From Agarivorans sp. Alg241-V36 (lineage in GTDB: Bacteria; Pseudomonadota; Gammaproteobacteria; Enterobacterales; Celerinatantimonadaceae), in the NCBI RefSeq assembly GCF_900537085.1, contig NZ_UNRE01000009.1, forward strand, positions 129,001 to 193,000: a DNA stretch of 64,000 nt. The letters are read 5' to 3'. The notes beneath the pieces are model-generated. The model was given only the letters and a program-made list of their open reading frames with translations. It did not search any database and had not been told where the DNA came from. The position numbers and the translations under genes are program-made. Shown here piece after piece: positions 1 to 64,000 of the stretch (its first letter is position 1; the number at the start of each line of letters is the position of its first letter).

Positions 1-1
1 C

Positions 2-361
2 GAGATTTTGCCAAGCGGCTATTTATCAGCAGGCACAGGGTCAATGTTATTACTTGAACCTTGGTTGGCCCATGTTGGTGGTGCATTGCTATTTTGTATG
101 GGCGCTCTGATATGGGTGCTTCGTTCAAACTACCGCCGTTACGATAAATACAAAAAGTCTTTTATCCGCAAAACTAAAGCTATTCCCGAACCAGTATATG
201 AATTCATCCCCTTTTTGTACCTTGCCGGCAGCGTGCTGATTCTCAGCTTACTGTTTAACACACCAGCCCTAATTGTCGCGGCCTTAGCTGGATGTCGCGG
301 TTTGGTACTGCTATATAAACGTGCACATTACCGCAACCGCGGTTTAAGCCCAGCCAAGTAA
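2..361 (+). CDS. membrane protein of unknown function (5' end cut by window)
   Basis: The reading frame is open to the left edge, so the start may lie outside; a TTG at 8 is the first possible start inside. The visible part has a hydrophobic segment near residues 15-36, a basic loop rich in Arg, Tyr and Lys (about 40-58), and two further hydrophobic stretches near 68-98, ending in a basic tail. This looks like a small inner-membrane protein with two or three spans. I recognise no family. It lies upstream of prmA on the same strand with about 190 bases between them. Confidence 0.55.
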   Translation, partial: EILPSGYLSAGTGSMLLLEPWLAHVGGALLFCMGALIWVLRSNYRRYDKYKKSFIRKTKAIPEPVYEFIPFLYLAGSVLILSLLFNTPALIVAALAGCRGLVLLYKRAHYRNRGLSPAK

Positions 362-547
362 CAAATACTTAAAGATGTCGCACTTACTACTGGTAAAATC
401 CTTGGTAGCTAAATGCGGCTTTTTTACAAATTTAGTATTGTAAACATCGCCTCCCAGCATAGTCCCCCGTCGACTAGACTAATTTTATGATGATAAGCGC
501 AAACTAACGCAGTACACTTGCCGCCTAATCGAGTAGAGGAGCGGACA

Positions 548-1426
548 ATGCCTTGGATCCAGCTAAAAATAAACGCCACTAAAGATACAGCCGACGCCAT
601 TGGCGACATTCTTATGGAAACCGGCTGCCAAGCGGTTACCTTCTTAGACCGCCACGACACACCGGTATTTGAACCATTATTAGGTGAAACCCCTTTGTGG
701 GGCGATACCGATGTTCAAGGCCTATACGACGCCACAACCGATATGTCGCCGATTATTAATTTCTTACGAGAAGCGCTGATCCTAGAAGACGGCAACTACA
801 AACTAGACCAACTAGAAGATAAAGATTGGGAACGCGAATGGATGAAAGACTTTCATCCAATGCAATTTGGCGAACGTTTATGGATTTGCCCAAGCTGGAC
901 CGATGTACCCGATCCCAATGCGGTTAACGTTATGCTAGATCCCGGCCTAGCCTTTGGCACGGGTACCCACCCTACCACTGCACTTTGTTTAAAATGGCTA
1001 GACCAACTAGACCTTAGTGACAAAACCGTGGTGGACTTTGGCTGCGGTAGCGGCATACTAGCCATTGCCGCGATTAAGCTTGGCGCAAAACGCGTTGTAG
1101 GCATAGACATTGACCCACAAGCGATTTTAGCGAGTCGCGACAATGCCGAGCGCAATGGCGTGGCCGACAAGCTAGAACTCTACTTACCTAAAGACCAACC
1201 TAAAGATTTCCAAGCAGACATAGTAGTAGCCAATATATTAGCTGGCCCACTTAAAGAGCTCAGCGAAATCATTCTTGCCTACCTAAAACCGCAAGGTTCT
1301 ATTGCCCTATCAGGCATTTTGGAAGAGCAGAGTGAGGCGGTAGTAACAGCCTATCAAACACAGTGCAATATGGATCCGGTTGTTCTTGATCAAGAATGGT
1401 GTCGATTAAGCGGAACTAAGCGCTAA
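548..1426 (+). CDS. prmA: ribosomal protein L11 methyltransferase PrmA
   Basis: PrmA uses S-adenosylmethionine to trimethylate ribosomal protein L11 in the cytoplasm. The 292-residue product matches the family length (E. coli 293). An N-terminal L11-recognition domain is followed by a Rossmann methyltransferase domain with the SAM motif [15 protein letters not shown] and the catalytic-loop motif [10 protein letters not shown]. The frame is open upstream to a TTG at 518, but the ATG at 548 has a purine-rich ribosome site (gagga) about seven bases before it and gives the normal PWIQLK N-terminus. dusB and fis follow on the same strand, an arrangement known from related gammaproteobacteria. Confidence 0.96.
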
Positions 1427-1589
1427 GTTAACCAATATTGTGGCGCAAACCCATGACTAAAGGGTTTGCTGCCATATTCTGCATCTAAAAATCCAGCTTT
1501 TTTTTTGAAAAATGTTCAAAATATAGCCTTTTCAGCGTGCCTAAAAAGTCGTAAACTACGCCGCCCTGAGATTGAGAAGAACGACAGTC

Positions 1590-2546
1590 ATGCAAATAGG
1601 CAGTTACAAGCTGGACAATCCGGTGATACTAGCGCCTATGGCTGGAATTACCGATCAACCCTTTCGTCGCTTATGTTGGCGTTTAGGTGCAGGGCTTACG
1701 GTTTCAGAGATGGTGTCCAGTAACCCACGGGTTTGGAACAGTAAAAAATCGCTAGACCGTATGGTTCACCTAGATGAATGTGGCATACGCAGTGTTCAGA
1801 TAGCAGGTTCAGATCCAGAATTGATGGCTCTCGCCGCCCAACATAATGTGGCAAATGGCGCGCAAATCATCGATATCAATATGGGCTGCCCAGCTAAAAA
1901 GGTAAACAAAAAGTTAGCTGGTTCGGCGCTATTGCAGCAACCCGAGCTAGTAGAAAAAATTCTTGATGCTGTTGTGCAGGCGGTAGAAGTGCCAGTGACC
2001 CTTAAGATCCGTACTGGGTGGTCACCAGAACATCGCAATGCTTTGCAAATTGCCAAGCTTGCAGAAGCCGCCGGTATTCAATCTTTAGCCATACATGGTC
2101 GGACGCGAGCATGCATGTATAAAGGTTTAGCCGAGTACGACACCATTAAAGCAGTAAAAAAAGAAGTTTCGATACCGATTGTGGCAAATGGCGACATCAC
2201 CACACCGGAGCAAGCCAAACACGTTTTGGATTACACCGGCGCGGACGCCATCATGATAGGTCGAGGAGCTCAAGGTAACCCTTGGCTTTTCAGAGAAATT
2301 AATCACTTCTTAAGCACTGGGCAGCATTTAGATGCCCCCAAGGCTGAAGAAGTGAAGGAAGTAATGCTTCACCACTTAGACAACCTGTATACACATTACG
2401 GGGAGTATCAAGGGGTACGTATCGCTCGCAAACATGTGGGGTGGTACTTGAAGCAGTTAGCGGACACGGATGAGTTTCGTAGCCAGTTTAACCAGCTTGA
2501 ATCAGCCCTGGTACAAACGTCCGCGATTGAACAGTTTTTCGAATAG
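1590..2546 (+). CDS. dusB: tRNA-dihydrouridine synthase B
   Basis: DusB is an FMN-dependent enzyme that reduces uridine to dihydrouridine in tRNA. The 318-residue product begins [19 protein letters not shown], the usual phosphate/FMN-barrel start, and carries the Dus signature NMGCPAKKV with the catalytic Cys, the HGRTR motif, and VANGDI plus [11 protein letters not shown] for FMN binding. The ATG at 1590 is preferred over the in-frame TTG at 1572 because it gives the family start and has a gagaag ribosome site upstream. fis follows 35 bases downstream, the conserved dusB-fis operon. Confidence 0.97.
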
Positions 2547-2581
2547 TTGTGATCATTAATTAATTAAAAAGAGCGTCAAGT

Positions 2582-2881
2582 ATGTTTGATTCAAATACCA
2601 CCACAAACACACTTTCTACTATGACTAGCAGTGCTACTAGCACTGAAGTGAAAGAACGTCCATTACGCGATTCAGTTGAGCAAGCATTGCGCAACTACTT
2701 CGCACAGTTAAATGGCGAAGATGTGTCTGAATTGTACGAATTAGTACTATCTGAAGTTGAAGCTCCGTTGCTTGACGTAGTTATGCAATACACTCGCGGC
2801 AACCAAACCCGCGCTTCAATCATGTTAGGTATCAACCGCGGTACTTTACGCAAAAAATTGAAAAAATACGGCATGAACTAA
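2582..2881 (+). CDS. fis: DNA-binding protein Fis
   Basis: Fis is a nucleoid protein and growth-phase regulator that bends DNA and activates rRNA, tRNA and many other promoters. At 99 residues it matches the family (98 in E. coli). The C-terminal helix-turn-helix is clear: [20 protein letters not shown] followed by [11 protein letters not shown]. The N-terminal 20 residues are Ser/Thr-rich, as is typical of the variable arm. It is the distal gene of dusB-fis and is followed by a good intrinsic terminator. Confidence 0.98.
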
Positions 2882-2903
2882 GCTAAGGCTTAGATTTTGC
2901 TCA

Positions 2904-2934
2904 AAAAGGCCTATCTGTTGATAGGCCTTTTTTA
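2904..2934 (+). terminator. intrinsic terminator after fis
   Basis: The arms AAAGGCCTAT and ATAGGCCTTT flank a short loop (ctgttg) and run into a T tract, 22 bases after the fis stop codon. Confidence 0.9.
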
Positions 2935-2970
2935 TTGCGTTCGATTTATTCTTAGTATGTAGCTAAGCAT

Positions 2971-3005
2971 AAAAAAGCCCAGCAGACCTAAGTCGTTTGT
3001 TGGGC
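2971..3005 (-). terminator. terminator-like hairpin downstream of udp
   Basis: On the minus strand, GCCCAACA and TGCTGGGC pair (one A-C mismatch) and are followed by a run of six T. This suits termination of udp transcription. It lies beyond a second, perfect hairpin at 3023-3052. Confidence 0.7.
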
Positions 3006-3022
3006 AAAAATTCAGAAAGGAC

Positions 3023-3052
3023 TGCCAATACATCAGACAAAATGTATTGGCA
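3023..3052 (-). repeat. perfect 11-bp inverted repeat after udp
   Basis: The arms TGCCAATACAT and ATGTATTGGCA are perfectly complementary and separated by 8 bases, starting 8 bases after the udp stop. No T run follows directly on the minus strand, so it may stabilise the mRNA 3' end ahead of the terminator at 2971-3005. Confidence 0.6.
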
Positions 3053-3060
3053 CTTTATTG

Positions 3061-3828
3061 TTAGCCAAGCATCTTACGTGCGGCTTCTACAACAATGTTT
3101 ACCGCTTGGTGTTCGGTGTTTTTCATCAAGCTCTCATCTGGAATTTCTTGCTGGGTGCGGTTTACAATAACTCCGGCTACACAGCCTGCTTTTAAGCCTT
3201 GCGATGCACACATGGTAAATAAGGTGGCGCTTTCCATTTCAAAGTTAAGCACGCCCATGGCTTGCCACTCTTCCATAGAGCCTTGGAAGGCTTTAACTAC
3301 TCGGCCAGATACGGTGTCGTAGCGCTCTTGCCCTGGGTAAAAAGTATCACTTGAAGCAGTAACTCCCACATGACAAGTCGCGTTTGCATCTAAAGCCGCG
3401 CTATTTAAGGCCTGCATACATGAGAAATCGGCCACAGCGGGGAATTGCATCGGCGCAAAGTGGCTACTTGCACCATCTAAGCGAACTGAAGCAGTGGTAA
3501 CAATGACGTCTCCCACATTAATGTGCGGTTGAATTGCGCCAGTGGTACCCACTCGCAGGAATGTACGAATACCTAGTTGAGCCAGCTCTTCTACAGCGAT
3601 AGAGGTAGATGGGCCACCAATGCCAGTAGAACATACCACCACAGGGGTACCATCTAATTTACCTAGGTAAGAGGTAAACTCGCGCTGCGAGGCCAGCAAT
3701 TCCGGCTCGTCTAATAAAGAGGCAATACGCTCTACCCGCTGCGGGTCACCAGGAATAATGGCTAAGGTTGCGCCTTTCAGCATGTCGGGATTTAAGCCAA
3801 GATGAAATACACTCGCTTGCTGGTTCAT
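3061..3828 (-). CDS. udp: uridine phosphorylase
   Basis: Udp converts uridine and phosphate to uracil and ribose 1-phosphate in pyrimidine salvage. The 255-residue protein (E. coli 253) has the nucleoside phosphorylase phosphate-binding motif [13 protein letters not shown], the family signature [17 protein letters not shown] and RVGTTGAIQ, and the purine/pyrimidine-site segment [12 protein letters not shown]. It is monocistronic, between fis and a divergent lipoprotein gene. In enterics udp is under CytR and CRP control; I did not find a convincing site for either here. Confidence 0.96.
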
Positions 3829-4070
3829 GTTTACCTACTTAATGTCGTCCAATGATTGATGAGCAGAGCATAGGACGAGAACTGAGCAATAAGTGTGAAA
3901 CATCTCGCATTTGAAGTGAACTTAGCCGGGATTAGCTCGATAGTTACTGCTTGTGTTGATCGAAAAACCAGCTCAAAAAAACATTAAATTTATCAAAAAT
4001 CGAACTTTTCTCGTCCGCTGTGTTCTACAATAGCTTGAAATAGTTTTTGTGCTTACTTGAGGTAACTACC

Positions 4071-4478
4071 ATGAAAAAACAGCTACTTATTGGTTTAACC
4101 CTAAGCCTAGGCTTAATGGGCTGCGCCAGTAAACAATCGGAGCCAAGCATGGATTTAGCAGATAGCCGTTGGTATATGACCGGTGACTTTTACAACATTG
4201 CCGATATTAAATTGCCAGCATTCACTTTGGAAGAAAATGACCAAGGCTATAAAATCTCTGGCACTACTGGCTGCAACAACTTTTTTGGCCAGGCAGAGTG
4301 GGATGGTAAACAACTCACAGTAAATCAGCCTATTGGCATGACTCGCATGTTGTGTGACGACACCGCCAACAAGATTGAAATGGAATTTGTTCAAGCGCTG
4401 GAGAAGCCAATCATGAGCGATGGAGAAAACCTTCGCCTAAACAATGGCGCTAAGTTTAAGCGAGTCCCAAAAAGCTAA
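4071..4478 (+). CDS. META-domain (HslJ-like) lipoprotein
   Basis: The protein has a 135-residue precursor with a lipoprotein signal: basic start MKK, hydrophobic core, then lipobox LMGC at the end of a roughly 18-residue leader. The rest matches the META/HslJ fold: a WYM motif near the start, GYKISGTTGCNNFFGQ (the typical SGxxGCNxFxG core), and MTRMLCDDTANKIEMEF in the second half. HslJ relatives are linked to heat shock and novobiocin resistance in E. coli; the biochemical role is unknown. The ATG at 4071 with gaggt upstream is chosen over an in-frame upstream start because it begins the signal peptide. Confidence 0.85.
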   Translation: MKKQLLIGLTLSLGLMGCASKQSEPSMDLADSRWYMTGDFYNIADIKLPAFTLEENDQGYKISGTTGCNNFFGQAEWDGKQLTVNQPIGMTRMLCDDTANKIEMEFVQALEKPIMSDGENLRLNNGAKFKRVPKS

Positions 4479-4520
4479 TAATGGCAATCATACTAAGTAA
4501 GTAATGAGCAATAACACCGG

Positions 4521-4602
4521 AAAATACTCGAAAACAAAGCAGGACTTTTCGATAAGTAGTGATTCTACATTCAAAAATTCTAAGGCAGTTATCGAGTATT
4601 TT
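4521..4602. repeat. widely spaced 11-bp inverted repeat
   Basis: AAAATACTCGA (4521-4531) and TCGAGTATTTT (4592-4602) are perfect complements separated by 60 bases, in the gap between two convergent genes. The right arm is followed by aa rather than T, so it is not a standard terminator. Function unknown. Confidence 0.45.
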
Positions 4603-4646
4603 AATCCGTTAGCATGCACTGTTACTTGGTACGATTGGTATAAGAC

Positions 4647-5693
4647 TTAAGCGGCAGTACTAAACCAACGCTGCCGCGCATCTTTAACTCCCGCCAACAG
4701 CATCAGTGCTGCAATCACTACACTACTACTTACAACCCACCAGCTATTCACCAAATGATGCTCTTGCCACTCAACTGGGTTTACCTGCCACTGCCATTGG
4801 CTAATCGCCCAATCTAGGCCCCAGCCAAATGCCATGGCACTAGCTATCACGCCCACCAAATAGGCAACTAAGGCGCGCATTCCCATTTCTTGGCGAACTA
4901 GCATTAAAGTCGCAATATTGGTCGCTGGCCCTGCGAGCATAAACACCAAGGCGGCACCGGGAGAGATCCCCGCAATAATGAGGCCAGCTGCAATAGGTGT
5001 TGAAGCCGTGGCGCAAATGTACATAGGGATCCCCACTAATACCATCACCACCATGGTGATCCAGCCTTGGCCCCAGCGCGTCATAAAGCTTTCGGGTAAA
5101 TAAGTTTGAATAAGCGCGGCAAATACCAAACCAAGAAGTAGCCATAAGTAACTGTCGGCAACTAATTCAACAAAGCTATTGCTCCATTGTTTGGCTTTGC
5201 TGGCAATGCTGCAGTGTTTGGTTTGAGGTTTTGCTTCGCTGCCACAAGCGCTTTTGCTGCAACAAGTTTTCGCAGCGGCAGGCTGAGCCGCATCACTTTC
5301 ATCTTTTCCCACTAATAAGCCAGCAACAATGGCACTTGCTACTGCCGCTACAGGCCTTACAACTGCCATTATCGGCCCTAACAAGGCGTAGGATACAGCG
5401 ACTGAATCAACCCCCGTTTCTGGTGTAGCAATCAAAAATGAAGTGGTGGCGCTTTTAGATGCGCCAGCTCGGCGCAGCCCCATCGCTGCGGGGATAACAC
5501 CGCAAGAACACAAGGGTAAAGGCGCGCCAATTAGCGCCGCCTTTACCGTAGTGCTCGCTTTGTTATTGCCTAAATGCTTGGCTAACCAGCGACTGGGCAG
5601 GCCAAGCTTTAAACTTGCCGCAATCACAAAGCCCAAAAACAACCACGGTGCTGCACTCAAAAACAAATCGATAAAATTATTCAATAGCATCAT
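4647..5693 (-). CDS. SO_0444-type Cu/Zn efflux permease (DUF318/ArsP-like)
   Basis: This 348-residue multi-span membrane protein belongs to the permease family PF03773. It has two repeated halves, each with conserved glycine- and proline-rich segments: AALIGAPLPLCSCGVIPAAM in the first half and VGIPMYICATASTPIAAGL in the second. The CSCG motif is typical. A central cytoplasmic loop (about residues 135-170) carries several Cys, including TCCSKSACGS, a likely metal-binding stretch. The gene starts inside the 3' end of the upstream ZntR-like regulator gene (17 bases of overlap), so the two are co-transcribed. Zinc or a similar divalent metal is the inferred substrate. Confidence 0.82.
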   Translation of the reverse strand: MMLLNNFIDLFLSAAPWLFLGFVIAASLKLGLPSRWLAKHLGNNKASTTVKAALIGAPLPLCSCGVIPAAMGLRRAGASKSATTSFLIATPETGVDSVAVSYALLGPIMAVVRPVAAVASAIVAGLLVGKDESDAAQPAAAKTCCSKSACGSEAKPQTKHCSIASKAKQWSNSFVELVADSYLWLLLGLVFAALIQTYLPESFMTRWGQGWITMVVMVLVGIPMYICATASTPIAAGLIIAGISPGAALVFMLAGPATNIATLMLVRQEMGMRALVAYLVGVIASAMAFGWGLDWAISQWQWQVNPVEWQEHHLVNSWWVVSSSVVIAALMLLAGVKDARQRWFSTAA

Positions 5694-6084
5694 CTAAGGC
5701 CTTTAATATTGAGCAAGAGCGGGCGCTTTCGTCGCCACCACAGCATGCGTCGTGCAGTGTTTTTAAAGTAGTTTCAAAAGCTTTTAGCTCTGCCAATTGT
5801 TGTTGTACTTTCTCTAGCTTCTGGCCAACAACACTGCTCACATCGTTACAACTTGCTGTTTCTGCATGCTCACGCAGGGTGAGTAATTCCAAGATGTCTT
5901 TAATCGACAAACCTGCCTGCTTAGCGCGTTGAATAAAACCTAAACGCGCCAAATCTTGTTTGCTATACATACGGTAGAGATTCTCGCCACGGGCAGCCGG
6001 TACCAGCAAACCTTTTCGCTCGTAAAAGCGCAGCGTTTCTACAGTTAAACCACTTAGCTTGGCCAACTCGCCAATTTTGAACAT
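5677..6084 (-). CDS. ZntR-like MerR-family metal-responsive regulator
   Basis: A MerR-family activator of 135 residues. The N-terminal winged helix starts MFKIGELAKLSGLTVETLRF with ERKGLL next, then a coiled coil, then a metal-binding end with Cys in the order CNDV ... DACCGG ... SCSIL, closely resembling E. coli ZntR. It probably senses Zn(II) (or Cd/Pb). Two in-frame ATGs exist: the first abuts the GGAGG with no spacing, so the third codon at 6084, six bases downstream, is chosen. The gene overlaps the permease gene, and a MerR-type promoter precedes it, implying autoregulation together with the permease. Confidence 0.88.
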   Translation of the reverse strand: MFKIGELAKLSGLTVETLRFYERKGLLVPAARGENLYRMYSKQDLARLGFIQRAKQAGLSIKDILELLTLREHAETASCNDVSSVVGQKLEKVQQQLAELKAFETTLKTLHDACCGGDESARSCSILKALDDAIE

Positions 6085-6104
6085 AAGCATCCTCCAATTG
6101 TTCT

Positions 6105-6136
6105 ATGATAAACCCTGTAGCTAGGTATAGGGTCAA
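6105..6136 (-). promoter_or_regulatory. MerR-type promoter/operator of the zntR-like operon
   Basis: Reading the minus strand, a -35 TTGACC (6131-6136) and a -10 TATCAT (6105-6110) are separated by 20 bases, longer than the usual 17. An imperfect dyad lies in the spacer: ACCCTATA (6126-6133) and TACAGGGT (6112-6119). Overlong spacers with such dyads are the hallmark of promoters that MerR-family regulators activate by DNA untwisting. Confidence 0.85.
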
Positions 6137-6152
6137 GCCTTTTTAGCGAACA

Positions 6153-6180
6153 AACAAAAAAAGCCTGAAGATTCAGGCTT
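6153..6180 (-). terminator. intrinsic terminator after the VOC gene
   Basis: On the minus strand AAGCCTGA and TCAGGCTT pair with a 4-base loop and are followed by a run of seven T. It lies 17 bases past the VOC gene stop and insulates the zntR-like promoter. Confidence 0.85.
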
Positions 6181-6197
6181 TGTGGCTTACAACATTG

Positions 6198-6614
6198 TTA
6201 ATCGTAATGATTGCGTTGCTCGGGCAGATCAGACGAGTATTCCACAAATTCAATTTCATAATCATTGGGATCTCTAAAATACACATTTCGCCGATAGGGA
6301 CTTTGAGCGCCTTCGTGATGAATGGCATATCCCGCTTTTAGCATTCGCGAAATTAGTCCATCTAAATCGACAGTACGATAAGCAAAGTGTGCCATCCCCA
6401 CCTGATTACCTTGCAAGGGACGGTTCTCTCCGTAACCTTGGTCATTAAACGTAAGGTATTGGTCATTATCGCCAAAGTGTAACCAGCGACGCTCTACGCC
6501 GTACCACGTTTGTTTGCCCTCTCCGCGTATATTCCAATGAGGGAAAGCCGCTTGATAAAAATCTAAGCTTTGCTGCATGTCTTTCACTACTAAGTTGAGA
6601 TGTTCTAATTGCAT
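6198..6614 (-). CDS. VOC-family (glyoxalase-like) protein
   Basis: A 138-residue vicinal-oxygen-chelate protein. It starts with the beta-strand motif MQLEHLNLVVKDMQQSLDFY, has MAHFAYRTVDLDGL in the middle and ends NVYFRDPNDYEIEFVEY, giving the His/His/Glu metal pattern of glyoxalase, bleomycin-resistance and dioxygenase relatives. Substrate cannot be read from the sequence. An AAGGAG ribosome site sits six bases before the ATG. It is divergent from soxR and has a near-perfect SoxR box in its promoter, so it is probably induced by redox-cycling compounds. Confidence 0.85.
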   Translation of the reverse strand: MQLEHLNLVVKDMQQSLDFYQAAFPHWNIRGEGKQTWYGVERRWLHFGDNDQYLTFNDQGYGENRPLQGNQVGMAHFAYRTVDLDGLISRMLKAGYAIHHEGAQSPYRRNVYFRDPNDYEIEFVEYSSDLPEQRNHYD

Positions 6615-6668
6615 AAGGCGCTCCTTGGCAGGCTAAGTGCTAAATCAATTTACTGTGTTGTAGTTGCT

Positions 6669-6699
6669 AGCCTAAAACCTCAACTTAACTTGAGGTAAA
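6669..6699 (-). promoter_or_regulatory. SoxR box and SoxR-type promoter
   Basis: The 18-base site CCTCAACTTAACTTGAGG (6678-6695) differs at one position from the E. coli soxS operator as I remember it. On the minus strand the -35 TTTACC (6694-6699) and a weak -10 TAGGCT (6669-6674) are 19 bases apart, the SoxR-specific spacing. The promoter points at the VOC gene; soxR is on the other side. Confidence 0.88.
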
Positions 6700-6739
6700 G
6701 TAATTTTTTGCCTAGTCTTTTAATTTTTGGAGCGAACAG

Positions 6740-7201
6740 ATGAATCAGCGGCCAAAGCAAGCTCTATCGATTGGCTTTGTAGCAAAGCGCTGCGGGGTTA
6801 AGGTATCTACCCTGCACTTCTACGAAACCAAAGGTTTAATCAATAGCTGGCGTAATCAAAGGAATCAGCGGCGTTATCACCCTGATGTATTGCGGCGCGT
6901 ATCGGTAATCAAAGCCGCCCAAGCCATGGGCATCAGTTTGGCGGAGATAAAACAAGCCTTTGCCAAGTTACCTGAGCAACGCACGCCCAATAAAACCGAC
7001 TGGCAAGCGCTCTCTCAGCAATGGCATCAAGGGCTTAATCAGCGGATTAAGCAACTAGAAAACTTGCGCGACTCTCTCACAGGCTGCATAGGCTGCGGCT
7101 GTTTATCAATGAAAAGCTGCCCGCTTTATAATCCTGAGGATAGCTTGGCTAGCGAGGGACAAGGACCGGTTATTTTAAATCGAAACAATCAGCCCTCATA
7201 A
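6740..7201 (+). CDS. soxR: redox-sensitive transcriptional activator SoxR
   Basis: SoxR is a MerR-family dimer with a [2Fe-2S] cluster; oxidation of the cluster turns on its target promoter. The 153-residue product has the winged helix SIGFVAKRCGVKVSTLHFYE, a dimer helix, and the cluster motif CIGCGCLSMKSC with Cys at about 116, 119, 121 and 127, followed by the characteristic CPLYNPED. No soxS-like AraC gene is adjacent; the divergent neighbour is a VOC enzyme with a SoxR box between them, a target type seen in non-enteric bacteria. Confidence 0.95.
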   Translation: MNQRPKQALSIGFVAKRCGVKVSTLHFYETKGLINSWRNQRNQRRYHPDVLRRVSVIKAAQAMGISLAEIKQAFAKLPEQRTPNKTDWQALSQQWHQGLNQRIKQLENLRDSLTGCIGCGCLSMKSCPLYNPEDSLASEGQGPVILNRNNQPS

Positions 7202-7280
7202 AAAATTCATGAATTGCTGCCATACTGAAGAACTATTTTCAGCCTTGGTACGTTCTATTAGTAACAACAAAGGAGTGTTT

Positions 7281-7457
7281 ATGTTTAATTTTCTTAAACC
7301 CAATCCACTAAAGCGGAAACGTCAAAAGTATGATGCCTTGCTCGAGTCAGCAATGTTGGCGCAACGACGCGGCGATATTATGACTTACTCGATGTTAAGT
7401 GCAGATGCCGACGAGTTATGGAAAGAGATCGAACAGCTAGAGTCTCAGCAAAAATAA
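7281..7457 (+). CDS. small DUF6435-type protein
   Basis: A 58-residue soluble protein starting MFNFLKPNPLKRKRQKYDAL with a following stretch in which AQRRGDI and a helical Glu/Leu-rich end are visible. I recognise the pattern (basic N-terminus, K-x-Y-x-x-L-L-E-x-A-M-x-A-Q-R-x-G-D-I) as the small family DUF6435. The function is unknown. The ATG at 7281 has a strong aaggag ribosome site; the open frame upstream to 7209 is discounted. Confidence 0.75.
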   Translation: MFNFLKPNPLKRKRQKYDALLESAMLAQRRGDIMTYSMLSADADELWKEIEQLESQQK

Positions 7458-7585
7458 CTAACAAACTCCACAGCAGCTGTTTCGCAAGTTACTAATATAA
7501 AAGTTATTTTATGGAAAATAGTTGAGTCATGCTGCTTAGCCGTCCATACTGGCTAAATATCAAGCAATTGTAATTTCTTAGTCAA

Positions 7586-9352
7586 ATGGCCGACAAAACG
7601 ACCGCACCACCACAGTTTAATGCTAAATACGTCAAACTCGGAACCGTAGTAGTGATGGTGTCGCTGTTTAGCTTGGCGATTTTGGCGATTGTACTTACCG
7701 CACTAGAAAACATCGAAGAAGAAGTAGAGCAAAAGGTTAAAGAGTCTCTTCAAACGGTGCTTCGCGCCACCCAAGAAGCTCACCATATTTGGATTCAACA
7801 TCGGCTTTTAGAGCTGGGCAATACCGCTCAGTCGGAGCGAATAGTAGTCGCTACCGACATTCTCAATAACCCTGCAAGCCCCTCAATAATGCGCTCTAGT
7901 GCTGAAGCTAACATTGAACGTAGTTTCAGCCAAATGATGGAAACCTATCAAGATAAAGCTTATTGGATTAGCGACTCACAAGGGCAGGTGCTTTTCTCAA
8001 ACCAAAGGACTCCCCCCAAGCAAGTTCATCCCTTGTTTGAATTAAAGCGCGACAAAATGGAACAGGTGATTGATGGCGAAAGTATGTTTATTACCGGCTT
8101 GCCGCAACATAACAAACATAGCAATAACATGTATTTCAGCGCGCCTATTATAGACTTAGATCAGCAGGTGCATGGTGTATTGATTGTTAGTGTAAATCAA
8201 CGCGATCATTTCAGTCGCATCACCCAACTAGGTCGAATTTGGAACTCCGGCGAAACCTACGCTTTTGACCGAAACGGCTTAATGCTCTCTGCTAGTCGCT
8301 TTGAGGAGCAACTGCATCGCGTTGGTATACTAGAGCCTGGCCAAGATGCAATTAATAGTTTGTATATTACCGAGCCTAAAGAGAATCTAAGCAATGCTTC
8401 GCAAGCCCTTACCTTGATGGCGCAAAGTGCGATTAAAGGCAATACTGCCTTTAATATTAAAGGCTATCCCGATTATCGCGGCGTCAATGTGGTTGGCGCC
8501 TGGACTTGGCAACCCAGTTATGATTTTGGTTTAACCACCGAAATAGACAAAGCCGAAGCTTTTCAAATTTACTATCGCACCCGCAACATTGTGGTACTGG
8601 GTATCATCAGCTCTTTGCTGGTAGCGGTGAGTTTGTTTTTGCTGCTCTACTTTAGCCAGCGCAATGCCAAACAAGATCTCCGACAAGCAAGGTTGGTATT
8701 GGAAGATAGAGTAAAAGAGCGCACTGCCGATTTAGAAGCTTCACAACAAGAGCTACGCACCGCCTATCGCGAGCTAGAAAAATTGGCCGTTACCGACAGC
8801 CTTACTGGCATACCTAATCGCCGCTGCGCCGATGAGTTTCTTGAGCAAGAATGGCGCCGCGCTCAGCGTGGTGGCTACCCCATTACCATTATGCTTATCG
8901 ACATCGACCACTTTAAACTATACAACGATCACTACGGTCACCCAGCGGGCGACGTGTGTTTAGAGAAGGTTGCAAAAACACTGATCGAGACCGGTATCTG
9001 TAAGCGCCCCGGTGATTTAATTGCCCGTTACGGCGGTGAAGAGTTCATTGCTATTTTAAGTAATAGTGATTTCGATTATGCCGAGTTCTCGGCAAATCGC
9101 TTGGTAAAAGCCATCAACAATGCTGAAATCCCCCATCAATTTAGCTTGGTTGAAAACCAGAAAAACGTCACAATTAGCGTAGGCGTATCGATTGCCGAAA
9201 ACGCCGACATTGGCTTAGCAGAAATCATCGATTTGGCCGATAAAGCCCTTTATTTAAGTAAACAAAACGGTCGTAATACTTTTCGCTTTAAGCTGCCAGA
9301 GGCCGACTCGGCCAAGCCAAATCCCGACTCAAGCGCCAAAGCAAATGGATAA
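7586..9352 (+). CDS. membrane diguanylate cyclase with Cache sensor domain
   Basis: This 588-residue protein makes cyclic-di-GMP. A first membrane span (about 17-41) leads into a periplasmic Cache-like sensor region (about 45-325), then a second span (about 333-355), a short coiled coil, and a GGDEF domain starting near DSLTGIPNRR. The active-site motif is GGEEF at 483-487, and an inhibitory I-site RxxD (RPGD) lies at 474-477, so product inhibition is expected. The tail is Ser/Ala/Asp-rich. It has no obvious operon partner. The signal sensed is unknown; dCache domains often bind amino or organic acids. Confidence 0.9.
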   Translation: MADKTTAPPQFNAKYVKLGTVVVMVSLFSLAILAIVLTALENIEEEVEQKVKESLQTVLRATQEAHHIWIQHRLLELGNTAQSERIVVATDILNNPASPSIMRSSAEANIERSFSQMMETYQDKAYWISDSQGQVLFSNQRTPPKQVHPLFELKRDKMEQVIDGESMFITGLPQHNKHSNNMYFSAPIIDLDQQVHGVLIVSVNQRDHFSRITQLGRIWNSGETYAFDRNGLMLSASRFEEQLHRVGILEPGQDAINSLYITEPKENLSNASQALTLMAQSAIKGNTAFNIKGYPDYRGVNVVGAWTWQPSYDFGLTTEIDKAEAFQIYYRTRNIVVLGIISSLLVAVSLFLLLYFSQRNAKQDLRQARLVLEDRVKERTADLEASQQELRTAYRELEKLAVTDSLTGIPNRRCADEFLEQEWRRAQRGGYPITIMLIDIDHFKLYNDHYGHPAGDVCLEKVAKTLIETGICKRPGDLIARYGGEEFIAILSNSDFDYAEFSANRLVKAINNAEIPHQFSLVENQKNVTISVGVSIAENADIGLAEIIDLADKALYLSKQNGRNTFRFKLPEADSAKPNPDSSAKANG

Positions 9353-9645
9353 GCAACTAAGCAAGATTTATTAAAGACAAATAACACGCCTTAAAGCTTG
9401 TTATCCAAGCTAAGGCCCAATTAATGTTTACCAAGTGGTCAACTAAGACTATTTAACAGCTTGGCCTAACAGCCAATTTGTCCATTTGATTCACTTGTTT
9501 TGGCCTCCATACCAACATTTCTCTGCTAAAAACGGCGCATTCTTCACACTTTTGCTGTAAAATGCGCGCCTCAAACCTAAGTTGTTTATTTTTCGGGCAA
9601 CTTGTACCGCTAGCGCATGTAACTGCTAATGAGGATAAAACCCCA

Positions 9646-11238
9646 ATGGAAAACGCTCGACCGATTCGACGTGCACTGATTAGTGTTTCAGATAAAACAG
9701 GCATTATCGAATTCTCACGATCTTTAGCCCAGCAAGGTGTAGAGATCTTATCTACTGGTGGCACCGCAAAATTACTGGCCGATAACGGCATCGAAGTTAT
9801 TGAAGTTTCTAACTACACTGGCTTCCCAGAAATGATGGATGGACGTGTTAAAACCTTACATCCAAAAGTACACGGTGGCATTTTAGGTCGACGCGGTACC
9901 GATGATGAAGTAATGAACAACCACGGCATTAATGCCATCGATATGGTTGTTGTTAACCTTTATCCTTTCGCAGCAACTGTAGCCAACCCAGATTGTAGCC
10001 TTGAAGATGCTGTAGAAAACATCGACATCGGCGGCCCTACTATGGTGCGCAGCGCGGCCAAAAACCACAAAGACGTAAGCATTGTAGTTAATGCCTCAGA
10101 TTACGACCGCGTACTAGCCGAAATGGCAGCTAACGATAAGTCACTAACGCATGCAACGCGCTTTGATTTAGCCATTGCAGCCTTTGAGCACACTGCGGCT
10201 TACGACGGCATGATCGCTAACTACTTTGGCACCATGGTACCAAGCTACGGCGACAACAAAGAAGGCGACGAAGACAGCAAGTTCCCACGCACCTTCAACA
10301 GCCAGTTTATTAAAAAGCAAGATATGCGCTACGGCGAAAACAGCCACCAAGCTGCCGCTTTTTATGTTGAAAACGATATTGAAGAAGCTTCGGTATCTAC
10401 TGCCACTCAACTTCAAGGTAAAGCCTTGTCGTTTAACAACATCGCTGATACCGATGCTGCACTAGAGTGTGTGAAAGAGTTCGACGAGCCTTGCTGTGTA
10501 ATTGTAAAACACGCTAACCCATGTGGTGTAGCACTAGGCGGCAATATTCAAGAAGCGTACGAGCGCGCTTATAAAACTGACCCAACTTCTGCCTTTGGCG
10601 GCATTATCGCGTTTAACCGCGAGTTAGACGCCGATACTGCTGAAGCCATTGTGTCTCGTCAGTTTGTTGAAGTAATCATTGCACCTAAGATTTCTGAAGC
10701 TGCGGCGCAAATTGTTGCTGCTAAGAAAAACGTACGTTTATTAGAGTGTGGCGAATGGTCAACTAAAACTACCGGTTTGCAGCTTAAGCGTGTAAACGGT
10801 GGTTTATTGGTTCAAGACCGCGACCAAGGCATGGTAAGTCAAGACGAACTAAGCGTAGTAAGCAAGCGCCAGCCAAGTGAAGAAGAGCTACGTGACGCGC
10901 TATTCTGCTGGAAAGTGGCCAAGTACGTTAAGTCTAACGCCATTGTTTACGCTAAAGGCAACATGACCATTGGTGTAGGCGCAGGCCAAATGAGCCGCGT
11001 TTACAGTGCTAAAATTGCCGGTATTAAAGCGGCCGATGAGAAACTAGAAGTTGCGGGCAGCGTTATGGCATCTGATGCCTTCTTCCCATTCCGCGACGGC
11101 ATCGACGCAGCAGCAGAAGCCGGTATCACCTGTGTGATTCAGCCAGGCGGCTCAATGCGCGATGACGAAGTGATTGCCGCAGCCGACGAACATGGCATGG
11201 CCATGGTGTTCACTGGCATGCGCCACTTCTACCACTAA
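9646..11238 (+). CDS. purH: bifunctional AICAR transformylase / IMP cyclohydrolase
   Basis: PurH catalyses the last two steps of IMP synthesis. The 530-residue product (E. coli 529) has the N-terminal cyclohydrolase (MGS-like) domain starting [18 protein letters not shown], with STGGTAKLL and [13 protein letters not shown], and the transformylase domain with [18 protein letters not shown] and [10 protein letters not shown]. The frame extends upstream, but the ATG at 9646 with aatgagga before it gives the normal N-terminus. purD follows after 85 bases that contain a terminator-like hairpin, so purD may receive only part of the purH transcripts. Confidence 0.98.
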
Positions 11239-11245
11239 AAAACCA

Positions 11246-11272
11246 CAGCCAGCCTCGCGCTGGCTGTTTTGT
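11246..11272 (+). terminator. hairpin with T tract between purH and purD
   Basis: CAGCCAG (11246-11252) and CTGGCTG (11260-11266) pair and are followed by TTTT. It could attenuate or process the purH-purD message rather than fully stop it. Confidence 0.7.
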
Positions 11273-11323
11273 ATTTTGGCTTGGTGCGCCAAGCCCCGTT
11301 TACTCAGTATTGGATAGACAAAC

Positions 11324-12613
11324 ATGAACGTACTTGTGATTGGCGGCGGTGGCCGCGAACATGCTCTAGCATGGAAGGCTGCGCAATCTCCTTTAGTTGA
11401 AAAAGTATTTGTTGCCCCAGGTAACGCCGGTTCTGCACTAGAGCCAAAGTTAGAGAATGTAGCGATTGGTGTGGAAGACATTCCAGCGCTACTTAGCTTT
11501 GCTCAGCAAAACCAGGTTGAGTTAACTATTGTTGGCCCAGAAGCGCCATTAGTTATTGGTGTAGTTGACGCATTTAGAGCAGCTGGCCTTAAAATCTTTG
11601 GCCCTACCGAGAAAGCTGCTCAGCTAGAAGGCTCTAAGTCTTTCACTAAAGACTTTTTAGCCCGTCACGATATTCCAACCGGTTACTACCAAACCTTTAC
11701 TGAGGTTGCTCCGGCCATTGCTTACGTAAAAGAACAAGGCGCACCTATTGTGGTTAAAGCCGATGGCTTAGCGGCAGGTAAAGGCGTAATTGTAGCGATG
11801 ACCGAAGCCGAAGCTATTGCCGCCATTGAAGACATGCTTGCCGACAACGCCTTTGGTGAAGCCGGCTCTCGCGTAGTGATTGAAGAGTTCTTAGACGGCG
11901 AAGAAGCCAGCTTCATCGTTATGGTAGATGGCAGCAATGTATTGGCGATGGCCACTAGCCAAGATCACAAACGTGTTGGCGATGGCGACAGCGGCTTAAA
12001 CACTGGCGGCATGGGTGCTTACTCACCTGCTCCAGTAGTAACGCCTGAAATCCACCAGCGCATTATGGACGAAGTGATCATGCCAACGGTTAAAGGCATG
12101 ACCGCAGAAGACAATGAATACACCGGCTTCTTATACGCGGGTTTGATGATTATGGCCGACGGTTCGCCAAAAATCATTGAATACAACTGCCGTTTTGGTG
12201 ACCCAGAAACTCAGCCAATTATGATGCGCATGCAATCAGACATTGTTGAACTGTGTTTAGCTGCGGTTGACCGTAAACTGGATACTAAAACTGCCGAGTT
12301 TGATTCTCGCGCCGCCATGGGTGTGGTACTAGCAGCAGCCGGTTACCCAGGTTCGTACCCGAAAGGCGATGTCATCACTTTGCCTAGCCTAAGCGAAGAA
12401 ACTAGCAGTGCTAAAGTATTCCATGCAGGCACTAGCGATAAAGATGGCAACATTGTAACTAACGGTGGCCGCGTCTTGTGTGCAACAGCACTAGGCAACA
12501 GTGTTACCGAAGCACAAGCAAATGCTTACGAGCTAGTGAAAAAAGTATCGTGGGAAGGCATGTTCCACCGTAACGATATTGGCTACCGCGCAATTGCTCG
12601 CGAGAACAGCTAA
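11324..12613 (+). CDS. purD: phosphoribosylamine-glycine ligase
   Basis: PurD is an ATP-grasp enzyme that joins glycine to 5-phosphoribosylamine in purine synthesis. Length (429) equals that of E. coli. Visible marks are the N-terminal MNVLVIGGGGREHALAWK, IVVKADGLAAGKGV in the ATP-grasp domain, VVIEEFLDGEEASF, and the conserved FGDPETQ near the metal site. It lies downstream of purH, the usual purHD arrangement. Confidence 0.98.
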   Translation: MNVLVIGGGGREHALAWKAAQSPLVEKVFVAPGNAGSALEPKLENVAIGVEDIPALLSFAQQNQVELTIVGPEAPLVIGVVDAFRAAGLKIFGPTEKAAQLEGSKSFTKDFLARHDIPTGYYQTFTEVAPAIAYVKEQGAPIVVKADGLAAGKGVIVAMTEAEAIAAIEDMLADNAFGEAGSRVVIEEFLDGEEASFIVMVDGSNVLAMATSQDHKRVGDGDSGLNTGGMGAYSPAPVVTPEIHQRIMDEVIMPTVKGMTAEDNEYTGFLYAGLMIMADGSPKIIEYNCRFGDPETQPIMMRMQSDIVELCLAAVDRKLDTKTAEFDSRAAMGVVLAAAGYPGSYPKGDVITLPSLSEETSSAKVFHAGTSDKDGNIVTNGGRVLCATALGNSVTEAQANAYELVKKVSWEGMFHRNDIGYRAIARENS

Positions 12614-12647
12614 GTAAGTTAAGCCAAGCACAAGCTGAGCGATATAA

Positions 12648-12684
12648 AAAGCCACTGGAAGTTCACTTCGTAGTGGCTTTTTTT
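12648..12684 (+). terminator. intrinsic terminator after purD
   Basis: AAAGCCACT and AGTGGCTTT form the outer stem, GAAGT and ACTTC an inner stem, and a T tract follows. Confidence 0.9.
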
Positions 12685-12777
12685 GTTTTTAACGATTAGT
12701 GCAGCGAGTTATCTCAAAGCTAGACCATAAGTGCTATTATTCACTATTCAAAATCACTTCTTAAGCTCAGCGGTCTA

Positions 12778-13374
12778 ATGGAACAACATAATTGGCTAGA
12801 AGATTTCTTAGCATTATTGATTGGCACCACGATGGTAGCTTTGGGTGTATTCTTTTTTAAAGAAACCCAATTGCTCACTGGTGGCACAGCCGGTTTAGCG
12901 CTGCTGGCCGCGCAGTTTTTTGGGTTGTCATTTGGCCAACTCTTCTTATTAATTAACCTGCCCTTTTTTATTCTAGGTTTTGCCAAAATGGGCGCAGCCT
13001 TTACCTTTAGAACCATGGCTTGCGTAGTGCTGGTATCGGTATTTACCGACTATATGCACTTAGTCATTGAGCTAGCAGAGCTTAATCGCATCTACGCTGC
13101 GCTAAGTGGTGGCTTTTTAATTGGTACCGGTATGCTGATATTAATTCGCCACAAGGGCAGCCTAGGTGGAGTAAACATTCTGGCGCTGTATTTACAAAAG
13201 CGCTTTAATATTCGCGCTGGCCACGTACAAATGGCATTAGACGTAGTGATAGTAACGGCTTCCTACTTCTTAGTGCCTCTGAGTGTGTTACTGTGGTCAA
13301 TTGTTGGCGCTTTTGCCTTAAACATTGTTATTGCACTCAACCATAAAAGTGGTCGCTATCAAGGGCTGTCTTAA
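12778..13374 (+). CDS. YitT-family membrane protein (short form)
   Basis: A 198-residue membrane protein with five predicted spans and the YitT repeats: LLTGGTAGLALL near the start, GQLFLLINLPFFILGF next, and KGSLGGVNILALYLQKRFNI later. It lacks the C-terminal soluble domain of Bacillus YitT, as many proteobacterial members do. Function is unresolved; a transport role is often assumed. A methyltransferase gene follows after 9 bases, so the two are probably co-transcribed. Confidence 0.82.
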   Translation: MEQHNWLEDFLALLIGTTMVALGVFFFKETQLLTGGTAGLALLAAQFFGLSFGQLFLLINLPFFILGFAKMGAAFTFRTMACVVLVSVFTDYMHLVIELAELNRIYAALSGGFLIGTGMLILIRHKGSLGGVNILALYLQKRFNIRAGHVQMALDVVIVTASYFLVPLSVLLWSIVGAFALNIVIALNHKSGRYQGLS

Positions 13375-13383
13375 TCTTTTACT

Positions 13384-14580
13384 ATGTTTAACCAATCACT
13401 CGAAGCCATTTTTCTCCAGCACGACCAGTTACTCCAAGGCTACCAGCAATACTGGCAATTTAGCCCTTTTCAGCAACACGCTTTACCTTGGGACAACAAG
13501 CCGCTGCTAGCGAACCTTCAAGCCTTGATCCCTCAAGAGATTGAGGCCTTGGAGCAACAACCAGAAGAAGCAGTCTTACATTTTTCAGAGCACTTTCCAG
13601 AGCTAAGTACTTGCTTGGCCGAGTGGCAGCTAGCGCCTAATCATGCCGCTAAAATGAAAACACCATTTTGGCTAACCAACGGCATAAAAGGTCGCAAGGC
13701 CGAGCAAATCCAAGCCTTTAGTGAACAGCTGCAAGGGGAAAACTTAGCGGTGCTAGAATGGTGCGCCGGTAAAGGACACTTGGGCCGCTTAATTAGCTTT
13801 CACCACCAATTGCCAGTTACCAGTTTAGAATGGCAAGCAACCTTGTGTGACAGTGGCGAGCAACAAGCCAAACAGCTTAACTTACCTCAGCAGTTTCATC
13901 ATTGTGATGTATTAGAGCCTCAAGCCCAGCGCTACTTACAAAGCCAACAACATGCTGTTGCCCTGCACGCTTGTGGAGAACTACACCTGCAGCTGCTGCG
14001 CCTAGCGGCCCAACACAAGCCACAAAAGCTAAGCATTTGCCCTTGCTGTTATCACCTTATTAATGACACGCACTACGCCCCCCTGTCTGACATTGCCCAG
14101 CAAACCAAGCTGCGTTTGAGCAAAACAGATTTACGCTTGGCGGTTGCGCAATCGGTTACCTCTGGTCAGCGAGTACAAACCTTACGCCAACGCGAACTTC
14201 ACTGGCGACTTAGCTACCAATGTTTGCGTGAGGAACTCACCCAACACAGCCATTACCAAGCACTTCCTTCCATCGCTAAGCAATGGTTTAGTAAAGACGC
14301 TAAGTTTAAAGACTTTGTTGAGTGGGCCTGCCAACAACATAAAATAACTTCGCCAACCGAGCTTGATGAGCAGCGCTATCTAGAAAAAGGCCAACAGCGC
14401 CACTTGCTAGTAAGGCGTTTAGAATTAGTCCAGCAGCTATTTCGCCCCATCATGGAACGTTGGCTATTGTTAGATAGGTGTTTATTTCTTCAACAACAAG
14501 GCTATCAAGTTGGATTAGTGGAACTTTTTCCCTTTAAAACGAGTCCACGTAATGTATTAATACAGGCACAGCTAGGCTGA
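13384..14580 (+). CDS. SAM-dependent methyltransferase (METTL25-like) with CPCC motif
   Basis: This 398-residue cytoplasmic protein has a methyltransferase core: the SAM motif LEWCAGKGHLGRLISF near residue 120, LHACGELHLQLL as the second strand, and ICPCCYHLIND. The C-A-G-K-G-H-L-G motif and following CPCCYH resemble the METTL25/RRNAD1-type methyltransferases (Methyltransf_32), whose substrates in bacteria are unknown to me. Gln-rich composition is notable. The C-terminal part is helical and ends near ELFPFKTSPRN. Nine bases follow the yitT-like gene. Confidence 0.75.
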   Translation: MFNQSLEAIFLQHDQLLQGYQQYWQFSPFQQHALPWDNKPLLANLQALIPQEIEALEQQPEEAVLHFSEHFPELSTCLAEWQLAPNHAAKMKTPFWLTNGIKGRKAEQIQAFSEQLQGENLAVLEWCAGKGHLGRLISFHHQLPVTSLEWQATLCDSGEQQAKQLNLPQQFHHCDVLEPQAQRYLQSQQHAVALHACGELHLQLLRLAAQHKPQKLSICPCCYHLINDTHYAPLSDIAQQTKLRLSKTDLRLAVAQSVTSGQRVQTLRQRELHWRLSYQCLREELTQHSHYQALPSIAKQWFSKDAKFKDFVEWACQQHKITSPTELDEQRYLEKGQQRHLLVRRLELVQQLFRPIMERWLLLDRCLFLQQQGYQVGLVELFPFKTSPRNVLIQAQLG

Positions 14581-14652
14581 GCTGGTTTACACTTTTAATT
14601 GCTACACTCGCGGCTTTATAAAAATGCCGCTTGTTTAATCTTTGGAGACACT

Positions 14653-16284
14653 ATGTCACGCAGTTTAATTTTGGTTTTGTTATGGTTCTGCTTCAGTGTC
14701 TCTGCAACAGAACAAGCAGACCAATACGAAGAAGCCCCAAGCCCAAAGCGTTCTGACATAGAAGGAACCACAACAGAGAGTAGCGAGCAGCCAGCTGAAG
14801 TGAGCTCCAATGTCACCGAGCCCAATGCAGAAGCTGATTCAGTTGAAGCAGAAGAAGCTGCCAGCGCTAGCCAGCCGCAAGCAGAACCGGCGCTGCCAGA
14901 TCAACCCAAGCCCATCATTCCCATCGTCGCCGGTAATACTGACCAAGCCAATGCCAGCCAAGCCACCGAGGAACCGCCGCAGGAAGAAGTATGGGGGCCA
15001 CTGTCTTTACTCAATACCGAACTTAGCCCAAACAGTAGCGCCACTCTAGACTGGTACTCAGGCCATTTGCCCGGTGGATTTGAAGTCGCCACCCCTGTCA
15101 TCGCTATACACGGCAGCGAGCCCGGTCCAAGAGTCTGCATTACCGCGGCCATTCATGGTGACGAGTTAAATGGCGTTGAGATAGCCCGACGAGTGGTTAA
15201 AGGGCTCAGTCCTGAAAACCTTAAAGGTACGGTGATCTCGGTTCCAGTAGTCAACATCGACGGACTTTGGCGTCAAGATCGCTACATGTCTGACCGCCGC
15301 GACCTAAACCGCGCATTCCCTGGTAGCCCAAACAGCTCAACCGCCTCACGGGTTGCCTATAGCTTGTTTAACAGCATTATTCTCCACTGCGATAGTTTGG
15401 TGGATTTACACTCTGGTTCAATGTTTCGTGAGAACCTCACCCAACTTCGCGCAGACCTCACCATTCCAGAGGTCGCCGATGTAGCCAAGCAGTTTGGCGC
15501 TATTTCGGTGTTACAAAGCATTGCGCCTTCTGGCAGCCTGCGCGGGGCTGCAACTGCAGCAGGTATACCTGCCGTAGTTATGGAAGTAGGCGGCCCCTAT
15601 ACCGTGGATGAGAAACAGGTAGAGACCGGAGTTAAAGCCGTACAAAGTTACCTTAGCTCGGTAAACATGCTGCCACGTTCGTTTTTTTGGTCTTCGCCAC
15701 AGCCGGTCTTTTATGCTTCTCAGTGGTTACGCGCACGCGATGGCGGCATCCTGCTGAATAAAGTCGACTTAGGCACCCGGGTAAATAAAGGCCAGCTATT
15801 GGGGACTATTTCTAATCCAATCACTGATGATGAAGAACAAGTTTTGGCGCCATTCAACGCGGTGGTCTTAGGTCGAGCACAAAACCAAGTGGTCAGTGCT
15901 GGCTTTGCCATATACAACTTGGGAGAGCGTCGCAGCATTGAAGATCTTGAACAGCAAGGTGAGCAAATCAAAAAACAAGTGGCTGCGCAAACTGTTGAGC
16001 AATTGGGCTTAAGCGAAACCAAAGAAGAAGAAACCAACAGCGAGCAAGCAACATCTGATGCAGACCTTGCCCAGCCAAACCAAGTTGAACAACAGACTCC
16101 ATCAACCGAAGAAACTAGCGGTAAATCACTTGAACAAGCTCCAGCAACAAGTAATGAGACGCAACCAAACAGCCAAGCTCAAGACGAGACTCAAGCGCAA
16201 AATACCGAAGCTCCTGCCCAACAGGAATTAATCGAGTTGATTCCGGAAGAACGGATGCCACAACCTGAAGATGAGGATGGTTAA
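14653..16284 (+). CDS. secreted succinylglutamate desuccinylase/aspartoacylase-like protein
   Basis: A 543-residue protein with a signal peptide (MSRSLILVLLWFCFSVSATE), an acidic Glu/Ala/Pro/Gln-rich linker to about residue 115, an M14-type zinc hydrolase domain and a second low-complexity acidic tail from about 440. The zinc ligands are visible: HGDELNG (His and Glu) and DLHSG (His). RDLNRAFPG follows the usual Arg-Asn substrate motif. It probably acts in the periplasm on amidated or acylated small molecules; substrate unknown. Its stop codon overlaps the start of tag by one base (TAATG), so the two are translationally coupled. Confidence 0.8.
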   Translation: MSRSLILVLLWFCFSVSATEQADQYEEAPSPKRSDIEGTTTESSEQPAEVSSNVTEPNAEADSVEAEEAASASQPQAEPALPDQPKPIIPIVAGNTDQANASQATEEPPQEEVWGPLSLLNTELSPNSSATLDWYSGHLPGGFEVATPVIAIHGSEPGPRVCITAAIHGDELNGVEIARRVVKGLSPENLKGTVISVPVVNIDGLWRQDRYMSDRRDLNRAFPGSPNSSTASRVAYSLFNSIILHCDSLVDLHSGSMFRENLTQLRADLTIPEVADVAKQFGAISVLQSIAPSGSLRGAATAAGIPAVVMEVGGPYTVDEKQVETGVKAVQSYLSSVNMLPRSFFWSSPQPVFYASQWLRARDGGILLNKVDLGTRVNKGQLLGTISNPITDDEEQVLAPFNAVVLGRAQNQVVSAGFAIYNLGERRSIEDLEQQGEQIKKQVAAQTVEQLGLSETKEEETNSEQATSDADLAQPNQVEQQTPSTEETSGKSLEQAPATSNETQPNSQAQDETQAQNTEAPAQQELIELIPEERMPQPEDEDG

Positions 16285-16868
16285 TGTCCACTTTGCAACG
16301 TTGCCCTTGGTGCGGAAGCGATCCCTTGTATCAAGATTATCACGACAAGGTGTGGGGTCGTCCTGTTTACGACTCCGTCGAGCTATTTGCCAAGCTTTGC
16401 TTAGATGGTCAACAGGCCGGCCTATCGTGGATAACCATATTGCGAAAGCAGCAAAGCTACTATCAAGCTTATGCTCAGTTCCAACCAGAAAAAATTGCCT
16501 TGTTTACAGAGCAAGATTGTCAGCGCTTAATGGAAAACACAGGGATCGTTCGCAATAAACTTAAGATCAACTCCATCGTGAAAAATGCCAAAGCCTATTT
16601 GGCCATTGAGGCTAACGGCCAAGCTTTTAAGGATTACATCTGGCAGTTTGTAGGCGGTAAAACCATTGTAAACAGCTACGCGAGTTTGCAAGAGATCCCA
16701 ACTGAAAGCCCAGAGTCACAAGCCATGTCGAAAGCCTTAAAGAAAGCTGGTTTTAGTTTTGTTGGCCCCACTATTTGTTATGCATTTATGCAAGCGGTAG
16801 GTATGGTGAACGATCACATCACTGGCTGTCATGTGTATCAAGAGACGGTAGCGCTAGCAAGAGTGTAA
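16284..16868 (+). CDS. tag: DNA-3-methyladenine glycosylase I
   Basis: Tag removes 3-methyladenine from alkylated DNA. The 194-residue product carries the zinc-binding N-terminus LQRCPWCGSDPLYQDYHD, with conserved W and the catalytic-pocket segment LDGQQAGLSWITILRKQQSY, and the C-terminal GFSFVGPTICYAFMQAVGMV with the distal zinc ligands His and Cys (NDHITGCHVY). It is fused in an operon to the aspartoacylase-like gene through a one-base stop/start overlap. Confidence 0.97.
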   Translation: MSTLQRCPWCGSDPLYQDYHDKVWGRPVYDSVELFAKLCLDGQQAGLSWITILRKQQSYYQAYAQFQPEKIALFTEQDCQRLMENTGIVRNKLKINSIVKNAKAYLAIEANGQAFKDYIWQFVGGKTIVNSYASLQEIPTESPESQAMSKALKKAGFSFVGPTICYAFMQAVGMVNDHITGCHVYQETVALARV

Positions 16869-17054
16869 TAACCAGAACAGCAGACAGCGTTAAACGCGTA
16901 ACTCTTCACTGAGTTGCGATTATCGGTGTAGTGTAGTTGGAGTGTGTACTTGAGATATTTGCTTCCTCGGTGATATTGAGGAGAGCCGGTTCGCCTGATC
17001 GGCGATTACATCATTGTTACTGTGAATCTTTACTTATTTAACTGCTTTCTGAGA

Positions 17055-17141
17055 TTAACGGCTTAGTTCAGCAATGCGTTGTTCTTCAGTTTTTTTGTTT
17101 TGTAGGTAACTTAGTGCAACCCAACCCATAAAATCCATCAT
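17055..17141 (-). CDS. micro-ORF 3 of tandem paralogous small-protein array
   Basis: The 28-residue product begins MMDFMGWVALSYLQ and ends KKTEEQ, RIAELSR. The pattern is the same as its two neighbours: hydrophobic N-terminal half with Gly at position 6 and Ala-Leu at 9-10, charged C-terminal half with TEEQ and Ser-Arg at the end. A gagaga-type ribosome site precedes the ATG. Promoted in series with the two others on the minus strand. I recognise no family; the hydrophobic half may touch membrane or another protein. Confidence 0.6.
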   Translation of the reverse strand: MMDFMGWVALSYLQNKKTEEQRIAELSR

Positions 17142-17169
17142 AATAATTCTCTCTCTATTAGTGTTTAGT

Positions 17170-17256
17170 TTAACGGCTACGTTCTTGAAGTTTTTGTTCT
17201 TCAGTTTTGTTGTAACCAAAGTAGTTAAGGGCTACTAATCCAAATAAATCGTACAT
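17170..17256 (-). CDS. micro-ORF 2 of tandem paralogous small-protein array
   Basis: A 28-residue product starting MYDLFGLVALNYFGYN and ending KTEEQ, KLQERSR. It aligns without gaps with micro-ORF 3 (same length; shared D at 3, G at 6, VAL at 8-10, Y at 12, K at 17, TEEQ at 18-21 and SR at the end). An aggaac ribosome site precedes the ATG. The middle unit of the array, about 28 bases from ORF 1 and 28 from ORF 3. Confidence 0.65.
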   Translation of the reverse strand: MYDLFGLVALNYFGYNKTEEQKLQERSR

Positions 17257-17284
17257 AATCTTGTTCCTATTGTTAGTTTTTAAA

Positions 17285-17365
17285 CTAGCGGCTACGTTCA
17301 GCTACAGTTTGTTCGTTGTTTACGTTTTTAGCGCGAAGTGCGTAATATAAACCGAATAATTCCAT
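17285..17365 (-). CDS. micro-ORF 1 of tandem paralogous small-protein array
   Basis: The first ORF in the direction of transcription: 26 residues, MELFGLYYALRAKN then VNNEQ, TVAERSR. It shares the L-F-G-L, A-L, E-Q and E-R-S-R elements of micro-ORF 2. The ribosome site aggtgg stands about seven bases before the ATG, the best of the three. Repetition of the start, stop and spacing across three diverged copies argues for real translated genes under selection. Confidence 0.65.
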   Translation of the reverse strand: MELFGLYYALRAKNVNNEQTVAERSR

Positions 17366-17885
17366 AATTTTTCCACCTATTTGTTTAAGTTAATCTTGAA
17401 AGAAAATAACCGCTGCCAAAGGCTTTTTGTTACTAACTTTCTCTTACGGTTTTAATTTTATGCGACACAACGCACACTTAGTATTATGAAATTTGATTTT
17501 AATATTACTAAATTTAACTTTTGGTAATTTAATTACCAAAATGGCACTTTGAAAACATTTTCATTACAGTTTTCTTTTTGGCCGACAAAAAATAATTGCT
17601 GTTACAGCCCACAAAAAAGCATTTAAGACCTTACCTCGTTCACTTATAGCTGCAATTATTTGCACTATGTAGGGTCAGTTGATCTTTCGAGCTGATTTTT
17701 GCAGCCGTTTGTGGCTTATTTATACAAGGCTGAAGTTTTGATCTGTAGCTAGCCTGCATGAGAAAGCGATAACGCAGTGAAATGAGCCACCAACGCCGCC
17801 CAAAGGGTTCGTCTAAAATCGTTTTAGCCGCGATAGCTCAACAAACCCTAGAAAAAAGATCTTCTTCTATAAATAAGGAGCAACA
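17366..17885. other. 520-bp intergenic stretch upstream of micro-ORF array and quinone reductase gene
   Basis: This AT-rich divergent stretch should hold the promoters of the micro-ORF array (minus) and the quinone reductase gene (plus). I see one strong 23-base palindrome (17519-17541) but no long ORF and no structured RNA I recognise. A 58-codon open frame from about 17783 runs out of frame into the reductase gene and looks spurious. Near 17874 a taaggag ribosome site serves the reductase. Confidence 0.5.
17519..17541. promoter_or_regulatory. 23-base perfect palindrome, candidate operator
   Basis: TTTTGGTAATT and AATTACCAAAA flank a single central T, perfectly symmetric over 23 bases. It lies about 155 bases upstream of the micro-ORF array on the minus strand and 345 bases upstream of the quinone reductase. 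The form suits a dimeric repressor; I cannot name the regulator. Confidence 0.55.
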
Positions 17886-18839
17886 ATGCAAGCCATCCAA
17901 GCCCAACATCATGGCGATACACTTAGCCTTGAGCAGACTGACGACTTAAAAGCGAATCAAGATCAAATCCTGATAAAGGTTGAGGCGGCTGGCGTAAATC
18001 CGGTTGATACCTATATAGTGGCGGGAACCAATAACTACACAGCCACCTTTCCCCATACTCCAGGCAAAGATGCTGCCGGCACTATTGTGCAATTGGGCGC
18101 AAAGGTAAGTGGTTTTAAACTTGGCCAGCGCGTCTATTGTGCAGGCTCCTTAAGTGGCGCCAGTGCCGAGTTATGTTTAGCCAGCCCACAGCAAGTTCAT
18201 CCCCTTCCCGACTGTTTAAGCTATGAACAAGGCGCTTGCTTAGGTACGCCCTATGCCACTGCTTGGCGCGCCTTGTTTATTCGTGCTCATTGCCAATCGG
18301 CAGAAACTGTATTAATACATGGCGCAAGTGGCGGCGTAGGTTTAGCCGCTATTCAACTGGCTAAGGCCGCAGGCTGCAGAGTATTCGCCACCGCAGGCAG
18401 CGAGGCTGGCTTGGCCTTATTGAAGCAACAAGGTGCCGATGTGGTTGCCAATCACCACCAAGCCGAGCATTACCAAACGCTGCAACAGGCCGGCAAGGTA
18501 GACGTGATTCTTGAAATGCTAGCCAATCAGAACTTGGGGGATGACTTACCCTTACTGAATAAAGGTGGGCGAGTAGTGGTAATAGGCAGTCGTGGCAGTG
18601 TTGAAATTAACCCTCGCGACTTAATGGCTCGAGATGCCTGCGTAATGGGCATGGCTTTAGCTAATGCTGATAGCCAACAACTAACTCAAATACATGCTGC
18701 TATTTACGCTGGCGCAACAGCAGGCTTTATTCGCCCAGTCATCAGCCAGAGCTTTAACTTAGCCGACACCACTTTAGCCCATGAGGCGGTAATGCAAGCC
18801 GGTGCCACCGGCAATATCGTGGTTAAAGTAACCGACTAA
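17886..18839 (+). CDS. quinone oxidoreductase-like MDR-family NADPH reductase
   Basis: A 317-residue member of the medium-chain dehydrogenase/reductase family, quinone-reductase branch (no catalytic or structural zinc Cys cluster). The N-terminal GroES-like part includes VEAAGVNPVDTYI and TPGKDAAGTIVQLG; the cofactor domain has the loop VLIHGASGGVGLAAIQLAKA, with a following AT-AGS pattern that suits NADPH. The start has an aaggag ribosome site. Likely reduces quinones or unsaturated carbonyls; physiological substrate unknown. Confidence 0.85.
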   Translation: MQAIQAQHHGDTLSLEQTDDLKANQDQILIKVEAAGVNPVDTYIVAGTNNYTATFPHTPGKDAAGTIVQLGAKVSGFKLGQRVYCAGSLSGASAELCLASPQQVHPLPDCLSYEQGACLGTPYATAWRALFIRAHCQSAETVLIHGASGGVGLAAIQLAKAAGCRVFATAGSEAGLALLKQQGADVVANHHQAEHYQTLQQAGKVDVILEMLANQNLGDDLPLLNKGGRVVVIGSRGSVEINPRDLMARDACVMGMALANADSQQLTQIHAAIYAGATAGFIRPVISQSFNLADTTLAHEAVMQAGATGNIVVKVTD

Positions 18840-18866
18840 ACAATGCAAAGGCATTTAGCCAAGAAT

Positions 18867-18892
18867 AAAAAAGCGGCTTATGCCGCTTTTTT
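18867..18892. terminator. bidirectional terminator between quinone reductase and dctP
   Basis: AAAAAGCGGC, loop TTAT, GCCGCTTTTTT: both strands end in a T run, so it can serve both convergent genes. Confidence 0.9.
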
Positions 18893-18904
18893 ATTAACCT
18901 AGAC

Positions 18905-19972
18905 TTACAAATCTTTGGTGCTTTCTAGGTAACCTAAATCAGAAATCAGCGTATAGGCACGCGCTTTTTCAGTGAAGCTTTGTTGCGACTCAATAATCTC
19001 TTTCGCTAGTGGATCACGAGCAGCGTGTTCCGCTAACAACTCATCATTGGCTTTTTTCAATGCCACTAATACTTCTTTAGGAAAAGTACGCACTTTAATA
19101 TCTGGATACTCTTGCAACATAGTTGCCCAGTTGTTGGTGCTCATTGCAGTAGCTTCCACGTAAATATCAAAGGCCGTTGCGCGCATAGCGGTTTCGAGTA
19201 TCGCCTGTAAATCAGCGGGCAAAGATTCAAACTTCTTTTTGTTCACAAGAAACATGTTCTCTGATCCTGGCTCATGCCAACCAGTGTAGTAATAAGGCGC
19301 GATTTTGTGAAAGCCCATACGTAAATCCAGTGATGGCCCCACCCACTCCAAGGCATCAATGGTATTGCGCTCAAGTGCGGTATATAGCTCAGCCGGTGGA
19401 ATGTTTACTGGCGTAGCGCCCAACTTGGCTAATACTTCTCCGGCAAAACCAGGGATCCGCATTTTAAGATTTTGTAGGTCATCAACGCTGTTTATTTCGT
19501 TACGAAACCAGCCACCCATTTGCACACCAGTATTACCGCCTGGAAAAGTAAGCAGATTGTGCGGCTGATAAACCTTGGCCATTAGCTCTTTACCACCACC
19601 ATAGCTATACCATGCGTGTTGCTCCATGGCTGTCATGCCAAAAGGCATAGTAGTAAAGAACATGGTGTTAGGTACCTTGCCTTTATAGTAGTAAGAAGCA
19701 GAGTGGCCCATGTCATATTGGCCGCTTTTTACTAGATCAAATATGCCTAAAGGCGCTTTATGTTTATTGGCAGAATCTACTCGAATTTGTAAGCGGCCAT
19801 CTGACATCTGTTCGGCCATCTTGGCAAAACGCTGTACTCCGGTATCTAGCAAGGGGAATTTGGTTGGCCAAGACTCTGCCAGTTTAAGCTTATAAACCTT
19901 GCCCTCGGCAACGGCATTAATTGAAAAGCAGCTCGCCAACAATGCAGCGAAGCAGAGCAATCCTTTTCTCAT
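18905..19972 (-). CDS. orphan TRAP-transporter substrate-binding protein (DctP family)
   Basis: A 355-residue periplasmic protein with a signal peptide ending near NAVAEG. The DctP features are clear: KLAESWPTKFPLLDTGVQRF at the start, a middle FRNEINSVDDLQNLKMRIPG with the conserved Arg that binds carboxylates, and LGATPVNIPPAELYTALERN followed by TIDALEW. It resembles the TakP-like 2-oxo acid branch. No dctQ or dctM membrane genes lie next to it, so its permease partner must be elsewhere or it has another role. Ligand not determinable here. Confidence 0.87.
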   Translation of the reverse strand: MRKGLLCFAALLASCFSINAVAEGKVYKLKLAESWPTKFPLLDTGVQRFAKMAEQMSDGRLQIRVDSANKHKAPLGIFDLVKSGQYDMGHSASYYYKGKVPNTMFFTTMPFGMTAMEQHAWYSYGGGKELMAKVYQPHNLLTFPGGNTGVQMGGWFRNEINSVDDLQNLKMRIPGFAGEVLAKLGATPVNIPPAELYTALERNTIDALEWVGPSLDLRMGFHKIAPYYYTGWHEPGSENMFLVNKKKFESLPADLQAILETAMRATAFDIYVEATAMSTNNWATMLQEYPDIKVRTFPKEVLVALKKANDELLAEHAARDPLAKEIIESQQSFTEKARAYTLISDLGYLESTKDL

Positions 19973-20115
19973 GATAGGTCCTTATGTGTAGGTAGTTGTC
20001 CATTAATTTTTATTATGTTGTGTCGCTGAAACCTATATTGATTTTTGGTTTCATTAACAGAATGATAACAGAGCCTTAGCCCGTCTCATAACTGCAATTA
20101 GTGGGTAAATAGAGA

Positions 20116-20145
20116 CTAAAAAGCCTTTCTAAAAAGAAAGGCTTT
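20116..20145 (-). terminator. intrinsic terminator after aqpZ
   Basis: AAAGCCTTTCT and AGAAAGGCTTT (11 bp, loop of 4) are followed on the minus strand by a T run. Confidence 0.85.
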
Positions 20146-20172
20146 AAGCGAGGCTTGATTGAAGCTGAAAAG

Positions 20173-20871
20173 TTAGTTTTTAGCCGATACCTGCTTATAC
20201 ATAAGGGCTGCACATACTGCGCCTATTAGCGGTGCCACCCAAAATAGCCAAAGCTGGCCTAAGGCAATGCCGCCCTCTATAAGAGCCGGTGCTGTACTTC
20301 GTGCGGGGTTAACCGAGGTATTAGTCACTGGAATAGAGATAAGGTGAATAAGGGTTAAACCTAAGCCAATAGCAATGGGGGCGAAACCCGCTGGGGCTCG
20401 TTCATCGGTTGCGCCCAAAATAATGAAGATGAACATAAAGGTCATCACTATTTCACAAACCAAAGCAGCGATTAGTGTATAGCCACCGGGTGAGTGCATG
20501 TCGTAGCCATTGCTGGCTAAACCGTGACTGGCTAAATCATAATCACCATTGCCACTGGCGATTAAGTACAAAATAATCGCTCCCACAAATCCGCCAAGCA
20601 ATTGGGCACATATATAAGGGAAAACATCCACTTTAGAAAAGCGCCCTGCAACGGTTAAACCAATAGTCACCGCGGGGTTTAAATGGCAACCAGAAATATG
20701 GCCAATGGAATAAGCCATAGTGAGTACTGTTAAGCCAAAGGCGATAGACACGCCCACTAAGCCAATTCCCACCTCTGGAAACGCTGCGGCTAAAACCGCA
20801 CTACCACACCCACCTAATACCAACCAAAACGTACCGATCCCTTCGGCAATTAAACGATTAAACAACGGCAT
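20173..20871 (-). CDS. aqpZ: aquaporin Z
   Basis: AqpZ is a tetrameric inner-membrane water channel. The 232-residue product has six spans and both pore NPA motifs: [10 protein letters not shown] in the first half and [12 protein letters not shown] in the second, with the selectivity-filter Arg following the second NPA. The N-terminus [20 protein letters not shown] is typical. A longer open frame reaches 20904, but the ATG at 20871 is preferred because aaggag stands eight bases upstream. Confidence 0.95.
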
Positions 20872-21150
20872 GTTTGCTCTCCTTTTCAAACATTTAGTTA
20901 ACAATACAAGTTGTCTTGCAGCAGCCTAACTATAGGTCACAAATAGCTTCATCACTGAGTTTTACTACAGATAGGTGAACTAGCATGTTGAACAAAGCTT
21001 ACAGTTAAGGAGAGCAGTTTAATCAATTCACCTAAAATATCGTATAAATCAGTTTTTACATTCAATAAGTACAATGTAATCAGATAATAACTTAGATAAA
21101 TGGTATGATCGCGGCGTTTTAGTCTGATTAGAGCTTATTGTAGGAGAATT

Positions 21151-21690
21151 ATGTTTAAGCGTTCTTTGTTAGTGGCGAGTCTATTCGCTGTAAGTAGTAC
21201 CGCAGCCTTGGCGAGTTCAATTAAGTTTGACCTTAATAACGACGTTTTTGAAACCGGCTTTGCAACAGAAATTGCACCTGGCGCCGAGATGTCAGCCAAC
21301 TACATGTACTCTCGTCCAGAGGGTGATTTAGCAGACTTCGGTATTAAAGCGACCCACCAGCAAGACATTCATAAGTTTGCCATTGGCGCTAAATTTACCA
21401 AACTTTGGGCAAACCATCGCGCAAATCCTCATGCTTTCGCTATTGGTGGTGATTACACTATTGCCATTGCTCAAAACCTTAAAGTATCTGGCAGTGCTTA
21501 TTATGCGCCTTCGGTACTAACCAGCAGCGAGCTCAATCGTTACTACGATTTAGATGCAAAAATTGCCTACTCCATCATGCCTCAAGCAGATGTTTACCTA
21601 GGCTACCGCGCGATTCAGTTCCGTTACACCAACGAACCCGATTTAGATTTTACTAAAGGCCTTTATATTGGTGCTGCCTTTAACTTCTAA
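21151..21690 (+). CDS. YfaZ-family outer-membrane protein
   Basis: A 179-residue precursor with a signal peptide (MFKRSLLVASLFAVSSTAALA) and a beta-barrel-like remainder with alternating hydrophobic residues and a C-terminal Phe (AAFNF), the outer-membrane assembly signal. The segments SANYMYSRPEGDLADFGIKA and YLGYRAIQFRYT fit the YfaZ family, small barrels of unknown function. It is monocistronic and has a taggag ribosome site. Confidence 0.78.
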   Translation: MFKRSLLVASLFAVSSTAALASSIKFDLNNDVFETGFATEIAPGAEMSANYMYSRPEGDLADFGIKATHQQDIHKFAIGAKFTKLWANHRANPHAFAIGGDYTIAIAQNLKVSGSAYYAPSVLTSSELNRYYDLDAKIAYSIMPQADVYLGYRAIQFRYTNEPDLDFTKGLYIGAAFNF

Positions 21691-21694
21691 AAAG

Positions 21695-21722
21695 AAAAGC
21701 CCTGCTAAGCAGGGCTTTTTAT
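21695..21722. terminator. terminator between yfaZ-like gene and sugar-binding protein gene
   Basis: AAAAGCCCTGC, loop TAA, GCAGGGCTTTT: perfect 11-bp stem with T runs on both strands. Confidence 0.92.
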
Positions 21723-21755
21723 TATGGATATGTCGTTAAGGAAGTTGTTGCGAGT

Positions 21756-22985
21756 TTATTTAAAAGTACGCTGACGCGTTTTCTCTAAGCCTTTCAAAAT
21801 CTTGTCTAGGCGATCTGGGTGCACCATAAACTCTTGGAAACCCTTCATGCCTGCTTTAGCCATTGCTGGATCAGTATCGCGGTCATAGAACTGCGCGGTA
21901 CCAGCAGCTGAACCTAACATTGCCACACCTTTATTTAAGAACTCATTGTCTTCTGCTTTCGCTTTCTTGTTAGGTGGAATTTGTAACAAGGCTTTGTTGA
22001 TTCGAGTTTGATTCTCAGGACGAGCCATAAACGCTAGGTATTTTCTAGCATCTTCTTTGTTTTTAGCTTTGGCTGGAATATGCAAGGTATCCATTGGCGC
22101 ATCTTCTGCTACACCCACAGTTGGATCGATAATTGGGAACTGGAAGAAGCCCATTTTGTCCTTAACTTCATCTGGGAAGTTAGGAGTAATGAAGTTACCA
22201 ATTAGGTACATAGCTGCGTCGCCGTTGTACAAAAATGGTTGTGCTTCTTGCCATGAGTATGACGCGTGGTTCTCTAGGAAGTAACCCGGCTCGATCATCT
22301 CTTTCCATTTTTCCATGGTTTTAACTACGCGCGGGTCGGTGTAAGGCACCTTGCCGTCCATTAACTCCATGTGAAAATCTAAGCCATTCACACGCAAGTT
22401 CATGTAGTCGAACCAACCTGCTGCAGTCCATAGGTACTTAGTACCAATAGCAATAGGCGCTACTCCATTTTCTTTTAGGATTTTAGAAGCCTCAACCAAC
22501 TCTTCCCATAGGTAGGGTTCTTCGATGCCATACTTTTCGAAAATGTCTTTGCGGTAGTAAATGCCCCATTGGTAATAGGTGTAAGGAACACCCCATTGCT
22601 TACCGTCAATGGTCATTGCTGGCGCTGCCGTTGCAAAGTCAGCCGCCATATCGTTTTGTTGCCAAAGATCGCTAACATCTTCAAACAAACCTTTGTCAAC
22701 AAAGGCCTTCATGCGGTTACCTGCATACCAATGCACTACATCAGGCGGCGACGTTACTAGCCAGTTACGAATGGTGGTTTTGTAGGCTTCGTGATCGTAC
22801 AAGTTGTACTTCACTTTAATGTCTGGGTACTCTTTTTCAAATTCAGCAATGATTTCTGCAAATGCGGCTTTAGGTGCAGGGTCAGAAGCGTCAGAGTTAA
22901 TAATCAGTTCGCCAGCGTTAACGTAGCCACTAATTAAAGTAGCTAGCGCTAAGGCTTGACCACATTGTTTAAGTTTACTCATCAT
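21756..22985 (-). CDS. sugar ABC transporter substrate-binding protein
   Basis: A 409-residue periplasmic binding protein of the carbohydrate family (SBP_bac_1). Signal peptide MMSKLKQCGQALALATLISG to about residue 24, then the first lobe and hinge elements typical of sugar binders (VVHWYAGNRMKAFVDKGLF, GVPYTYYQWGIYYRKDIFEK, GDAAMYLIGNFI). It probably captures an oligo- or disaccharide, but sequence alone does not tell which. The two permease genes lie upstream on the same strand and the ATPase is divergent, so the four form one importer. Confidence 0.88.
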   Translation of the reverse strand: MMSKLKQCGQALALATLISGYVNAGELIINSDASDPAPKAAFAEIIAEFEKEYPDIKVKYNLYDHEAYKTTIRNWLVTSPPDVVHWYAGNRMKAFVDKGLFEDVSDLWQQNDMAADFATAAPAMTIDGKQWGVPYTYYQWGIYYRKDIFEKYGIEEPYLWEELVEASKILKENGVAPIAIGTKYLWTAAGWFDYMNLRVNGLDFHMELMDGKVPYTDPRVVKTMEKWKEMIEPGYFLENHASYSWQEAQPFLYNGDAAMYLIGNFITPNFPDEVKDKMGFFQFPIIDPTVGVAEDAPMDTLHIPAKAKNKEDARKYLAFMARPENQTRINKALLQIPPNKKAKAEDNEFLNKGVAMLGSAAGTAQFYDRDTDPAMAKAGMKGFQEFMVHPDRLDKILKGLEKTRQRTFK

Positions 22986-23055
22986 TTACATTCCTTAGTT
23001 TTTGTTGTCCTTGAGCAGGATTTATCGCTTCCCTCATTATTGCTTGAGGGTGTGT

Positions 23056-23907
23056 TTAGCCTTTAGTTGCCCCGAGGGTCAACCCAGCAATAAAATGACG
23101 TTGCATGGTAAAAAATAGTATGACCGGAGGTAAGGCCGCTACTACTGCACCGGCTGATATCAACTGCCACGATGCCAACCACTGTCCTTGCAACGCACTG
23201 AGCCCGGCAGTAACTGGTCGCACTTCATCGCTTTGTACCAGTACTAAGGCCCAGAAAAAATCGTTCCAAATAAAAGTAAATACCAACACCGCTAATGCCG
23301 CTGTAGCTGGTTTTACTAATGGCAACACAATGTGCCAAAAGATCTTAAATTCGCTTACTCCCTCTACCCTTGCAGACTCAATAAGTTCGGTAGGTAGGCC
23401 AACAATAAAGTTACGCATAAACAGGGTACAAAAGCCGGTTTGAAAGGCTACATGAAATAGAATCAGCGCCCAATGGGTGTCGTATAAACCAAACTGAATG
23501 GTTAAGTCTCGCACCGGAATCATCAAGATTTGAAAAGGCACAAAGTTACCCGCAATGAAGGTAGCAAAAATCCAGATGTTGGCTTTAAAGTTGTACTTAG
23601 CTAGCGCAAAACCAGCCATGGTAGATAGGGCCACACAACCTGCCACTGCAGGCAAGGTAATTAACAAGCTGTTCAACAAGTACTGGAACATCGGCGTAGA
23701 TGTAAATACCTGAGTGTAGTTTTCGATTAGCATCCACTCGCTGGGCCAGCCCCAGTAATTACCTTGGTTGATATCATTGAGTGAACGCACCGACGTGGCC
23801 ATTACTGCCAACAGTGGCAATAGCCACAATACGATCGAAATAGGCAGTGCTACACGGTAGCTAATGTTCGTGAAGGCGGACGCCTTTTCTATAGGACGTG
23901 GGTACAT
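23056..23907 (-). CDS. sugar ABC transporter permease, MalG type
   Basis: A 283-residue inner-membrane permease with six spans and the EAA loop (LIESARVEGVSEFKIFWHIV) that docks with the ATPase. The N-terminal region includes LPISIVLWLLPLLAVMATSV and a PSEW-like segment typical of MalG-type subunits. It pairs with the MalF-type gene whose stop overlaps its start by one base, so the two are translationally coupled. Confidence 0.9.
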   Translation of the reverse strand: MYPRPIEKASAFTNISYRVALPISIVLWLLPLLAVMATSVRSLNDINQGNYWGWPSEWMLIENYTQVFTSTPMFQYLLNSLLITLPAVAGCVALSTMAGFALAKYNFKANIWIFATFIAGNFVPFQILMIPVRDLTIQFGLYDTHWALILFHVAFQTGFCTLFMRNFIVGLPTELIESARVEGVSEFKIFWHIVLPLVKPATAALAVLVFTFIWNDFFWALVLVQSDEVRPVTAGLSALQGQWLASWQLISAGAVVAALPPVILFFTMQRHFIAGLTLGATKG

Positions 23908-24839
23908 TATTTCTCACTCCTTATCATCCGCCACAAGAAGTAAGCGATATAGATATCCATAATTAAAAATAGCACTACAGCTACCGCGGCTCCGTAGCCC
24001 ATGCGATAGTTGAAAATTGATTCTTCATACATCATGTAGGCAAGTACCGTTGAGCTGCCCCACGGGCCGCCCGCTGTCATGGTGGCGACTAAATCGAAAG
24101 AACGCAGCGCTCCAATTACTGTTACAACAATGGCAATAAAAGTGGCAGGCCTTAGTTGTGGCAACACGATGTACCACAGCATCTTCCAGCCTTTGGCATT
24201 GTCTAAACGTGCGGCTTCTAACTGCTCATGATTAAGATTATTAAGGCCTGTGAGATACAAGATCATGCAGTAAGCGATTTGCGGCCAAAGCCCCGCGGCG
24301 ATAATGCCGTAGGTGACTAAGTCTTCATCGGCCAATATAGAAACCGGATCTCCACCAAAGAAAGTAATCACACTGTTCAAAACGCCAAAACTAGGGTCGT
24401 AGAACCAAGAGAACACCAAGCCCACTACAACTTGTGAAATAACAAAAGGAAAAAAGAACAAGGCTTTAACTAAGCGGATCCCGTAAACCTGCTGGTTAAG
24501 GAATAAGGCAATGGCTAAACCCATAGGCGGCGCCAACATAAACAACACCATCCACATAATGTTGTTGGTTAAGGCAGTCCAAAACTGATCGCTATCGAAC
24601 AATTCAACATAGTTACCAAAACCGATAAAGGTCTTTTCACCTAGGCCATCCCATTCAAAAAAGCTTAGCCAGATACTTTGCAGCACAGGAAATAGCACAT
24701 AAATGGAAAAAATGATTAATGCCGGACCTAAAAACATCCAAGGTGCGACATCACTAGCGCGTAATCGTTTACCCGCAGTTAACTCAGAAGCCGAATTAAC
24801 GGCATTTTCTGGAGATTTATTTGAAGAACTCGACGCCAT
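23907..24839 (-). CDS. sugar ABC transporter permease, MalF type
   Basis: A 310-residue permease with six predicted spans (PWMFLGPALIIFSIYVLFPV at the start) and the EAA loop HEQLEAARLDNAKGWKMLWY. It is the first gene of the minus-strand importer operon and overlaps the next permease gene by one base. The first 25 residues are polar and Ser-rich. Confidence 0.9.
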   Translation of the reverse strand: MASSSSNKSPENAVNSASELTAGKRLRASDVAPWMFLGPALIIFSIYVLFPVLQSIWLSFFEWDGLGEKTFIGFGNYVELFDSDQFWTALTNNIMWMVLFMLAPPMGLAIALFLNQQVYGIRLVKALFFFPFVISQVVVGLVFSWFYDPSFGVLNSVITFFGGDPVSILADEDLVTYGIIAAGLWPQIAYCMILYLTGLNNLNHEQLEAARLDNAKGWKMLWYIVLPQLRPATFIAIVVTVIGALRSFDLVATMTAGGPWGSSTVLAYMMYEESIFNYRMGYGAAVAVVLFLIMDIYIAYFLWRMIRSEK

Positions 24840-24957
24840 TCCATGTTCCTTTTTTGCCTGCAGGTATCAAACAATATAGCTATATATAGCGGTTTGCCCT
24901 TGATACACATCGCATTTCAGCAATTTTAACCACCCTCACGAGCGATCAATTAACTAT

Positions 24958-25003
24958 TGTTATAATCAAACTTAGATCAAAATTTGTGACAAGTAAACGT
25001 TTT
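24958..25003 (+). promoter_or_regulatory. candidate promoter and operator of the ABC ATPase gene
   Basis: An extended -10 (TG at 24958-24959, then TATAAT at 24961-24966) points at the ATPase gene. About 30 bases downstream lies AAACGTTT (24995-25002), centred on CG as in LacI-family operators, with TTGTGA and TCACAA flanking it. No LacI-type regulator gene is in the window, so this is suggestive only. Confidence 0.4.
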
Positions 25004-25098
25004 CACAAGGAGAATGTTAAGGTAAAGTAAGATTTATGATCAACATCATACTTGTTCCGTTGCTAAGATTTACCAACGACCAAAGATAGGGATAGAAA

Positions 25099-26202
25099 AT
25101 GGCAGATATAAAACTTACCGGCTTAGTGAAACGCTACGCCAAAATTGAAACAATTCACGGCGTTGACTTAGATATTAAACACGGAGAGTTTGTAGTATTT
25201 GTTGGGCCTTCGGGCTGCGGTAAGTCTACCCTACTACGCATGATCGCGGGTCTAGAAGATATTTCAGACGGCCAGTTAAGCATTGATAATCAAGTAGTTA
25301 ACAATGTTGACCCCGCTGAGCGCGGGGTGGCAATGGTATTCCAATCTTATGCTCTTTACCCGCACATGACCGTGGCCGAAAACATGGGTTTTGGCATGAA
25401 GATGAACGGCGTAGAGAAAGCCGAAATCGACAAACGCGTGAACCTTGCAGCAAAAACCCTGCAGATGGAAAACTTGTTACAAAGAACCCCTAAAGAGCTC
25501 TCTGGTGGACAACGTCAGCGAGTTGCAATTGGTCGTGCGATCGTTCGAGATCCTCGGGTATTTCTTTTTGACGAACCTCTTTCTAACCTTGATGCTGAAT
25601 TGCGGGTGGAAATGCGTTTACAAATTGCCAAGCTACATAAAGAACTGCAAACCACCATGGTATATGTGACCCATGATCAGGTGGAAGCCATGACCTTAGC
25701 CGATAAAATTGTTGTTCTACGCGCTGGTAACATTGAGCAAGTTGGCTCACCGCTTGAGCTTTACAACTACCCAGAGAACCTATTTGTCGCTGGCTTTATC
25801 GGCTCACCTAAAATGAACTTCATGCCTTGTAAAGTCCATGCCTTACAAGGCGATCAAGCCGATATTCAATTGGCCGATGGACAGCATATTAACATTACAG
25901 TTCGTGATAATAGTGTTGCTGTAGGAGAAGAGCTTAAACTCGGTATTCGCCCTGAGCATCTGCGCTTAGACGATACAGGTGAACTCAAACTTGGCTTTAA
26001 AAACGAAGTGAGCGAGCGCCTCGGTAATGCAACTTACCTATTTGGCCAACTCGGTGATATTGATGGAATTAAAGTACATGTGAATGGCGACCATCAAGTT
26101 GCTCGCTATACCGACATTACGCTGAGCTGTGAACTGTCTGAATGCTACCTGTTCAACCATGCCGATGAAGCAGTACGGGTTTATAATAAATCCGTACATT
26201 AA
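25099..26202 (+). CDS. sugar ABC transporter ATP-binding protein (MalK/UgpC type)
   Basis: A 367-residue ATPase. Walker A GPSGCGKST at 36-44, signature LSGGQRQRVAIGRAI, Walker B VFLFDEPLSNLD, switch His in VTHDQ, and a C-terminal regulatory OB/TOBE domain (about 240-360) as in MalK and UgpC. It energises the importer encoded by the divergent minus-strand genes; some members serve several importers. The divergent layout with a 259-base gap implies shared regulation. Confidence 0.92.
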   Translation: MADIKLTGLVKRYAKIETIHGVDLDIKHGEFVVFVGPSGCGKSTLLRMIAGLEDISDGQLSIDNQVVNNVDPAERGVAMVFQSYALYPHMTVAENMGFGMKMNGVEKAEIDKRVNLAAKTLQMENLLQRTPKELSGGQRQRVAIGRAIVRDPRVFLFDEPLSNLDAELRVEMRLQIAKLHKELQTTMVYVTHDQVEAMTLADKIVVLRAGNIEQVGSPLELYNYPENLFVAGFIGSPKMNFMPCKVHALQGDQADIQLADGQHINITVRDNSVAVGEELKLGIRPEHLRLDDTGELKLGFKNEVSERLGNATYLFGQLGDIDGIKVHVNGDHQVARYTDITLSCELSECYLFNHADEAVRVYNKSVH

Positions 26203-26237
26203 GGCTTACGACGCTACGTAAACATCCCTATCTAGAT

Positions 26238-26275
26238 AATTATTGCTTATAGATTGAATTTTATAAGCAATAATT
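26238..26275. repeat. 13-bp perfect inverted repeat downstream of the ABC ATPase gene
   Basis: AATTATTGCTTAT and ATAAGCAATAATT pair over a 12-base loop, 35 bases past the ATPase stop. There is no T run, so it may be a transcript-end structure or an operator for the downstream leuA region. Confidence 0.5.
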
Positions 26276-26368
26276 GCTTACCAATAAACAAACAAAGCAA
26301 TATTCGCAAACACTCTCCCCCCGATACTACTTACACTTTATCTATATTCACTAGCTGAGATAAACACT

Positions 26369-26434
26369 ATGACTTTTCCGCTGCGACTAAGCCACAGTCA
26401 GCGCATTAACTCGCCAAGCGCTGGCTGCAAATAG
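26369..26434 (+). promoter_or_regulatory. candidate leader ORF and stem-loop before leuA
   Basis: A 21-codon ORF (starts MTFPLRLSH) includes two Leu codons (CTG, CTA) near its start. It overlaps a 10-bp stem formed by CAGTCAGCGC (26395-26404) and GCGCTGGCTG (26418-26427). This resembles a transcription-attenuation leader as in enteric leu operons, but there are only two Leu codons and no clean T run, so the case is weak. Confidence 0.3.
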
Positions 26435-26472
26435 GCCTTTCTTACTCTTTAACTCTTATCAAGGATGTCGCA

Positions 26473-28152
26473 ATGTCTCAGTTTAATCACAATAAATACT
26501 CTTCGTTTAAGCCCGTTGTCTTAGCAGATCGCCAGTGGCCAAATAACAGCATTGATCAAGCACCCCATTGGTGTAGCGTAGATTTGCGCGATGGTAACCA
26601 AGCGCTAATCGAGCCGATGTCGGTAGAACAAAAGCAACGTTTGTTTGCACTATTGATCAAACTTGGTTTTAAAGAGATTGAAGTAGGCTTTCCAGCAGCT
26701 TCCACCACTGACTATGACTTTGTGCGTTGGTTAATTGAAACTAATCAAATTCCTGATGATGTGTCGATTCAAGTATTAACTCAAGCGCGACCAGCCTTGA
26801 TCTCTCGTACTTTTGAGGCTTTAAAAGGCGCTAAAAATGCCATTGTGCATTTATACAATTCCACCTCTAAGGTGCAGCGCGATAAGGTATTTAAACTAGA
26901 TAAAGCCGGCATTATAGACATTGCCGTGCAAGGCGCTAAAGAATTGCAAAAGCACGCGGACCGTTACCCGCAAACTAATTGGCAATTCCAATACTCTCCC
27001 GAGAGCTTTACCGGCACAGAATTAGACTTTGCAGTAGATATTTGTAATGCAGTTGTTGCCGAGTGGCGCCCTAAAGCACAGCAGAAAATCATCCTTAACT
27101 TGCCCGCCACGGTGGAGATGTCGACACCAAATGTATATGCCGACCAAATAGAGTGGTTTATTCAGCATATTGCTCATCGCCAAGACATTACTATTAGTCA
27201 ACATACCCACAATGACCGAGGTTGTGGCATAGCCGCTGCTGAGCTAGGCCAATTGGCTGGAGCCGACCGTGTAGAAGGCACCTTGCTAGGCAATGGTGAA
27301 CGCACCGGCAACATGGACATTGTTACCATGGCAATGAACCTGTACAGCCAAGGTGTCGATCCAAAATTGGATTTAGCCGACATTGACGAAATTGTACAAG
27401 TAGTGAAGTTTTGCACCCAATTGCCGGTTCACCCGCGTCATCCTTATGTGGGCGAACTTGTGTTTACCGCTTTCTCGGGCAGCCATCAAGACGCGATTAA
27501 GAAATGTTTAGATATTCAACAAGCCGATCAGCACTGGGATGTAGCCTACTTACCGATAGACCCGGCTGATTTAGGCCGCGATTATCAAGAAGTGATCCGC
27601 ATTAACAGCCAATCAGGTAAGGGCGGCATCGCCTATATCCTTGATAAGGACTACGGCATCCAATTACCTCGTTGGGCCTTGATTGAATTTAGCGCAATAG
27701 TCCAAGCAGATGCAGAGCAAAGCGGCGAAGAGATTAGCCCCGGAAAAATTTGGTCACTATTCCAAAGCCACTATTTGGATCAGCCTCAAGGTTATCAATT
27801 AGCTAACTACCAAGTTAACTACCAACAGCAAGAGCAAATTCAAGTGCTTATTGAGCGCCAACAACAATCTTGTGACATTCAAGCCAGTGGTAACGGCGCA
27901 TTAGCCGCATTTGTGGTGGGCTTAGAGGCAGAGTTTGATCAGCAAATAGAAGTCCTTGATTATAACGAACATGCCTTAAGTAAAGGTGCGGAAGCAGAAG
28001 CGGTGTGTTACATAGAGGCCAAAATTGCTGGCAAACGCTACTTAGGTGTCGCCATTGATAAAGACATATTAACCGCCAGCCTTAAAGCAGTATTGTGCGC
28101 AGTTAATCAGCAGCTGATTACTCAAGAGCAAAGCCACGCTCAACCAGCCTAA
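26473..28152 (+). CDS. leuA: 2-isopropylmalate synthase (long, type 2 LeuA)
   Basis: LeuA condenses acetyl-CoA with 2-oxoisovalerate, the first step of leucine synthesis. The 559-residue product is the longer form found in Pseudomonas and others. The TIM barrel has DLRDGNQALIEPM, EVGFPAAS, the metal-binding HTHNDRGCG, and GNGERTGNMDIV. The C-terminal part (about 430-550) is the regulatory domain for leucine feedback. It stands alone, without leuB, leuC or leuD nearby. The ATG at 26473 follows aaggatgtcgca. Confidence 0.93.
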   Translation: MSQFNHNKYSSFKPVVLADRQWPNNSIDQAPHWCSVDLRDGNQALIEPMSVEQKQRLFALLIKLGFKEIEVGFPAASTTDYDFVRWLIETNQIPDDVSIQVLTQARPALISRTFEALKGAKNAIVHLYNSTSKVQRDKVFKLDKAGIIDIAVQGAKELQKHADRYPQTNWQFQYSPESFTGTELDFAVDICNAVVAEWRPKAQQKIILNLPATVEMSTPNVYADQIEWFIQHIAHRQDITISQHTHNDRGCGIAAAELGQLAGADRVEGTLLGNGERTGNMDIVTMAMNLYSQGVDPKLDLADIDEIVQVVKFCTQLPVHPRHPYVGELVFTAFSGSHQDAIKKCLDIQQADQHWDVAYLPIDPADLGRDYQEVIRINSQSGKGGIAYILDKDYGIQLPRWALIEFSAIVQADAEQSGEEISPGKIWSLFQSHYLDQPQGYQLANYQVNYQQQEQIQVLIERQQQSCDIQASGNGALAAFVVGLEAEFDQQIEVLDYNEHALSKGAEAEAVCYIEAKIAGKRYLGVAIDKDILTASLKAVLCAVNQQLITQEQSHAQPA

Positions 28153-28158
28153 ACGATA

Positions 28159-28184
28159 ACTCGCGTAGCCTATGCTACGCGAGT
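28159..28184. repeat. strong hairpin between convergent leuA and slyD-like genes
   Basis: ACTCGCGTAGC, loop CTAT, GCTACGCGAGT: perfect 11-bp stem. The T run is weak on both strands, so it may stop transcription with help or protect 3' ends. Confidence 0.65.
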
Positions 28185-28190
28185 GAATTG

Positions 28191-28670
28191 TTAGTGTTGA
28201 TGGCCACCAGCACCGTGGGCATGGCCATGAGAGAGCTCTTCTTCACTGGCGGCACGCACTTCCACTAGCTTAATCGCAAAGTCTAAGTGTTTGCCTGCAT
28301 AAGGGTGATTAGTATCGATAGTGGCCATAAACTTGCCCACTTTAACTACCGTAACCTGACGTGGCCCTTGCTCGGTTTGCACCACAGCTGGCATGCCTGC
28401 TTTCCAGCTTTTAGCGCCCTGTAAGTGCTTAACAGAAACGCGCTCTACTGCGTCTTCATTACGCTCGCCGTAGCCATTTTCGGGGGTTAAACTCAAGGCG
28501 ACTTCAGCGCCGGCCTCTTTACCTTCTAAGCCTTCTTCAATGGCAGGGATCATCGATTTATGCCCGTGAAGATAAGCCACCGCATCTCCCTTGGTGCTTT
28601 CTAATAACTCACCGTCAGTTTCATGTAAGGTATACTCAAACCGAACCACGGTATCTTTAGCAACTTTCAT
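28191..28670 (-). CDS. SlyD-like FKBP-type peptidyl-prolyl isomerase
   Basis: A 159-residue cytoplasmic folding helper with an FKBP domain interrupted by an insert-in-flap. The start MKVAKDTVVRFEYTLHETDG and the SlyD-type YLHGHKSMIPAIEEGLEG are clear. The C-terminus is His-rich (SHGHAHGAGGHQH), shorter than the E. coli SlyD tail but able to bind Ni, Co or Zn. It converges with leuA. Confidence 0.9.
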   Translation of the reverse strand: MKVAKDTVVRFEYTLHETDGELLESTKGDAVAYLHGHKSMIPAIEEGLEGKEAGAEVALSLTPENGYGERNEDAVERVSVKHLQGAKSWKAGMPAVVQTEQGPRQVTVVKVGKFMATIDTNHPYAGKHLDFAIKLVEVRAASEEELSHGHAHGAGGHQH

Positions 28671-28760
28671 AATTAGTTCTCAAATTAAACGTTGCCACAC
28701 TACAACAAAACGCAGTGGATTTGCCAAGCATTAACTCTGTAGAGTTTTCAGCTCTAGCAT

Positions 28761-28952
28761 TCAGTCCAAACACTGCACAATACAGCTTTCCGAGACTGTT
28801 GCTAATGACTCTTTAGCAAGTTGTTGATTGTCGCGCAGCTTTGTGGAAACGTTTACATCCAATTCCGACTTAGGCAGGGAATTTCTTCTATTGCGACGCC
28901 TTCTACTGGGTAGTAATGACAATTCCATGTCTTTAGCTTGATTGGCTAACAT
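28761..28952 (-). CDS. hypothetical small basic protein
   Basis: A 63-residue ORF with a GGGAG ribosome site six bases before the ATG. It has an Arg/Asn-rich stretch (PSRRRRNRRNSLPK) and a polar, helical C-terminal half with one late Cys pair region (CIVQC). I recognise no family. The good ribosome site supports translation; no conservation check is possible here. Confidence 0.4.
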   Translation of the reverse strand: MLANQAKDMELSLLPSRRRRNRRNSLPKSELDVNVSTKLRDNQQLAKESLATVSESCIVQCLD

Positions 28953-29214
28953 TGTGTGCTCCCTGCAATTGGCTTTTTAATTATTTTTTGAGATGTTAAA
29001 CAATCAGCCTAGACGAACTTTAAGGCATCTTCACCTCGACCTTAGTCTTATTTACATTTTTCTTGCAAAGCTTTTTAGGCACTTAGTAACTAATTCATTT
29101 TTTACATATCAGCAATAACCGAAACTTGCTTGCGAGGGGCCTTGAAAAGCTTATCATAGACTTTTAACGCTGCAATATTAATCAACAAGGAGGTTGAAAA
29201 TTAGGAGATAGCCG

Positions 29215-29646
29215 ATGAGTATCGACAACGTAGTACCCTACCCGTCCAATCAAGCCCCGTCTAATGCATCGCAAGCATTAATGGAACATTTGTTCTCTCT
29301 ACGCAGCTTGCCACAACAGCAACACATTGATGAACTAGCCAGCATAAGCTTGAGCATTGGCTCACTAGATCAGCTAAACCAACTCTCCGTGCTAAGAGAA
29401 ACCGCAGAGCGCCAACAGCTTTTTGAGCACTTTGAAGCGAGCTCTTGGTTTGTGCAAGAGGGAGGCGATTACTTGTACCGCCCAGAGTTGCTGCGTTCGG
29501 CTCCGCTCACCAAGGTGGTGCTGCTGCTAAAAGAGACCCTAACCTATCGCAACTGGAATGACCTACTTCGCTTAGCCCACCCGCATTACCTATCTCAATT
29601 GCTAGAGCGATTAAGAGACTTTGCTGAGCTTAAACAACCAGCCTAG
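29215..29646 (+). CDS. hypothetical protein of unknown function
   Basis: A 143-residue protein, all soluble and probably helical. A low-complexity N-terminal stretch (VVPYPSNQAPSNASQAL) leads into Leu-rich helices (ELASISLSIGSLDQLNQL, TKVVLLLKETLTYRNW) and a C-terminal helix. The ribosome site ggaga precedes the ATG by seven bases. No motif I know. It converges on the cbiX-like gene across a gap with tandem repeats. Confidence 0.55.
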   Translation: MSIDNVVPYPSNQAPSNASQALMEHLFSLRSLPQQQHIDELASISLSIGSLDQLNQLSVLRETAERQQLFEHFEASSWFVQEGGDYLYRPELLRSAPLTKVVLLLKETLTYRNWNDLLRLAHPHYLSQLLERLRDFAELKQPA

Positions 29647-29700
29647 GCCAGCTAGACGTGTTATGCCAACAAACAAGCCAGGCACAACAGCTGGGCTACA

Positions 29701-29729
29701 TTGCCACAGCTAAATAGAGACTGTGGCAA
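29701..29729. repeat. 9-bp hairpin after hypothetical gene
   Basis: TTGCCACAG and CTGTGGCAA pair across an 11-base loop, with no T run. It lies 55 bases past the hypothetical gene and 28 bases before the duplicated block. Confidence 0.5.
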
Positions 29730-29757
29730 ACCGCCCCGCCAAGCTTCGAAGGCCAAG

Positions 29758-29921
29758 TAGAGCGACTAGCTAACCACAACCCTGTTTGTAACAACTACAG
29801 TGCTTGGCCAATTAACTCGGCCAAATCATCAAAGCCACCTAGAGCGACTAGCTAACAACAACTCTGTTTATATCAACTACAGCGCTTGGCCAATAAATTC
29901 GGCCAAACCATCAAAGCCACC
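29758..29921 (-). repeat. two tandem 82-bp copies, the second including the 3' end of the cbiX-like gene
   Basis: Copy A is 29758-29839 and copy B 29840-29921; they are about 90% identical with exactly 82 bases of period. Copy B contains the last 14 or 15 codons and stop of the cbiX-like gene (29877) and 37 bases beyond; copy A repeats the coding tail as an untranslated relic with the same reading (GG-F-D-D-L-A-E-L-I-G-Q-A-L and stop). Confidence 0.85.
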
Positions 29922-30230
29922 TAGATGCGGCAACAGCTCTATGTTTAGGTCGGGGTGCTCGTTAGTGGCTTGCTCAATAATGCGTGGCAAGTCATTCACC
30001 ACATGGGTTCCAGCGGCTAAAAAATGCGGATACAAAGTAATTTGCTTCGCGCCAGCCTGGTAACAGCGCTCTATTTGCTGGGGAATAGTCGGCTCAACCA
30101 ACTCCAAAAAAGCGGCATGTACTTGAGAGTAATGACTTAGCTTTTCAGCCAATTGCTTGGCAAGCTCAACCACTTCTTGATTTGATTGAGGACGGCGGCT
30201 TCCATGTGCCACGACCAATAAGGCTTTCAT
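29877..30230 (-). CDS. CbiX-type sirohydrochlorin chelatase-like protein
   Basis: A 117-residue short form of the CbiX/SirB family of chelatases, which insert cobalt or iron into sirohydrochlorin. The start MKALLVVAHGSRRPQSNQEV has the conserved HGSR with the metal-binding His; a second is in YPHFLAAGTHV. Functional enzymes of this short type work as dimers. It stands alone here; no cobalamin or sirohaem genes are adjacent. Its 3' end has been tandemly duplicated. Confidence 0.87.
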   Translation of the reverse strand: MKALLVVAHGSRRPQSNQEVVELAKQLAEKLSHYSQVHAAFLELVEPTIPQQIERCYQAGAKQITLYPHFLAAGTHVVNDLPRIIEQATNEHPDLNIELLPHLGGFDGLAEFIGQAL

Positions 30231-30336
30231 ACACTTCCTAAAGGTTACAAGATGAGTTCAATTCAAACGTTAGGTAATTGAATTGGTATTGAAGCTATCT
30301 TACTGAAAGTGTCTAGAGATGGGAAAGGGGATATTG

Positions 30337-30372
30337 AAGAAAAACCAGCCCTCAGAGAAGAGGGCTGGTTTT
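30337..30372 (-). terminator. terminator after hup gene
   Basis: AAAACCAGCCCTC and GAGGGCTGGTTTT form a perfect 13-bp stem with a 6-base loop, followed on the minus strand by T's. Confidence 0.92.
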
Positions 30373-30379
30373 AAAGAAA

Positions 30380-30652
30380 CTATTTAACAGCGTCTTTTAA
30401 TGCTTTACCAGCTACAAAGGCAGGTACATTGGCTGCTGCAATTTGAATCTCAGCGCCAGTCTGAGGATTGCGACCAGTGCGCGCTGCACGATGATTAACT
30501 TTGAATGTACCAAAGCCGATTAGCTGAACTTGGTCGCCTTCTTTAAGCGCGTCAGTTACTGCACCTAAAGTTGTTTCTAGTGCTAGTTTAGCTTGAGCTT
30601 TAGATAGGTCAGCTTTTTCAGCAATAGCATCAATTAGTTCAGTTTTGTTCAT
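30380..30652 (-). CDS. hupA: DNA-binding protein HU, alpha type
   Basis: HU is an abundant nucleoid protein that bends DNA as a dimer. The 90-residue sequence is a textbook [22 protein letters not shown], the DNA-binding arm [20 protein letters not shown] and the C-terminal [12 protein letters not shown]. The upstream yjaG gene on the same strand is the usual neighbour of hupA, which supports the alpha name over beta. Confidence 0.96.
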
Positions 30653-30816
30653 AATGTCTAAATCCTTTATGTTCGTTTTAAATAATCCAGCTTCACTTTA
30701 AGAGAAAAAAAAACGCTTCGCAAAGAGTTTTTCCCCTTTAGAGCCTTGTTTGGCGGGGCTTTAACCAATTTATGCGTAAACAGTCACAAAAACACCGTTA
30801 AAAAGAGGATTATTCC

Positions 30817-31404
30817 TTAGCCATTGTCTTCTAGGCAGATCCCTAAATTGCTCACACCTTGGTTAATAGCCAGCGTTTTCAAGGCCTGCATAGACGCTTT
30901 GCCTAGTTCAAGTTGCTCAATTAGGTCAAGTAATTCACTCTGAAAAGCCAACTCTTGTATCACTAAATCTTGCGCTAAGAACTCTTGTTCTTTTTGTTCT
31001 CCAAATTGCAGCTCTAACAAGCTTAAAACACTAGCTAATGAAGTTTGACTAGCTTGTTCAGCTTCTTGACCAGTTGGTTCAAGTAAAGCGTTAAAGAGGC
31101 ACTCCACTACCACACAACAATCTAAGGCAGGATAAACCCCATACATGTCGTAACTTTGTGGGTCGGGGATTAAACTATCAAAACGCTCACGCTGTGCGGA
31201 AAAGTTAATTTTAGTTTTAGGGTGAAGTGCGCTTTCCCAAAATAGATTAAGCAATTTGTTAAAATCTGCGTCGTGCTCTAAGTTCACGGCCTGACAGAAT
31301 AATAGGTAGTTGGGTGCCATTCGCTGGCACAAAGCTAAACAGTATAGCGATTGCTGCTTACTACTTAGCTGAGCTAAACGGTCGATATCACAAGGGGTAA
31401 GCAT
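30817..31404 (-). CDS. yjaG: YjaG-family protein (DUF416)
   Basis: A 195-residue cytoplasmic protein of DUF416, with ALCQRMAPNYLLFCQAV near the N-terminus, the conserved LNLFWESAL, and PDPQSYDMYGVYPALDCCVV in the middle. Function is unknown. The frame opens upstream with TTG, but ATG at 31404 has GGAG seven bases before it. It sits just upstream of hupA, as in enterics. Confidence 0.87.
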   Translation of the reverse strand: MLTPCDIDRLAQLSSKQQSLYCLALCQRMAPNYLLFCQAVNLEHDADFNKLLNLFWESALHPKTKINFSAQRERFDSLIPDPQSYDMYGVYPALDCCVVVECLFNALLEPTGQEAEQASQTSLASVLSLLELQFGEQKEQEFLAQDLVIQELAFQSELLDLIEQLELGKASMQALKTLAINQGVSNLGICLEDNG

Positions 31405-31519
31405 GGTTTGCTCCGCACTCAATAAAACGATTAAGATAATCAGGGCTAATTTGCTATGCAGCTTAACACCAGCATGCTCGCTTAGCGAAGTTTAGTCTTA
31501 ATCAATCATAAGGCGATCT

Positions 31520-32452
31520 ATGCAAATAACCGTTGTAACTCCACACGCTGAACGCTACGTAGATACCTTAAGGCCACGTTTTCCCCTTTGCCAATGGGTC
31601 TATGCCGAAGAGGCGCATAAACTAGAATCGAGCGGTTTAGCTAGCGAAGTGCTATTAGCCACACCTAGCGAAGCAGCTAAAATCATTTTGCAGATGCCAA
31701 ACTTACAATGGTTGCACTCTAGCTTTGCCGGTGTCGACGCGCTATTACAAGCTCATCTACCTAAACACTACTTGCTTACCAACAGCAGAGGTGTATTTGG
31801 CCCCTTGATGAGCGAGTATGTATTTTCTTACCTACTTGCCCACGCTCAGCAGCACGATGTTTACCAAGCCCAACAGCAGCAAGGCTTATGGCAGCCGCAA
31901 ACCGGCCAAAGCTTGCAAGGAGAAACGTTTTGCTGTGTCGGCAGCGGCAATATTAGCCAGCATCTAGCTAAAACTGCCGTTCATTTTGGCATGCGACCAG
32001 TAGCCTTAAGTCATAGCGGCAACGCTAAAGCGCCTTTTAGCCAAGTAGCCAGCTTTGAGCAGCACCAACAGCTATGCTCCAGTGCCAAGGCGGTGGTGGC
32101 TGTATTGCCTAACACGCCTAATACTCGGGGCTTATTAAGCACTGATTTTTTTGCCAGCTTAGCCGACGAGGTGCTGTTCTTTAATGTTGGACGTGGCGAC
32201 ACTTTAGACCAAGATGCATTACTTCGCTTTTTACAGGCAAAGCCCATGGCTAAAGCTATTTTAGATGTTACAAGCCCAGAACCCTTGCCAAGTGTCCATC
32301 CTCTCTGGTCACAGAGTAACTGTATTATTACTCCTCATATCGCCGCACCTAGTCGCATGAGCGATATCATTGAATTATTTGCGAGCAAGCTGGAACATTA
32401 TTTAGCTGGGGAAGAGTTAACTGACAGGGTTGATTTTACAAAGGGGTATTAA
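31520..32452 (+). CDS. D-2-hydroxyacid dehydrogenase (GhrA-like)
   Basis: A 310-residue NAD(P)-dependent reductase of the D-isomer family. The Rossmann loop FCCVGSGNISQHLAKTAVHF, the substrate Arg region NVGRGDTLDQDALLRFL, the catalytic Glu in DVTSPEPLPSVHPLW and the catalytic His in ITPHIAAPS are all present. Closest in shape to glyoxylate/hydroxypyruvate reductase A. Physiological substrate cannot be fixed from sequence. Confidence 0.85.
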   Translation: MQITVVTPHAERYVDTLRPRFPLCQWVYAEEAHKLESSGLASEVLLATPSEAAKIILQMPNLQWLHSSFAGVDALLQAHLPKHYLLTNSRGVFGPLMSEYVFSYLLAHAQQHDVYQAQQQQGLWQPQTGQSLQGETFCCVGSGNISQHLAKTAVHFGMRPVALSHSGNAKAPFSQVASFEQHQQLCSSAKAVVAVLPNTPNTRGLLSTDFFASLADEVLFFNVGRGDTLDQDALLRFLQAKPMAKAILDVTSPEPLPSVHPLWSQSNCIITPHIAAPSRMSDIIELFASKLEHYLAGEELTDRVDFTKGY

Positions 32453-32498
32453 CAAGGAATGTTGTTTAGGCAGCGAAGACTCGCTGCCTTGTAACGAT

Positions 32499-32735
32499 TT
32501 AAGAGTCACCTTCAAAGGCAATTTGCTTTTCTAAATCAAAAGCTGCAAACGCACGGTCTCCCAAAGAGTTAAGTACTTTTACCTCTCCATCGAGAATGGC
32601 GATAATTATTTTACCTGCTTTGTCTTCATTAGGAATAATCACTCGGCCTTTGCTACTTTGGCTTAGCCCCGACAATACCTGTTGTTGTAACAACAGCGGG
32701 TTATCCTCATTGTAATAAAGCATGGTTACTTTCAT
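32499..32735 (-). CDS. TIGR02922-type small protein
   Basis: A 78-residue protein starting MKVTMLYYNEDNPLLLQQQV with a conserved GRVIIPNEDKAGKIIIAILD, then GEVKVLNSLGDRA. I recall this pattern from TIGR02922, found in Shewanella, Colwellia and relatives; function unknown. A taggg ribosome site precedes the ATG. Confidence 0.7.
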   Translation of the reverse strand: MKVTMLYYNEDNPLLLQQQVLSGLSQSSKGRVIIPNEDKAGKIIIAILDGEVKVLNSLGDRAFAAFDLEKQIAFEGDS

Positions 32736-32798
32736 AGTAGGTCCCTAACTCTTAGCCATTCACGCAACAATAGCAACAAATAAACTAACAAATAGCAA

Positions 32799-32881
32799 CT
32801 TTGGCCTAGCCAAAGCTCTGCTTCCTCTGTACTAAGTAGAGGACGCTATTGAACAATTGCCTTTAAAAACAGATTGTTCAA
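32799..32881. repeat. three consecutive inverted repeats between divergent genes
   Basis: CTTTGGC-CTA-GCCAAAG (32799-32815), CCTCT/AGAGG (32824-32842) and TTGAACAAT/ATTGTTCAA (32849-32881, loop 15). They lie in a 256-base gap between the TIGR02922 and DUF4177 genes. They could form a structured untranslated RNA or operator sites; no T run marks a terminator. Confidence 0.4.
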
Positions 32882-32991
32882 AACAACATCCCTTATTTAA
32901 CATTAGCATAGCATCTACTTAGTGGTTAATGATGGTTTTGCTTTTAAGCATAGCTTATAGTCGCATTTAAGGTTAAATGAAGAGAGATATT

Positions 32992-33204
32992 ATGGCTTAT
33001 AAAGAGTACAAAGTTTTAGCAATTACCGAAGGCGCTTTAGGCACCTTATTTTTGGGCGCATCGGGCATGCCCTTACAAAAAGTAGAAGCTACCTTAAATA
33101 AAGAAGCCGCCAATGGTTGGCAGTTAGTATTTCAAGTTATTGAGAATCGTCGCTTCTGGCTTTTTTGGAGCCGCGAGACAGTGATTGTCACCTTAGGGCG
33201 CTAA
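32992..33204 (+). CDS. DUF4177 protein
   Basis: A 70-residue small protein, MAYKEYKVLAITEGALGTLF at the start, then LQKVEATLNKEAANGWQLVF and VIENRRFWLFWSRETVIVTL. The E-x-x-L-N-x-x-A-x-x-G-W-x-L pattern marks DUF4177, of unknown function. A second in-frame ATG (32977) gives five extra residues; the later start has gagagat upstream. The next gene begins three bases after its stop, so they are an operon. Confidence 0.78.
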   Translation: MAYKEYKVLAITEGALGTLFLGASGMPLQKVEATLNKEAANGWQLVFQVIENRRFWLFWSRETVIVTLGR

Positions 33205-33206
33205 AC

Positions 33207-33590
33207 ATGTTAAACCGCGAGCAGGTCGAACTACAACAAGAGCAATTGCGAGAGCAAGTTGCTGAGTTGCCTCAAGAGCAGCGTCAGCGCTTTTACCAGC
33301 ACTGGCAAAAGCAGGTAAAAGATCCCGACAGCTACGCGGTACTTAACTATTTGTTATTGGCAGGTTTGCATCACTTTTATTTAGGAAAATGGCAACGTGG
33401 AGCGATCAACTTGTTGGTATCGCTAGTTGCTATCTTACTCATCACCTTAGGAATTTGGTTTGTGGGAATGGGTTTATTGGCAGCAATAACCCTGGTCGAA
33501 CTGCCTGCTCTATTTCGCTCAGAGTTAGTGGTACTAGACCATAACAACAAGCGAATGCAGCAATTGTTAGAGCAGGTTAAATCGACTTAG
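33207..33590 (+). CDS. TM2-domain-like small membrane protein
   Basis: A 127-residue protein: a polar, Gln/Glu-rich N-terminal helix (about 1-45), then two membrane spans. The first span begins with NYLLLAGLHHFYLGKWQRG, which matches the TM2 motif (G-x-H-x-F-Y-L-G), and a second hydrophobic stretch (INLLVSLVAILLITLGIWFV) follows. It is co-transcribed with the DUF4177 gene. The stop overlaps that of a small minus-strand gene. Confidence 0.8.
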   Translation: MLNREQVELQQEQLREQVAELPQEQRQRFYQHWQKQVKDPDSYAVLNYLLLAGLHHFYLGKWQRGAINLLVSLVAILLITLGIWFVGMGLLAAITLVELPALFRSELVVLDHNNKRMQQLLEQVKST

Positions 33591-33754
33591 TCTTTTGGCC
33601 CTTTTACTAGCCACAATAAAAACCCAACTAAGGGCAACAAGCAGATCAAAAATACCCATAAATACTTACGCCCTACTTCGGCGCTACTTTTTAAGATTTT
33701 TACGATGGCAAATACATCACAGACTAAAATGCTGATAGCTAATAGTAACGACAT
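33587..33754 (-). CDS. PLDc_N-domain micro-protein
   Basis: A 55-residue two-span membrane protein, too short for many gene finders. The first half (MSLLLAISILVCDVFAIVKI) and second (YLWVFLICLLPLVGFLLWLV, then KGPKD) are separated by a polar loop, the standard PLDc_N (phospholipase D nuclease N-terminal) fold used by many short membrane proteins. An AAGGAG ribosome site lies five bases before the ATG. Its stop codon overlaps the end of the TM2-like gene on the other strand (convergent). Confidence 0.72.
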   Translation of the reverse strand: MSLLLAISILVCDVFAIVKILKSSAEVGRKYLWVFLICLLPLVGFLLWLVKGPKD

Positions 33755-33778
33755 GCTGACTCCTTGTTGAAATTGCGC

Positions 33779-34099
33779 TTATTCTAAATCAATTTTACGG
33801 CGCAAGTTGAAAAGAATTTGCTGACGTTGCTGCGCCGCTTGGTCGTCAGGTTGCATGCTCAATTTTTGCGTCACCATCTCAAGCTCAAAATACAGCCAGC
33901 TTCTTACAAAAACGCCGTATCGCGTATCTAAGCCAAAAGCGATTAAACGGGCGTAATCTTGCGCAGGTGGATCTTGATAAAGGCCTTCTCGAGACTCCAC
34001 CAGCACCTCACCTAAATACTCTTGAGATACCCCATTACAAGCATAAGCAGAATATATGCTGCTAAAGAAAATCAGGATGCCTAATATCAGTGATTTCAC
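33779..34099 (-). CDS. secreted protein of unknown function
   Basis: A 106-residue precursor with a signal peptide (MKSLILGILIFFSSIYSAYA) and a first mature residue near the Cys at about 21; the rest is helical and polar, with VRSWLYFELEMVTQ and a Gln-rich region. I recognise no family. It lies 10 bases downstream of a TauE-type exporter gene on the same strand, so the two are co-transcribed. Confidence 0.55.
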   Translation of the reverse strand: MKSLILGILIFFSSIYSAYACNGVSQEYLGEVLVESREGLYQDPPAQDYARLIAFGLDTRYGVFVRSWLYFELEMVTQKLSMQPDDQAAQQRQQILFNLRRKIDLE

Positions 34100-34109
34100 A
34101 AGTACACTC

Positions 34110-34895
34110 CTATTCTGTGAGTAATTTAATAGCCATAACTAGCAACAACAGCGCAAAGGCTTGTTTTAGTCGTCGCGCGGGCAAGCGATAAGCCAAACGG
34201 CTGCCTAAGCGAGCAAAAATAGAACTGGTTAATACAATGCCACACCAGGCAGGCAAATACACATAACCCAAGCTCCAGCTAGGTAGCTCTGCAACATGCC
34301 AACCGTTGTAGATATAAGAAATAGTGCCAACCAGCGCAATGGGGAGCCCACACACAGCAGAAATAGCGACGGCTTTTGGTGCAGGCACGCCAAACCAACT
34401 AAGACTAGGGAATGTAATGGTGCCTCCACCAATTCCAAACATTGCTGAAATACTTCCAACCAGCGTGCCTAACAGCCCTGTACCAATGGGTCCTGGTAAG
34501 CTTCTCTGCGCTTTGGGAGTTCGGCCAAACGCCATGTACGTAGCCATAAACAATAAGAAGGCAGCAAAGTAAGTGCTTAAGTGATCAGCGTGTAATTGTG
34601 TGGCTACCCAAGCGCCAATCATTGAACCAATAATTAGTCCAATGCCTAAGCGATTAACCACTTGCCAGTCAATCGAACCTCTGCAGTAATGGGCATAACT
34701 GGCGCTACTGGCGGTAACAATAATCGAGGCTAACGAAGTGCCAATGGCGAGATGAATAGCAGAGTCACTGGCAAAGCCCATGGCGCCAAAGCTACCAATT
34801 AGCACCGGTACAATCACAAGACCACCACCAATACCAAACAGCCCCGACATCAAGCCGGCTACTGCACCAATAAGCAGAAAGCTTAAAAACATCAC
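34110..34895 (-). CDS. TauE/SafE (TSUP) family anion exporter
   Basis: A 261-residue membrane protein with about eight spans and the internal repeat GAVAGLMSGLFGIGGGLVIV (first half) and LVGSISAMFGIGGGTITFPS (second half), the mark of the TSUP family. Members move sulfite, sulfonates or related anions; the substrate here is unknown. It is the first gene of a pair with the secreted protein downstream. Confidence 0.86.
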   Translation of the reverse strand: MMFLSFLLIGAVAGLMSGLFGIGGGLVIVPVLIGSFGAMGFASDSAIHLAIGTSLASIIVTASSASYAHYCRGSIDWQVVNRLGIGLIIGSMIGAWVATQLHADHLSTYFAAFLLFMATYMAFGRTPKAQRSLPGPIGTGLLGTLVGSISAMFGIGGGTITFPSLSWFGVPAPKAVAISAVCGLPIALVGTISYIYNGWHVAELPSWSLGYVYLPAWCGIVLTSSIFARLGSRLAYRLPARRLKQAFALLLLVMAIKLLTE

Positions 34896-34915
34896 AACAA
34901 TAACAGCGCTATTTG

Positions 34916-35098
34916 TTAGTTAATGCGCTCAGTCTGCGATATGCGTAAAGGTTGCGCAAGATTTTCTGCATCAGAATGGGAAAAATGCGAAGAAATATAA
35001 GGATGTACGCTGGACTCACCTACGCTTTTTAACTTGTAGGTGACAACAACTATCAGCATCAATACAACAACAATGCCTATTTGTAATGGGGATTTCAT
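34916..35098 (-). CDS. small single-span membrane protein
   Basis: A 60-residue protein starting MKSPLQIGIVVVLMLIVVVT (one span, residues about 6-20), followed by a polar tail with a His/Ser-rich stretch (HPYISSHFSHSDAENL). An upstream in-frame start (35137) adds 13 residues; the ATG at 35098 has a gagag ribosome site. No family recognised. It precedes the TSUP gene by 20 bases and could be part of that operon. Confidence 0.5.
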   Translation of the reverse strand: MKSPLQIGIVVVLMLIVVVTYKLKSVGESSVHPYISSHFSHSDAENLAQPLRISQTERIN

Positions 35099-35270
35099 AA
35101 CATCAAGCTCTCTGTTACGGGTATAAACGAACTTCATCCGTAAAGAGTTCTAAGACGCCCACTATAGCAAAAACATTTACAATAGCGAACGCTTTCCAGC
35201 TCAATAACTAAGCGCGGCGCTTATATGTGTTATTTAACTTTGTAATATGTGGATGACGCCACATATAAAT

Positions 35271-36335
35271 CTATTTGTGGTATTGAGCACTAAACTCATG
35301 AACAGCATCAATAAATGCTCCAGCGTGCTCAGGATTTACATCTGGGTGAATACCGTGACCTAAGTTAAACACATGGCCGTTACCTTCGCCAAAGCCCGCT
35401 AAAATAGTTTGTACTTCTTCGCGGATCCGCTCTAACGGTGCGTACAACATAGAAGGGTCCATATTGCCTTGCAGGGCAACCTTGTCACCTACACGCTTTT
35501 TAGCATCGGCAATATTAATGGTCCAATCTAGGCCAACTGCGTCACAACCGGTAGCGGCGATTTGCTCTAACCACTGGCCGCCATTTTTAGTAAACAAGGT
35601 CACAGGCACAGCTTGACCATTAACACTGCGGGTTAAACCATTAACGATCTTATGCATGTATTGCAACGAGAACTCGTTGTAGTCGCGTGGCGACAACACC
35701 CCGCCCCATGTATCAAATACCATCACCGATTGCGCACCAGCAGCGATTTGGGCATTCAAATAAAGAATTACCGAGTCGGCCAGTTTATCTAACAACATGT
35801 GCAGTGTTTTTGGCTCACTAAAGGCCATTTTTTTAATACCAGCAAAGGATTTGGTTGTGCCGCCCTCAACCATATAAGTTGCCAAGGTCCACGGGCTGCC
35901 AGAGAAGCCAATCAAAGGCACTTCACCTTTTAGCTCACGCTTAATGGTGCGAACCGCATTCATTACGTAGCCCAGCTCTTGCTCAGGATCTGGCACACCT
36001 AAGGCCTCAACCTGGGCTTTGCTGGTGACTGGGCGTTCAAACTTAGGGCCTTCTCCAGTAGAGAAGTACAAACCTAAGCCCATAGCATCGGGAATAGTAA
36101 GAATGTCTGAAAACAAAATAGCGGCATCAAGATCAAAACGACGCAATGGCTGCAAGGTAACTTCACAAGCCAAATCAGCGTCGCGGCATACCGACATAAA
36201 ATCACCGGCGCCAGCGCGAACTTCGCGATACTCTGGCAAATAGCGCCCAGCTTGACGCATCATCCAAACTGGCGTCACATCAACTGGCTGCTTTAACAGT
36301 GCGCGCAAATAGCGATCGTTTTTGAGTTCCGACAT
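35271..36335 (-). CDS. hemE: uroporphyrinogen decarboxylase
   Basis: HemE removes four carboxyl groups from uroporphyrinogen III to give coproporphyrinogen III in haem synthesis. The 354-residue product (E. coli 354) has the start-signature [49 protein letters not shown] and [17 protein letters not shown]. It follows nudC on the same strand, the usual rsd/nudC/hemE neighbourhood. Confidence 0.98.
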
Positions 36336-36436
36336 ACCTTTCCCAATTATCTGAAATTTTAGCTAGAGCATTGTAACTAGCTGCCTTAACAACTCAAGCC
36401 TTTAGCACTAGCAATGGGCAATTCTGTAACGGTTTA

Positions 36437-37234
36437 TCACTTATTGTGGCTAAGTTGCTCAGTCCAATGGTCAATCATTTCGCGGGCAATGGTGCCTGGT
36501 GGGGGTAAATGCGGCAATTGGCTAACATCAAACCATTGTGCATCGGCCAATTCTCGGCGATCGATGTGAATGTCACCGCTGTCATATTCTGCAAAATAAG
36601 CAGCCATTAACGAGTGTGGGAAGGCCCAGGGTTGGCTTTTCCAATAGCGTAGATTTTTTATTCGCAAACCGGTTTCTTCACTCACCTCACGATGAACCGT
36701 ATGTTCCAGCGTTTCACCAGCCTCTACAAAACCAGCAATAGCAGTGTAAATAGGCTGCTCTTGCTTTTGATGACGACGATGATTAGCCAGCAGCACCTTA
36801 GTGCCACGGCTAATCAATACTATAATGCTTGGTGAAATGCGCGGGTAAGCGCGGAAGCCACATTGCTGGCATTGCATCGCTAACTCCCAGTCCACTCTCT
36901 GCAATGCCTCGCCGCAGCTACCACAAAAGCGGTGAGTTTTTAGAAACAAAGCGAATTGCTGCGCCTTACCCACTAAATCAAATAGCTGGCTATTCAGCAG
37001 CGCCATACTGGCACGCAGCTCTACCCATTCGCCCATGCCCAAATCAATCGGCTCGGCAAGTTCTAGGCGCAAGCAAGCTTCACCTCGATAGTGAGAAAAA
37101 CGTTCAACTTGGGAAAAATCCAACTCTGGCAATGGCAGATCGTCAACATCGCCATAGGGGATCCGTTCCCCTTGAGGAATAACGAGTATTTGGTTACCAC
37201 AGGTGAAAAACCACCAGCCAAATTGCTTATTCAC
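36437..37234 (-). CDS. nudC: NAD+ diphosphatase / NAD-cap hydrolase NudC
   Basis: NudC splits NAD(H) and removes NAD caps from RNA. The 265-residue product has the zinc ribbon (CGSCGE ... MQCQQCG) and the Nudix box GFVEAGETLEHTVHREVSEE followed by TGL, with the NudC-specific SQPWAFPHSLM downstream. It is divergent from rsd and upstream of hemE. Confidence 0.96.
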   Translation of the reverse strand: MNKQFGWWFFTCGNQILVIPQGERIPYGDVDDLPLPELDFSQVERFSHYRGEACLRLELAEPIDLGMGEWVELRASMALLNSQLFDLVGKAQQFALFLKTHRFCGSCGEALQRVDWELAMQCQQCGFRAYPRISPSIIVLISRGTKVLLANHRRHQKQEQPIYTAIAGFVEAGETLEHTVHREVSEETGLRIKNLRYWKSQPWAFPHSLMAAYFAEYDSGDIHIDRRELADAQWFDVSQLPHLPPPGTIAREMIDHWTEQLSHNK

Positions 37235-37419
37235 GGTTCGTCCTTTTCTATCGTGCGCTTGCTCAATTAGCGAATAATGACCAAGCTTACACTACATAAC
37301 AAGCTTTTACCGACTGACAAATGTTTAGCCACGCCGCACTTAAACTAAATATCGGTTGACGAGAGCCGCGATTTTATTTAGTTATAGTTACATAAATTAG
37401 GGAACTAGGAGCAAGAGCG

Positions 37420-37899
37420 ATGCTAAGCAAACTAGAACAAGCTCAAGCCAAATGGGGAGGCGCCAGTCAAGTTATTGATGCTTGGCTAGATGCCAGAAAA
37501 CAGTTACTCATCGCTTATTGTGAATTGGCAGGGCTACCACCTTACGACAGTGACGAACGCTCACTGCCCGCACTATCTCAAATTACTCAGTTTTGCCAAC
37601 AGCTGGTTGATTACGCCTCCACCGGCCATTTCGAAATCTACGAGCAAATTGTTAGTGAATGCGCCAACGACGGGGACACTCTACCCGGCGAGAAGTTGCT
37701 TCCACAAATTACCGAAACAACCGACACGGCCTTAGCCTTTAATGACAAATACGCCGAAGTAAATGAAGATTTAGAACTAGGCAGCTTTGATAAAGATTTG
37801 TCGCTACTGGGTCAAGAAATGGAAGTGCGCTTTGCCATTGAAGATGAGTTACTGGATCACCTTTACCAGCACAGTCAACAAAGCGAAGCGGCGGAATAA
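37420..37899 (+). CDS. rsd: anti-sigma-70 factor Rsd
   Basis: Rsd binds the housekeeping sigma factor in stationary phase and frees core polymerase for alternative sigmas. The 159-residue protein has the Rsd/AlgQ start MLSKLEQAQAKWGGASQVID followed by WLDARKQLLIAYCEL, with SLPALSQITQFCQQLVDYAS and GHFEIYEQIVSE next. The length fits the family. The divergent nudC-hemE pair is the standard context. Confidence 0.93.
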   Translation: MLSKLEQAQAKWGGASQVIDAWLDARKQLLIAYCELAGLPPYDSDERSLPALSQITQFCQQLVDYASTGHFEIYEQIVSECANDGDTLPGEKLLPQITETTDTALAFNDKYAEVNEDLELGSFDKDLSLLGQEMEVRFAIEDELLDHLYQHSQQSEAAE

Positions 37900-37943
37900 A
37901 TACCAAGGCCTACGATAGCCCTTGGTAATACAAAAAAGCCATA

Positions 37944-37974
37944 AAAAAACGCAGCACCTAGTGCTGCGTTTTTT
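37944..37974. terminator. bidirectional terminator between rsd and fkpA
   Basis: AAAAAACGCAGCAC, loop CTA, GTGCTGCGTTTTTT: perfect 14-bp stem with T runs on both strands, between convergent genes. Confidence 0.95.
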
Positions 37975-37993
37975 GTTTTAGCTTCAAGCTTGA

Positions 37994-38761
37994 TTAGCTA
38001 GCTGGAGTTTCTGCAGCTGGTGCATCAGCTTTTTCGATTTCGATTAGCTCAACTTCGAATACCAAGATAGAGTTTGGTGGAATGCTACCAGCACCGTTTT
38101 CACCATAACCTAACTCAGAAGGGATGAAGAACTTGTACTTCGCACCCTTAGACATTAGCTGAACGCCTTCTGTCCAACCAGGGATTACACGGTTAAGTGG
38201 GAATGTTGCTGGCTCACCACGGTCGTAAGAGCTATCAAAAGTAGAACCGTCAGTTAGGGTACCTTTGTAGTGAACTGTTACAGTATCTGCAGCGCTTGGC
38301 TTGTCGCCTTCAGCAGCTGTTAGTACTTCAAATTGAAGACCAGACTCAGTTACCGTTACGCCTTCACGCGCAGCGTTATCGGTCAAGTACTTGTCGCTTT
38401 CAGCTTTAGCAGCGGCTGCATCTTCAGCAGCTTTAGCTTCAACTAAACCAGCAAGTTTTTCGTCTAGTGCTTTAAGAGACGCTTGAATGTCTTCTTCAGA
38501 CATAGCGACTTCGCCGCTAAGTCCGTCTTGCATACCTTTAAGAACCAATGCGTTGTCTAATTCAAGACCAAGTTCTTTTTGCTGTTCTAAAGTTGTCGCA
38601 ATGTAGCGAGAAACAGAAGCACCGATAGCATAAGCTTGCTGTTGGTCTACATTTTCTAAGGCAACTTGAGCTGCCGCTGGAGCTTCAGCTTTTTCTTCCT
38701 GACAGCCAGTTACGGCCAAAATCGAGGCGGCTAAAACCGACACGGCAAAATACTTTTTCAT
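37994..38761 (-). CDS. fkpA: FkpA-type peptidyl-prolyl isomerase lipoprotein
   Basis: A 255-residue protein with a lipoprotein signal (MKKYFAVSVLAASILAVTGC; lipobox VTGC), an N-terminal dimer/helical domain (about 35-120, Ala/Asp/Glu-rich) and a C-terminal FKBP domain with VTVHYKGTLTDGSTFDSSYD, FPLNRVIPGWTEGVQLMSKG and IPSELGYGENGAGSIPPNSI. It assists folding of periplasmic and outer-membrane proteins. The slyX neighbourhood is usual for fkpA. Confidence 0.92.
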   Translation of the reverse strand: MKKYFAVSVLAASILAVTGCQEEKAEAPAAAQVALENVDQQQAYAIGASVSRYIATTLEQQKELGLELDNALVLKGMQDGLSGEVAMSEEDIQASLKALDEKLAGLVEAKAAEDAAAAKAESDKYLTDNAAREGVTVTESGLQFEVLTAAEGDKPSAADTVTVHYKGTLTDGSTFDSSYDRGEPATFPLNRVIPGWTEGVQLMSKGAKYKFFIPSELGYGENGAGSIPPNSILVFEVELIEIEKADAPAAETPAS

Positions 38762-38908
38762 TCATTTATCTCCAATAGAGTCGCATTAAATCTGTGGCAT
38801 TGCGTGCAAGATCATTATGAATAATTAAACACTTAGCCGACAAAGCCCTTATACTAACCCTATTAGTCAACACAACCTAGTGACAGTTCCGTAAAAAAAC
38901 GTAAAAAA

Positions 38909-39886
38909 ATGACATTTATTAAGTTGTTTGTGATTTATGGTATCGCTTTACTACTCAGTAGTTGTAGTGACGATGCTCCCCCGCTAAGTAGTTGGCAACA
39001 GGCTACCGACGGCGCTTATGCAGCCGATTTCTCTAGTGACGGTAGCTTGAGTTTAGTCTCATCAATTCATCATGGTTTAAGCCTTTGGGATGTAAAGCAA
39101 CAACGTCAACTGTTTCAGTGGGATCATCAAAACCAGCAAAATAACCAAGTATTTTTGGTTAAAATTGCCGAAGGTAGTCAGTTTGCGGTGAGCGCTAGCC
39201 GCGATGATTTTGTCGTTTGGGACATCAATAGTGGGCAAGCTTTAGGTTACTGGAAGCTCAGCGAATCAAGCATTCGCGACATCGCTTTATCCAGCAATGG
39301 CCAACAAGTGCTAATTGGCTTGGGCGATGGCAAAGTGATTCACCTTAACTTGGTATCAGGCCGCCGCTTAGAGTTTTTAGGCCACAGCGAAAAAATTAAT
39401 TCAGTCGCGCTATCGGCCAACGGGCGCTATGCCCTCACTGGCGGCAACGACTACCAAGCGCTGTTTTGGGATACTCAAAGCGCCCAAGTCATTTTACGCT
39501 TCCCTCACCAAGGGCGAGTCTCTTCGGTGGCCCTTGAGTCTAATGGCAACTACGCCTTTACCTCTGACAACGGCAAGCTTGCCCGAGTATGGGCGCTACC
39601 AAGTGGCGAGCAGGTGAGTAAGCTCAAGCTCACCGCCAGACAAAACATTTTCTCTTATGTTAGCTTTACCAATAATGGTGAATGGCTAATCACTGGCTCT
39701 GCGGCGAGAAAGCTCAGTTTATGGCACGTGTCCAGCGGCCAAGCCTTGCAAGATTGGCTGGTCACCCCTACCAAGAAAACCCGCCCCAAAAGCGCAGTTG
39801 TGTATAGCGCAGTGATGCTTGATAATGGCCAGCTAGCGAGCGCAAGCTCCAGTGGATTGGTCGAAATTTGGCAGGTTAAAAAGTAG
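38909..39886 (+). CDS. WD40-repeat lipoprotein
   Basis: A 325-residue protein with a lipoprotein signal (lipobox LLSSC, Cys near 19) and five or six WD40-like beta-propeller blades. Blade motifs such as SLWDVKQ, VVWDINSGQALGYWK, ALFWDTQSAQVI, ARVWALPSGEQV and SLWHVSSGQALQDW are visible. It is probably a protein-binding platform tethered to the outer or inner membrane. slyX starts one base after its stop. Confidence 0.82.
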   Translation: MTFIKLFVIYGIALLLSSCSDDAPPLSSWQQATDGAYAADFSSDGSLSLVSSIHHGLSLWDVKQQRQLFQWDHQNQQNNQVFLVKIAEGSQFAVSASRDDFVVWDINSGQALGYWKLSESSIRDIALSSNGQQVLIGLGDGKVIHLNLVSGRRLEFLGHSEKINSVALSANGRYALTGGNDYQALFWDTQSAQVILRFPHQGRVSSVALESNGNYAFTSDNGKLARVWALPSGEQVSKLKLTARQNIFSYVSFTNNGEWLITGSAARKLSLWHVSSGQALQDWLVTPTKKTRPKSAVVYSAVMLDNGQLASASSSGLVEIWQVKK

Positions 39887-39887
39887 T

Positions 39888-40109
39888 ATGAATCAGCAAG
39901 AATTAGAAAGTGTTATTGAACGCTTAGAAACAAAACTGGCCTTTCAAGAGGACACAATAGAACAACTAAATCTCGCCTTGCAGAGCCAGCAAAACCAATT
40001 AGAAACTTTAGAGCACCAATTTAAGCTGATTAGAGCCAAACTGTTTGAGGGCGATGGCAGCGCGGCAGTTGCTCCGCAAGAACAAGAAACACCTCCTCCT
40101 CACTACTAA
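39888..40109 (+). CDS. slyX: SlyX protein
   Basis: A 73-residue coiled-coil protein: MNQQELESVIERLETKLAFQ, then EDTIEQLNLALQSQQ, ending with the family signature PPPHY. Function unknown; linked by neighbourhood to fkpA and peptidyl-prolyl isomerases. The reading frame is open further upstream, but the ATG at 39888 gives the usual start, one base after the WD40 gene. Confidence 0.92.
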   Translation: MNQQELESVIERLETKLAFQEDTIEQLNLALQSQQNQLETLEHQFKLIRAKLFEGDGSAAVAPQEQETPPPHY

Positions 40110-40117
40110 GCGCCGCT

Positions 40118-40615
40118 ATGTCTCAGTCATTTCGTTTAGCCCAGCAGGCCGATTTGCCCAGTATTGTGGAGATCTATAACTCCACTATTGCCTCTCGCAA
40201 AGTAACGGCTGATACCGAGCCACAATCCGTGGCCTCTCGCCAAGCTTGGTTTGAGCAACATCAAAACCCCAAGCGCCCTTTGTACGTGCTTGAGCAGGCT
40301 GGCGAAGTGATTGCTTGGTTAAGCTTTAGTGATTTTTATGGTCGGCCGGCCTACCAACATAGCGCAGAGATAAGCTTATACTTGGCAGAAAGCCAACGTG
40401 GCAAAGGTTTAGGTAGCAAGTTATTAATTGAAGCTGAAAGCTTAGCCAAAAAGCTCGGAATAGAAATCCTACTGGCCTTCATATTTAGTCACAACACCCC
40501 AAGCTTACAGCTATTTGAAAAGCTCGCTTATCAGCACTGGGGGCAACTTCCTAATGTAGCCAGAATGGATCAACAAGACTTTAGCTTAACTATTTTAGGC
40601 AAGCCACTCACTTAA
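40118..40615 (+). CDS. GNAT acetyltransferase (phosphinothricin acetyltransferase-like)
   Basis: A 165-residue GNAT enzyme. FRLAQQADLPSIVEIYNSTI at the start, the acetyl-CoA loop ESQRGKGLGSKLLIEAESLA, and the phosphinothricin-type segment LLAFIFSHNTPSLQLFEKLA with YQHWGQLPNVARMD. The acceptor is unknown; methionine sulfoximine or related amino acids are common. It follows slyX by eight bases. Confidence 0.85.
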   Translation: MSQSFRLAQQADLPSIVEIYNSTIASRKVTADTEPQSVASRQAWFEQHQNPKRPLYVLEQAGEVIAWLSFSDFYGRPAYQHSAEISLYLAESQRGKGLGSKLLIEAESLAKKLGIEILLAFIFSHNTPSLQLFEKLAYQHWGQLPNVARMDQQDFSLTILGKPLT

Positions 40616-40643
40616 ACCGGCCCAAACTCCACCAGCAACAAAC

Positions 40644-41645
40644 TTAGTTAGACAAAATGGGAGAAAATACCACTGGCTGGCTAAGCAACATAACGCCCCC
40701 GATAAAACAAATCAGACTAGCCGCAACGAGCTTAGCGCTAAGGCGAAACACTTGGTATTTTCGACCAGAAAGCGCCGAGTAGCGTTTAGCGAACTTCCCT
40801 CCAGATAACGACAGCCAAGCTAACAGCCCAATTGCTACCGCAGTGCCAAAGCCCATGGCCAAAGCACTAATTACGCCCAACCAATACACGTTCAGAGACT
40901 TGGCAAAAATAAGCGCCATTAAAGCGCCACTGCAAGGGCGAATGCCGATACTAAAAACAATGGCTAAGTAGTCTTTACGGCTGTTTGCGTGGCTAAGCAT
41001 GTCTGCGTTGGCGACATGCTGGTGTCCACAATCACAAGTGTCACTAGCGGCGCTTCCAACTGCTGCAAAGGGAACAGCGCTCACTTTAAGCTGCTCGCCT
41101 ATTATTGGCTGCTTAATGCTAACAATACTCTTGGATTTTGTTGATGCGAAATACTGCTTAAGCGCTTTCCAGGCGACGATTAAACCGAGCAGTATCATTG
41201 CAACATAACTCATGTTAATGAGGTGCTCAGCTTGGGCATTAATTTGGCTAATACCGCTATCAAGTACCAGTAAAAGTACACTGACTAAGCTAATCGCGAC
41301 TATGGCTTGCAACATGGCGGCACATAAAGAGAGCTTGAGGCTCGTTTTAAGCTTCGCCGGATGAGTGCTGAGATAAGTCGACATAATCACCTTGCCATGC
41401 CCAGGGCCAACCGCATGTAAAAAGCCATAACTAAGGCTAGCAATTAAGGTGGTCCACATAGCCTCAACCGGGTGCTGTGACGCCAAATTGAATAGCTGAC
41501 TAATATAGCGACTCAGTTCCATTTGCCAGCGTTGAGACTGCAGCCAAAATTGAGGAAACGCCTGCCACAAGTAAAAACCTACTAAGCCTATTAGCAGCAA
41601 AGTTGTTAGCAATAACAGCGCAGGTCGGTGGTTACGATTCATCAT
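40644..41645 (-). CDS. NicO/RcnA-family divalent metal permease
   Basis: A 333-residue membrane protein of the NicO family, with the conserved TM motif SYGFLHAVGPGHGKVIMSTY and, later, SIGIRPCSGALMALIFAKSL. A central His/Cys stretch (DTCDCGHQHVANAD) suits metal binding. Most relatives are annotated as nickel/cobalt exporters, but here the gene ends a zinc-uptake operon under a Zur-like site, so zinc transport is more likely (inference). Start ATG at 41645 has gag before it; a GTG at 41666 would overlap the upstream gene. Confidence 0.82.
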   Translation of the reverse strand: MMNRNHRPALLLLTTLLLIGLVGFYLWQAFPQFWLQSQRWQMELSRYISQLFNLASQHPVEAMWTTLIASLSYGFLHAVGPGHGKVIMSTYLSTHPAKLKTSLKLSLCAAMLQAIVAISLVSVLLLVLDSGISQINAQAEHLINMSYVAMILLGLIVAWKALKQYFASTKSKSIVSIKQPIIGEQLKVSAVPFAAVGSAASDTCDCGHQHVANADMLSHANSRKDYLAIVFSIGIRPCSGALMALIFAKSLNVYWLGVISALAMGFGTAVAIGLLAWLSLSGGKFAKRYSALSGRKYQVFRLSAKLVAASLICFIGGVMLLSQPVVFSPILSN

Positions 41646-41652
41646 TAATACT

Positions 41653-42318
41653 CTAGGGGAGTTCACAGCTAATTAAACCTTGTTGAGTAAATAGTTTTCC
41701 CAGTTCTTGGTCTGGCGCGGCATCGGCTGGCAAGGCGAGAGCATAACTAATCTGCTCCGCGCTGGGTTTGGGTTCTTCAATCGATTTGCTACAAGCCGCT
41801 TGTAATTCGATGGCTAGTTCAAGATCTGTAGCGCTACGCCAAGCCATGTCGATGTAATAACTAGGATCAAAAACTTGAACATCTAAATGCCCTTGCTGCA
41901 ATTGAATAGGCTCTTTAAAGGTGAGATAGAAACTAAGGCTAACGTTAAGCCCTTGAACACTAAGCCGCTGCTTACTTGCCCCCGCCAAGGCTACCGGCTG
42001 TTGCTCCCAAGTAACCTGAGTAAAGTAGGAAAACTCACTAATATTATTAACGATGTCTTGCGCCATTCGCGCCAGTGTTTGCTCGCGCGAGCTTGCTTCT
42101 AGATTTTCACCTTCCAGCATATAGGCTGATGTCATGGGGTCAAATTGCCACACCATGCCGATACCCTTGATTTGCTGATTTTTGCCATCAACATAGCTTT
42201 TCACATCAACCCAAGAGTGAGGGTGGGCATTCACGCCTAAGGGCGCCAAGCAAAACATGGCGGCCCATAGGATTAAAGCGGGTAATCTCAGCCCCGTTAA
42301 ACACTTACTTAAGTGCAT
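41653..42318 (-). CDS. DUF1007 periplasmic protein
   Basis: A 221-residue exported protein. A signal-like hydrophobic N-terminus (LRLPALILWAAMFCLAPLGV) is followed by the DUF1007 start NAHPHSWVDVKSYVDGKNQQ with two His close to the N-terminus. DUF1007 genes are usually next to NicO-family permeases, as here, suggesting a metal-handling partner of the permease. It starts inside the 3' end of znuA (14-base overlap), implying translational coupling. A TTG further upstream is discounted. Confidence 0.8.
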   Translation of the reverse strand: MHLSKCLTGLRLPALILWAAMFCLAPLGVNAHPHSWVDVKSYVDGKNQQIKGIGMVWQFDPMTSAYMLEGENLEASSREQTLARMAQDIVNNISEFSYFTQVTWEQQPVALAGASKQRLSVQGLNVSLSFYLTFKEPIQLQQGHLDVQVFDPSYYIDMAWRSATDLELAIELQAACSKSIEEPKPSAEQISYALALPADAAPDQELGKLFTQQGLISCELP

Positions 42319-43399
42319 TAACCAAGGTAGCAATATTGTGTTGCATCATAGTGATATAAGTAGCAGCAGGTTCATCGGCACTTGATAATGCATCAGAATA
42401 AAGCTCTCCGCCAATCACAACACCGGTTTCGCGAGCGATTTGCTCAATTAAACGCGGATTAGACACGTTTTCCACAAACACCGCTTGAATATTTTGTTCA
42501 CGTATCTGGTTAATAATTTTTACTACATCGGCCGCTGAGGCTTCTGCTTCGGTACTCATGCCCTGAGGAGCAGAGAAATGAAAGCCGTAATCTCTCGCTA
42601 AGTAACTAAACGCATCATGCGAGGTGATAACATTGCGTTTATTGGCCGGTACCTGCGCCATTTGATTTTCTAATGAAGATTGCAGCTCAGTAAGTTCTGC
42701 TAGGTATGCCTTAGCGTTAGCCTCAAAGTAAGCTTGGTTCTCTGGAGAAACCTTAATCAAAGCGGCCAGAATATTACTCACATAAGTGCGCGCATTTATC
42801 ACACTGTGCCAAGCATGTGGGTCAAATTCGCCATGATGATGCCCGTGATGAGCGTCAGCATGGTGTTCTTCTTCATCATGATGTGCAGTTTCGCCTTCAT
42901 GGTGCTTCTCTTCGCCATGATGCCCTGCTTCGCCTTCATGATACTTTTCTTCATCATGGTGCGCGGTTTCGCCTTCATGATGCTTTTCTTCGTCGTGATT
43001 AACGGCTTCACCTTCATGGTGTTCTTCCTCATCACCATGGTGTTCATCTTCGTCTTCTAAGCGAATAATATCCACGCCATCGCTAGCGCTTAGCAATAAA
43101 CCTTTAAACTCGGCCGCTTCTACCAAGCGCTCCATCCACCCTTCAAAACCCAAGCCATTTATCACTAAAAGATCAGCATGAGCAACCGCTTGAGCATCTG
43201 CCGGAGAAGGCTGATAAACATGAGCATCTCCATTTGGTCCCACCAAATTAGTGAGTTCAACTTGCTCGCCGCCAACTTGCTGCACTAAGTCTTGTAGCAC
43301 ACTAAAACTGGTGACTACTTTCACCGGTGCGGCAAAACTCAATGAGGGAATAAGTAGTAACAAACAGAGCACACGGGGAGTAATGTATCGGCGAATCAT
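42305..43399 (-). CDS. znuA: zinc ABC transporter substrate-binding protein ZnuA
   Basis: A 364-residue periplasmic zinc binder with a signal peptide (about 1-23), VVTSFSVLQDLVQQVGGEQV, and metal-ligand His in GDAHVYQPSPAD, FDPHAWH and SHDAFSYLARDYG. Between about residues 115 and 190 it carries a long His/Glu-rich loop made of four 13-residue repeats of the type HHEGETAHHDEEK, longer than usual. Stop overlaps DUF1007 start; start overlaps znuB by four bases. Confidence 0.95.
   Translation of the reverse strand: MIRRYITPRVLCLLLLIPSLSFAAPVKVVTSFSVLQDLVQQVGGEQVELTNLVGPNGDAHVYQPSPADAQAVAHADLLVINGLGFEGWMERLVEAAEFKGLLLSASDGVDIIRLEDEDEHHGDEEEHHEGEAVNHDEEKHHEGETAHHDEEKYHEGEAGHHGEEKHHEGETAHHDEEEHHADAHHGHHHGEFDPHAWHSVINARTYVSNILAALIKVSPENQAYFEANAKAYLAELTELQSSLENQMAQVPANKRNVITSHDAFSYLARDYGFHFSAPQGMSTEAEASAADVVKIINQIREQNIQAVFVENVSNPRLIEQIARETGVVIGGELYSDALSSADEPAATYITMMQHNIATLVNALK
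42861..43016 (-). repeat. four tandem 39-bp repeats encoding the ZnuA His-rich loop
   Basis: The units begin at 42861, 42900, 42939 and 42978 with an exact 39-base period and a partial fifth unit after 43017. Each encodes a 13-residue block with alternating His and acidic residues. The copies have diverged at several bases. Confidence 0.92.
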
Positions 43400-44286
43400 G
43401 AAAGCATATCCTTATGGTTAAAAGAGGGAGCAGTTCTACAACGAATTAATATGCCATTCACCGGGCTAATAACGACGGAGATTGAGTAACAAGCCGCCAG
43501 TAACAGCACAATGCTAGGGCTGGTTGGAAAACCAAAGTAATAAGACAACAACAAACCGGCCCAGCAAGCCACCACACTTAGTGCTATCGACAATAGCAAC
43601 ATGGGCTCTAGCTTACGGGTCCAAAAACGAGCGATACAAGCGGGTAGAATCATCAGGCCTACCGCCATTAAAGTGCCAAGCGCATGAAAGCCAGCCACTA
43701 AATTAGCCACTACCAAAAACATAAAGGCCAAATGGGCAATCTTGCCACTGCTTCCAAAGCTATCTAGGTAGTCTTTATCCAAAGAACCCAACACCAAAGG
43801 CCGATAGATAATCATCAGTAGCAACAAGCTCACTAAACAGGTAACCAGCAATAAGGTGAGAGCAACGTTGTCTAGCGCTAAAGCAGTGCCAAACAACACG
43901 TGCAATAAATCTATGTTGCTGCCCTTGGCCGAAATCAGTAATACACCTAAGGCTAAGGAGCCCAAATAAAACGCCGCCAAGGTACTATCTTCACCGCTCT
44001 TGGTTCTAAGGGCGGTAGCACCAGCCAACATTGCCACCAATAAGCCAGCAACTAAGCCGCCTATGGTCATAGCAACCACCGATAAGCCACTCATCAAATA
44101 AGCCAATGCAACACCCGGCAAGATGGCGTGAGCCATGGCGTCTCCGGTTAAGCTCATACGGCGCAGCATTAAAAAAACGCCAATTGGCGCCGAACCTAAA
44201 GACAATGTCGCGCAACCAATTAGCGCTCTGCTCATAAACTGATAATCAACAAAGGGATCAAATAACAAAGACAGTAAATCAAGCAT
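43396..44286 (-). CDS. znuB: zinc ABC transporter permease ZnuB
   Basis: A 296-residue inner-membrane permease with about eight hydrophobic spans, SLGSAPIGVFLMLRRMSLTG, DAMAHAILPGVALAYLMSGL and the coupling-loop VANLVAGFHALGTLMAVGLM typical of ABC-3 metal permeases. It overlaps znuC by eight bases and znuA by four, so the three are tightly coupled. Confidence 0.94.
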   Translation of the reverse strand: MLDLLSLLFDPFVDYQFMSRALIGCATLSLGSAPIGVFLMLRRMSLTGDAMAHAILPGVALAYLMSGLSVVAMTIGGLVAGLLVAMLAGATALRTKSGEDSTLAAFYLGSLALGVLLISAKGSNIDLLHVLFGTALALDNVALTLLLVTCLVSLLLLMIIYRPLVLGSLDKDYLDSFGSSGKIAHLAFMFLVVANLVAGFHALGTLMAVGLMILPACIARFWTRKLEPMLLLSIALSVVACWAGLLLSYYFGFPTSPSIVLLLAACYSISVVISPVNGILIRCRTAPSFNHKDMLS

Positions 44287-45034
44287 GTTTTTTGTCTCGT
44301 GTTAAATGCTGATAAAAGGATGTGGTTTTAGCAATACTGGCAACCGGCTTAGTCAATGTTAGCTTGCTTGGAGTGAGTAATTCTTGGCAATCAACTTGAA
44401 CCACCGTACCGCTATCAAACAACAAACACTGATCAAAATGCTGCGTTACCAACTCTAAATCATGAATGGCTGCCACAATGGTCGCGCCATTCTCACGACA
44501 GCGCTTTAGTTGCTGAAGCAAAATTTTCACGGTTGCTTCGTCTACACCATTAAAAGGTTCATCAAGCAACAACAGCTTACTGTTTTGCAGTAGCATACGT
44601 GCGAACAAGGCGCGCTGTAATTGCCCACCAGACAGCTCCTCAATCAGCTTGCCGGCAAGTTGCTCGATACCTACTTGCACCAGTGCCTCTCGCACCTCTT
44701 GCTGATAACGGCGCATAGGTCGCCACCAGCCGGTTTTTGCCCACAAGCCAGTACTTACAAATTCTTCTAAACAAATCGGAAAACTACGGTCTACACTGCA
44801 CAGCTGTGGCATGTAAGCAATGTCTTTGCGAGGATCTAGGTGGTAATGCAAACCACCATCAAGCGGTTTTACTAAGCCTAAAATGGTTTTTAATAATGTT
44901 GATTTACCCGCACCGTTAGGCCCCACCAAGGCCAGCATGCCATTACTGGGAACCTGCGCGTGAATATCACTAACCACCGCTTGATGATTTCGATGGCCAA
45001 TCGCTAGATTGTCCATCTCCACAATTGCTTGCAT
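44279..45034 (-). CDS. znuC: zinc ABC transporter ATPase ZnuC
   Basis: A 251-residue ATPase: Walker A GPNGAGKSTLL near residue 39, signature ELSGGQLQRALFARMLLQ, Walker B LLLLDEPFNGVD and a His switch in AAIHDLEL. It powers ZnuAB. No strong ribosome site precedes the ATG (45034); a 30-codon ORF ends three bases upstream, so translation may depend on coupling. Confidence 0.94.
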   Translation of the reverse strand: MQAIVEMDNLAIGHRNHQAVVSDIHAQVPSNGMLALVGPNGAGKSTLLKTILGLVKPLDGGLHYHLDPRKDIAYMPQLCSVDRSFPICLEEFVSTGLWAKTGWWRPMRRYQQEVREALVQVGIEQLAGKLIEELSGGQLQRALFARMLLQNSKLLLLDEPFNGVDEATVKILLQQLKRCRENGATIVAAIHDLELVTQHFDQCLLFDSGTVVQVDCQELLTPSKLTLTKPVASIAKTTSFYQHLTRDKKHA

Positions 45035-45037
45035 CGC

Positions 45038-45130
45038 CTATATAGCCCCATAGGTCAATAAAACAAGCATTGCAGCCACCAGCACCAAGGCGCCTAAACG
45101 CACCACTAAGCTGGAATAATAAAAATGCAT
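45038..45130 (-). CDS. candidate 30-residue membrane micro-protein upstream of znuC
   Basis: A 30-codon ORF: MHFYYSSLVVRLGALVLVAA then MLVLLTYGAI, one likely membrane span with a basic residue on the N-terminal side. A ggtgaag ribosome site precedes the ATG. It starts 28 bases downstream of the Zur-like palindrome and ends three bases before znuC. Not recognised as a known family. Confidence 0.5.
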   Translation of the reverse strand: MHFYYSSLVVRLGALVLVAAMLVLLTYGAI

Positions 45131-45157
45131 AACTTCACCATCGCCAAATCCAATGTT

Positions 45158-45174
45158 ATGATACAACGTATCAT
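45158..45174. promoter_or_regulatory. Zur-like palindrome between znuC and folE2
   Basis: ATGATACAACGTATCAT: two 7-base arms around AAC. It sits in the divergent promoter region of a zinc-uptake operon and folE2, both classical Zur targets, and AT-rich flanks resemble Zur sites. It matches the enteric Zur consensus only in part, so the assignment rests on context. Confidence 0.6.
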
Positions 45175-45203
45175 TTATAAGATTATTATGTAAAGAGAAG
45201 AAA

Positions 45204-46160
45204 TTGTTGAGAACTCCACTTCCCGATGTAGCCAGCGCAGTACTCCCAAGTCATCAAGCATCAATCAATTGGGTAGGAATGGATGAAATAAGCGTACCGG
45301 TTTATTTGAACGAACCCGCCGGACAACAGCACAGCCATGCCAATGCTAGTATTGCCGTAGATTTACCTGGTGGAGAAGGTGCCGCGCGCGGTATTCACAT
45401 GTCGCGCCTGTACTTTTTATTAAATGAGCTTTCGCAGTTAGAGCTCAACCCTCAGTCTCTAGAGAAGTGCTTGACTCAGGTATTAGCCACTCATAAAGAC
45501 CTAGGCACCAGTGCCGCGAGAATCGAATTACAGTTCGACTTTTTATTAAAGCGCCCTGCGTTAATCACCAATAGTGGTGGCGGGTGGCAACGCTATCCCA
45601 TCAACTTATCCGCAGAGCTAGTGGAAGGACAACCGCTTTTAATAAACCTGCAACTAGAGTTTCAATACTCGTCAACCTGCCCTTGTTCGGCGGCTTTAGT
45701 CCGAGAAAGCTTAGCCCAAAACTTTTTACAGCAATTCGACGATGAGCAGGCAATCTCTCCGTCACAGGTTGCAGAATGGCTAAAGAAAAACGGTACGCTA
45801 GCCACACCACACAGCCAACGTAGTGTGGCGCTGGTTTCTAGTCAACTACCCAATCAAGCAAATGCCTTGGGGCTGGTGAAGCTAATCGAACAACTCGAAT
45901 CGATTACCAAAACCCCTTTGCAAACCAGTGTAAAACGCGCCGACGAACAAGCTTTTGCCGAACTAAACGGACAAAACCTAATGTTTGTTGAAGACATTAG
46001 CCGACGCCTCACTGAACAACTTCGTCCCCATTATCCAAGCGTGGCTATTCAAGTTAGGCATTTAGAAAGTTTACATGCCCACAATGCTTTCGCGCAGGTA
46101 TTACCCAGCAACACCGCAGTACATCCTCAACCCCAGTTTACGCACAGAGGCAGACAATGA
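45204..46160 (+). CDS. folE2: GTP cyclohydrolase FolE2 (type IB)
   Basis: FolE2 makes dihydroneopterin triphosphate from GTP for folate and can replace zinc-dependent FolE when zinc is scarce. The 318-residue product has LPSHQASINWVGMDEISVPV, VDLPGGEGAARGIHMSRLYF, the conserved CPCSAALVRESLAQNFL with the catalytic Cys and the C-terminal EDISRRLTEQL. The start is a TTG (45204 or 45207) after a gagaag ribosome site; there is no in-frame ATG. Overlaps the DUF1826 gene by four bases. Confidence 0.93.
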   Translation: MLRTPLPDVASAVLPSHQASINWVGMDEISVPVYLNEPAGQQHSHANASIAVDLPGGEGAARGIHMSRLYFLLNELSQLELNPQSLEKCLTQVLATHKDLGTSAARIELQFDFLLKRPALITNSGGGWQRYPINLSAELVEGQPLLINLQLEFQYSSTCPCSAALVRESLAQNFLQQFDDEQAISPSQVAEWLKKNGTLATPHSQRSVALVSSQLPNQANALGLVKLIEQLESITKTPLQTSVKRADEQAFAELNGQNLMFVEDISRRLTEQLRPHYPSVAIQVRHLESLHAHNAFAQVLPSNTAVHPQPQFTHRGRQ

Positions 46161-46762
46161 CGGCACAAAATCGCAAAGCAATCGTGAATCAAAGCAGCGC
46201 TGCTACCGCATTAACTGAAATCTACAACAGTGAAACCGAGCTTGCAGTATGGCAACGCCAGCCAGATCCAAAGATTAGCGCTTATGCAGCAAGTTTGGTT
46301 GATAGCCAAAGTAGTTTTCGAGGGCTAAGCGCCAGGCTAGAGTTGAATGAAATAGAAAGCTACCTGAGTAACAAATTACCGCTAGGGCCAGGGCGCCAAG
46401 AGATGATTGACGATCTGCTGCTGGTGTCAGATATGTTTAGCTGCTTGTTCGAGCTGGAGGTGATTGGCATGCGTTTAGTTAAACTAGAGAAATCTATGTG
46501 CCCTAAGTTGCATTGTGATCAGGTGCCCTGTCGCTTATTGCTCAGTTATTGCGGCGCTGGCACCGAGTACAGCCTGCTGCCTAAAAGCGCGCTAGACTCG
46601 CAAAGCGACCAAGCACAACTGCACAATCTTCCCTTGTTTGCCGTGGCACTGCTCAAGGGACAAGCTTGGGACGAAGAAAACGAACATGGTTTGCTCCACC
46701 GCTCGCCCACATCAGACGAGGTATACCCTCGCCTAATATTGAGTTTAGATTTCGCCAGCTAA
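46157..46762 (+). CDS. DUF1826 protein of the zinc-starvation regulon
   Basis: A 201-residue protein with the DUF1826 core: CPKLHCDQVPCRLLLSYCGA followed by GTEY, and a C-terminal GLLHRSP before a YPRLILSLDF strand. The H-x-D ... H spacing hints at a metal- or iron-dependent oxygenase fold, but no function is proven. It is coupled to folE2 by a four-base overlap; DUF1826 genes are frequent Zur-controlled neighbours of folE2. Confidence 0.82.
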   Translation: MTAQNRKAIVNQSSAATALTEIYNSETELAVWQRQPDPKISAYAASLVDSQSSFRGLSARLELNEIESYLSNKLPLGPGRQEMIDDLLLVSDMFSCLFELEVIGMRLVKLEKSMCPKLHCDQVPCRLLLSYCGAGTEYSLLPKSALDSQSDQAQLHNLPLFAVALLKGQAWDEENEHGLLHRSPTSDEVYPRLILSLDFAS

Positions 46763-46922
46763 AGCGAGTTTCTCAGTATTTGCAGTGCGGCTTGCGTGGC
46801 AAAAAGATCGGCATAGGTTTTCTCGTGCTAAAAGCGAGTAAACTGGCGGGTAGTGCTAACATGAATTGAGTATAATAATTCAAGCAGTCAAGCTAGCTTT
46901 AGCAAGAGGAAACCTAAGCAAA

Positions 46923-47360
46923 ATGAAAATTGATTACTACCAAGGTAGCTTGCCTGAAGTACTCAGCGTAAACGCTAGCATCCCCGAGTTAGAGCGGAAT
47001 ACCAGCGAGCAAACACTTAGCGCTAGGCTGGCGGGCAACAAGGTGCTAATTCTTATTGCCAGCCACAATCAGCAGCCTATTGCTTACAAAATTGGCTATC
47101 AGCTCAATGAGCACGAGTTTTACTCATGGTTAGGCGGAGTCACCCCTGCCTATCGTAACCAAGGCATTGCCTCAGCCTTAATAGAGCAACAAGAAGCTTG
47201 GGTGCTAGCCCAGGGTTATCAGCGGATTAGCGTTAAATCGATGAACCGATACCCAGCAATGCTGCGCTTACTTATCGCCAGCGGCTATCAAGTTGTGGGA
47301 TATCAGAACAACGGCGAGCCCCACACCAGTAAAATATGCTTTAGTAAATCACTGCAGTAA
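46923..47360 (+). CDS. GNAT acetyltransferase
   Basis: A 145-residue GNAT protein; the start ATG is 46923 (frame open upstream to a TTG at 46866). The acetyl-CoA loop WLGGVTPAYRNQGIASALIE and the following strand ISVKSMNRYPAMLRLLIAS are typical. The substrate is unknown. It is not close enough to the DUF1826 gene (160-base gap) to be sure it is in the zinc operon. Confidence 0.78.
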   Translation: MKIDYYQGSLPEVLSVNASIPELERNTSEQTLSARLAGNKVLILIASHNQQPIAYKIGYQLNEHEFYSWLGGVTPAYRNQGIASALIEQQEAWVLAQGYQRISVKSMNRYPAMLRLLIASGYQVVGYQNNGEPHTSKICFSKSLQ

Positions 47361-47377
47361 CAAGGTAACAGACTTAA

Positions 47378-47575
47378 TTAAGGTTTAAACAAACCAATAA
47401 TATCTTGCTCTGCTGAAGGCTCTTGCTGCTTGGGACGCTCTACATGGTAATCACAGCTTACACATTCAATATGCTCGCGCTCTTCACCATCCACTTGTTC
47501 TACGATTAAACGAATAGAATCTTGTTCACTACATTCTGGGCATACTGCGCCAGCAATAAAACGATGTCTTGCCAT
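47378..47575 (-). CDS. yheV: YheV zinc-ribbon protein
   Basis: A 65-residue protein with two CxxC motifs: AVCPECSEQDSIRLIVEQ and IECVSCDYHVERPKQ, and a Glu-rich C-terminus. This is the YheV family (DUF2387), found next to yheS. Function unknown. It is divergent from yheS with about 100 bases between. Confidence 0.87.
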   Translation of the reverse strand: MARHRFIAGAVCPECSEQDSIRLIVEQVDGEEREHIECVSCDYHVERPKQQEPSAEQDIIGLFKP

Positions 47576-47676
47576 AGTTAACTCTAGTTTGCACTGCCAT
47601 GTTGCTATGCGGCTGTTACCGCATCGGTTATCATAGCGGCATTATTGCATACTTTTAGCAGCACATAGCAACAACC

Positions 47677-49596
47677 ATGATCGTAGCCAACAACATAAGC
47701 CTGCAGCGCGGCAGCAAATTTCTATTAGCAGAAACCAACCTCACTATTCACGCCGGTCAAAAAGTGGGTTTAGTCGGTCAAAATGGCTGTGGTAAGTCTT
47801 CGCTTTTTGCCTTGCTTAAAAACCAACTGCAAGTGGATGAAGGCGATCTAAAAGTACCCAGCAAATGGGAAATTGCCAGCGTGGCTCAAGAAACCCCAGA
47901 GCTACACCGCAGCGCTATTGACTATGTTATTGATGGCGACCAAGAGTTTCGCAAGCTTGAACAAGACATTGCGGCGGCGGAAGAGTCTGGTAAAGGTGAG
48001 CTAATTGCCACCCTACATACTCAGATGGACACCATTGGTGGTTACCAGATTAAAACCAAAGCTGCCGAATTGCTCGCGGGTTTGGGTTTTAGTGAAGCCG
48101 GCCAACAGCAAAGCGTGAGTGATTTCTCTGGTGGTTGGCGCATGCGCCTAAACTTAGCCCAAGCCCTGTTAGTGCGCTCAGACCTGCTGTTACTGGATGA
48201 GCCAACCAACCACTTAGACTTAGATACCGTTGTGTGGCTAGAGCAATGGCTTAAACGCTACCCTGGCACCCTAATTTTGATCTCTCACGACCGCGACTTT
48301 CTCGATAACATCATCAATCGCATCGTGCATATCGAACACCAAAAACTTAATGAGTACACCGGTGGATACTCCGACTTTGAGCAAATGCGTGCTACCCAAC
48401 TGGCCCAGCAGCAAGCCATGTACGAAAAGCAGCAACGTGAACGCGCCCACATGCAAAGTTTTGTGGATCGTTTTCGCTACAAAGCCAGCAAAGCGAAACA
48501 AGCGCAAAGCCGCTTAAAAGCCTTAGAAAAAATGGAAGTGATAAGCCAAGCGCATGTCGATTCGCAGTTTAGCTTTCACTTTAGAGAGCCTGATAACTTG
48601 CCGCTTCCTTTGCTCACCATGGAAAAAGTCAGCGCTGGCTATGAAGATAAAACCATCCTGCAGCAAGTTAAGTTCAACCTTGTACCCGGTAGTCGAATTG
48701 GCCTGTTAGGTCGCAACGGCGCGGGTAAATCTACCTTTATCAAACTCTTATCTGGCGAGCTTAAAGCACAAGCGGGCACGGTTGAAATAAACAAAATGGC
48801 GAAGGTGGGCTACTTTGCTCAGCACCAGCTTGAAACACTGCGCCCCGACGATACTCCCATGCAGCATTTGCAACGCCTTGCCCCAACTAGCAGCGAAGCA
48901 GAACTTCGTAAGTACTTAGGCAGTTTTGGCTTTCAAGGTGATAAGGCCCTAGAGCCTGTGGCACCTTTTAGCGGTGGCGAAAAAGCCCGCTTAGTATTGG
49001 CCTTGGTGGTATGGCAAAAACCTAACTTGCTATTACTGGATGAGCCTACCAACCACCTCGATTTGGAGATGCGCCATGCGCTAACCCTTGCCTTGCAAGA
49101 GTTTACCGGTGCAATGATTATTGTTTCCCACGACCGGGCGTTACTAAGAGCTACCACCGATGAATTTTACTTAGTCGATAGCCAACAGGTCTCTCCGTTT
49201 AATGGCGACTTGGAAGACTACCAACAGTGGCTTAGCCAAGCTAACCGAGTAGAAAATAGCGGCGCTAATACAACAGCTTCTAATAATCCGGTTAACCAGC
49301 GCAAAGAACAAAAGCGCCGTGAAGCAGAGTTTCGCCAGCAAACTAAAGGGATTCGAAAAGAACTAGAAAGTTTAGAAAAACGCAGCGCTAAAGCTCAAAA
49401 AAGTCTTGATGATATCGAGCAGAAAATGGCAGAGCCAGAGCTGTATGAAGCTGAAAATAAAGCCCAGCTGCAAAAATTGTTAAAACAACAAGCCGAACTT
49501 AAGGGCGAGCTCGAAGAAACTGAGCTAAGCTGGTTTGACCTGCAAGAGCAGCTAGAAGAGCAACAACAAGCTTTTGGCATAGAGCAGGTGAATTAA
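47677..49596 (+). CDS. yheS: ABC-F ATPase YheS
   Basis: A 639-residue ribosome-associated ABC-F protein. Two ATPase domains (Walker A GQNGCGKSS near 37 and GRNGAGKST near 347) are joined by a linker rich in basic residues (REQAHMQS... region). Signatures include VSDFSGGWRMRLNLAQALLV and PFSGGEKARLVLAL, with a coiled coil from about 540 onward. ABC-F proteins release stalled ribosomes or protect them; the exact role is unassigned. Next to yheV as in E. coli. Confidence 0.92.
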   Translation: MIVANNISLQRGSKFLLAETNLTIHAGQKVGLVGQNGCGKSSLFALLKNQLQVDEGDLKVPSKWEIASVAQETPELHRSAIDYVIDGDQEFRKLEQDIAAAEESGKGELIATLHTQMDTIGGYQIKTKAAELLAGLGFSEAGQQQSVSDFSGGWRMRLNLAQALLVRSDLLLLDEPTNHLDLDTVVWLEQWLKRYPGTLILISHDRDFLDNIINRIVHIEHQKLNEYTGGYSDFEQMRATQLAQQQAMYEKQQRERAHMQSFVDRFRYKASKAKQAQSRLKALEKMEVISQAHVDSQFSFHFREPDNLPLPLLTMEKVSAGYEDKTILQQVKFNLVPGSRIGLLGRNGAGKSTFIKLLSGELKAQAGTVEINKMAKVGYFAQHQLETLRPDDTPMQHLQRLAPTSSEAELRKYLGSFGFQGDKALEPVAPFSGGEKARLVLALVVWQKPNLLLLDEPTNHLDLEMRHALTLALQEFTGAMIIVSHDRALLRATTDEFYLVDSQQVSPFNGDLEDYQQWLSQANRVENSGANTTASNNPVNQRKEQKRREAEFRQQTKGIRKELESLEKRSAKAQKSLDDIEQKMAEPELYEAENKAQLQKLLKQQAELKGELEETELSWFDLQEQLEEQQQAFGIEQVN

Positions 49597-49669
49597 GCCA
49601 CTTGACCAATTTTGTTAGTACAGTAAGGTAACTAGCAATAAAACGATTAATAATGATTCAAGGATGTAT

Positions 49670-50014
49670 ATGAACACGGCGTTAGACCGCTCTCGATTGA
49701 TTATTGCCATTGTACTAGTTGTAGTGGGTATCGCAGTAATCGCCTATGTATTACCGCAAACCATCAGCTTAGTATCACTGCCTCATGATGCACCATTTAT
49801 GCAGGGCTTTTTTGAATGGCTAATGGCCGATAGTAATGCGATTACCGAGCAAGTAAGCGAAGAGTTTTTCGAAATTTTTCAAACCTTTATTAAGGTTATC
49901 GTATTGGTAGTATTTCTCTGGGTGTGCGTGAAGTTAGTTGGCGTAGGCTTAATGCTTATTCGCGAAGGGGTTGGTCTGATTAAACCTGCGAATAGCAACG
50001 AGAAAAACAAATAG
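49670..50014 (+). CDS. two-span membrane protein of unknown function
   Basis: A 114-residue protein with two spans: LIIAIVLVVVGIAVIAYVL and IKVIVLVVFLWVCVKLVGVG, and a short soluble loop between them with acidic residues (SEEFFEIFQT). An earlier in-frame ATG (49664) abuts the aagga, so the second ATG at 49670 is taken. It is followed by a bidirectional terminator. No family recognised. Confidence 0.62.
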   Translation: MNTALDRSRLIIAIVLVVVGIAVIAYVLPQTISLVSLPHDAPFMQGFFEWLMADSNAITEQVSEEFFEIFQTFIKVIVLVVFLWVCVKLVGVGLMLIREGVGLIKPANSNEKNK

Positions 50015-50033
50015 TAAGTTTAATATCGGCAAT

Positions 50034-50064
50034 AAAAAAGCGAGTGTTGAGCACTCGCTTTTTT
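50034..50064. terminator. bidirectional terminator before mgtE
   Basis: GCGAGTG, loop ttgag, CACTCGC with A and T runs on both sides, between convergent genes. Confidence 0.9.
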
Positions 50065-50085
50065 GTGTCTTAAATTTGCTTAGGT

Positions 50086-51423
50086 TTATAACCCTAGCAC
50101 CACGCTGGCCAAACCAAAGTACACCAATACCCCAGATACATCGGCAATGGTGGCAACTAAAGGCCCCGATGCAGTAGCTGGGTCCATTTTCATCTTGTTG
50201 AGCAAGAACGGCAGGCTTAAACCCACCAAAGAGCCAACCAGAACAATAATGATCATCGACATAGATACGATCATCGCAACATCAGGGCCGCCTCTAAATA
50301 CCCCAACGCTGTATACTGCAGCAGCCATGGTTAAACCCAAAGCCAAGCCAACCAGTAGCTCTCGAGCGAATAATTTCGACCAATCATTTTTGTCAACTTC
50401 GCCGGTTGCTAGCGCTCGTACCATCAATGCAGCGGCCTGTGAACCAGCGTTACCACCACTACCAATAAGCAAGGGCAAAAAGAATACCAAGGCAACATGG
50501 CTGGCAATAGTATCCTCAAAGTGGGCGATACCCGCGCCCGAGAACATAGCGCCAAATACCAGCAAAACTAGCCACATTACTCGCTTGCGATATAGCTCCC
50601 AAATGCTCACTCGGTCTACGGTTTCATCCAGCTTGCCCACCGAAGCACTCTTTTGTGCATCCTCGGTAGCTTCTTCAACGGCCGCGTCCATTGCGTCATC
50701 GTAAGTAACAATGCCTACCAACTTTTGCACCTCATCAACCACCGGTAAAGCCAGTAAGTCGTAGTGACGAATTTGCTTGGCTGCCTGCTCTTGGCTTTCA
50801 TCAACCGTGACCGATACCACTTCCGTTCGCATTAGCTCGCGCACTTGAGTATCTGGAGAAGCGAGTATTAACTCACGTAAAGACACGGTACCTAGCAAGC
50901 GGCGCTGACCATCAATCACGTAAGTTTGGTAGATGGTTTCTTTATCTGGCGCTTCCAATCGCAACTGCTTAAGCGCTCGGCTGACTAACCAATGCTCTTT
51001 TAGAGTAGCGTAGTCAGAAGTCATAATCGCCCCTGCAGTACCTTCTGCATAGCTTGATAACTTACGTAAGTCTTCACGCTCCGCTTGCGCTAAGCCCGGC
51101 AACACCATGGCGCGCTGCTCTTCGTCTAAGTCATTATATAAATCGGCACGCTCATCGGCGTCCATCCGAGAAAACAAGGCGGCCAACTTATGACGCTTCA
51201 TTAAACCGGCAACATCGGCTTGCAAGTAAGGCGGCAAATAGGAAAAGACCTTGGCGCGGTCACCCAATGAAAACATAGAAATAAGTGGCAGAGCTTCTTT
51301 AGGCTCGAATTCAGCTAAGGCTTGGCCAATATCGGCAAAGTGATATTCATCAAGGGTGGAACGAAGAGTTAACTTATCGAGATTAAGGAGGGCTAGCTCT
51401 AGTTTTTGTTGAAGTTGTGCCAT
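50086..51423 (-). CDS. mgtE: magnesium channel MgtE
   Basis: A 445-residue MgtE-type Mg2+ channel. The N-terminal superhelix domain (about 1-125), two CBS domains (about 130-250: TSDYATLKEHWLVSRALKQL and TEVVSVTVDESQEQAAKQIR) and a C-terminal domain of five spans starting near 280 (RVMWLVLLVFGAMFSGAGIA; later GSGGNAGSQAAALMVRALAT) are all present. The GGNAGSQ motif is the channel signature. Gating by intracellular Mg2+ is usual; I found no upstream riboswitch. Confidence 0.95.
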   Translation of the reverse strand: MAQLQQKLELALLNLDKLTLRSTLDEYHFADIGQALAEFEPKEALPLISMFSLGDRAKVFSYLPPYLQADVAGLMKRHKLAALFSRMDADERADLYNDLDEEQRAMVLPGLAQAEREDLRKLSSYAEGTAGAIMTSDYATLKEHWLVSRALKQLRLEAPDKETIYQTYVIDGQRRLLGTVSLRELILASPDTQVRELMRTEVVSVTVDESQEQAAKQIRHYDLLALPVVDEVQKLVGIVTYDDAMDAAVEEATEDAQKSASVGKLDETVDRVSIWELYRKRVMWLVLLVFGAMFSGAGIAHFEDTIASHVALVFFLPLLIGSGGNAGSQAAALMVRALATGEVDKNDWSKLFARELLVGLALGLTMAAAVYSVGVFRGGPDVAMIVSMSMIIIVLVGSLVGLSLPFLLNKMKMDPATASGPLVATIADVSGVLVYFGLASVVLGL

Positions 51424-51609
51424 GTACTGCTCCAGCTATCGCATAGAGCCTGACACCAACGTACCGGACTACACGAAGAAATAAGGTTGTATAAAACTTA
51501 TATAACAATAAAAATTTCGACTGTCGGGGTCCGGGTTCATAGAGGATTCTCGGTAATAAAATCGGCGCAAATTGTAGGGGGGAACAGGCTTTATTTCAAG
51601 CTATTTTCA

Positions 51610-51631
51610 CTCCGAGGCCTGCGCCTCGGAG
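51610..51631. repeat. 9-bp GC-rich hairpin after metH
   Basis: CTCCGAGGC, loop CTGC, GCCTCGGAG. It lies about 20 bases past the metH stop. No clean T run on either strand, so it may be a weak or factor-assisted terminator, or an mRNA end structure. Confidence 0.65.
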
Positions 51632-51649
51632 CAATAATAACGGGCTTTG

Positions 51650-54600
51650 TTAACTGTTGTAGCCTAGGTTTGGCGCTAACCAACGCTCAGCTTCTTCCAG
51701 GCTCATATTTTTACGCTTGGCATAATCCTCAACCTGATCTTTTTGAATTGATGCTACAGCAAAATAACGGCTATCAGGATGTGAAAAATACCAGCCTGAC
51801 ACAGCGGCACCGGGCCACATTGCGTAGCTTTCGGTAAGTTGCATGCCAATACGTTGCTCAACGTCCAGCAGCTCCCAAATCAGGCCCTTCTCGGTATGCT
51901 CTGGGCAAGCGGGGTAACCCGGTGCTGGACGAATACCTTGGTAGTTCTCGCGAATCAGTTCTTCATTGCTAAGCGTTTCGTCGGCAGCATAGCCCCAATA
52001 CTCTTTACGCACTTGAGCATGCAAGTATTCTGCAAAGCCTTCGGCTAAACGATCGGCCACCGCTTTAACCATAATGGCGTTGTAGTCATCGCCTTCTTGT
52101 TTGTAGGCTTCGGCTAATTCATCTTCGCCAATCCCACCGGTTACCGCAAAGGCGCCAAAGTAGTCCGCTTTGCCTGACGATTTAGGCGCGATGAAGTCGG
52201 CTAAACAGTTGTTGGCTCCTTTTTTCTTTTCGGTTTGCTGGCGAAGCTGAGAGCTTAGACCCAACAATTCACTACGCGACTCATCGCGATAAATTTCGAT
52301 ATCGTCACCCACGCTGTTAGCGGGGAATAAACCAAATACCCCTGAAACTTTAATCTCACCCTTGGCTTTAAAGCGTTCTAGCATCTCCTTGGCATCAGCA
52401 AAAATCCGCTTAGCCTCTTCACCCACCACTTCATCTTCTAGAATGCGTGGGTATTTACCGGCCAATGACCAAGTCATAAAGAACGGCGTCCAATCGATAT
52501 AAGGTTCTATTTCTGCAATTGATACATTTTCGAACGTTTGAACCCCCAGCTGCTTAGGCACTGGCGGTGTATAGTTTTGCCAATCAATTTCTGCGCGGTT
52601 GGCGCGAGCGACGTCTAGACTCACTGGCGGAGTACGCGGGCGTTTCCGCGCATGTTGCTCACGCACAATCTCATAGTCTTTATCGAGCTTTTCAACAAAG
52701 GCTGGACGTAACTCGTCTGATAACAAGCTTTGACACACGCCAACAGCACGAGAAGCGTTAGATACATACACCACTGGCTTCTCATAATTTTGCTCAATTT
52801 TAACGGCGGTATGAGCTTTTGAAGTAGTTGCGCCACCAATTAGTAGCGGAACATCTAAGCCAGTACGCTGCATTTCTTTAGCAACATGCACCATTTCGTC
52901 TAGCGACGGCGTAATCAAGCCAGATAGACCAATCATGTCCACTTGCTCTTCTTTGGCCACTTTTAAGATCTTGTCGCAAGGTACCATTACGCCCAAATCA
53001 ATCACTTCAAAGTTATTACATTGCAGCACTACGCCAACAATGTTTTTACCAATGTCATGCACATCGCCTTTTACTGTGGCCATTACAATCTTACCGTTAG
53101 AGCGTTGCCCTTCGCCTTTTTCGGCTTCAATATAAGGTTGTAAATAGGCGACTGCACGTTTCATTACCCGCGCTGATTTAACCACTTGTGGTAGGAACAT
53201 TTTACCGTCACCAAACAAGTCGCCCACAACGTTCATGCCATCCATTAATGGCCCTTCAATCACATGCAGCGGGCGCTCTGCCGCTTGGCGAGCGAGCTCG
53301 GTATCGTCTTCAATAAACTCGGTAATGCCTTTAACCAAAGCGTGCTCTAAACGTTTGTTTACGTCCCAGCTGCGCCACTCTAAATCTTGAGTGCTTTCTT
53401 GCTGGCTACCGTCGCCGCGGTACTTATCGGCGATCTCTAGCAGCTCTTCTGTTGCGTTATCGTGGGTATTTAGAACAACCGCTTCAACTTTGTCTTTAAG
53501 CTCTTTAGGAATGTCTGCATAAATGGCTAACTGACCAGCATTCACAATGCCCATGTCCATGCCGTTTTTAATGGCGTAATACAAGAACACCGCGTGAATG
53601 GCTTCACGCACTGGATTGTTACCACGAAACGAGAAGCTCACATTTGATACACCGCCAGAGATCATGGCATGTGGCAGGTTATCTTTAATGTCTTTAACGG
53701 CTTCGATAAAGTCGACGGCATAGTTGTTATGCTCATCGATACCGGTGGCTACAGCAAAGATATTTGGATCAAAAATAATGTCTTCTGGCGGGAAGCCAAC
53801 TTGATTAACCAAAATGTCGTAAGACTTACTACAAATCTCAAACTTGCGCTCTCGGGTATCGGCCTGCCCAACTTCATCAAAGGCCATCACGATTACAGCG
53901 GCACCATAACGACGCAGTATTTTGGCCTGCTCAATAAACGGTTCTACACCTTCTTTCATTGAGATGGAGTTAACCACCGGTTTACCCTGAACACACTGCA
54001 AGCCAGCTTCTAGAATGTCCCATTTAGAAGAGTCAATCATCACCGGTACTTTGGCGATGTCGGGCTCCGAGGCCACCATATTTAGAAAACGCACCATGGC
54101 AGCCTTTGAATCAAGCATACCTTCGTCCATGTTTACATCGATGATTTGCGCGCCGTTTTCTACCTGCTGCAAGGCAACTTCGATAGCTTTATCGTAGTTT
54201 TCTTCTTTAATTAGGCGTTTGAACATGGCCGAGCCAGTAACGTTGTTACGCTCACCCACGTTTACAAATAAGGTTTCTGGCGTGATGGTTAAAGGCTCTA
54301 GGCCAGATAAACGACAGGCAACATCTATTTCTGGTAATTGGCGCGGCTTAACACCTTCTACAGCTTCGGCCATCGCCTTAATATGCTCAGGAGTAGTACC
54401 ACAACAGCCGCCCACTAGGTTTAGGAACCCAGCACGAGCCCACTCACCAATGTGCTCAGCCATCTCGGCAGCTTCTAAGTCATATTCACCAAAGGCATTA
54501 GGTAATCCGGCATTAGGGTGAGCCGACACATAGCTTTCGCTCACCCGGCTTAGCTCTTCTACATACTGGCGCAACTCATCAGGACCAAGGGCACAGTTTA

Positions 54601-55330
54601 AACCCATGCTAATTGGATCGGCGTGGCGCAGCGAGTTGTAAAATGCTTCGGTGGTTTGCCCACTCAGAGTACGACCGGAGGCGTCGGTAATGGTACCTGA
54701 TATCATAATCGGCAGGTCGACACCTAACTCTTCATACACCGACTTAACCGCAAATACCGCTGCCTTAGCATTTAAAGTATCGAAAATAGTTTCGATAAGA
54801 ATTAAGTCACTGCCACCTTCAATCAAGGCTTTGGTTGATTCCTCGTACGCTTCAACTAATTCGTTAAAAGTTACGTTTCTGTAGCCAGGGTCGTTTACAT
54901 CGGGAGAGATAGAACAGGTGCGGTTTGTTGGCCCCAACACCCCCGCTACAAAACGCGGACGCTCTGGGTTTAATGCCGTAACTTCGTCGGCTACCTCGCG
55001 AGCAATTCTGGCAGCTTCACGGTTTATTTCGGCCGAGTAGGCTTCCATGTCGTAATCAGCCATCGCAATGGTGGTAGCGTTAAAGGTATTAGTTTCGAGA
55101 ATGTCAGCGCCAGCCAATAAGTAATCGCGATGGATATCGGCAATGATTTTTGGCTGGGAAAGTACCAACATATCGTTGTTACCTTTTACGTCAGTATGCC
55201 AATCAGCAAAGCGTTCTCCGCGGTAATCAGCCTCTTCTAACTTGTAAGACTGAATCATGGTTCCCATGCCGCCATCGATAATCATGATGCGTTGAGAAAG
55301 TTGCTTTTCTAATTGAGGCCTTGCTGACAC
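51650..55330 (-). CDS. metH: cobalamin-dependent methionine synthase
   Basis: MetH moves a methyl group from methyl-tetrahydrofolate to homocysteine with cobalamin as carrier. The 1226-residue product (E. coli 1227) has all modules: homocysteine domain (zinc Cys in GLNCALGP and [11 protein letters not shown]), pterin domain, cobalamin cap, B12-binding domain with the axial His in [13 protein letters not shown], and the reactivation domain ending near [14 protein letters not shown]. The start is GTG, as in E. coli, with AGGA before it. It lies downstream of metA. Confidence 0.97.
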
Positions 55331-55367
55331 GGGTACATCCTATATTCTTTCGCTGGTATTTCGACAC

Positions 55368-55386
55368 GGCAGTGTAGCACACTGCC
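55368..55386. repeat. 8-bp hairpin in the metA-metH gap
   Basis: GGCAGTGT, loop AGC, ACACTGCC. There is no T run, and no cobalamin riboswitch is recognisable in this 90-base gap. It could be an RNA processing or stability element. Confidence 0.5.
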
Positions 55387-55420
55387 TTTAAGGGCTTAGC
55401 TGCGATAAAGTTATATGAAA

Positions 55421-56362
55421 TTATTTCAAGATATTATCAGACTTGGGCTTTAGCTCGGCTAGGTCGTATGGAGTAATCTGGTAAACGCAATAGTTTAGCC
55501 AGTTATTGTAAAGTAAGTGCCCATGACTACGCCAAGTTGCACAGGGCGGGTTAGTGCAATCATCCTGTGGATAGTAGTTCTCAGGCAACTGAGGCGTTAA
55601 CCCTTCTTGGCTATCGCGCTGATACTCGTTGTGTAAGGTATCTGCGGCATACTCAGGATGGCCAGTAATAAACACTTGGCGAAAATCTTCGCTGGCAAAT
55701 AAATAACTACCTGCTTCGGGGTTATCGGCCAGCACTTTTAAGTCGGTTTCTTCATTGATCAAATTTGAATCAAAGTGGGCAAACCGAGACAATGGCGCTA
55801 AGAAGGCATCGTCAAACCCACGCACTAAAGGGTTATGCTTGTGTTTAGTTTGATGCCAATACACGCCAGACAACTTCTTCTCACGCGTTTGTTTTTCCAA
55901 ACCGTACAAATGATATAGCGCTGCTTGCGCTGCCCAACACAGGTAAAGTGTGGAGGTTACGTGAGTTGTAGACCAGTCGATAATCTCTTTAACTTGATCC
56001 CAATAGTAAACATCCTCAAAGGCCACTTGGCCTAGTGGTGCACCGGTTATAATCAAGCCATCAAAATTACGCTCACGCAGTTTTTCAAAATCACGATAAA
56101 ACTTATCGATATGCTCTTGCGGGGTATTTTTAGATACGCGATGGTTGATGCGCAATAATTTTACATTGACCTGCAAAGGCGAGTTTGAAAGCAAGCGGAG
56201 GATCTGGTTCTCCGTCTCGATTTTTTTTGGCATCAGGTTAAGCAATACCACTTCTAGTGGACGAATATCCTGATGAGCTGCACGACTCTCTGGCATGACA
56301 AATATATTTTCATTGCGCAATACTTCAGCAGCGGGTAACTGATCAGGAATACAAATTGGCAT
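55421..56362 (-). CDS. metA: homoserine O-acyltransferase (MetA)
   Basis: MetA acylates homoserine, the committed step of methionine synthesis. The 313-residue product has the conserved start [20 protein letters not shown], the nucleophile Cys in [18 protein letters not shown], and the catalytic [17 protein letters not shown]. Succinyl- versus acetyl-CoA use cannot be read with certainty; succinyl is usual in gammaproteobacteria. The open frame extends upstream, but the ATG at 56362 has aagga eight bases before it. MetJ boxes precede it, and metH follows. Confidence 0.95.
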
Positions 56363-56391
56363 ATAAAGGTTCCTTGCTAACAACAGGCAAT

Positions 56392-56415
56392 GTATGTCTA
56401 GACATCTAGATACCT
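56392..56415 (-). promoter_or_regulatory. tandem MetJ (met box) operator of metA
   Basis: Three contiguous 8-base units, gtatgtct, agacatct and agatacct, fit the MetJ consensus AGACGTCT; the middle matches 7 of 8. They end 30 bases before the metA start. MetJ with S-adenosylmethionine would repress metA (and metH by read-through). Confidence 0.85.
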
Positions 56416-56520
56416 ATTTTAGTTAGATTGTACGCTATGTCTAGAACTTGTTAAAAGCAGCTGATTTTATGCGGCAAATTCTTCATAATGCTGGCTAGAC
56501 AGATGAAGTAGAAAGGGAAA

Positions 56521-57783
56521 ATGGCAGAGTTAAAGCTAAATGTTGAACGTTTACAGATAGGTGTTTATGTAAAACTGCCTGTTAAATGGGGCGAGCACCC
56601 ATTTATGTTCACCAGCTTCAAGATTAAAAGCCAAGACCAGATCGAAGTGATTCATAACCTCGGTTTGAAACATGTCATTGTTGTTCCTGAAAAAAGCGAC
56701 AAGCCCCCCTTGCCTGCCGATCAAGAAGGAAGTGGCAACTCAAAGGCTGATAGCAAGGCGCAAGAAAAAGCCGAAAAAGCCCTTTGGGAAGAAAAGCGCG
56801 CCCGTATTGAAGAACTTAAAAACTACCGTCGCAACCTGCAAAAAGTAGAAAAAGAGTTTGACCGTTCCATGGCTCAGGTTCGCGCCGTGATGGCTAAGCT
56901 TAAGAGCCGCCCGCTAAATGCAGTGGACGACGCAACCAGCCTCATTAACAACTTAGCCGATGACTTATTGTCCGGTGAAAATGTTGTGCTTCATTTAATG
57001 AACGACAGCAAAGATGCAGATAGCTTCTATTACCATAGTCTCAACGTTTCGATCCTTGCGATGATGCTGGCTAAAGCTGCTGGTTTTTCTGAGCGCGATA
57101 TTAAGATTTTAGGTTTGGCTGGCTTGTTCCATGATGTTGGGAAAATGAAGATTCCCGACAAAATACTGCGCAAGCCGGGCAAACTTACCGCTCAAGAAGC
57201 CAACCTTCTTAAGATGCACACCAAATATGGTGCAGACTTTCTTAAACTCTCTGAGACTTTGCCAGCAAAAGTAAAATTAATTGCTGAGCAGCACCACGAG
57301 TTTTTAGATGGAAGTGGCTATCCGAAGAAGTTAAAAGGTGAACAAATTGACCGTTTGTCACAATTGATTTCAGTGGTAAATGAATACGATAGCTTGTGTC
57401 ATCCAAGAGATGTTAAACAAACCCGGATTCCTTTTACGGTTATCTCATATCTTTATAAGCAGCGTAAAGAACAGTTAAATACTGCAGATTTAGGTATTTT
57501 GATCCGTTTACTGGGGATTTACCCACCAGGTAGTGTGGTACAGCTTAGTTCCGGTCAAATTGGCTTGGTGATGTCTGTAAACTCAGAGCGCTTGTTATTT
57601 CCTGCAGTACAAGTCTACGATGCCAATATCCCGCGCACCGAAGCACCAATCATCGATTTAGAAGCAGCTGGCTTAACCATTGAGAAGGCTTTAAAGCCAA
57701 GTGCTCTGCCGGATGCTGTTTTTGAATACCTTAACCCCAGAGCTCGAATCTCCTACTACTTCGACCACAATAAGCGTTTGTAG
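56521..57783 (+). CDS. HD-GYP cyclic-di-GMP phosphodiesterase
   Basis: A 420-residue protein with an N-terminal DUF3391-like domain, a Lys/Glu-rich coiled coil (about 75-125) and an HD-GYP domain. The HD motif is in LAGLFHDVGKMKIPDKILRK and the GYP motif in AEQHHEFLDGSGYPKKLKGE; all the metal ligands expected are visible. It likely degrades cyclic-di-GMP to GMP in the cytoplasm and would oppose the GGDEF enzyme in this window. No neighbours in the operon. Confidence 0.92.
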   Translation: MAELKLNVERLQIGVYVKLPVKWGEHPFMFTSFKIKSQDQIEVIHNLGLKHVIVVPEKSDKPPLPADQEGSGNSKADSKAQEKAEKALWEEKRARIEELKNYRRNLQKVEKEFDRSMAQVRAVMAKLKSRPLNAVDDATSLINNLADDLLSGENVVLHLMNDSKDADSFYYHSLNVSILAMMLAKAAGFSERDIKILGLAGLFHDVGKMKIPDKILRKPGKLTAQEANLLKMHTKYGADFLKLSETLPAKVKLIAEQHHEFLDGSGYPKKLKGEQIDRLSQLISVVNEYDSLCHPRDVKQTRIPFTVISYLYKQRKEQLNTADLGILIRLLGIYPPGSVVQLSSGQIGLVMSVNSERLLFPAVQVYDANIPRTEAPIIDLEAAGLTIEKALKPSALPDAVFEYLNPRARISYYFDHNKRL

Positions 57784-57844
57784 CTATTTGAACTAGCAGT
57801 TGTTCTGCCCAAATCAATTGCTCCACAGTAAATTTTAGACAAAA

Positions 57845-57870
57845 AAAAGCCGGACCTAAGTCCGGCTTTT
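57845..57870. terminator. bidirectional terminator after rplQ
   Basis: AAAAGCCGGAC, loop CTAA, GTCCGGCTTTT: perfect 11-bp stem. On the minus strand it is followed by eight T; it ends the alpha operon and faces the HD-GYP gene. Confidence 0.95.
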
Positions 57871-57888
57871 TAAGCTTGGTGTCTGAGT

Positions 57889-58281
57889 TTACTCAGCAGC
57901 TTCTTCAACTACTTCTTCAACTTCAGGACGGTCCAATAATTCAATGTATGCCATAGGAGCATTGTCGCCAGCACGGAAACCACATTTTAAAATGCGAGTA
58001 TAACCGCCTGCACGTTCTTTGAATCGTGGGCCGATTTCAGCAAATAGCTTACCAACTACTTCTGCATCGCGAGTACGAGCAAAAGCTAGACGACGGTTAG
58101 CTACACTGTCATTTTTAGCCAATGTAATTAATGGCTCAACAACACGGCGAAGCTCTTTGGCTTTAGGCAATGTTGTCTTGATAACTTCATGGCGAACCAA
58201 TGAACTGGCCATATTCCGGAACATAGCCTGACGATGGCTACTATTTCGGTTCAATTGACGACCACTCTGACGATGGCGCAT
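57889..58281 (-). CDS. rplQ: 50S ribosomal protein L17
   Basis: The 130-residue protein begins [20 protein letters not shown] followed by [12 protein letters not shown], the L17 signature, with RYTRILK-type C-terminal features ([20 protein letters not shown]). The acidic C-terminal tail ([10 protein letters not shown]) is common in gammaproteobacteria. Last gene of the alpha operon, downstream of rpoA. Confidence 0.98.
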
Positions 58282-58319
58282 GACCTTATCCTTCTATATT
58301 AAGACGTTAAAACCAGTGA

Positions 58320-59306
58320 CTACTTATCAGCGATGCTAGCAGGTGGCCAGTTTTCTAGGCGCATGCCTAGAGACAAACCACGTGATGCCAATACATCTTT
58401 GATTTCTGTAAGCGACTTTTTACCCAAGTTAGGGGTTTTAAGTAGCTCAACTTCGGTACGTTGTACCAAGTCACCAATGTAATGAATCGCTTCTGCCTTC
58501 AAACAGTTAGCAGAGCGTACTGTCAACTCTAGATCATCGACAGGACGAAGCAGGATTGGATCAAACTCTGGCTTCTCTTCTTTTTCTTCAGGCTCACTTA
58601 CGTCACGTAAGTCAACGAAGGCATCCAACTGCTCTGCAAGAATTGTTGCACTGCGGCGGATAGCTTCCTCTGGATCAAGAGTACCATTGGTTTCCATATC
58701 GATAACCAATTTGTCCAAGTCAGTACGTTGCTCTACACGTGCAGCTTCAACAGTATAAGCAATACGCTCTACTGGGCTGTAAGCCGCATCAGTTAGCAAA
58801 CGACCAATTGGACGCTCTTCATCTTCAGAGTGAACCCGAACTGAAGCTGGTACGTAACCACGACCACGTTCAACCTTAATGCGCATGCTGATTTCAGCGT
58901 TGCTGCTAAGGTGACAAATAACGTGCTCAGGGTTAGTGATTTCGACATCAGCGTCGTGCTGAATGTCGCCTGCAACCACAGGACCTGCTCCAGACTTGGT
59001 AAGACTCAATGTTACTTCGTCTTTACCTTCTAACTTTACAGCAATACCTTTCAGGTTAAGCAAGATTTCCAAGATATCCTCTTGAACGCCTTCCTTACTG
59101 CTGTACTCATGCAACACGCCATCGATTTCTACTTCAGTTACCGCACAACCTGGCATTGAAGATAAAAGAATACGACGAAGAGCGTTACCTAAAGTGTGGC
59201 CAAAACCACGCTCTAACGGCTCAAGCGTAACCTTTGCACGAGTTGGGCTAACTTGTTCGATCTCAACTAGCCTTGGTTTTAGAAACTCTGTTACAGAACC
59301 CTGCAT
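58320..59306 (-). CDS. rpoA: RNA polymerase alpha subunit
   Basis: The 328-residue product (E. coli 329) has the N-terminal assembly domain ([20 protein letters not shown]) and the C-terminal domain that contacts UP elements and activators ([20 protein letters not shown], followed by [20 protein letters not shown]). The start ATG (59306) follows gagagg; an upstream in-frame start at 59327 would give seven extra residues. Alpha operon, between rpsD and rplQ. Confidence 0.99.
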
Positions 59307-59329
59307 TGTGTCCTCTCTATAATTCAACT

Positions 59330-59950
59330 TTACTTAGAGTAAAGTTCGACGATCAGCTGTTCGTTAATTTCCGCAGACAAGTCAGCGCGCTCAGGTAGGC
59401 GCTTGAAAGTGCCTTCCATCTTAGTTGCGTCTACTTCTACCCACGATGCCGCTTCACGTTGTCCAGCGATTTCTAATGATGCAACGATACGCGCTTGCTT
59501 CTTAGATTTTTCGCGAACACTGATAACGTCTTCTGGTAATACCTTGTAAGAAGGAATGTTTACCACTTTACCGTTTACTAGAATAGCTTTGTGGCTAACT
59601 AGCTGACGAGCTTCAGCGCGAGTTGCACCAAAACCTACACGGTAAACAACGTTATCTAAACGACTTTCTAACAACTGCAACAAGTTTTCACCGGTGTTGC
59701 CTTTAAGGCGAGCAGCAGCTTTATAGTAGTTGCGGAATTGCTTTTCAAGAATGCCGTATAAACGACGAACTTTTTGCTTCTCACGAAGCTGTAAACCGTA
59801 GTCTGAAAGACGCGCTTTACGTGCACCGTGTTGTCCAGGTGCTGTATCCAACTTACACTTTGTGTCGATCGCACGTACACCACTTTTCAAGAAAAGATCG
59901 GTACCCTCACGACGGCTAAGTTTAAGCTTTGGACCTAAATATCTTGCCAT
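59330..59950 (-). CDS. rpsD: 30S ribosomal protein S4
   Basis: The 206-residue S4 starts [20 protein letters not shown], with the S4 domain [20 protein letters not shown] and [21 protein letters not shown]4 nucleates 30S assembly and represses its own operon by binding the leader before rpsM; that leader is recognisable at 60737-60822. Confidence 0.99.
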
Positions 59951-59976
59951 TTTTCTTTCTCCAATCTATCCAGAAA

Positions 59977-60366
59977 CTACACGCGGCGTTTCTTAGGTGG
60001 ACGACAGCCATTGTGTGGAATCGGAGTCACGTCGGTGATGTTAGTCACACGGAAACCCGCTGCATGTAATGCACGGATTGAAGACTCACGACCAGGACCT
60101 GGGCCGTTTACAAACACTTCTACGTTCTTAAGGCCGTAGTCTTTAGCTGCTTCAGCAGCACGTTCAGCAGCAACCTGTGCAGCAAACGGAGTAGACTTAC
60201 GAGAACCACGGAAACCTGAACCACCCGCGGTAGCCCAAGAAAGCGCGTTGCCCTGACGATCAGTGATAGTCACGATAGTATTGTTGAAAGAAGCATGGAT
60301 ATGAGCCATGCCATCAGCAACTTGTTTTTTTACGCGTTTACGAGCGCGAGTCGGAGTTTTAGCCAT
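59977..60366 (-). CDS. rpsK: 30S ribosomal protein S11
   Basis: A 129-residue S11: [20 protein letters not shown], the nearby [20 protein letters not shown], and the C-terminal [20 protein letters not shown]. The true start is the third codon of the longest frame (60366), with ggggtgag upstream. Alpha operon. Confidence 0.98.
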
Positions 60367-60379
60367 TATCACTCACCCC

Positions 60380-60736
60380 TTATTTCTTAATAGGTTTGCG
60401 AGGACCTTTACGGGTGCGCGCATTAGTTTTAGTGCGCTGACCGCGAAGGGGCAAACTGCGACGATGACGAAGTCCACGGTAACAACCGAGGTCCATCAGG
60501 CGCTTAATGTTCATTGATACTTCACGGCGTAGATCACCTTCAACGGTGAATTTAGCTACTTCGTCACGAAGTTTATCGATTTGTGTTTCGTCAAGTTCTC
60601 TGATCTTAACATCTTCAGCGATACCAGCTGCCGCACAGATTTTCTGTGAACGGGTTAAGCCAATGCCGAAGATTGCAGTTAAAGCAATAACTGCGTGCTT
60701 CTGATCAGGAATGTTAATGCCGGCTATACGGGCCAT
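60380..60736 (-). CDS. rpsM: 30S ribosomal protein S13
   Basis: A 118-residue S13: [20 protein letters not shown], with [20 protein letters not shown], then [20 protein letters not shown]. The start at 60736 has the AGGAG of the S4-regulated leader seven bases before it. First gene of the alpha operon. Confidence 0.98.
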
Positions 60737-60822
60737 TGGCACACTCCTATTTTTCGTGTTAAACGAAGGCCATCTGTGAAAAGCCCGTAAGGATACTCAA
60801 CAGATGACCACATTGCAAATAA
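60737..60822 (-). promoter_or_regulatory. alpha-operon leader with S4-binding pseudoknot
   Basis: The untranslated stretch before rpsM contains GAGTATCCTTACGGGCTTTT, CACAGATGG and aaataggag, matching the conserved parts of the E. coli alpha-operon mRNA leader (GAGUAUCC ... ACGGGCUUUUCA ... AGGAG). In E. coli S4 stabilises a pseudoknot here and traps the initiating ribosome. Confidence 0.8.
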
Positions 60823-60843
60823 TATTGTCTTGAAATCTACTAA

Positions 60844-60957
60844 CTAGCCTTGGCGCTGTTTATGCTTTGGCTCACTGCAAATTACACGCACAACACCGTT
60901 GCGCTTAATAACTTTACAGTTACGGCAGATTTTCTTAACGGATGCACGTACTTTCAT
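60844..60957 (-). CDS. rpmJ: 50S ribosomal protein L36
   Basis: A 37-residue zinc-ribbon L36: [20 protein letters not shown], then [17 protein letters not shown]; three Cys and a His form the zinc site (C11, C14, C27 and H32). This is the usual zinc-binding (C+) form. It lies between secY and the alpha operon leader, as in E. coli. Confidence 0.96.
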
Positions 60958-60998
60958 TGCTATCTCCGCGAAAGTTAAAGTCCAATCTCAAGGGCGGC

Positions 60999-62324
60999 CT
61001 ATCGGCCGTAACCTTTAAGATTAGCTTTTTTCAGAACCGAACCATATTGATGAGACATCAAATGGGTTTGGACCTGAGCCATAAAGTCCATGATAACCAC
61101 CACTACAATAAGTAGCGAAGTACCACCGAAGTAGAACTGAACGTTCATTCCGATCATCATAAACTCAGGAATTAAACATACAAACGTGATGTACAAAGCA
61201 CCAGCTAGGGTTAAACGAGTCATCACCTTGTCGATGTATCGCGAGGTTTGCTCACCAGGGCGAATACCCGGAATGAACGCACCACTCTTCTTCAAGTTAT
61301 CTGCTGTTTCGCGAGGGTTAAATACCAACGCAGTATAGAAGAAGCAGAAGAAGATAATGGCTGCTGCATACAAGAACACATATAACGGTTGCCCAGGTTG
61401 TAAGGTTAGTGACAGGTCAGATAAGAAAGATAAACCTTCGTTTTGACCGAACCACTGCGCCAACGTGCCAGGGAACAGAATAATACTTGAAGCAAAAATA
61501 GCTGGGATAACACCCGCCATGTTTACCTTAAGTGGTAAATGTGTGCTTTGCGCAGCAAACACTTTGCGACCTTGTTGGCGTTTTGCATAGTTAACAACGA
61601 TACGTCGTTGTCCACGTTCTACAAATACCACAAAGAAGGTCACCGCAAATACAAGAGCAACGATGAACAAGAGTAACAACAAATGCAACTCTCCTTGACG
61701 CGCCTGCTCAGCCGTCTGACCGATTGCAGAAGGCAATCCTGCCACAATACCAGCAAAAATCAGAATCGAAATCCCGTTGCCAATACCGCGTTCAGTAATT
61801 TGCTCACCTAACCACATTAGGAACATTGTTCCCGTTACCAAGCTAACCACCGCAGTGAAATAGAATGGTAGACCTGGGTTGATTACCAGACCAGCCATCA
61901 TATTTGGTAAGCCAGTAGCTATACCAATAGCTTGGAAGGTTGCTAGAACCAGTGTGCTATAACGCGTGTATTGACTAATTTTACGTCGACCCGACTCGCC
62001 TTCCTTTTTAAGTTCGGCAAGTGTTGGGTGAACAACAGTCAATAACTGGATGATAATCGATGCCGAAATATACGGCATGATACCTAACGCGAAAATAGAC
62101 GCACGTGAAAGTGCACCACCTGAAAACATATTAAACATTTCCAGAATGGTACCTTTCTGCTGGTCAAACAACGCGGCCAGTACAGCGGCATCAATCCCAG
62201 GTAACGGCACAAAGGAGCCGGCTCGGAACACAATAATGGCTCCAAGCACAAATAATAAACGACTCTTAAGCTCGCTTAAGCCGCCTTGTGCACTTGCTGA
62301 TGCTGTTCCTGGATTCTTAGCCAT
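60999..62324 (-). CDS. secY: protein translocase subunit SecY
   Basis: The 441-residue channel subunit (E. coli 443) has ten spans. Visible marks are [20 protein letters not shown], the plug-region [20 protein letters not shown] and the cytoplasmic loop [20 protein letters not shown]. It is the last large gene of the spc operon. Confidence 0.98.
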
Positions 62325-62332
62325 GTTTTGTA

Positions 62333-62767
62333 CTATTCCTCGATTTTACCGCCAGCAGCTTCAATTGCTGCCAGTGCGCCTTTAGTTACACGCAGGCCAC
62401 GTAAGGTAACTGGTGCTTTTACTTCGCCAGATAGTACTACTTTTGCAAACTTAATGTTGCGAGTAATAAGACCAGCAGCCTTCAAAGCGTCCAAATCTAC
62501 CACGTCAGCAGTAACTTTAGCTAGCTCGCTAGTGCGAACTTCAGCAGTTACCATTGATTTACGTGAAGTAAAACCAAATTTAGGCAAACGTTGTTTCAAA
62601 GGCATTTGACCGCCTTCGAAACCTGGGCGAACACTACCGCCAGAACGAGACTTCTGACCTTTGTGACCGCGACCACCAGTTTTACCTAAACCAGAACCAA
62701 TACCACGACCTACACGCTTAGCATTTGGCTTAGAGCCAGCTGCTGGAGAAAGAGTATTCAAACGCAT
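62333..62767 (-). CDS. rplO: 50S ribosomal protein L15
   Basis: A 144-residue L15: [40 protein letters not shown] and [20 protein letters not shown]. Spc operon, eight bases upstream of secY. Confidence 0.99.
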
Positions 62768-62769
62768 GA

Positions 62770-62952
62770 TTATTCTCCCTCAACCTTAACCATGTAAGAA
62801 ATTTTATTAATCATACCGCGAACACAAGGAGTATCCTCTAGTTCTACAGTGTGGTTAATGCGACGAAGACCTAGACCAGTTAAGGTCGCACGGTGCTTAG
62901 GCAAACGCCCGATACCGCTTTTAGTCTGTGTTACTTTAATTTTGTTCGACAT
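62770..62952 (-). CDS. rpmD: 50S ribosomal protein L30
   Basis: A 60-residue L30: [40 protein letters not shown], ending [11 protein letters not shown]. Two bases before rplO. Confidence 0.98.
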
Positions 62953-62958
62953 GGCTTA

Positions 62959-63462
62959 TTACCCCAGAATTTCTTGGACGCTTAGGCCACGCTTCGCAGC
63001 AACGTCTTGTGGAGAATGCATATTCTCAAGAGCGTCGATAGTAGCGCGAACAATGTTAATTGGGTTAGTAGAACCGTATGCCTTAGACAATACGTTCTGC
63101 ACACCCGCAACTTCTAGAACAGCACGCATCGCACCACCGGCAATAATACCAGTACCCTCTGATGCAGGTTGCATGTAAACACGCGACCCAGAGTGGCGAC
63201 CCTTAATAGGATGCTGAAGTGTAGTGCCTCTCAGCTGTACACTTGTAAGGTTACGACGCGCTTTTTCCATTGCTTTTTGAATAGCAGCTGGAACTTCGCG
63301 AGCTTTACCATAACCAAACCCTACGCGACCGTTACCGTCACCCACTACTGTTAGAGCAGTGAAACTGAAGATACGACCACCTTTAACTACTTTTGACACA
63401 CGGTTTACAGCGATAAGCTTTTCGTTCAGATCACTACCGGCTTGTGCTTCAAATTTAGACAT
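62959..63462 (-). CDS. rpsE: 30S ribosomal protein S5
   Basis: A 167-residue S5: [40 protein letters not shown], and [20 protein letters not shown]. Between rplR and rpmD, as in E. coli. Confidence 0.98.
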
Positions 63463-63472
63463 GACTCACTCC

Positions 63473-63823
63473 TTAGAACTGAAGACCAGCTTCACGTGCT
63501 GCTTCTGCAAGCGCAGCTACGCGGCCGTGGTACTTAAAGCCTGAACGGTCGAAAGCTACAGATGTAACGCCTTTCTCAGCAGCACGTTCAGCGATTGCTT
63601 TACCTACTGCAGTAGCGGCAGCTACATTGCTTAAACTTTCAAGACCGTTAGCAACGGCTTTATCTACTGTTGATGCTGCGGCAATAACCTGTGCATCAGG
63701 TGCAATCACCTGCGCGTAAATATGGCGCGGAGTACGGTGAATCACCAGGCGGGTTTTACCCAACTCTTGCATAGCTTTGCGAGTGCGTGTTGCACGACGC
63801 AGACGAGCAATTTTCTTTTCCAT
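63473..63823 (-). CDS. rplR: 50S ribosomal protein L18
   Basis: A 116-residue L18: [40 protein letters not shown], ending [20 protein letters not shown] followed by EAGLQF. It binds 5S rRNA. Confidence 0.98.
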
Positions 63824-63832
63824 AGTGTTAAC

Positions 63833-64000
63833 CTACTTCTTCTTAGCCTCTTTACGGCGAACATTTTCGTCAGAGTAACGAACACCTTTACCTTTGTAAG
63901 GCTCTGGTGGACGGAACGCGCGAATGTCTGCTGCTACCTGACCAACAACTTGCTTATCAGCACCTTTCAGTACGATTTCAGTTTGTGATGGACACTCTGC
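63833..64000 (-). CDS. rplF: 50S ribosomal protein L6, C-terminal part (cut by window end)
   Basis: The last 55 codons are present. [20 protein letters not shown], then [20 protein letters not shown], ending in a Lys-rich tail (RRKEAKKK), match the L6 C-terminus. The 5' part lies beyond the right edge. Confidence 0.96.

Follow-up and report, generated by a model that had tools for sequence, protein, structure and literature searches.

A tandem array of three micro-ORFs on the minus strand of the window, the stretch of 64,000 nucleotides of Agarivorans sp. Alg241-V36 analyzed here, almost certainly consists of genuine protein-coding genes under selection, judging from how the sequences vary among related genomes. 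The explanation that we favor, with somewhat less than even confidence, is a dedicated inducible operon whose abundant amphiphilic micropeptides would act at the membrane surface and whose single promoter would be switched by an activator. Relative to the initial annotation of this DNA, what is newly seen here is an upstream region conserved in three genera, codon usage like that of ribosomal-protein genes, and sister-genus arrays of two to four copies. The array sits in a gap of 1017 bp (16868 to 17886), previously described as an otherwise empty stretch of about 1 kb, as follows:

16284-16868, plus strand: tag, one flank of the gap (name assigned from sequence)
17055-17141, minus strand: micro-ORF 3, 28 aa, MMDFMGWVALSYLQNKKTEEQRIAELSR; in 7/7 genus genomes and the best-conserved copy, with a mean DNA identity of 0.89
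17170-17256, minus strand: micro-ORF 2, 28 aa, MYDLFGLVALNYFGYNKTEEQKLQERSR; in 7/7 genus genomes
17285-17365, minus strand: micro-ORF 1, 26 aa, MELFGLYYALRAKNVNNEQTVAERSR; the first gene of the array, in 7/7 genus genomes
17886-18839, plus strand: quinone-oxidoreductase-like gene, the other flank of the gap

Re-examination of the three ORFs reproduced the coordinates and translations of the initial annotation exactly. The separation of about 28 bases given there was measured as 28 nt for both spacers, and the ribosome site noted for each ORF was seen as a purine-rich stretch 5' of all three (AGGTGGAAA, AGGAACAAG and AGAGAGAGAA). The residues common to ORF2 and ORF3 (D3, G6, VAL at 8-10, TEEQ at 18-21 and SR at the end) are also present as described. 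The accompanying statement that the protein pattern was kept while the DNA diverged holds for these shared residues, but the proteins have diverged too, being 54% identical with a pS of 0.60 and a pN of 0.30. ARAGORN predicted no tRNA anywhere in the window, and at gathering score Rfam gave no match near the array. The window's sole match at this threshold, at 60704-60812 on the minus strand, was the alpha operon ribosome-binding-site RNA (RF00140, 81 bits), which represents ordinary ribosomal protein autoregulation.

All three ORFs were found at the same place, in unchanged order, in each of the seven Agarivorans genomes of the genus set, which runs from the window source (G000) to G006 and in which the array of G005 is that of locus L054 (Agarivorans sp. 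Toyoura001). Profile A1 scored all 21 genus copies at E <= 4e-10, 18 of these copies being members of the profile. Because all three ORFs are kept in 7/7 genomes and ORF3 as a query retrieved ORF2 at E = 0.008 in a search of the 4.7-Mb genome, the ORFs are genuine rather than chance. Across the genus the spacers measured 27-34 nt, apart from a single 67-nt spacer in G004.

Summed over genome pairs, dN/dS was ~0.25 for ORF1, ~0.41 for ORF2 (six genomes, G003 being excluded for its different length) and ~0.34 for ORF3, values that are descriptive because pairwise sums are not independent. Differences in ORF3 numbered 73, 12 and 119 at codon positions 1, 2 and 3, third positions being the richest. 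Over eight ORF-by-genome-pair comparisons (a ninth, whose sequences differed in length, was omitted), 48.7 of 84 differences were nonsynonymous versus 62.4 in simulations, none of 500 of which gave a value as low. The coding frame of the tested copies, a set without ORF2 of G003, contained no internal stops, and each of the five other frames contained 4-27. One antisense frame was also rich in synonymous differences (for ORF2, 56 vs 39 in the coding frame); this frame carries 7-12 stops, and the signal was taken as the mirror image that opposed third positions commonly produce.

The extent of conservation at the DNA level agreed with these observations. Mean pairwise DNA identity among the seven genomes was 0.76 in the promoter region, 0.74 in the leader and 0.84, 0.77 and 0.89 in ORF1, ORF2 and ORF3, with 0.48 and 0.69 in the spacers, 0.37-0.47 beyond the upstream side of the promoter, and, past the last stop, 0.42 over the first 50 nt and 0.40-0.49 over 250 nt; conservation thus stops at the stop codon of ORF3. 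A conserved RNA structure at the array was considered and rejected, since the consensus fold had two-sided changes in only 3 of 51 pairs and an unhelpful covariation term of +0.91 kcal/mol. Altogether, the claim of selection on translation made in the initial annotation was borne out by the dN/dS range of 0.25-0.41, the stop-free coding frame and the conservation ending at the last stop. The two comparisons on which that claim had been made to depend also came out in its favor, as homologous ORFs were found in all seven genus genomes and in sister genera, and the substitutions respected the reading frame.

Beside tag in both genomes of the Aliagarivorans type (g2; genome G078 is locus L055, Aliagarivorans taiwanensis), two such ORFs of 28 and 29 aa were found, and the single genome of a third genus (g3, G096) has four of 30-32 aa, also beside tag. 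The two genomes of a further genus (g4) have no array beside tag. The first g2 ORF was matched by profile A1, which was built without g2, at E ~6e-4, and profile A5, which contains Aliagarivorans peptides, matched both ORFs in both g2 genomes. The third-genus peptides were matched by none of the protein profiles and align weakly with ORF2, at 20-28% identity; the homology of this array to that of Agarivorans would rest on position, layout and the common upstream region. A copy number of three in Agarivorans, two in Aliagarivorans and four in the third genus implies gain and loss of copies alongside divergence of the peptides.

Additional traces of this turnover were seen within the arrays. The 3' end of ORF1 is partly duplicated in tandem (39 nt) within the 67-nt first spacer of G004 (L004), a trace of copy gain. 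In G001, ORF2 is closer to ORF3 (pN 0.17 vs 0.30-0.33 in five others) and looks partly converted by it, as far as the sequences indicate, and copies 2 and 4 of the third genus are one residue apart. Of the "repeated gene birth" by tandem duplication proposed initially, the tandem duplication is supported, and the history is better stated as one old duplication predating the genus split, followed by copy gain, loss and probable conversion. The interval between array and tag varies as well: in G002 (L170 1014-2632) and G006 (L171 861-2480), two genes on the strand of the array, one acyltransferase-like and one of 146 aa, stand between them. A hairpin CGCCTGATCGGCG between tag and array (window 16992-17004, L055 4659-4673, L030 2108-2120) is kept in three genera, with the C-G at its base changed to T-A in the third genus; a run of T comes after it in the tag direction in Aliagarivorans, which makes it the probable terminator of tag.

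About 115 bp upstream of the array can be aligned across the three genera. The following features were recognized there:

17428-17541, minus strand: conserved upstream region, the predicted promoter region, for which an Agarivorans-only model matches the sister-genus arrays
17455-17460, minus strand: probable -10 element TAAAAT, predicted from the alignment and followed by a conserved CCGTAAGA or close variants
17474-17494, minus strand: 21-bp direct repeat, promoter-proximal copy (AAATTTCATAATA...), which overlaps the place expected for the -35 element
17495-17515, minus strand: the adjacent promoter-distal copy of that repeat (AAATTTAGTAATA...), from alignment and genome search
17520-17540, no strand assigned: operator-like palindrome TTTGGTAAT-N3-ATTACCAAA, whose three centre bases vary among genomes
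17550-17563, no strand assigned: second, imperfect operator-like palindrome (TGAAARTGTTTTCA on the minus strand), in 6/7 genus genomes and degenerate in G006

The conservation of this region was measured with two models, R1 built from all ten upstream copies and R2 from the seven Agarivorans copies alone. R1 scored its ten copies at 72-100 bits, strong matches that arise by construction because the model was built from them. R2 provided a fair test, and in whole-genome searches its top match lay exactly upstream of the array in 3/3 sister-genus genomes, with 61.7 bits (E 2.8e-16) in the third genus and 31.7 and 26.3 bits (E 6.8e-7 and 2.9e-5) in the two of Aliagarivorans type. Neither model found a strong match in the two g4 genomes, where the best of R2 was 15.5 bits in one and no match in the second. 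Although R1 had matches at E <= 0.1 in 97 of the order's 295 genomes, many of these matches were weak and AT-rich and none outside the three genera exceeded 24 bits; no micro-ORF arrays were seen at 15 outside R1 loci (L149-L163) or at two weak matches in the window's own genome. Among 30 sources (the window, L054-L080, L031 and L032), the upstream region was strong in the window, L054 and L055 only. A 19-bit match at L076 8317-8407 (Alteromonas aestuariivivens) includes TTTTGTAATTAAATTACCAAA and is followed by no array before the end of the locus. Plasmid matches to the region (blastn, 46 records) covered at best 32% of the query at 77% and E 4e-3, and were judged to be AT-rich chance.

Several details of this region point to regulation. 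The -10 element reads TATAAT in the Aliagarivorans type and TATTAT in the third genus. Both repeat copies start with AAATTT in five of the seven Agarivorans genomes (the others being G005 and G006) and with AAATAT in g2 and g3; such matching starts are the pattern that two sites for one factor would leave, and the promoter-proximal copy would cover the expected -35, as at an activated promoter. The first palindrome has at most one mismatch in 7/7 Agarivorans genomes and in the third genus, and is degenerate in the Aliagarivorans type. The window's copy is the only exact one in its genome; one other match with two mismatches (G000:C8:63876-63896, L177; control 0) may be a lead to a regulator. 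Judged from the sequence, the array is very likely driven by one shared, regulated promoter.

Other results on this region count against the reading as an operon. The repeat pair occurs once in the genome without mismatches, and its one further match, at three mismatches, is no more than the control gave (1), so that no regulon emerged by this route. A sigma-70 consensus scan of the gap returned three sites against 2.5 expected, none of them at the proposed promoter and one between ORF2 and ORF3 (17167-17140, minus strand), and no terminator-like site was found 3' of ORF3.

Codon usage provided a separate line of evidence. With the eight ribosomal/rpoA genes of the window as reference, the three ORFs together had a CAI of 0.80, compared with 0.69-0.82 for the reference genes themselves and a median of 0.545 (maximum 0.76) for 58 other ORFs. 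This value was reached by 0 of 10000 synonymous resamplings and by 3 of 1255 background segments of equal length. In single genomes the ORFs had values of 0.64-0.85, and the Aliagarivorans array gave 0.72 (reached by 21/5000 resamplings) and the third-genus array 0.70 (126/5000), both with the window's reference. A CAI like that of ribosomal-protein genes points, indirectly, to strong translation, and high expression of the array is likely on this ground.

The initial annotation knew of no named family for these peptides, and none emerged here, as Pfam, NCBIfam, PHROGs, PADLOC and the PDB gave no convincing match. Pfam returned nothing for the three window peptides or the five sister-genus peptides submitted, and PADLOC nothing; PHROGs gave two weak matches with a single member each, and the PDB four weak matches (best E 0.22). 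In NCBIfam only weak matches to Alvin_2107 (4 of 18 A1 members) and one to Blr (1 of 18) were seen. For the former, a sulfur-globule protein family (NF049856), the best E was 0.0035; window ORF3 scored 17.1 bits against a curated cut-off of 60 over about 20 overlapping residues, neither ORF1 and ORF2 of the window nor any of the five sister-genus peptides gave a match, and the similarity was treated as chance. No paper on this array was found by titles and abstract openings among open-access papers.

Searches for relatives reached a similar end. The ORF3 protein had matches in 12 of 295 genomes of the order, namely the seven of the genus and five from g15 and g38, and profile A5 in 13, namely the seven, the two g2 genomes (these nine are partly built in, because such sequences belong to A5) and four others. 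The nine matches outside Agarivorans and g2 fall within frames 241-822 codons long and were put down to chance, as was a match in a plasmid collection (an Aeromonas caviae record, E 0.7) within a 243-codon frame. A third-genus peptide as query matched its own genome and once inside a 1697-codon frame, no convincing array match was obtained in 283 other genomes of the order, and one pattern for the C-terminal half of ORF3 had no match in viral contigs. In a scan for tandem ATG micro-ORFs that covered 79 named loci around tag (L055-L133, some of them truncated at contig ends), such an array was seen only in Aliagarivorans (L055). Repeats at L060 scored higher and were set aside as another thing, and lower-scoring loci look like chance; the L060 repeats (Aeromonas caviae CECT 838, reverse complement 1395-1738) are three head-to-tail, near-identical 35-codon ORFs with a 118-bp period, unrelated in sequence to the array, and may be a repeat inside another gene. 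So far as searched, the array appears limited to one bacterial family.

Across nine peptides from the three genera, a hydrophobic, often aromatic N-terminal half is followed by a polar C-terminal half in all nine. Mean hydrophobicity was 0.58-0.99 over the first 13 residues and -0.39 to 0.08 over the last 13, on the Fauchere-Pliska scale. The hydrophobic stretch, about 12 residues by eye, looks too short to span a membrane, and the charged C-terminal half is probably helical, with a basic last residue. No evident signal peptide was seen. The N-terminal helical moment was 0.16-0.24 in Agarivorans, 0.07-0.08 in the Aliagarivorans type and 0.42-0.50 in the third genus; being low in two genera and higher in the third, it makes the term "amphipathic" fit unevenly, which counts against the operon reading.

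The array recalls several known systems. Because at least one tested defining feature is lacking for each of leaderless bacteriocins, type I toxins, phenol-soluble modulins and leader peptides, we claim membership in none. The staphylococcal psm-alpha layout has four peptides, and phenol-soluble modulins form a helix that is amphipathic over the whole peptide and are exported by a dedicated transporter. The array peptides are bipartite instead, and are likened to modulins by name only. The psm-alpha operon likewise encodes small leaderless peptides, and, according to PMC4227749, AgrA directly activates psm genes and binds direct repeats at agr promoters. Multi-peptide leaderless bacteriocins (aureocin A70, garvicin KS) likewise comprise three to four leaderless peptides of about 30 residues, and PMC6131525 describes aureocin A70 as four peptides of 30-31 residues with a charge of +4/+5 and with known secretion and immunity genes. 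It is quite improbable, by this analogy, that the array encodes secreted leaderless peptides, surfactant-like or antibacterial, acting extracellularly as a Gram-negative analogue of such Firmicutes systems. Several tandem peptides of 26-32 residues with their own ribosome sites behind one conserved upstream region would suit such a role, but the net charge is -1 to +1 in eight of the nine peptides and +3 in one, unlike the strongly cationic A70. Moreover, reading of the array's neighbors revealed no evident transport or immunity gene beside it: these are tag and the quinone-oxidoreductase-like gene in the window, the intervening acyltransferase-like and 146-aa genes in G002 and G006, and in the third genus tag plus an enzyme-like gene of 125 aa, with a large gene resembling an efflux pump one gene farther away. 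Membrane-associated type I toxins (Ldr, Ibs, DinQ), as described in PMC8309996, are likewise very small (< 60 aa), partly hydrophobic and basic at the C-terminus, and tandem paralogues would also accord with micropeptides that depolarize the producer's own membrane under restraint by an antisense RNA. This reading is very unlikely: the hydrophobic stretch before the polar half is short for a transmembrane helix, the codons suit strong translation, the spacers with their ribosome sites, a potential antisense target, are less conserved (0.48 and 0.69) than the ORFs, and no sign of an antisense RNA was seen among Rfam matches near the array.

Short tandem ORFs in a long non-coding gap would also be expected of leader peptides or of an RNA element, where translation or RNA structure matters and the peptides do not, and in G002 and G006 two genes do follow in the same orientation. 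In the other five of the seven genus genomes, however, the next gene is the convergent tag, within ~210 nt, and a regulatory leader would have a same-strand gene downstream; together with conservation that ends with ORF3, the unsupported fold and amino-acid selection on the ORFs, this makes the reading most improbable. The readings as leader peptide, RNA-only element, leaderless bacteriocin and type I toxin all fit worse than a membrane-surface operon. That the ORFs arose by chance in an AT-rich gap is already refuted and can practically be dismissed: random ORFs are common, since 148 of >= 20 aa overlap a 10-kb stretch, but presence in 7/7 genomes, dN/dS, frame-specific absence of stops and codon bias all speak against chance. 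A different function for genuine peptides, unlikely in our estimation, would be that of cytosolic adaptors whose C-terminal helix binds one or more soluble partners (e.g., a protease, RNA polymerase or an enzyme), with the hydrophobic half as a binding face rather than as a membrane anchor. The C-terminal part T/S-E-E-Q/E-(K/R)L.E..R is among the best-shared elements of the ORF2/ORF3-type copies, the hydrophobic stretch is merely some 12 residues long, and the codon bias is equally compatible with an abundant soluble factor; against this, the hydrophobic, often aromatic N-terminal half is kept in 9/9 peptides, and no linkage to a partner gene is evident, one flanking gene being different in the third genus.

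Under the inducible-operon explanation that we prefer, a DNA-binding activator would bind the two adjacent 21-bp repeats overlapping the -35 position and switch on one promoter upstream of ORF1, and the palindrome immediately upstream of the repeats may be the site of a second factor. All three ORFs would then share one transcript; because each has a ribosome site of its own and largely optimal codons, their peptides would be co-produced in large amounts. As amphiphiles, these would settle on the cytoplasmic side of the inner membrane and act jointly there, either by binding a membrane protein or by altering the surface. For action at the membrane surface as such, we see about an even chance.

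Annotation pipelines have difficulty calling genes of fewer than ~30 codons, and the array offers unusually complete sequence evidence for such genes, combining protein selection, near-ribosomal codons, an upstream region common to three genera and copy turnover. A tentative and rather doubtful extension is that it may represent an undescribed Gram-negative marine family of two to four paralogous, amphiphilic and massively translated micropeptides behind a promoter unique in the genome, which would form a multi-component assembly at the membrane surface whose members duplicate, convert and diverge fast while promoter and layout stay fixed. The array also constitutes a small natural system of copy gain, loss and conversion of microproteins under one promoter. 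If the codon bias carries its usual meaning, these peptides may, under some condition, rank among the more abundant of the cell.
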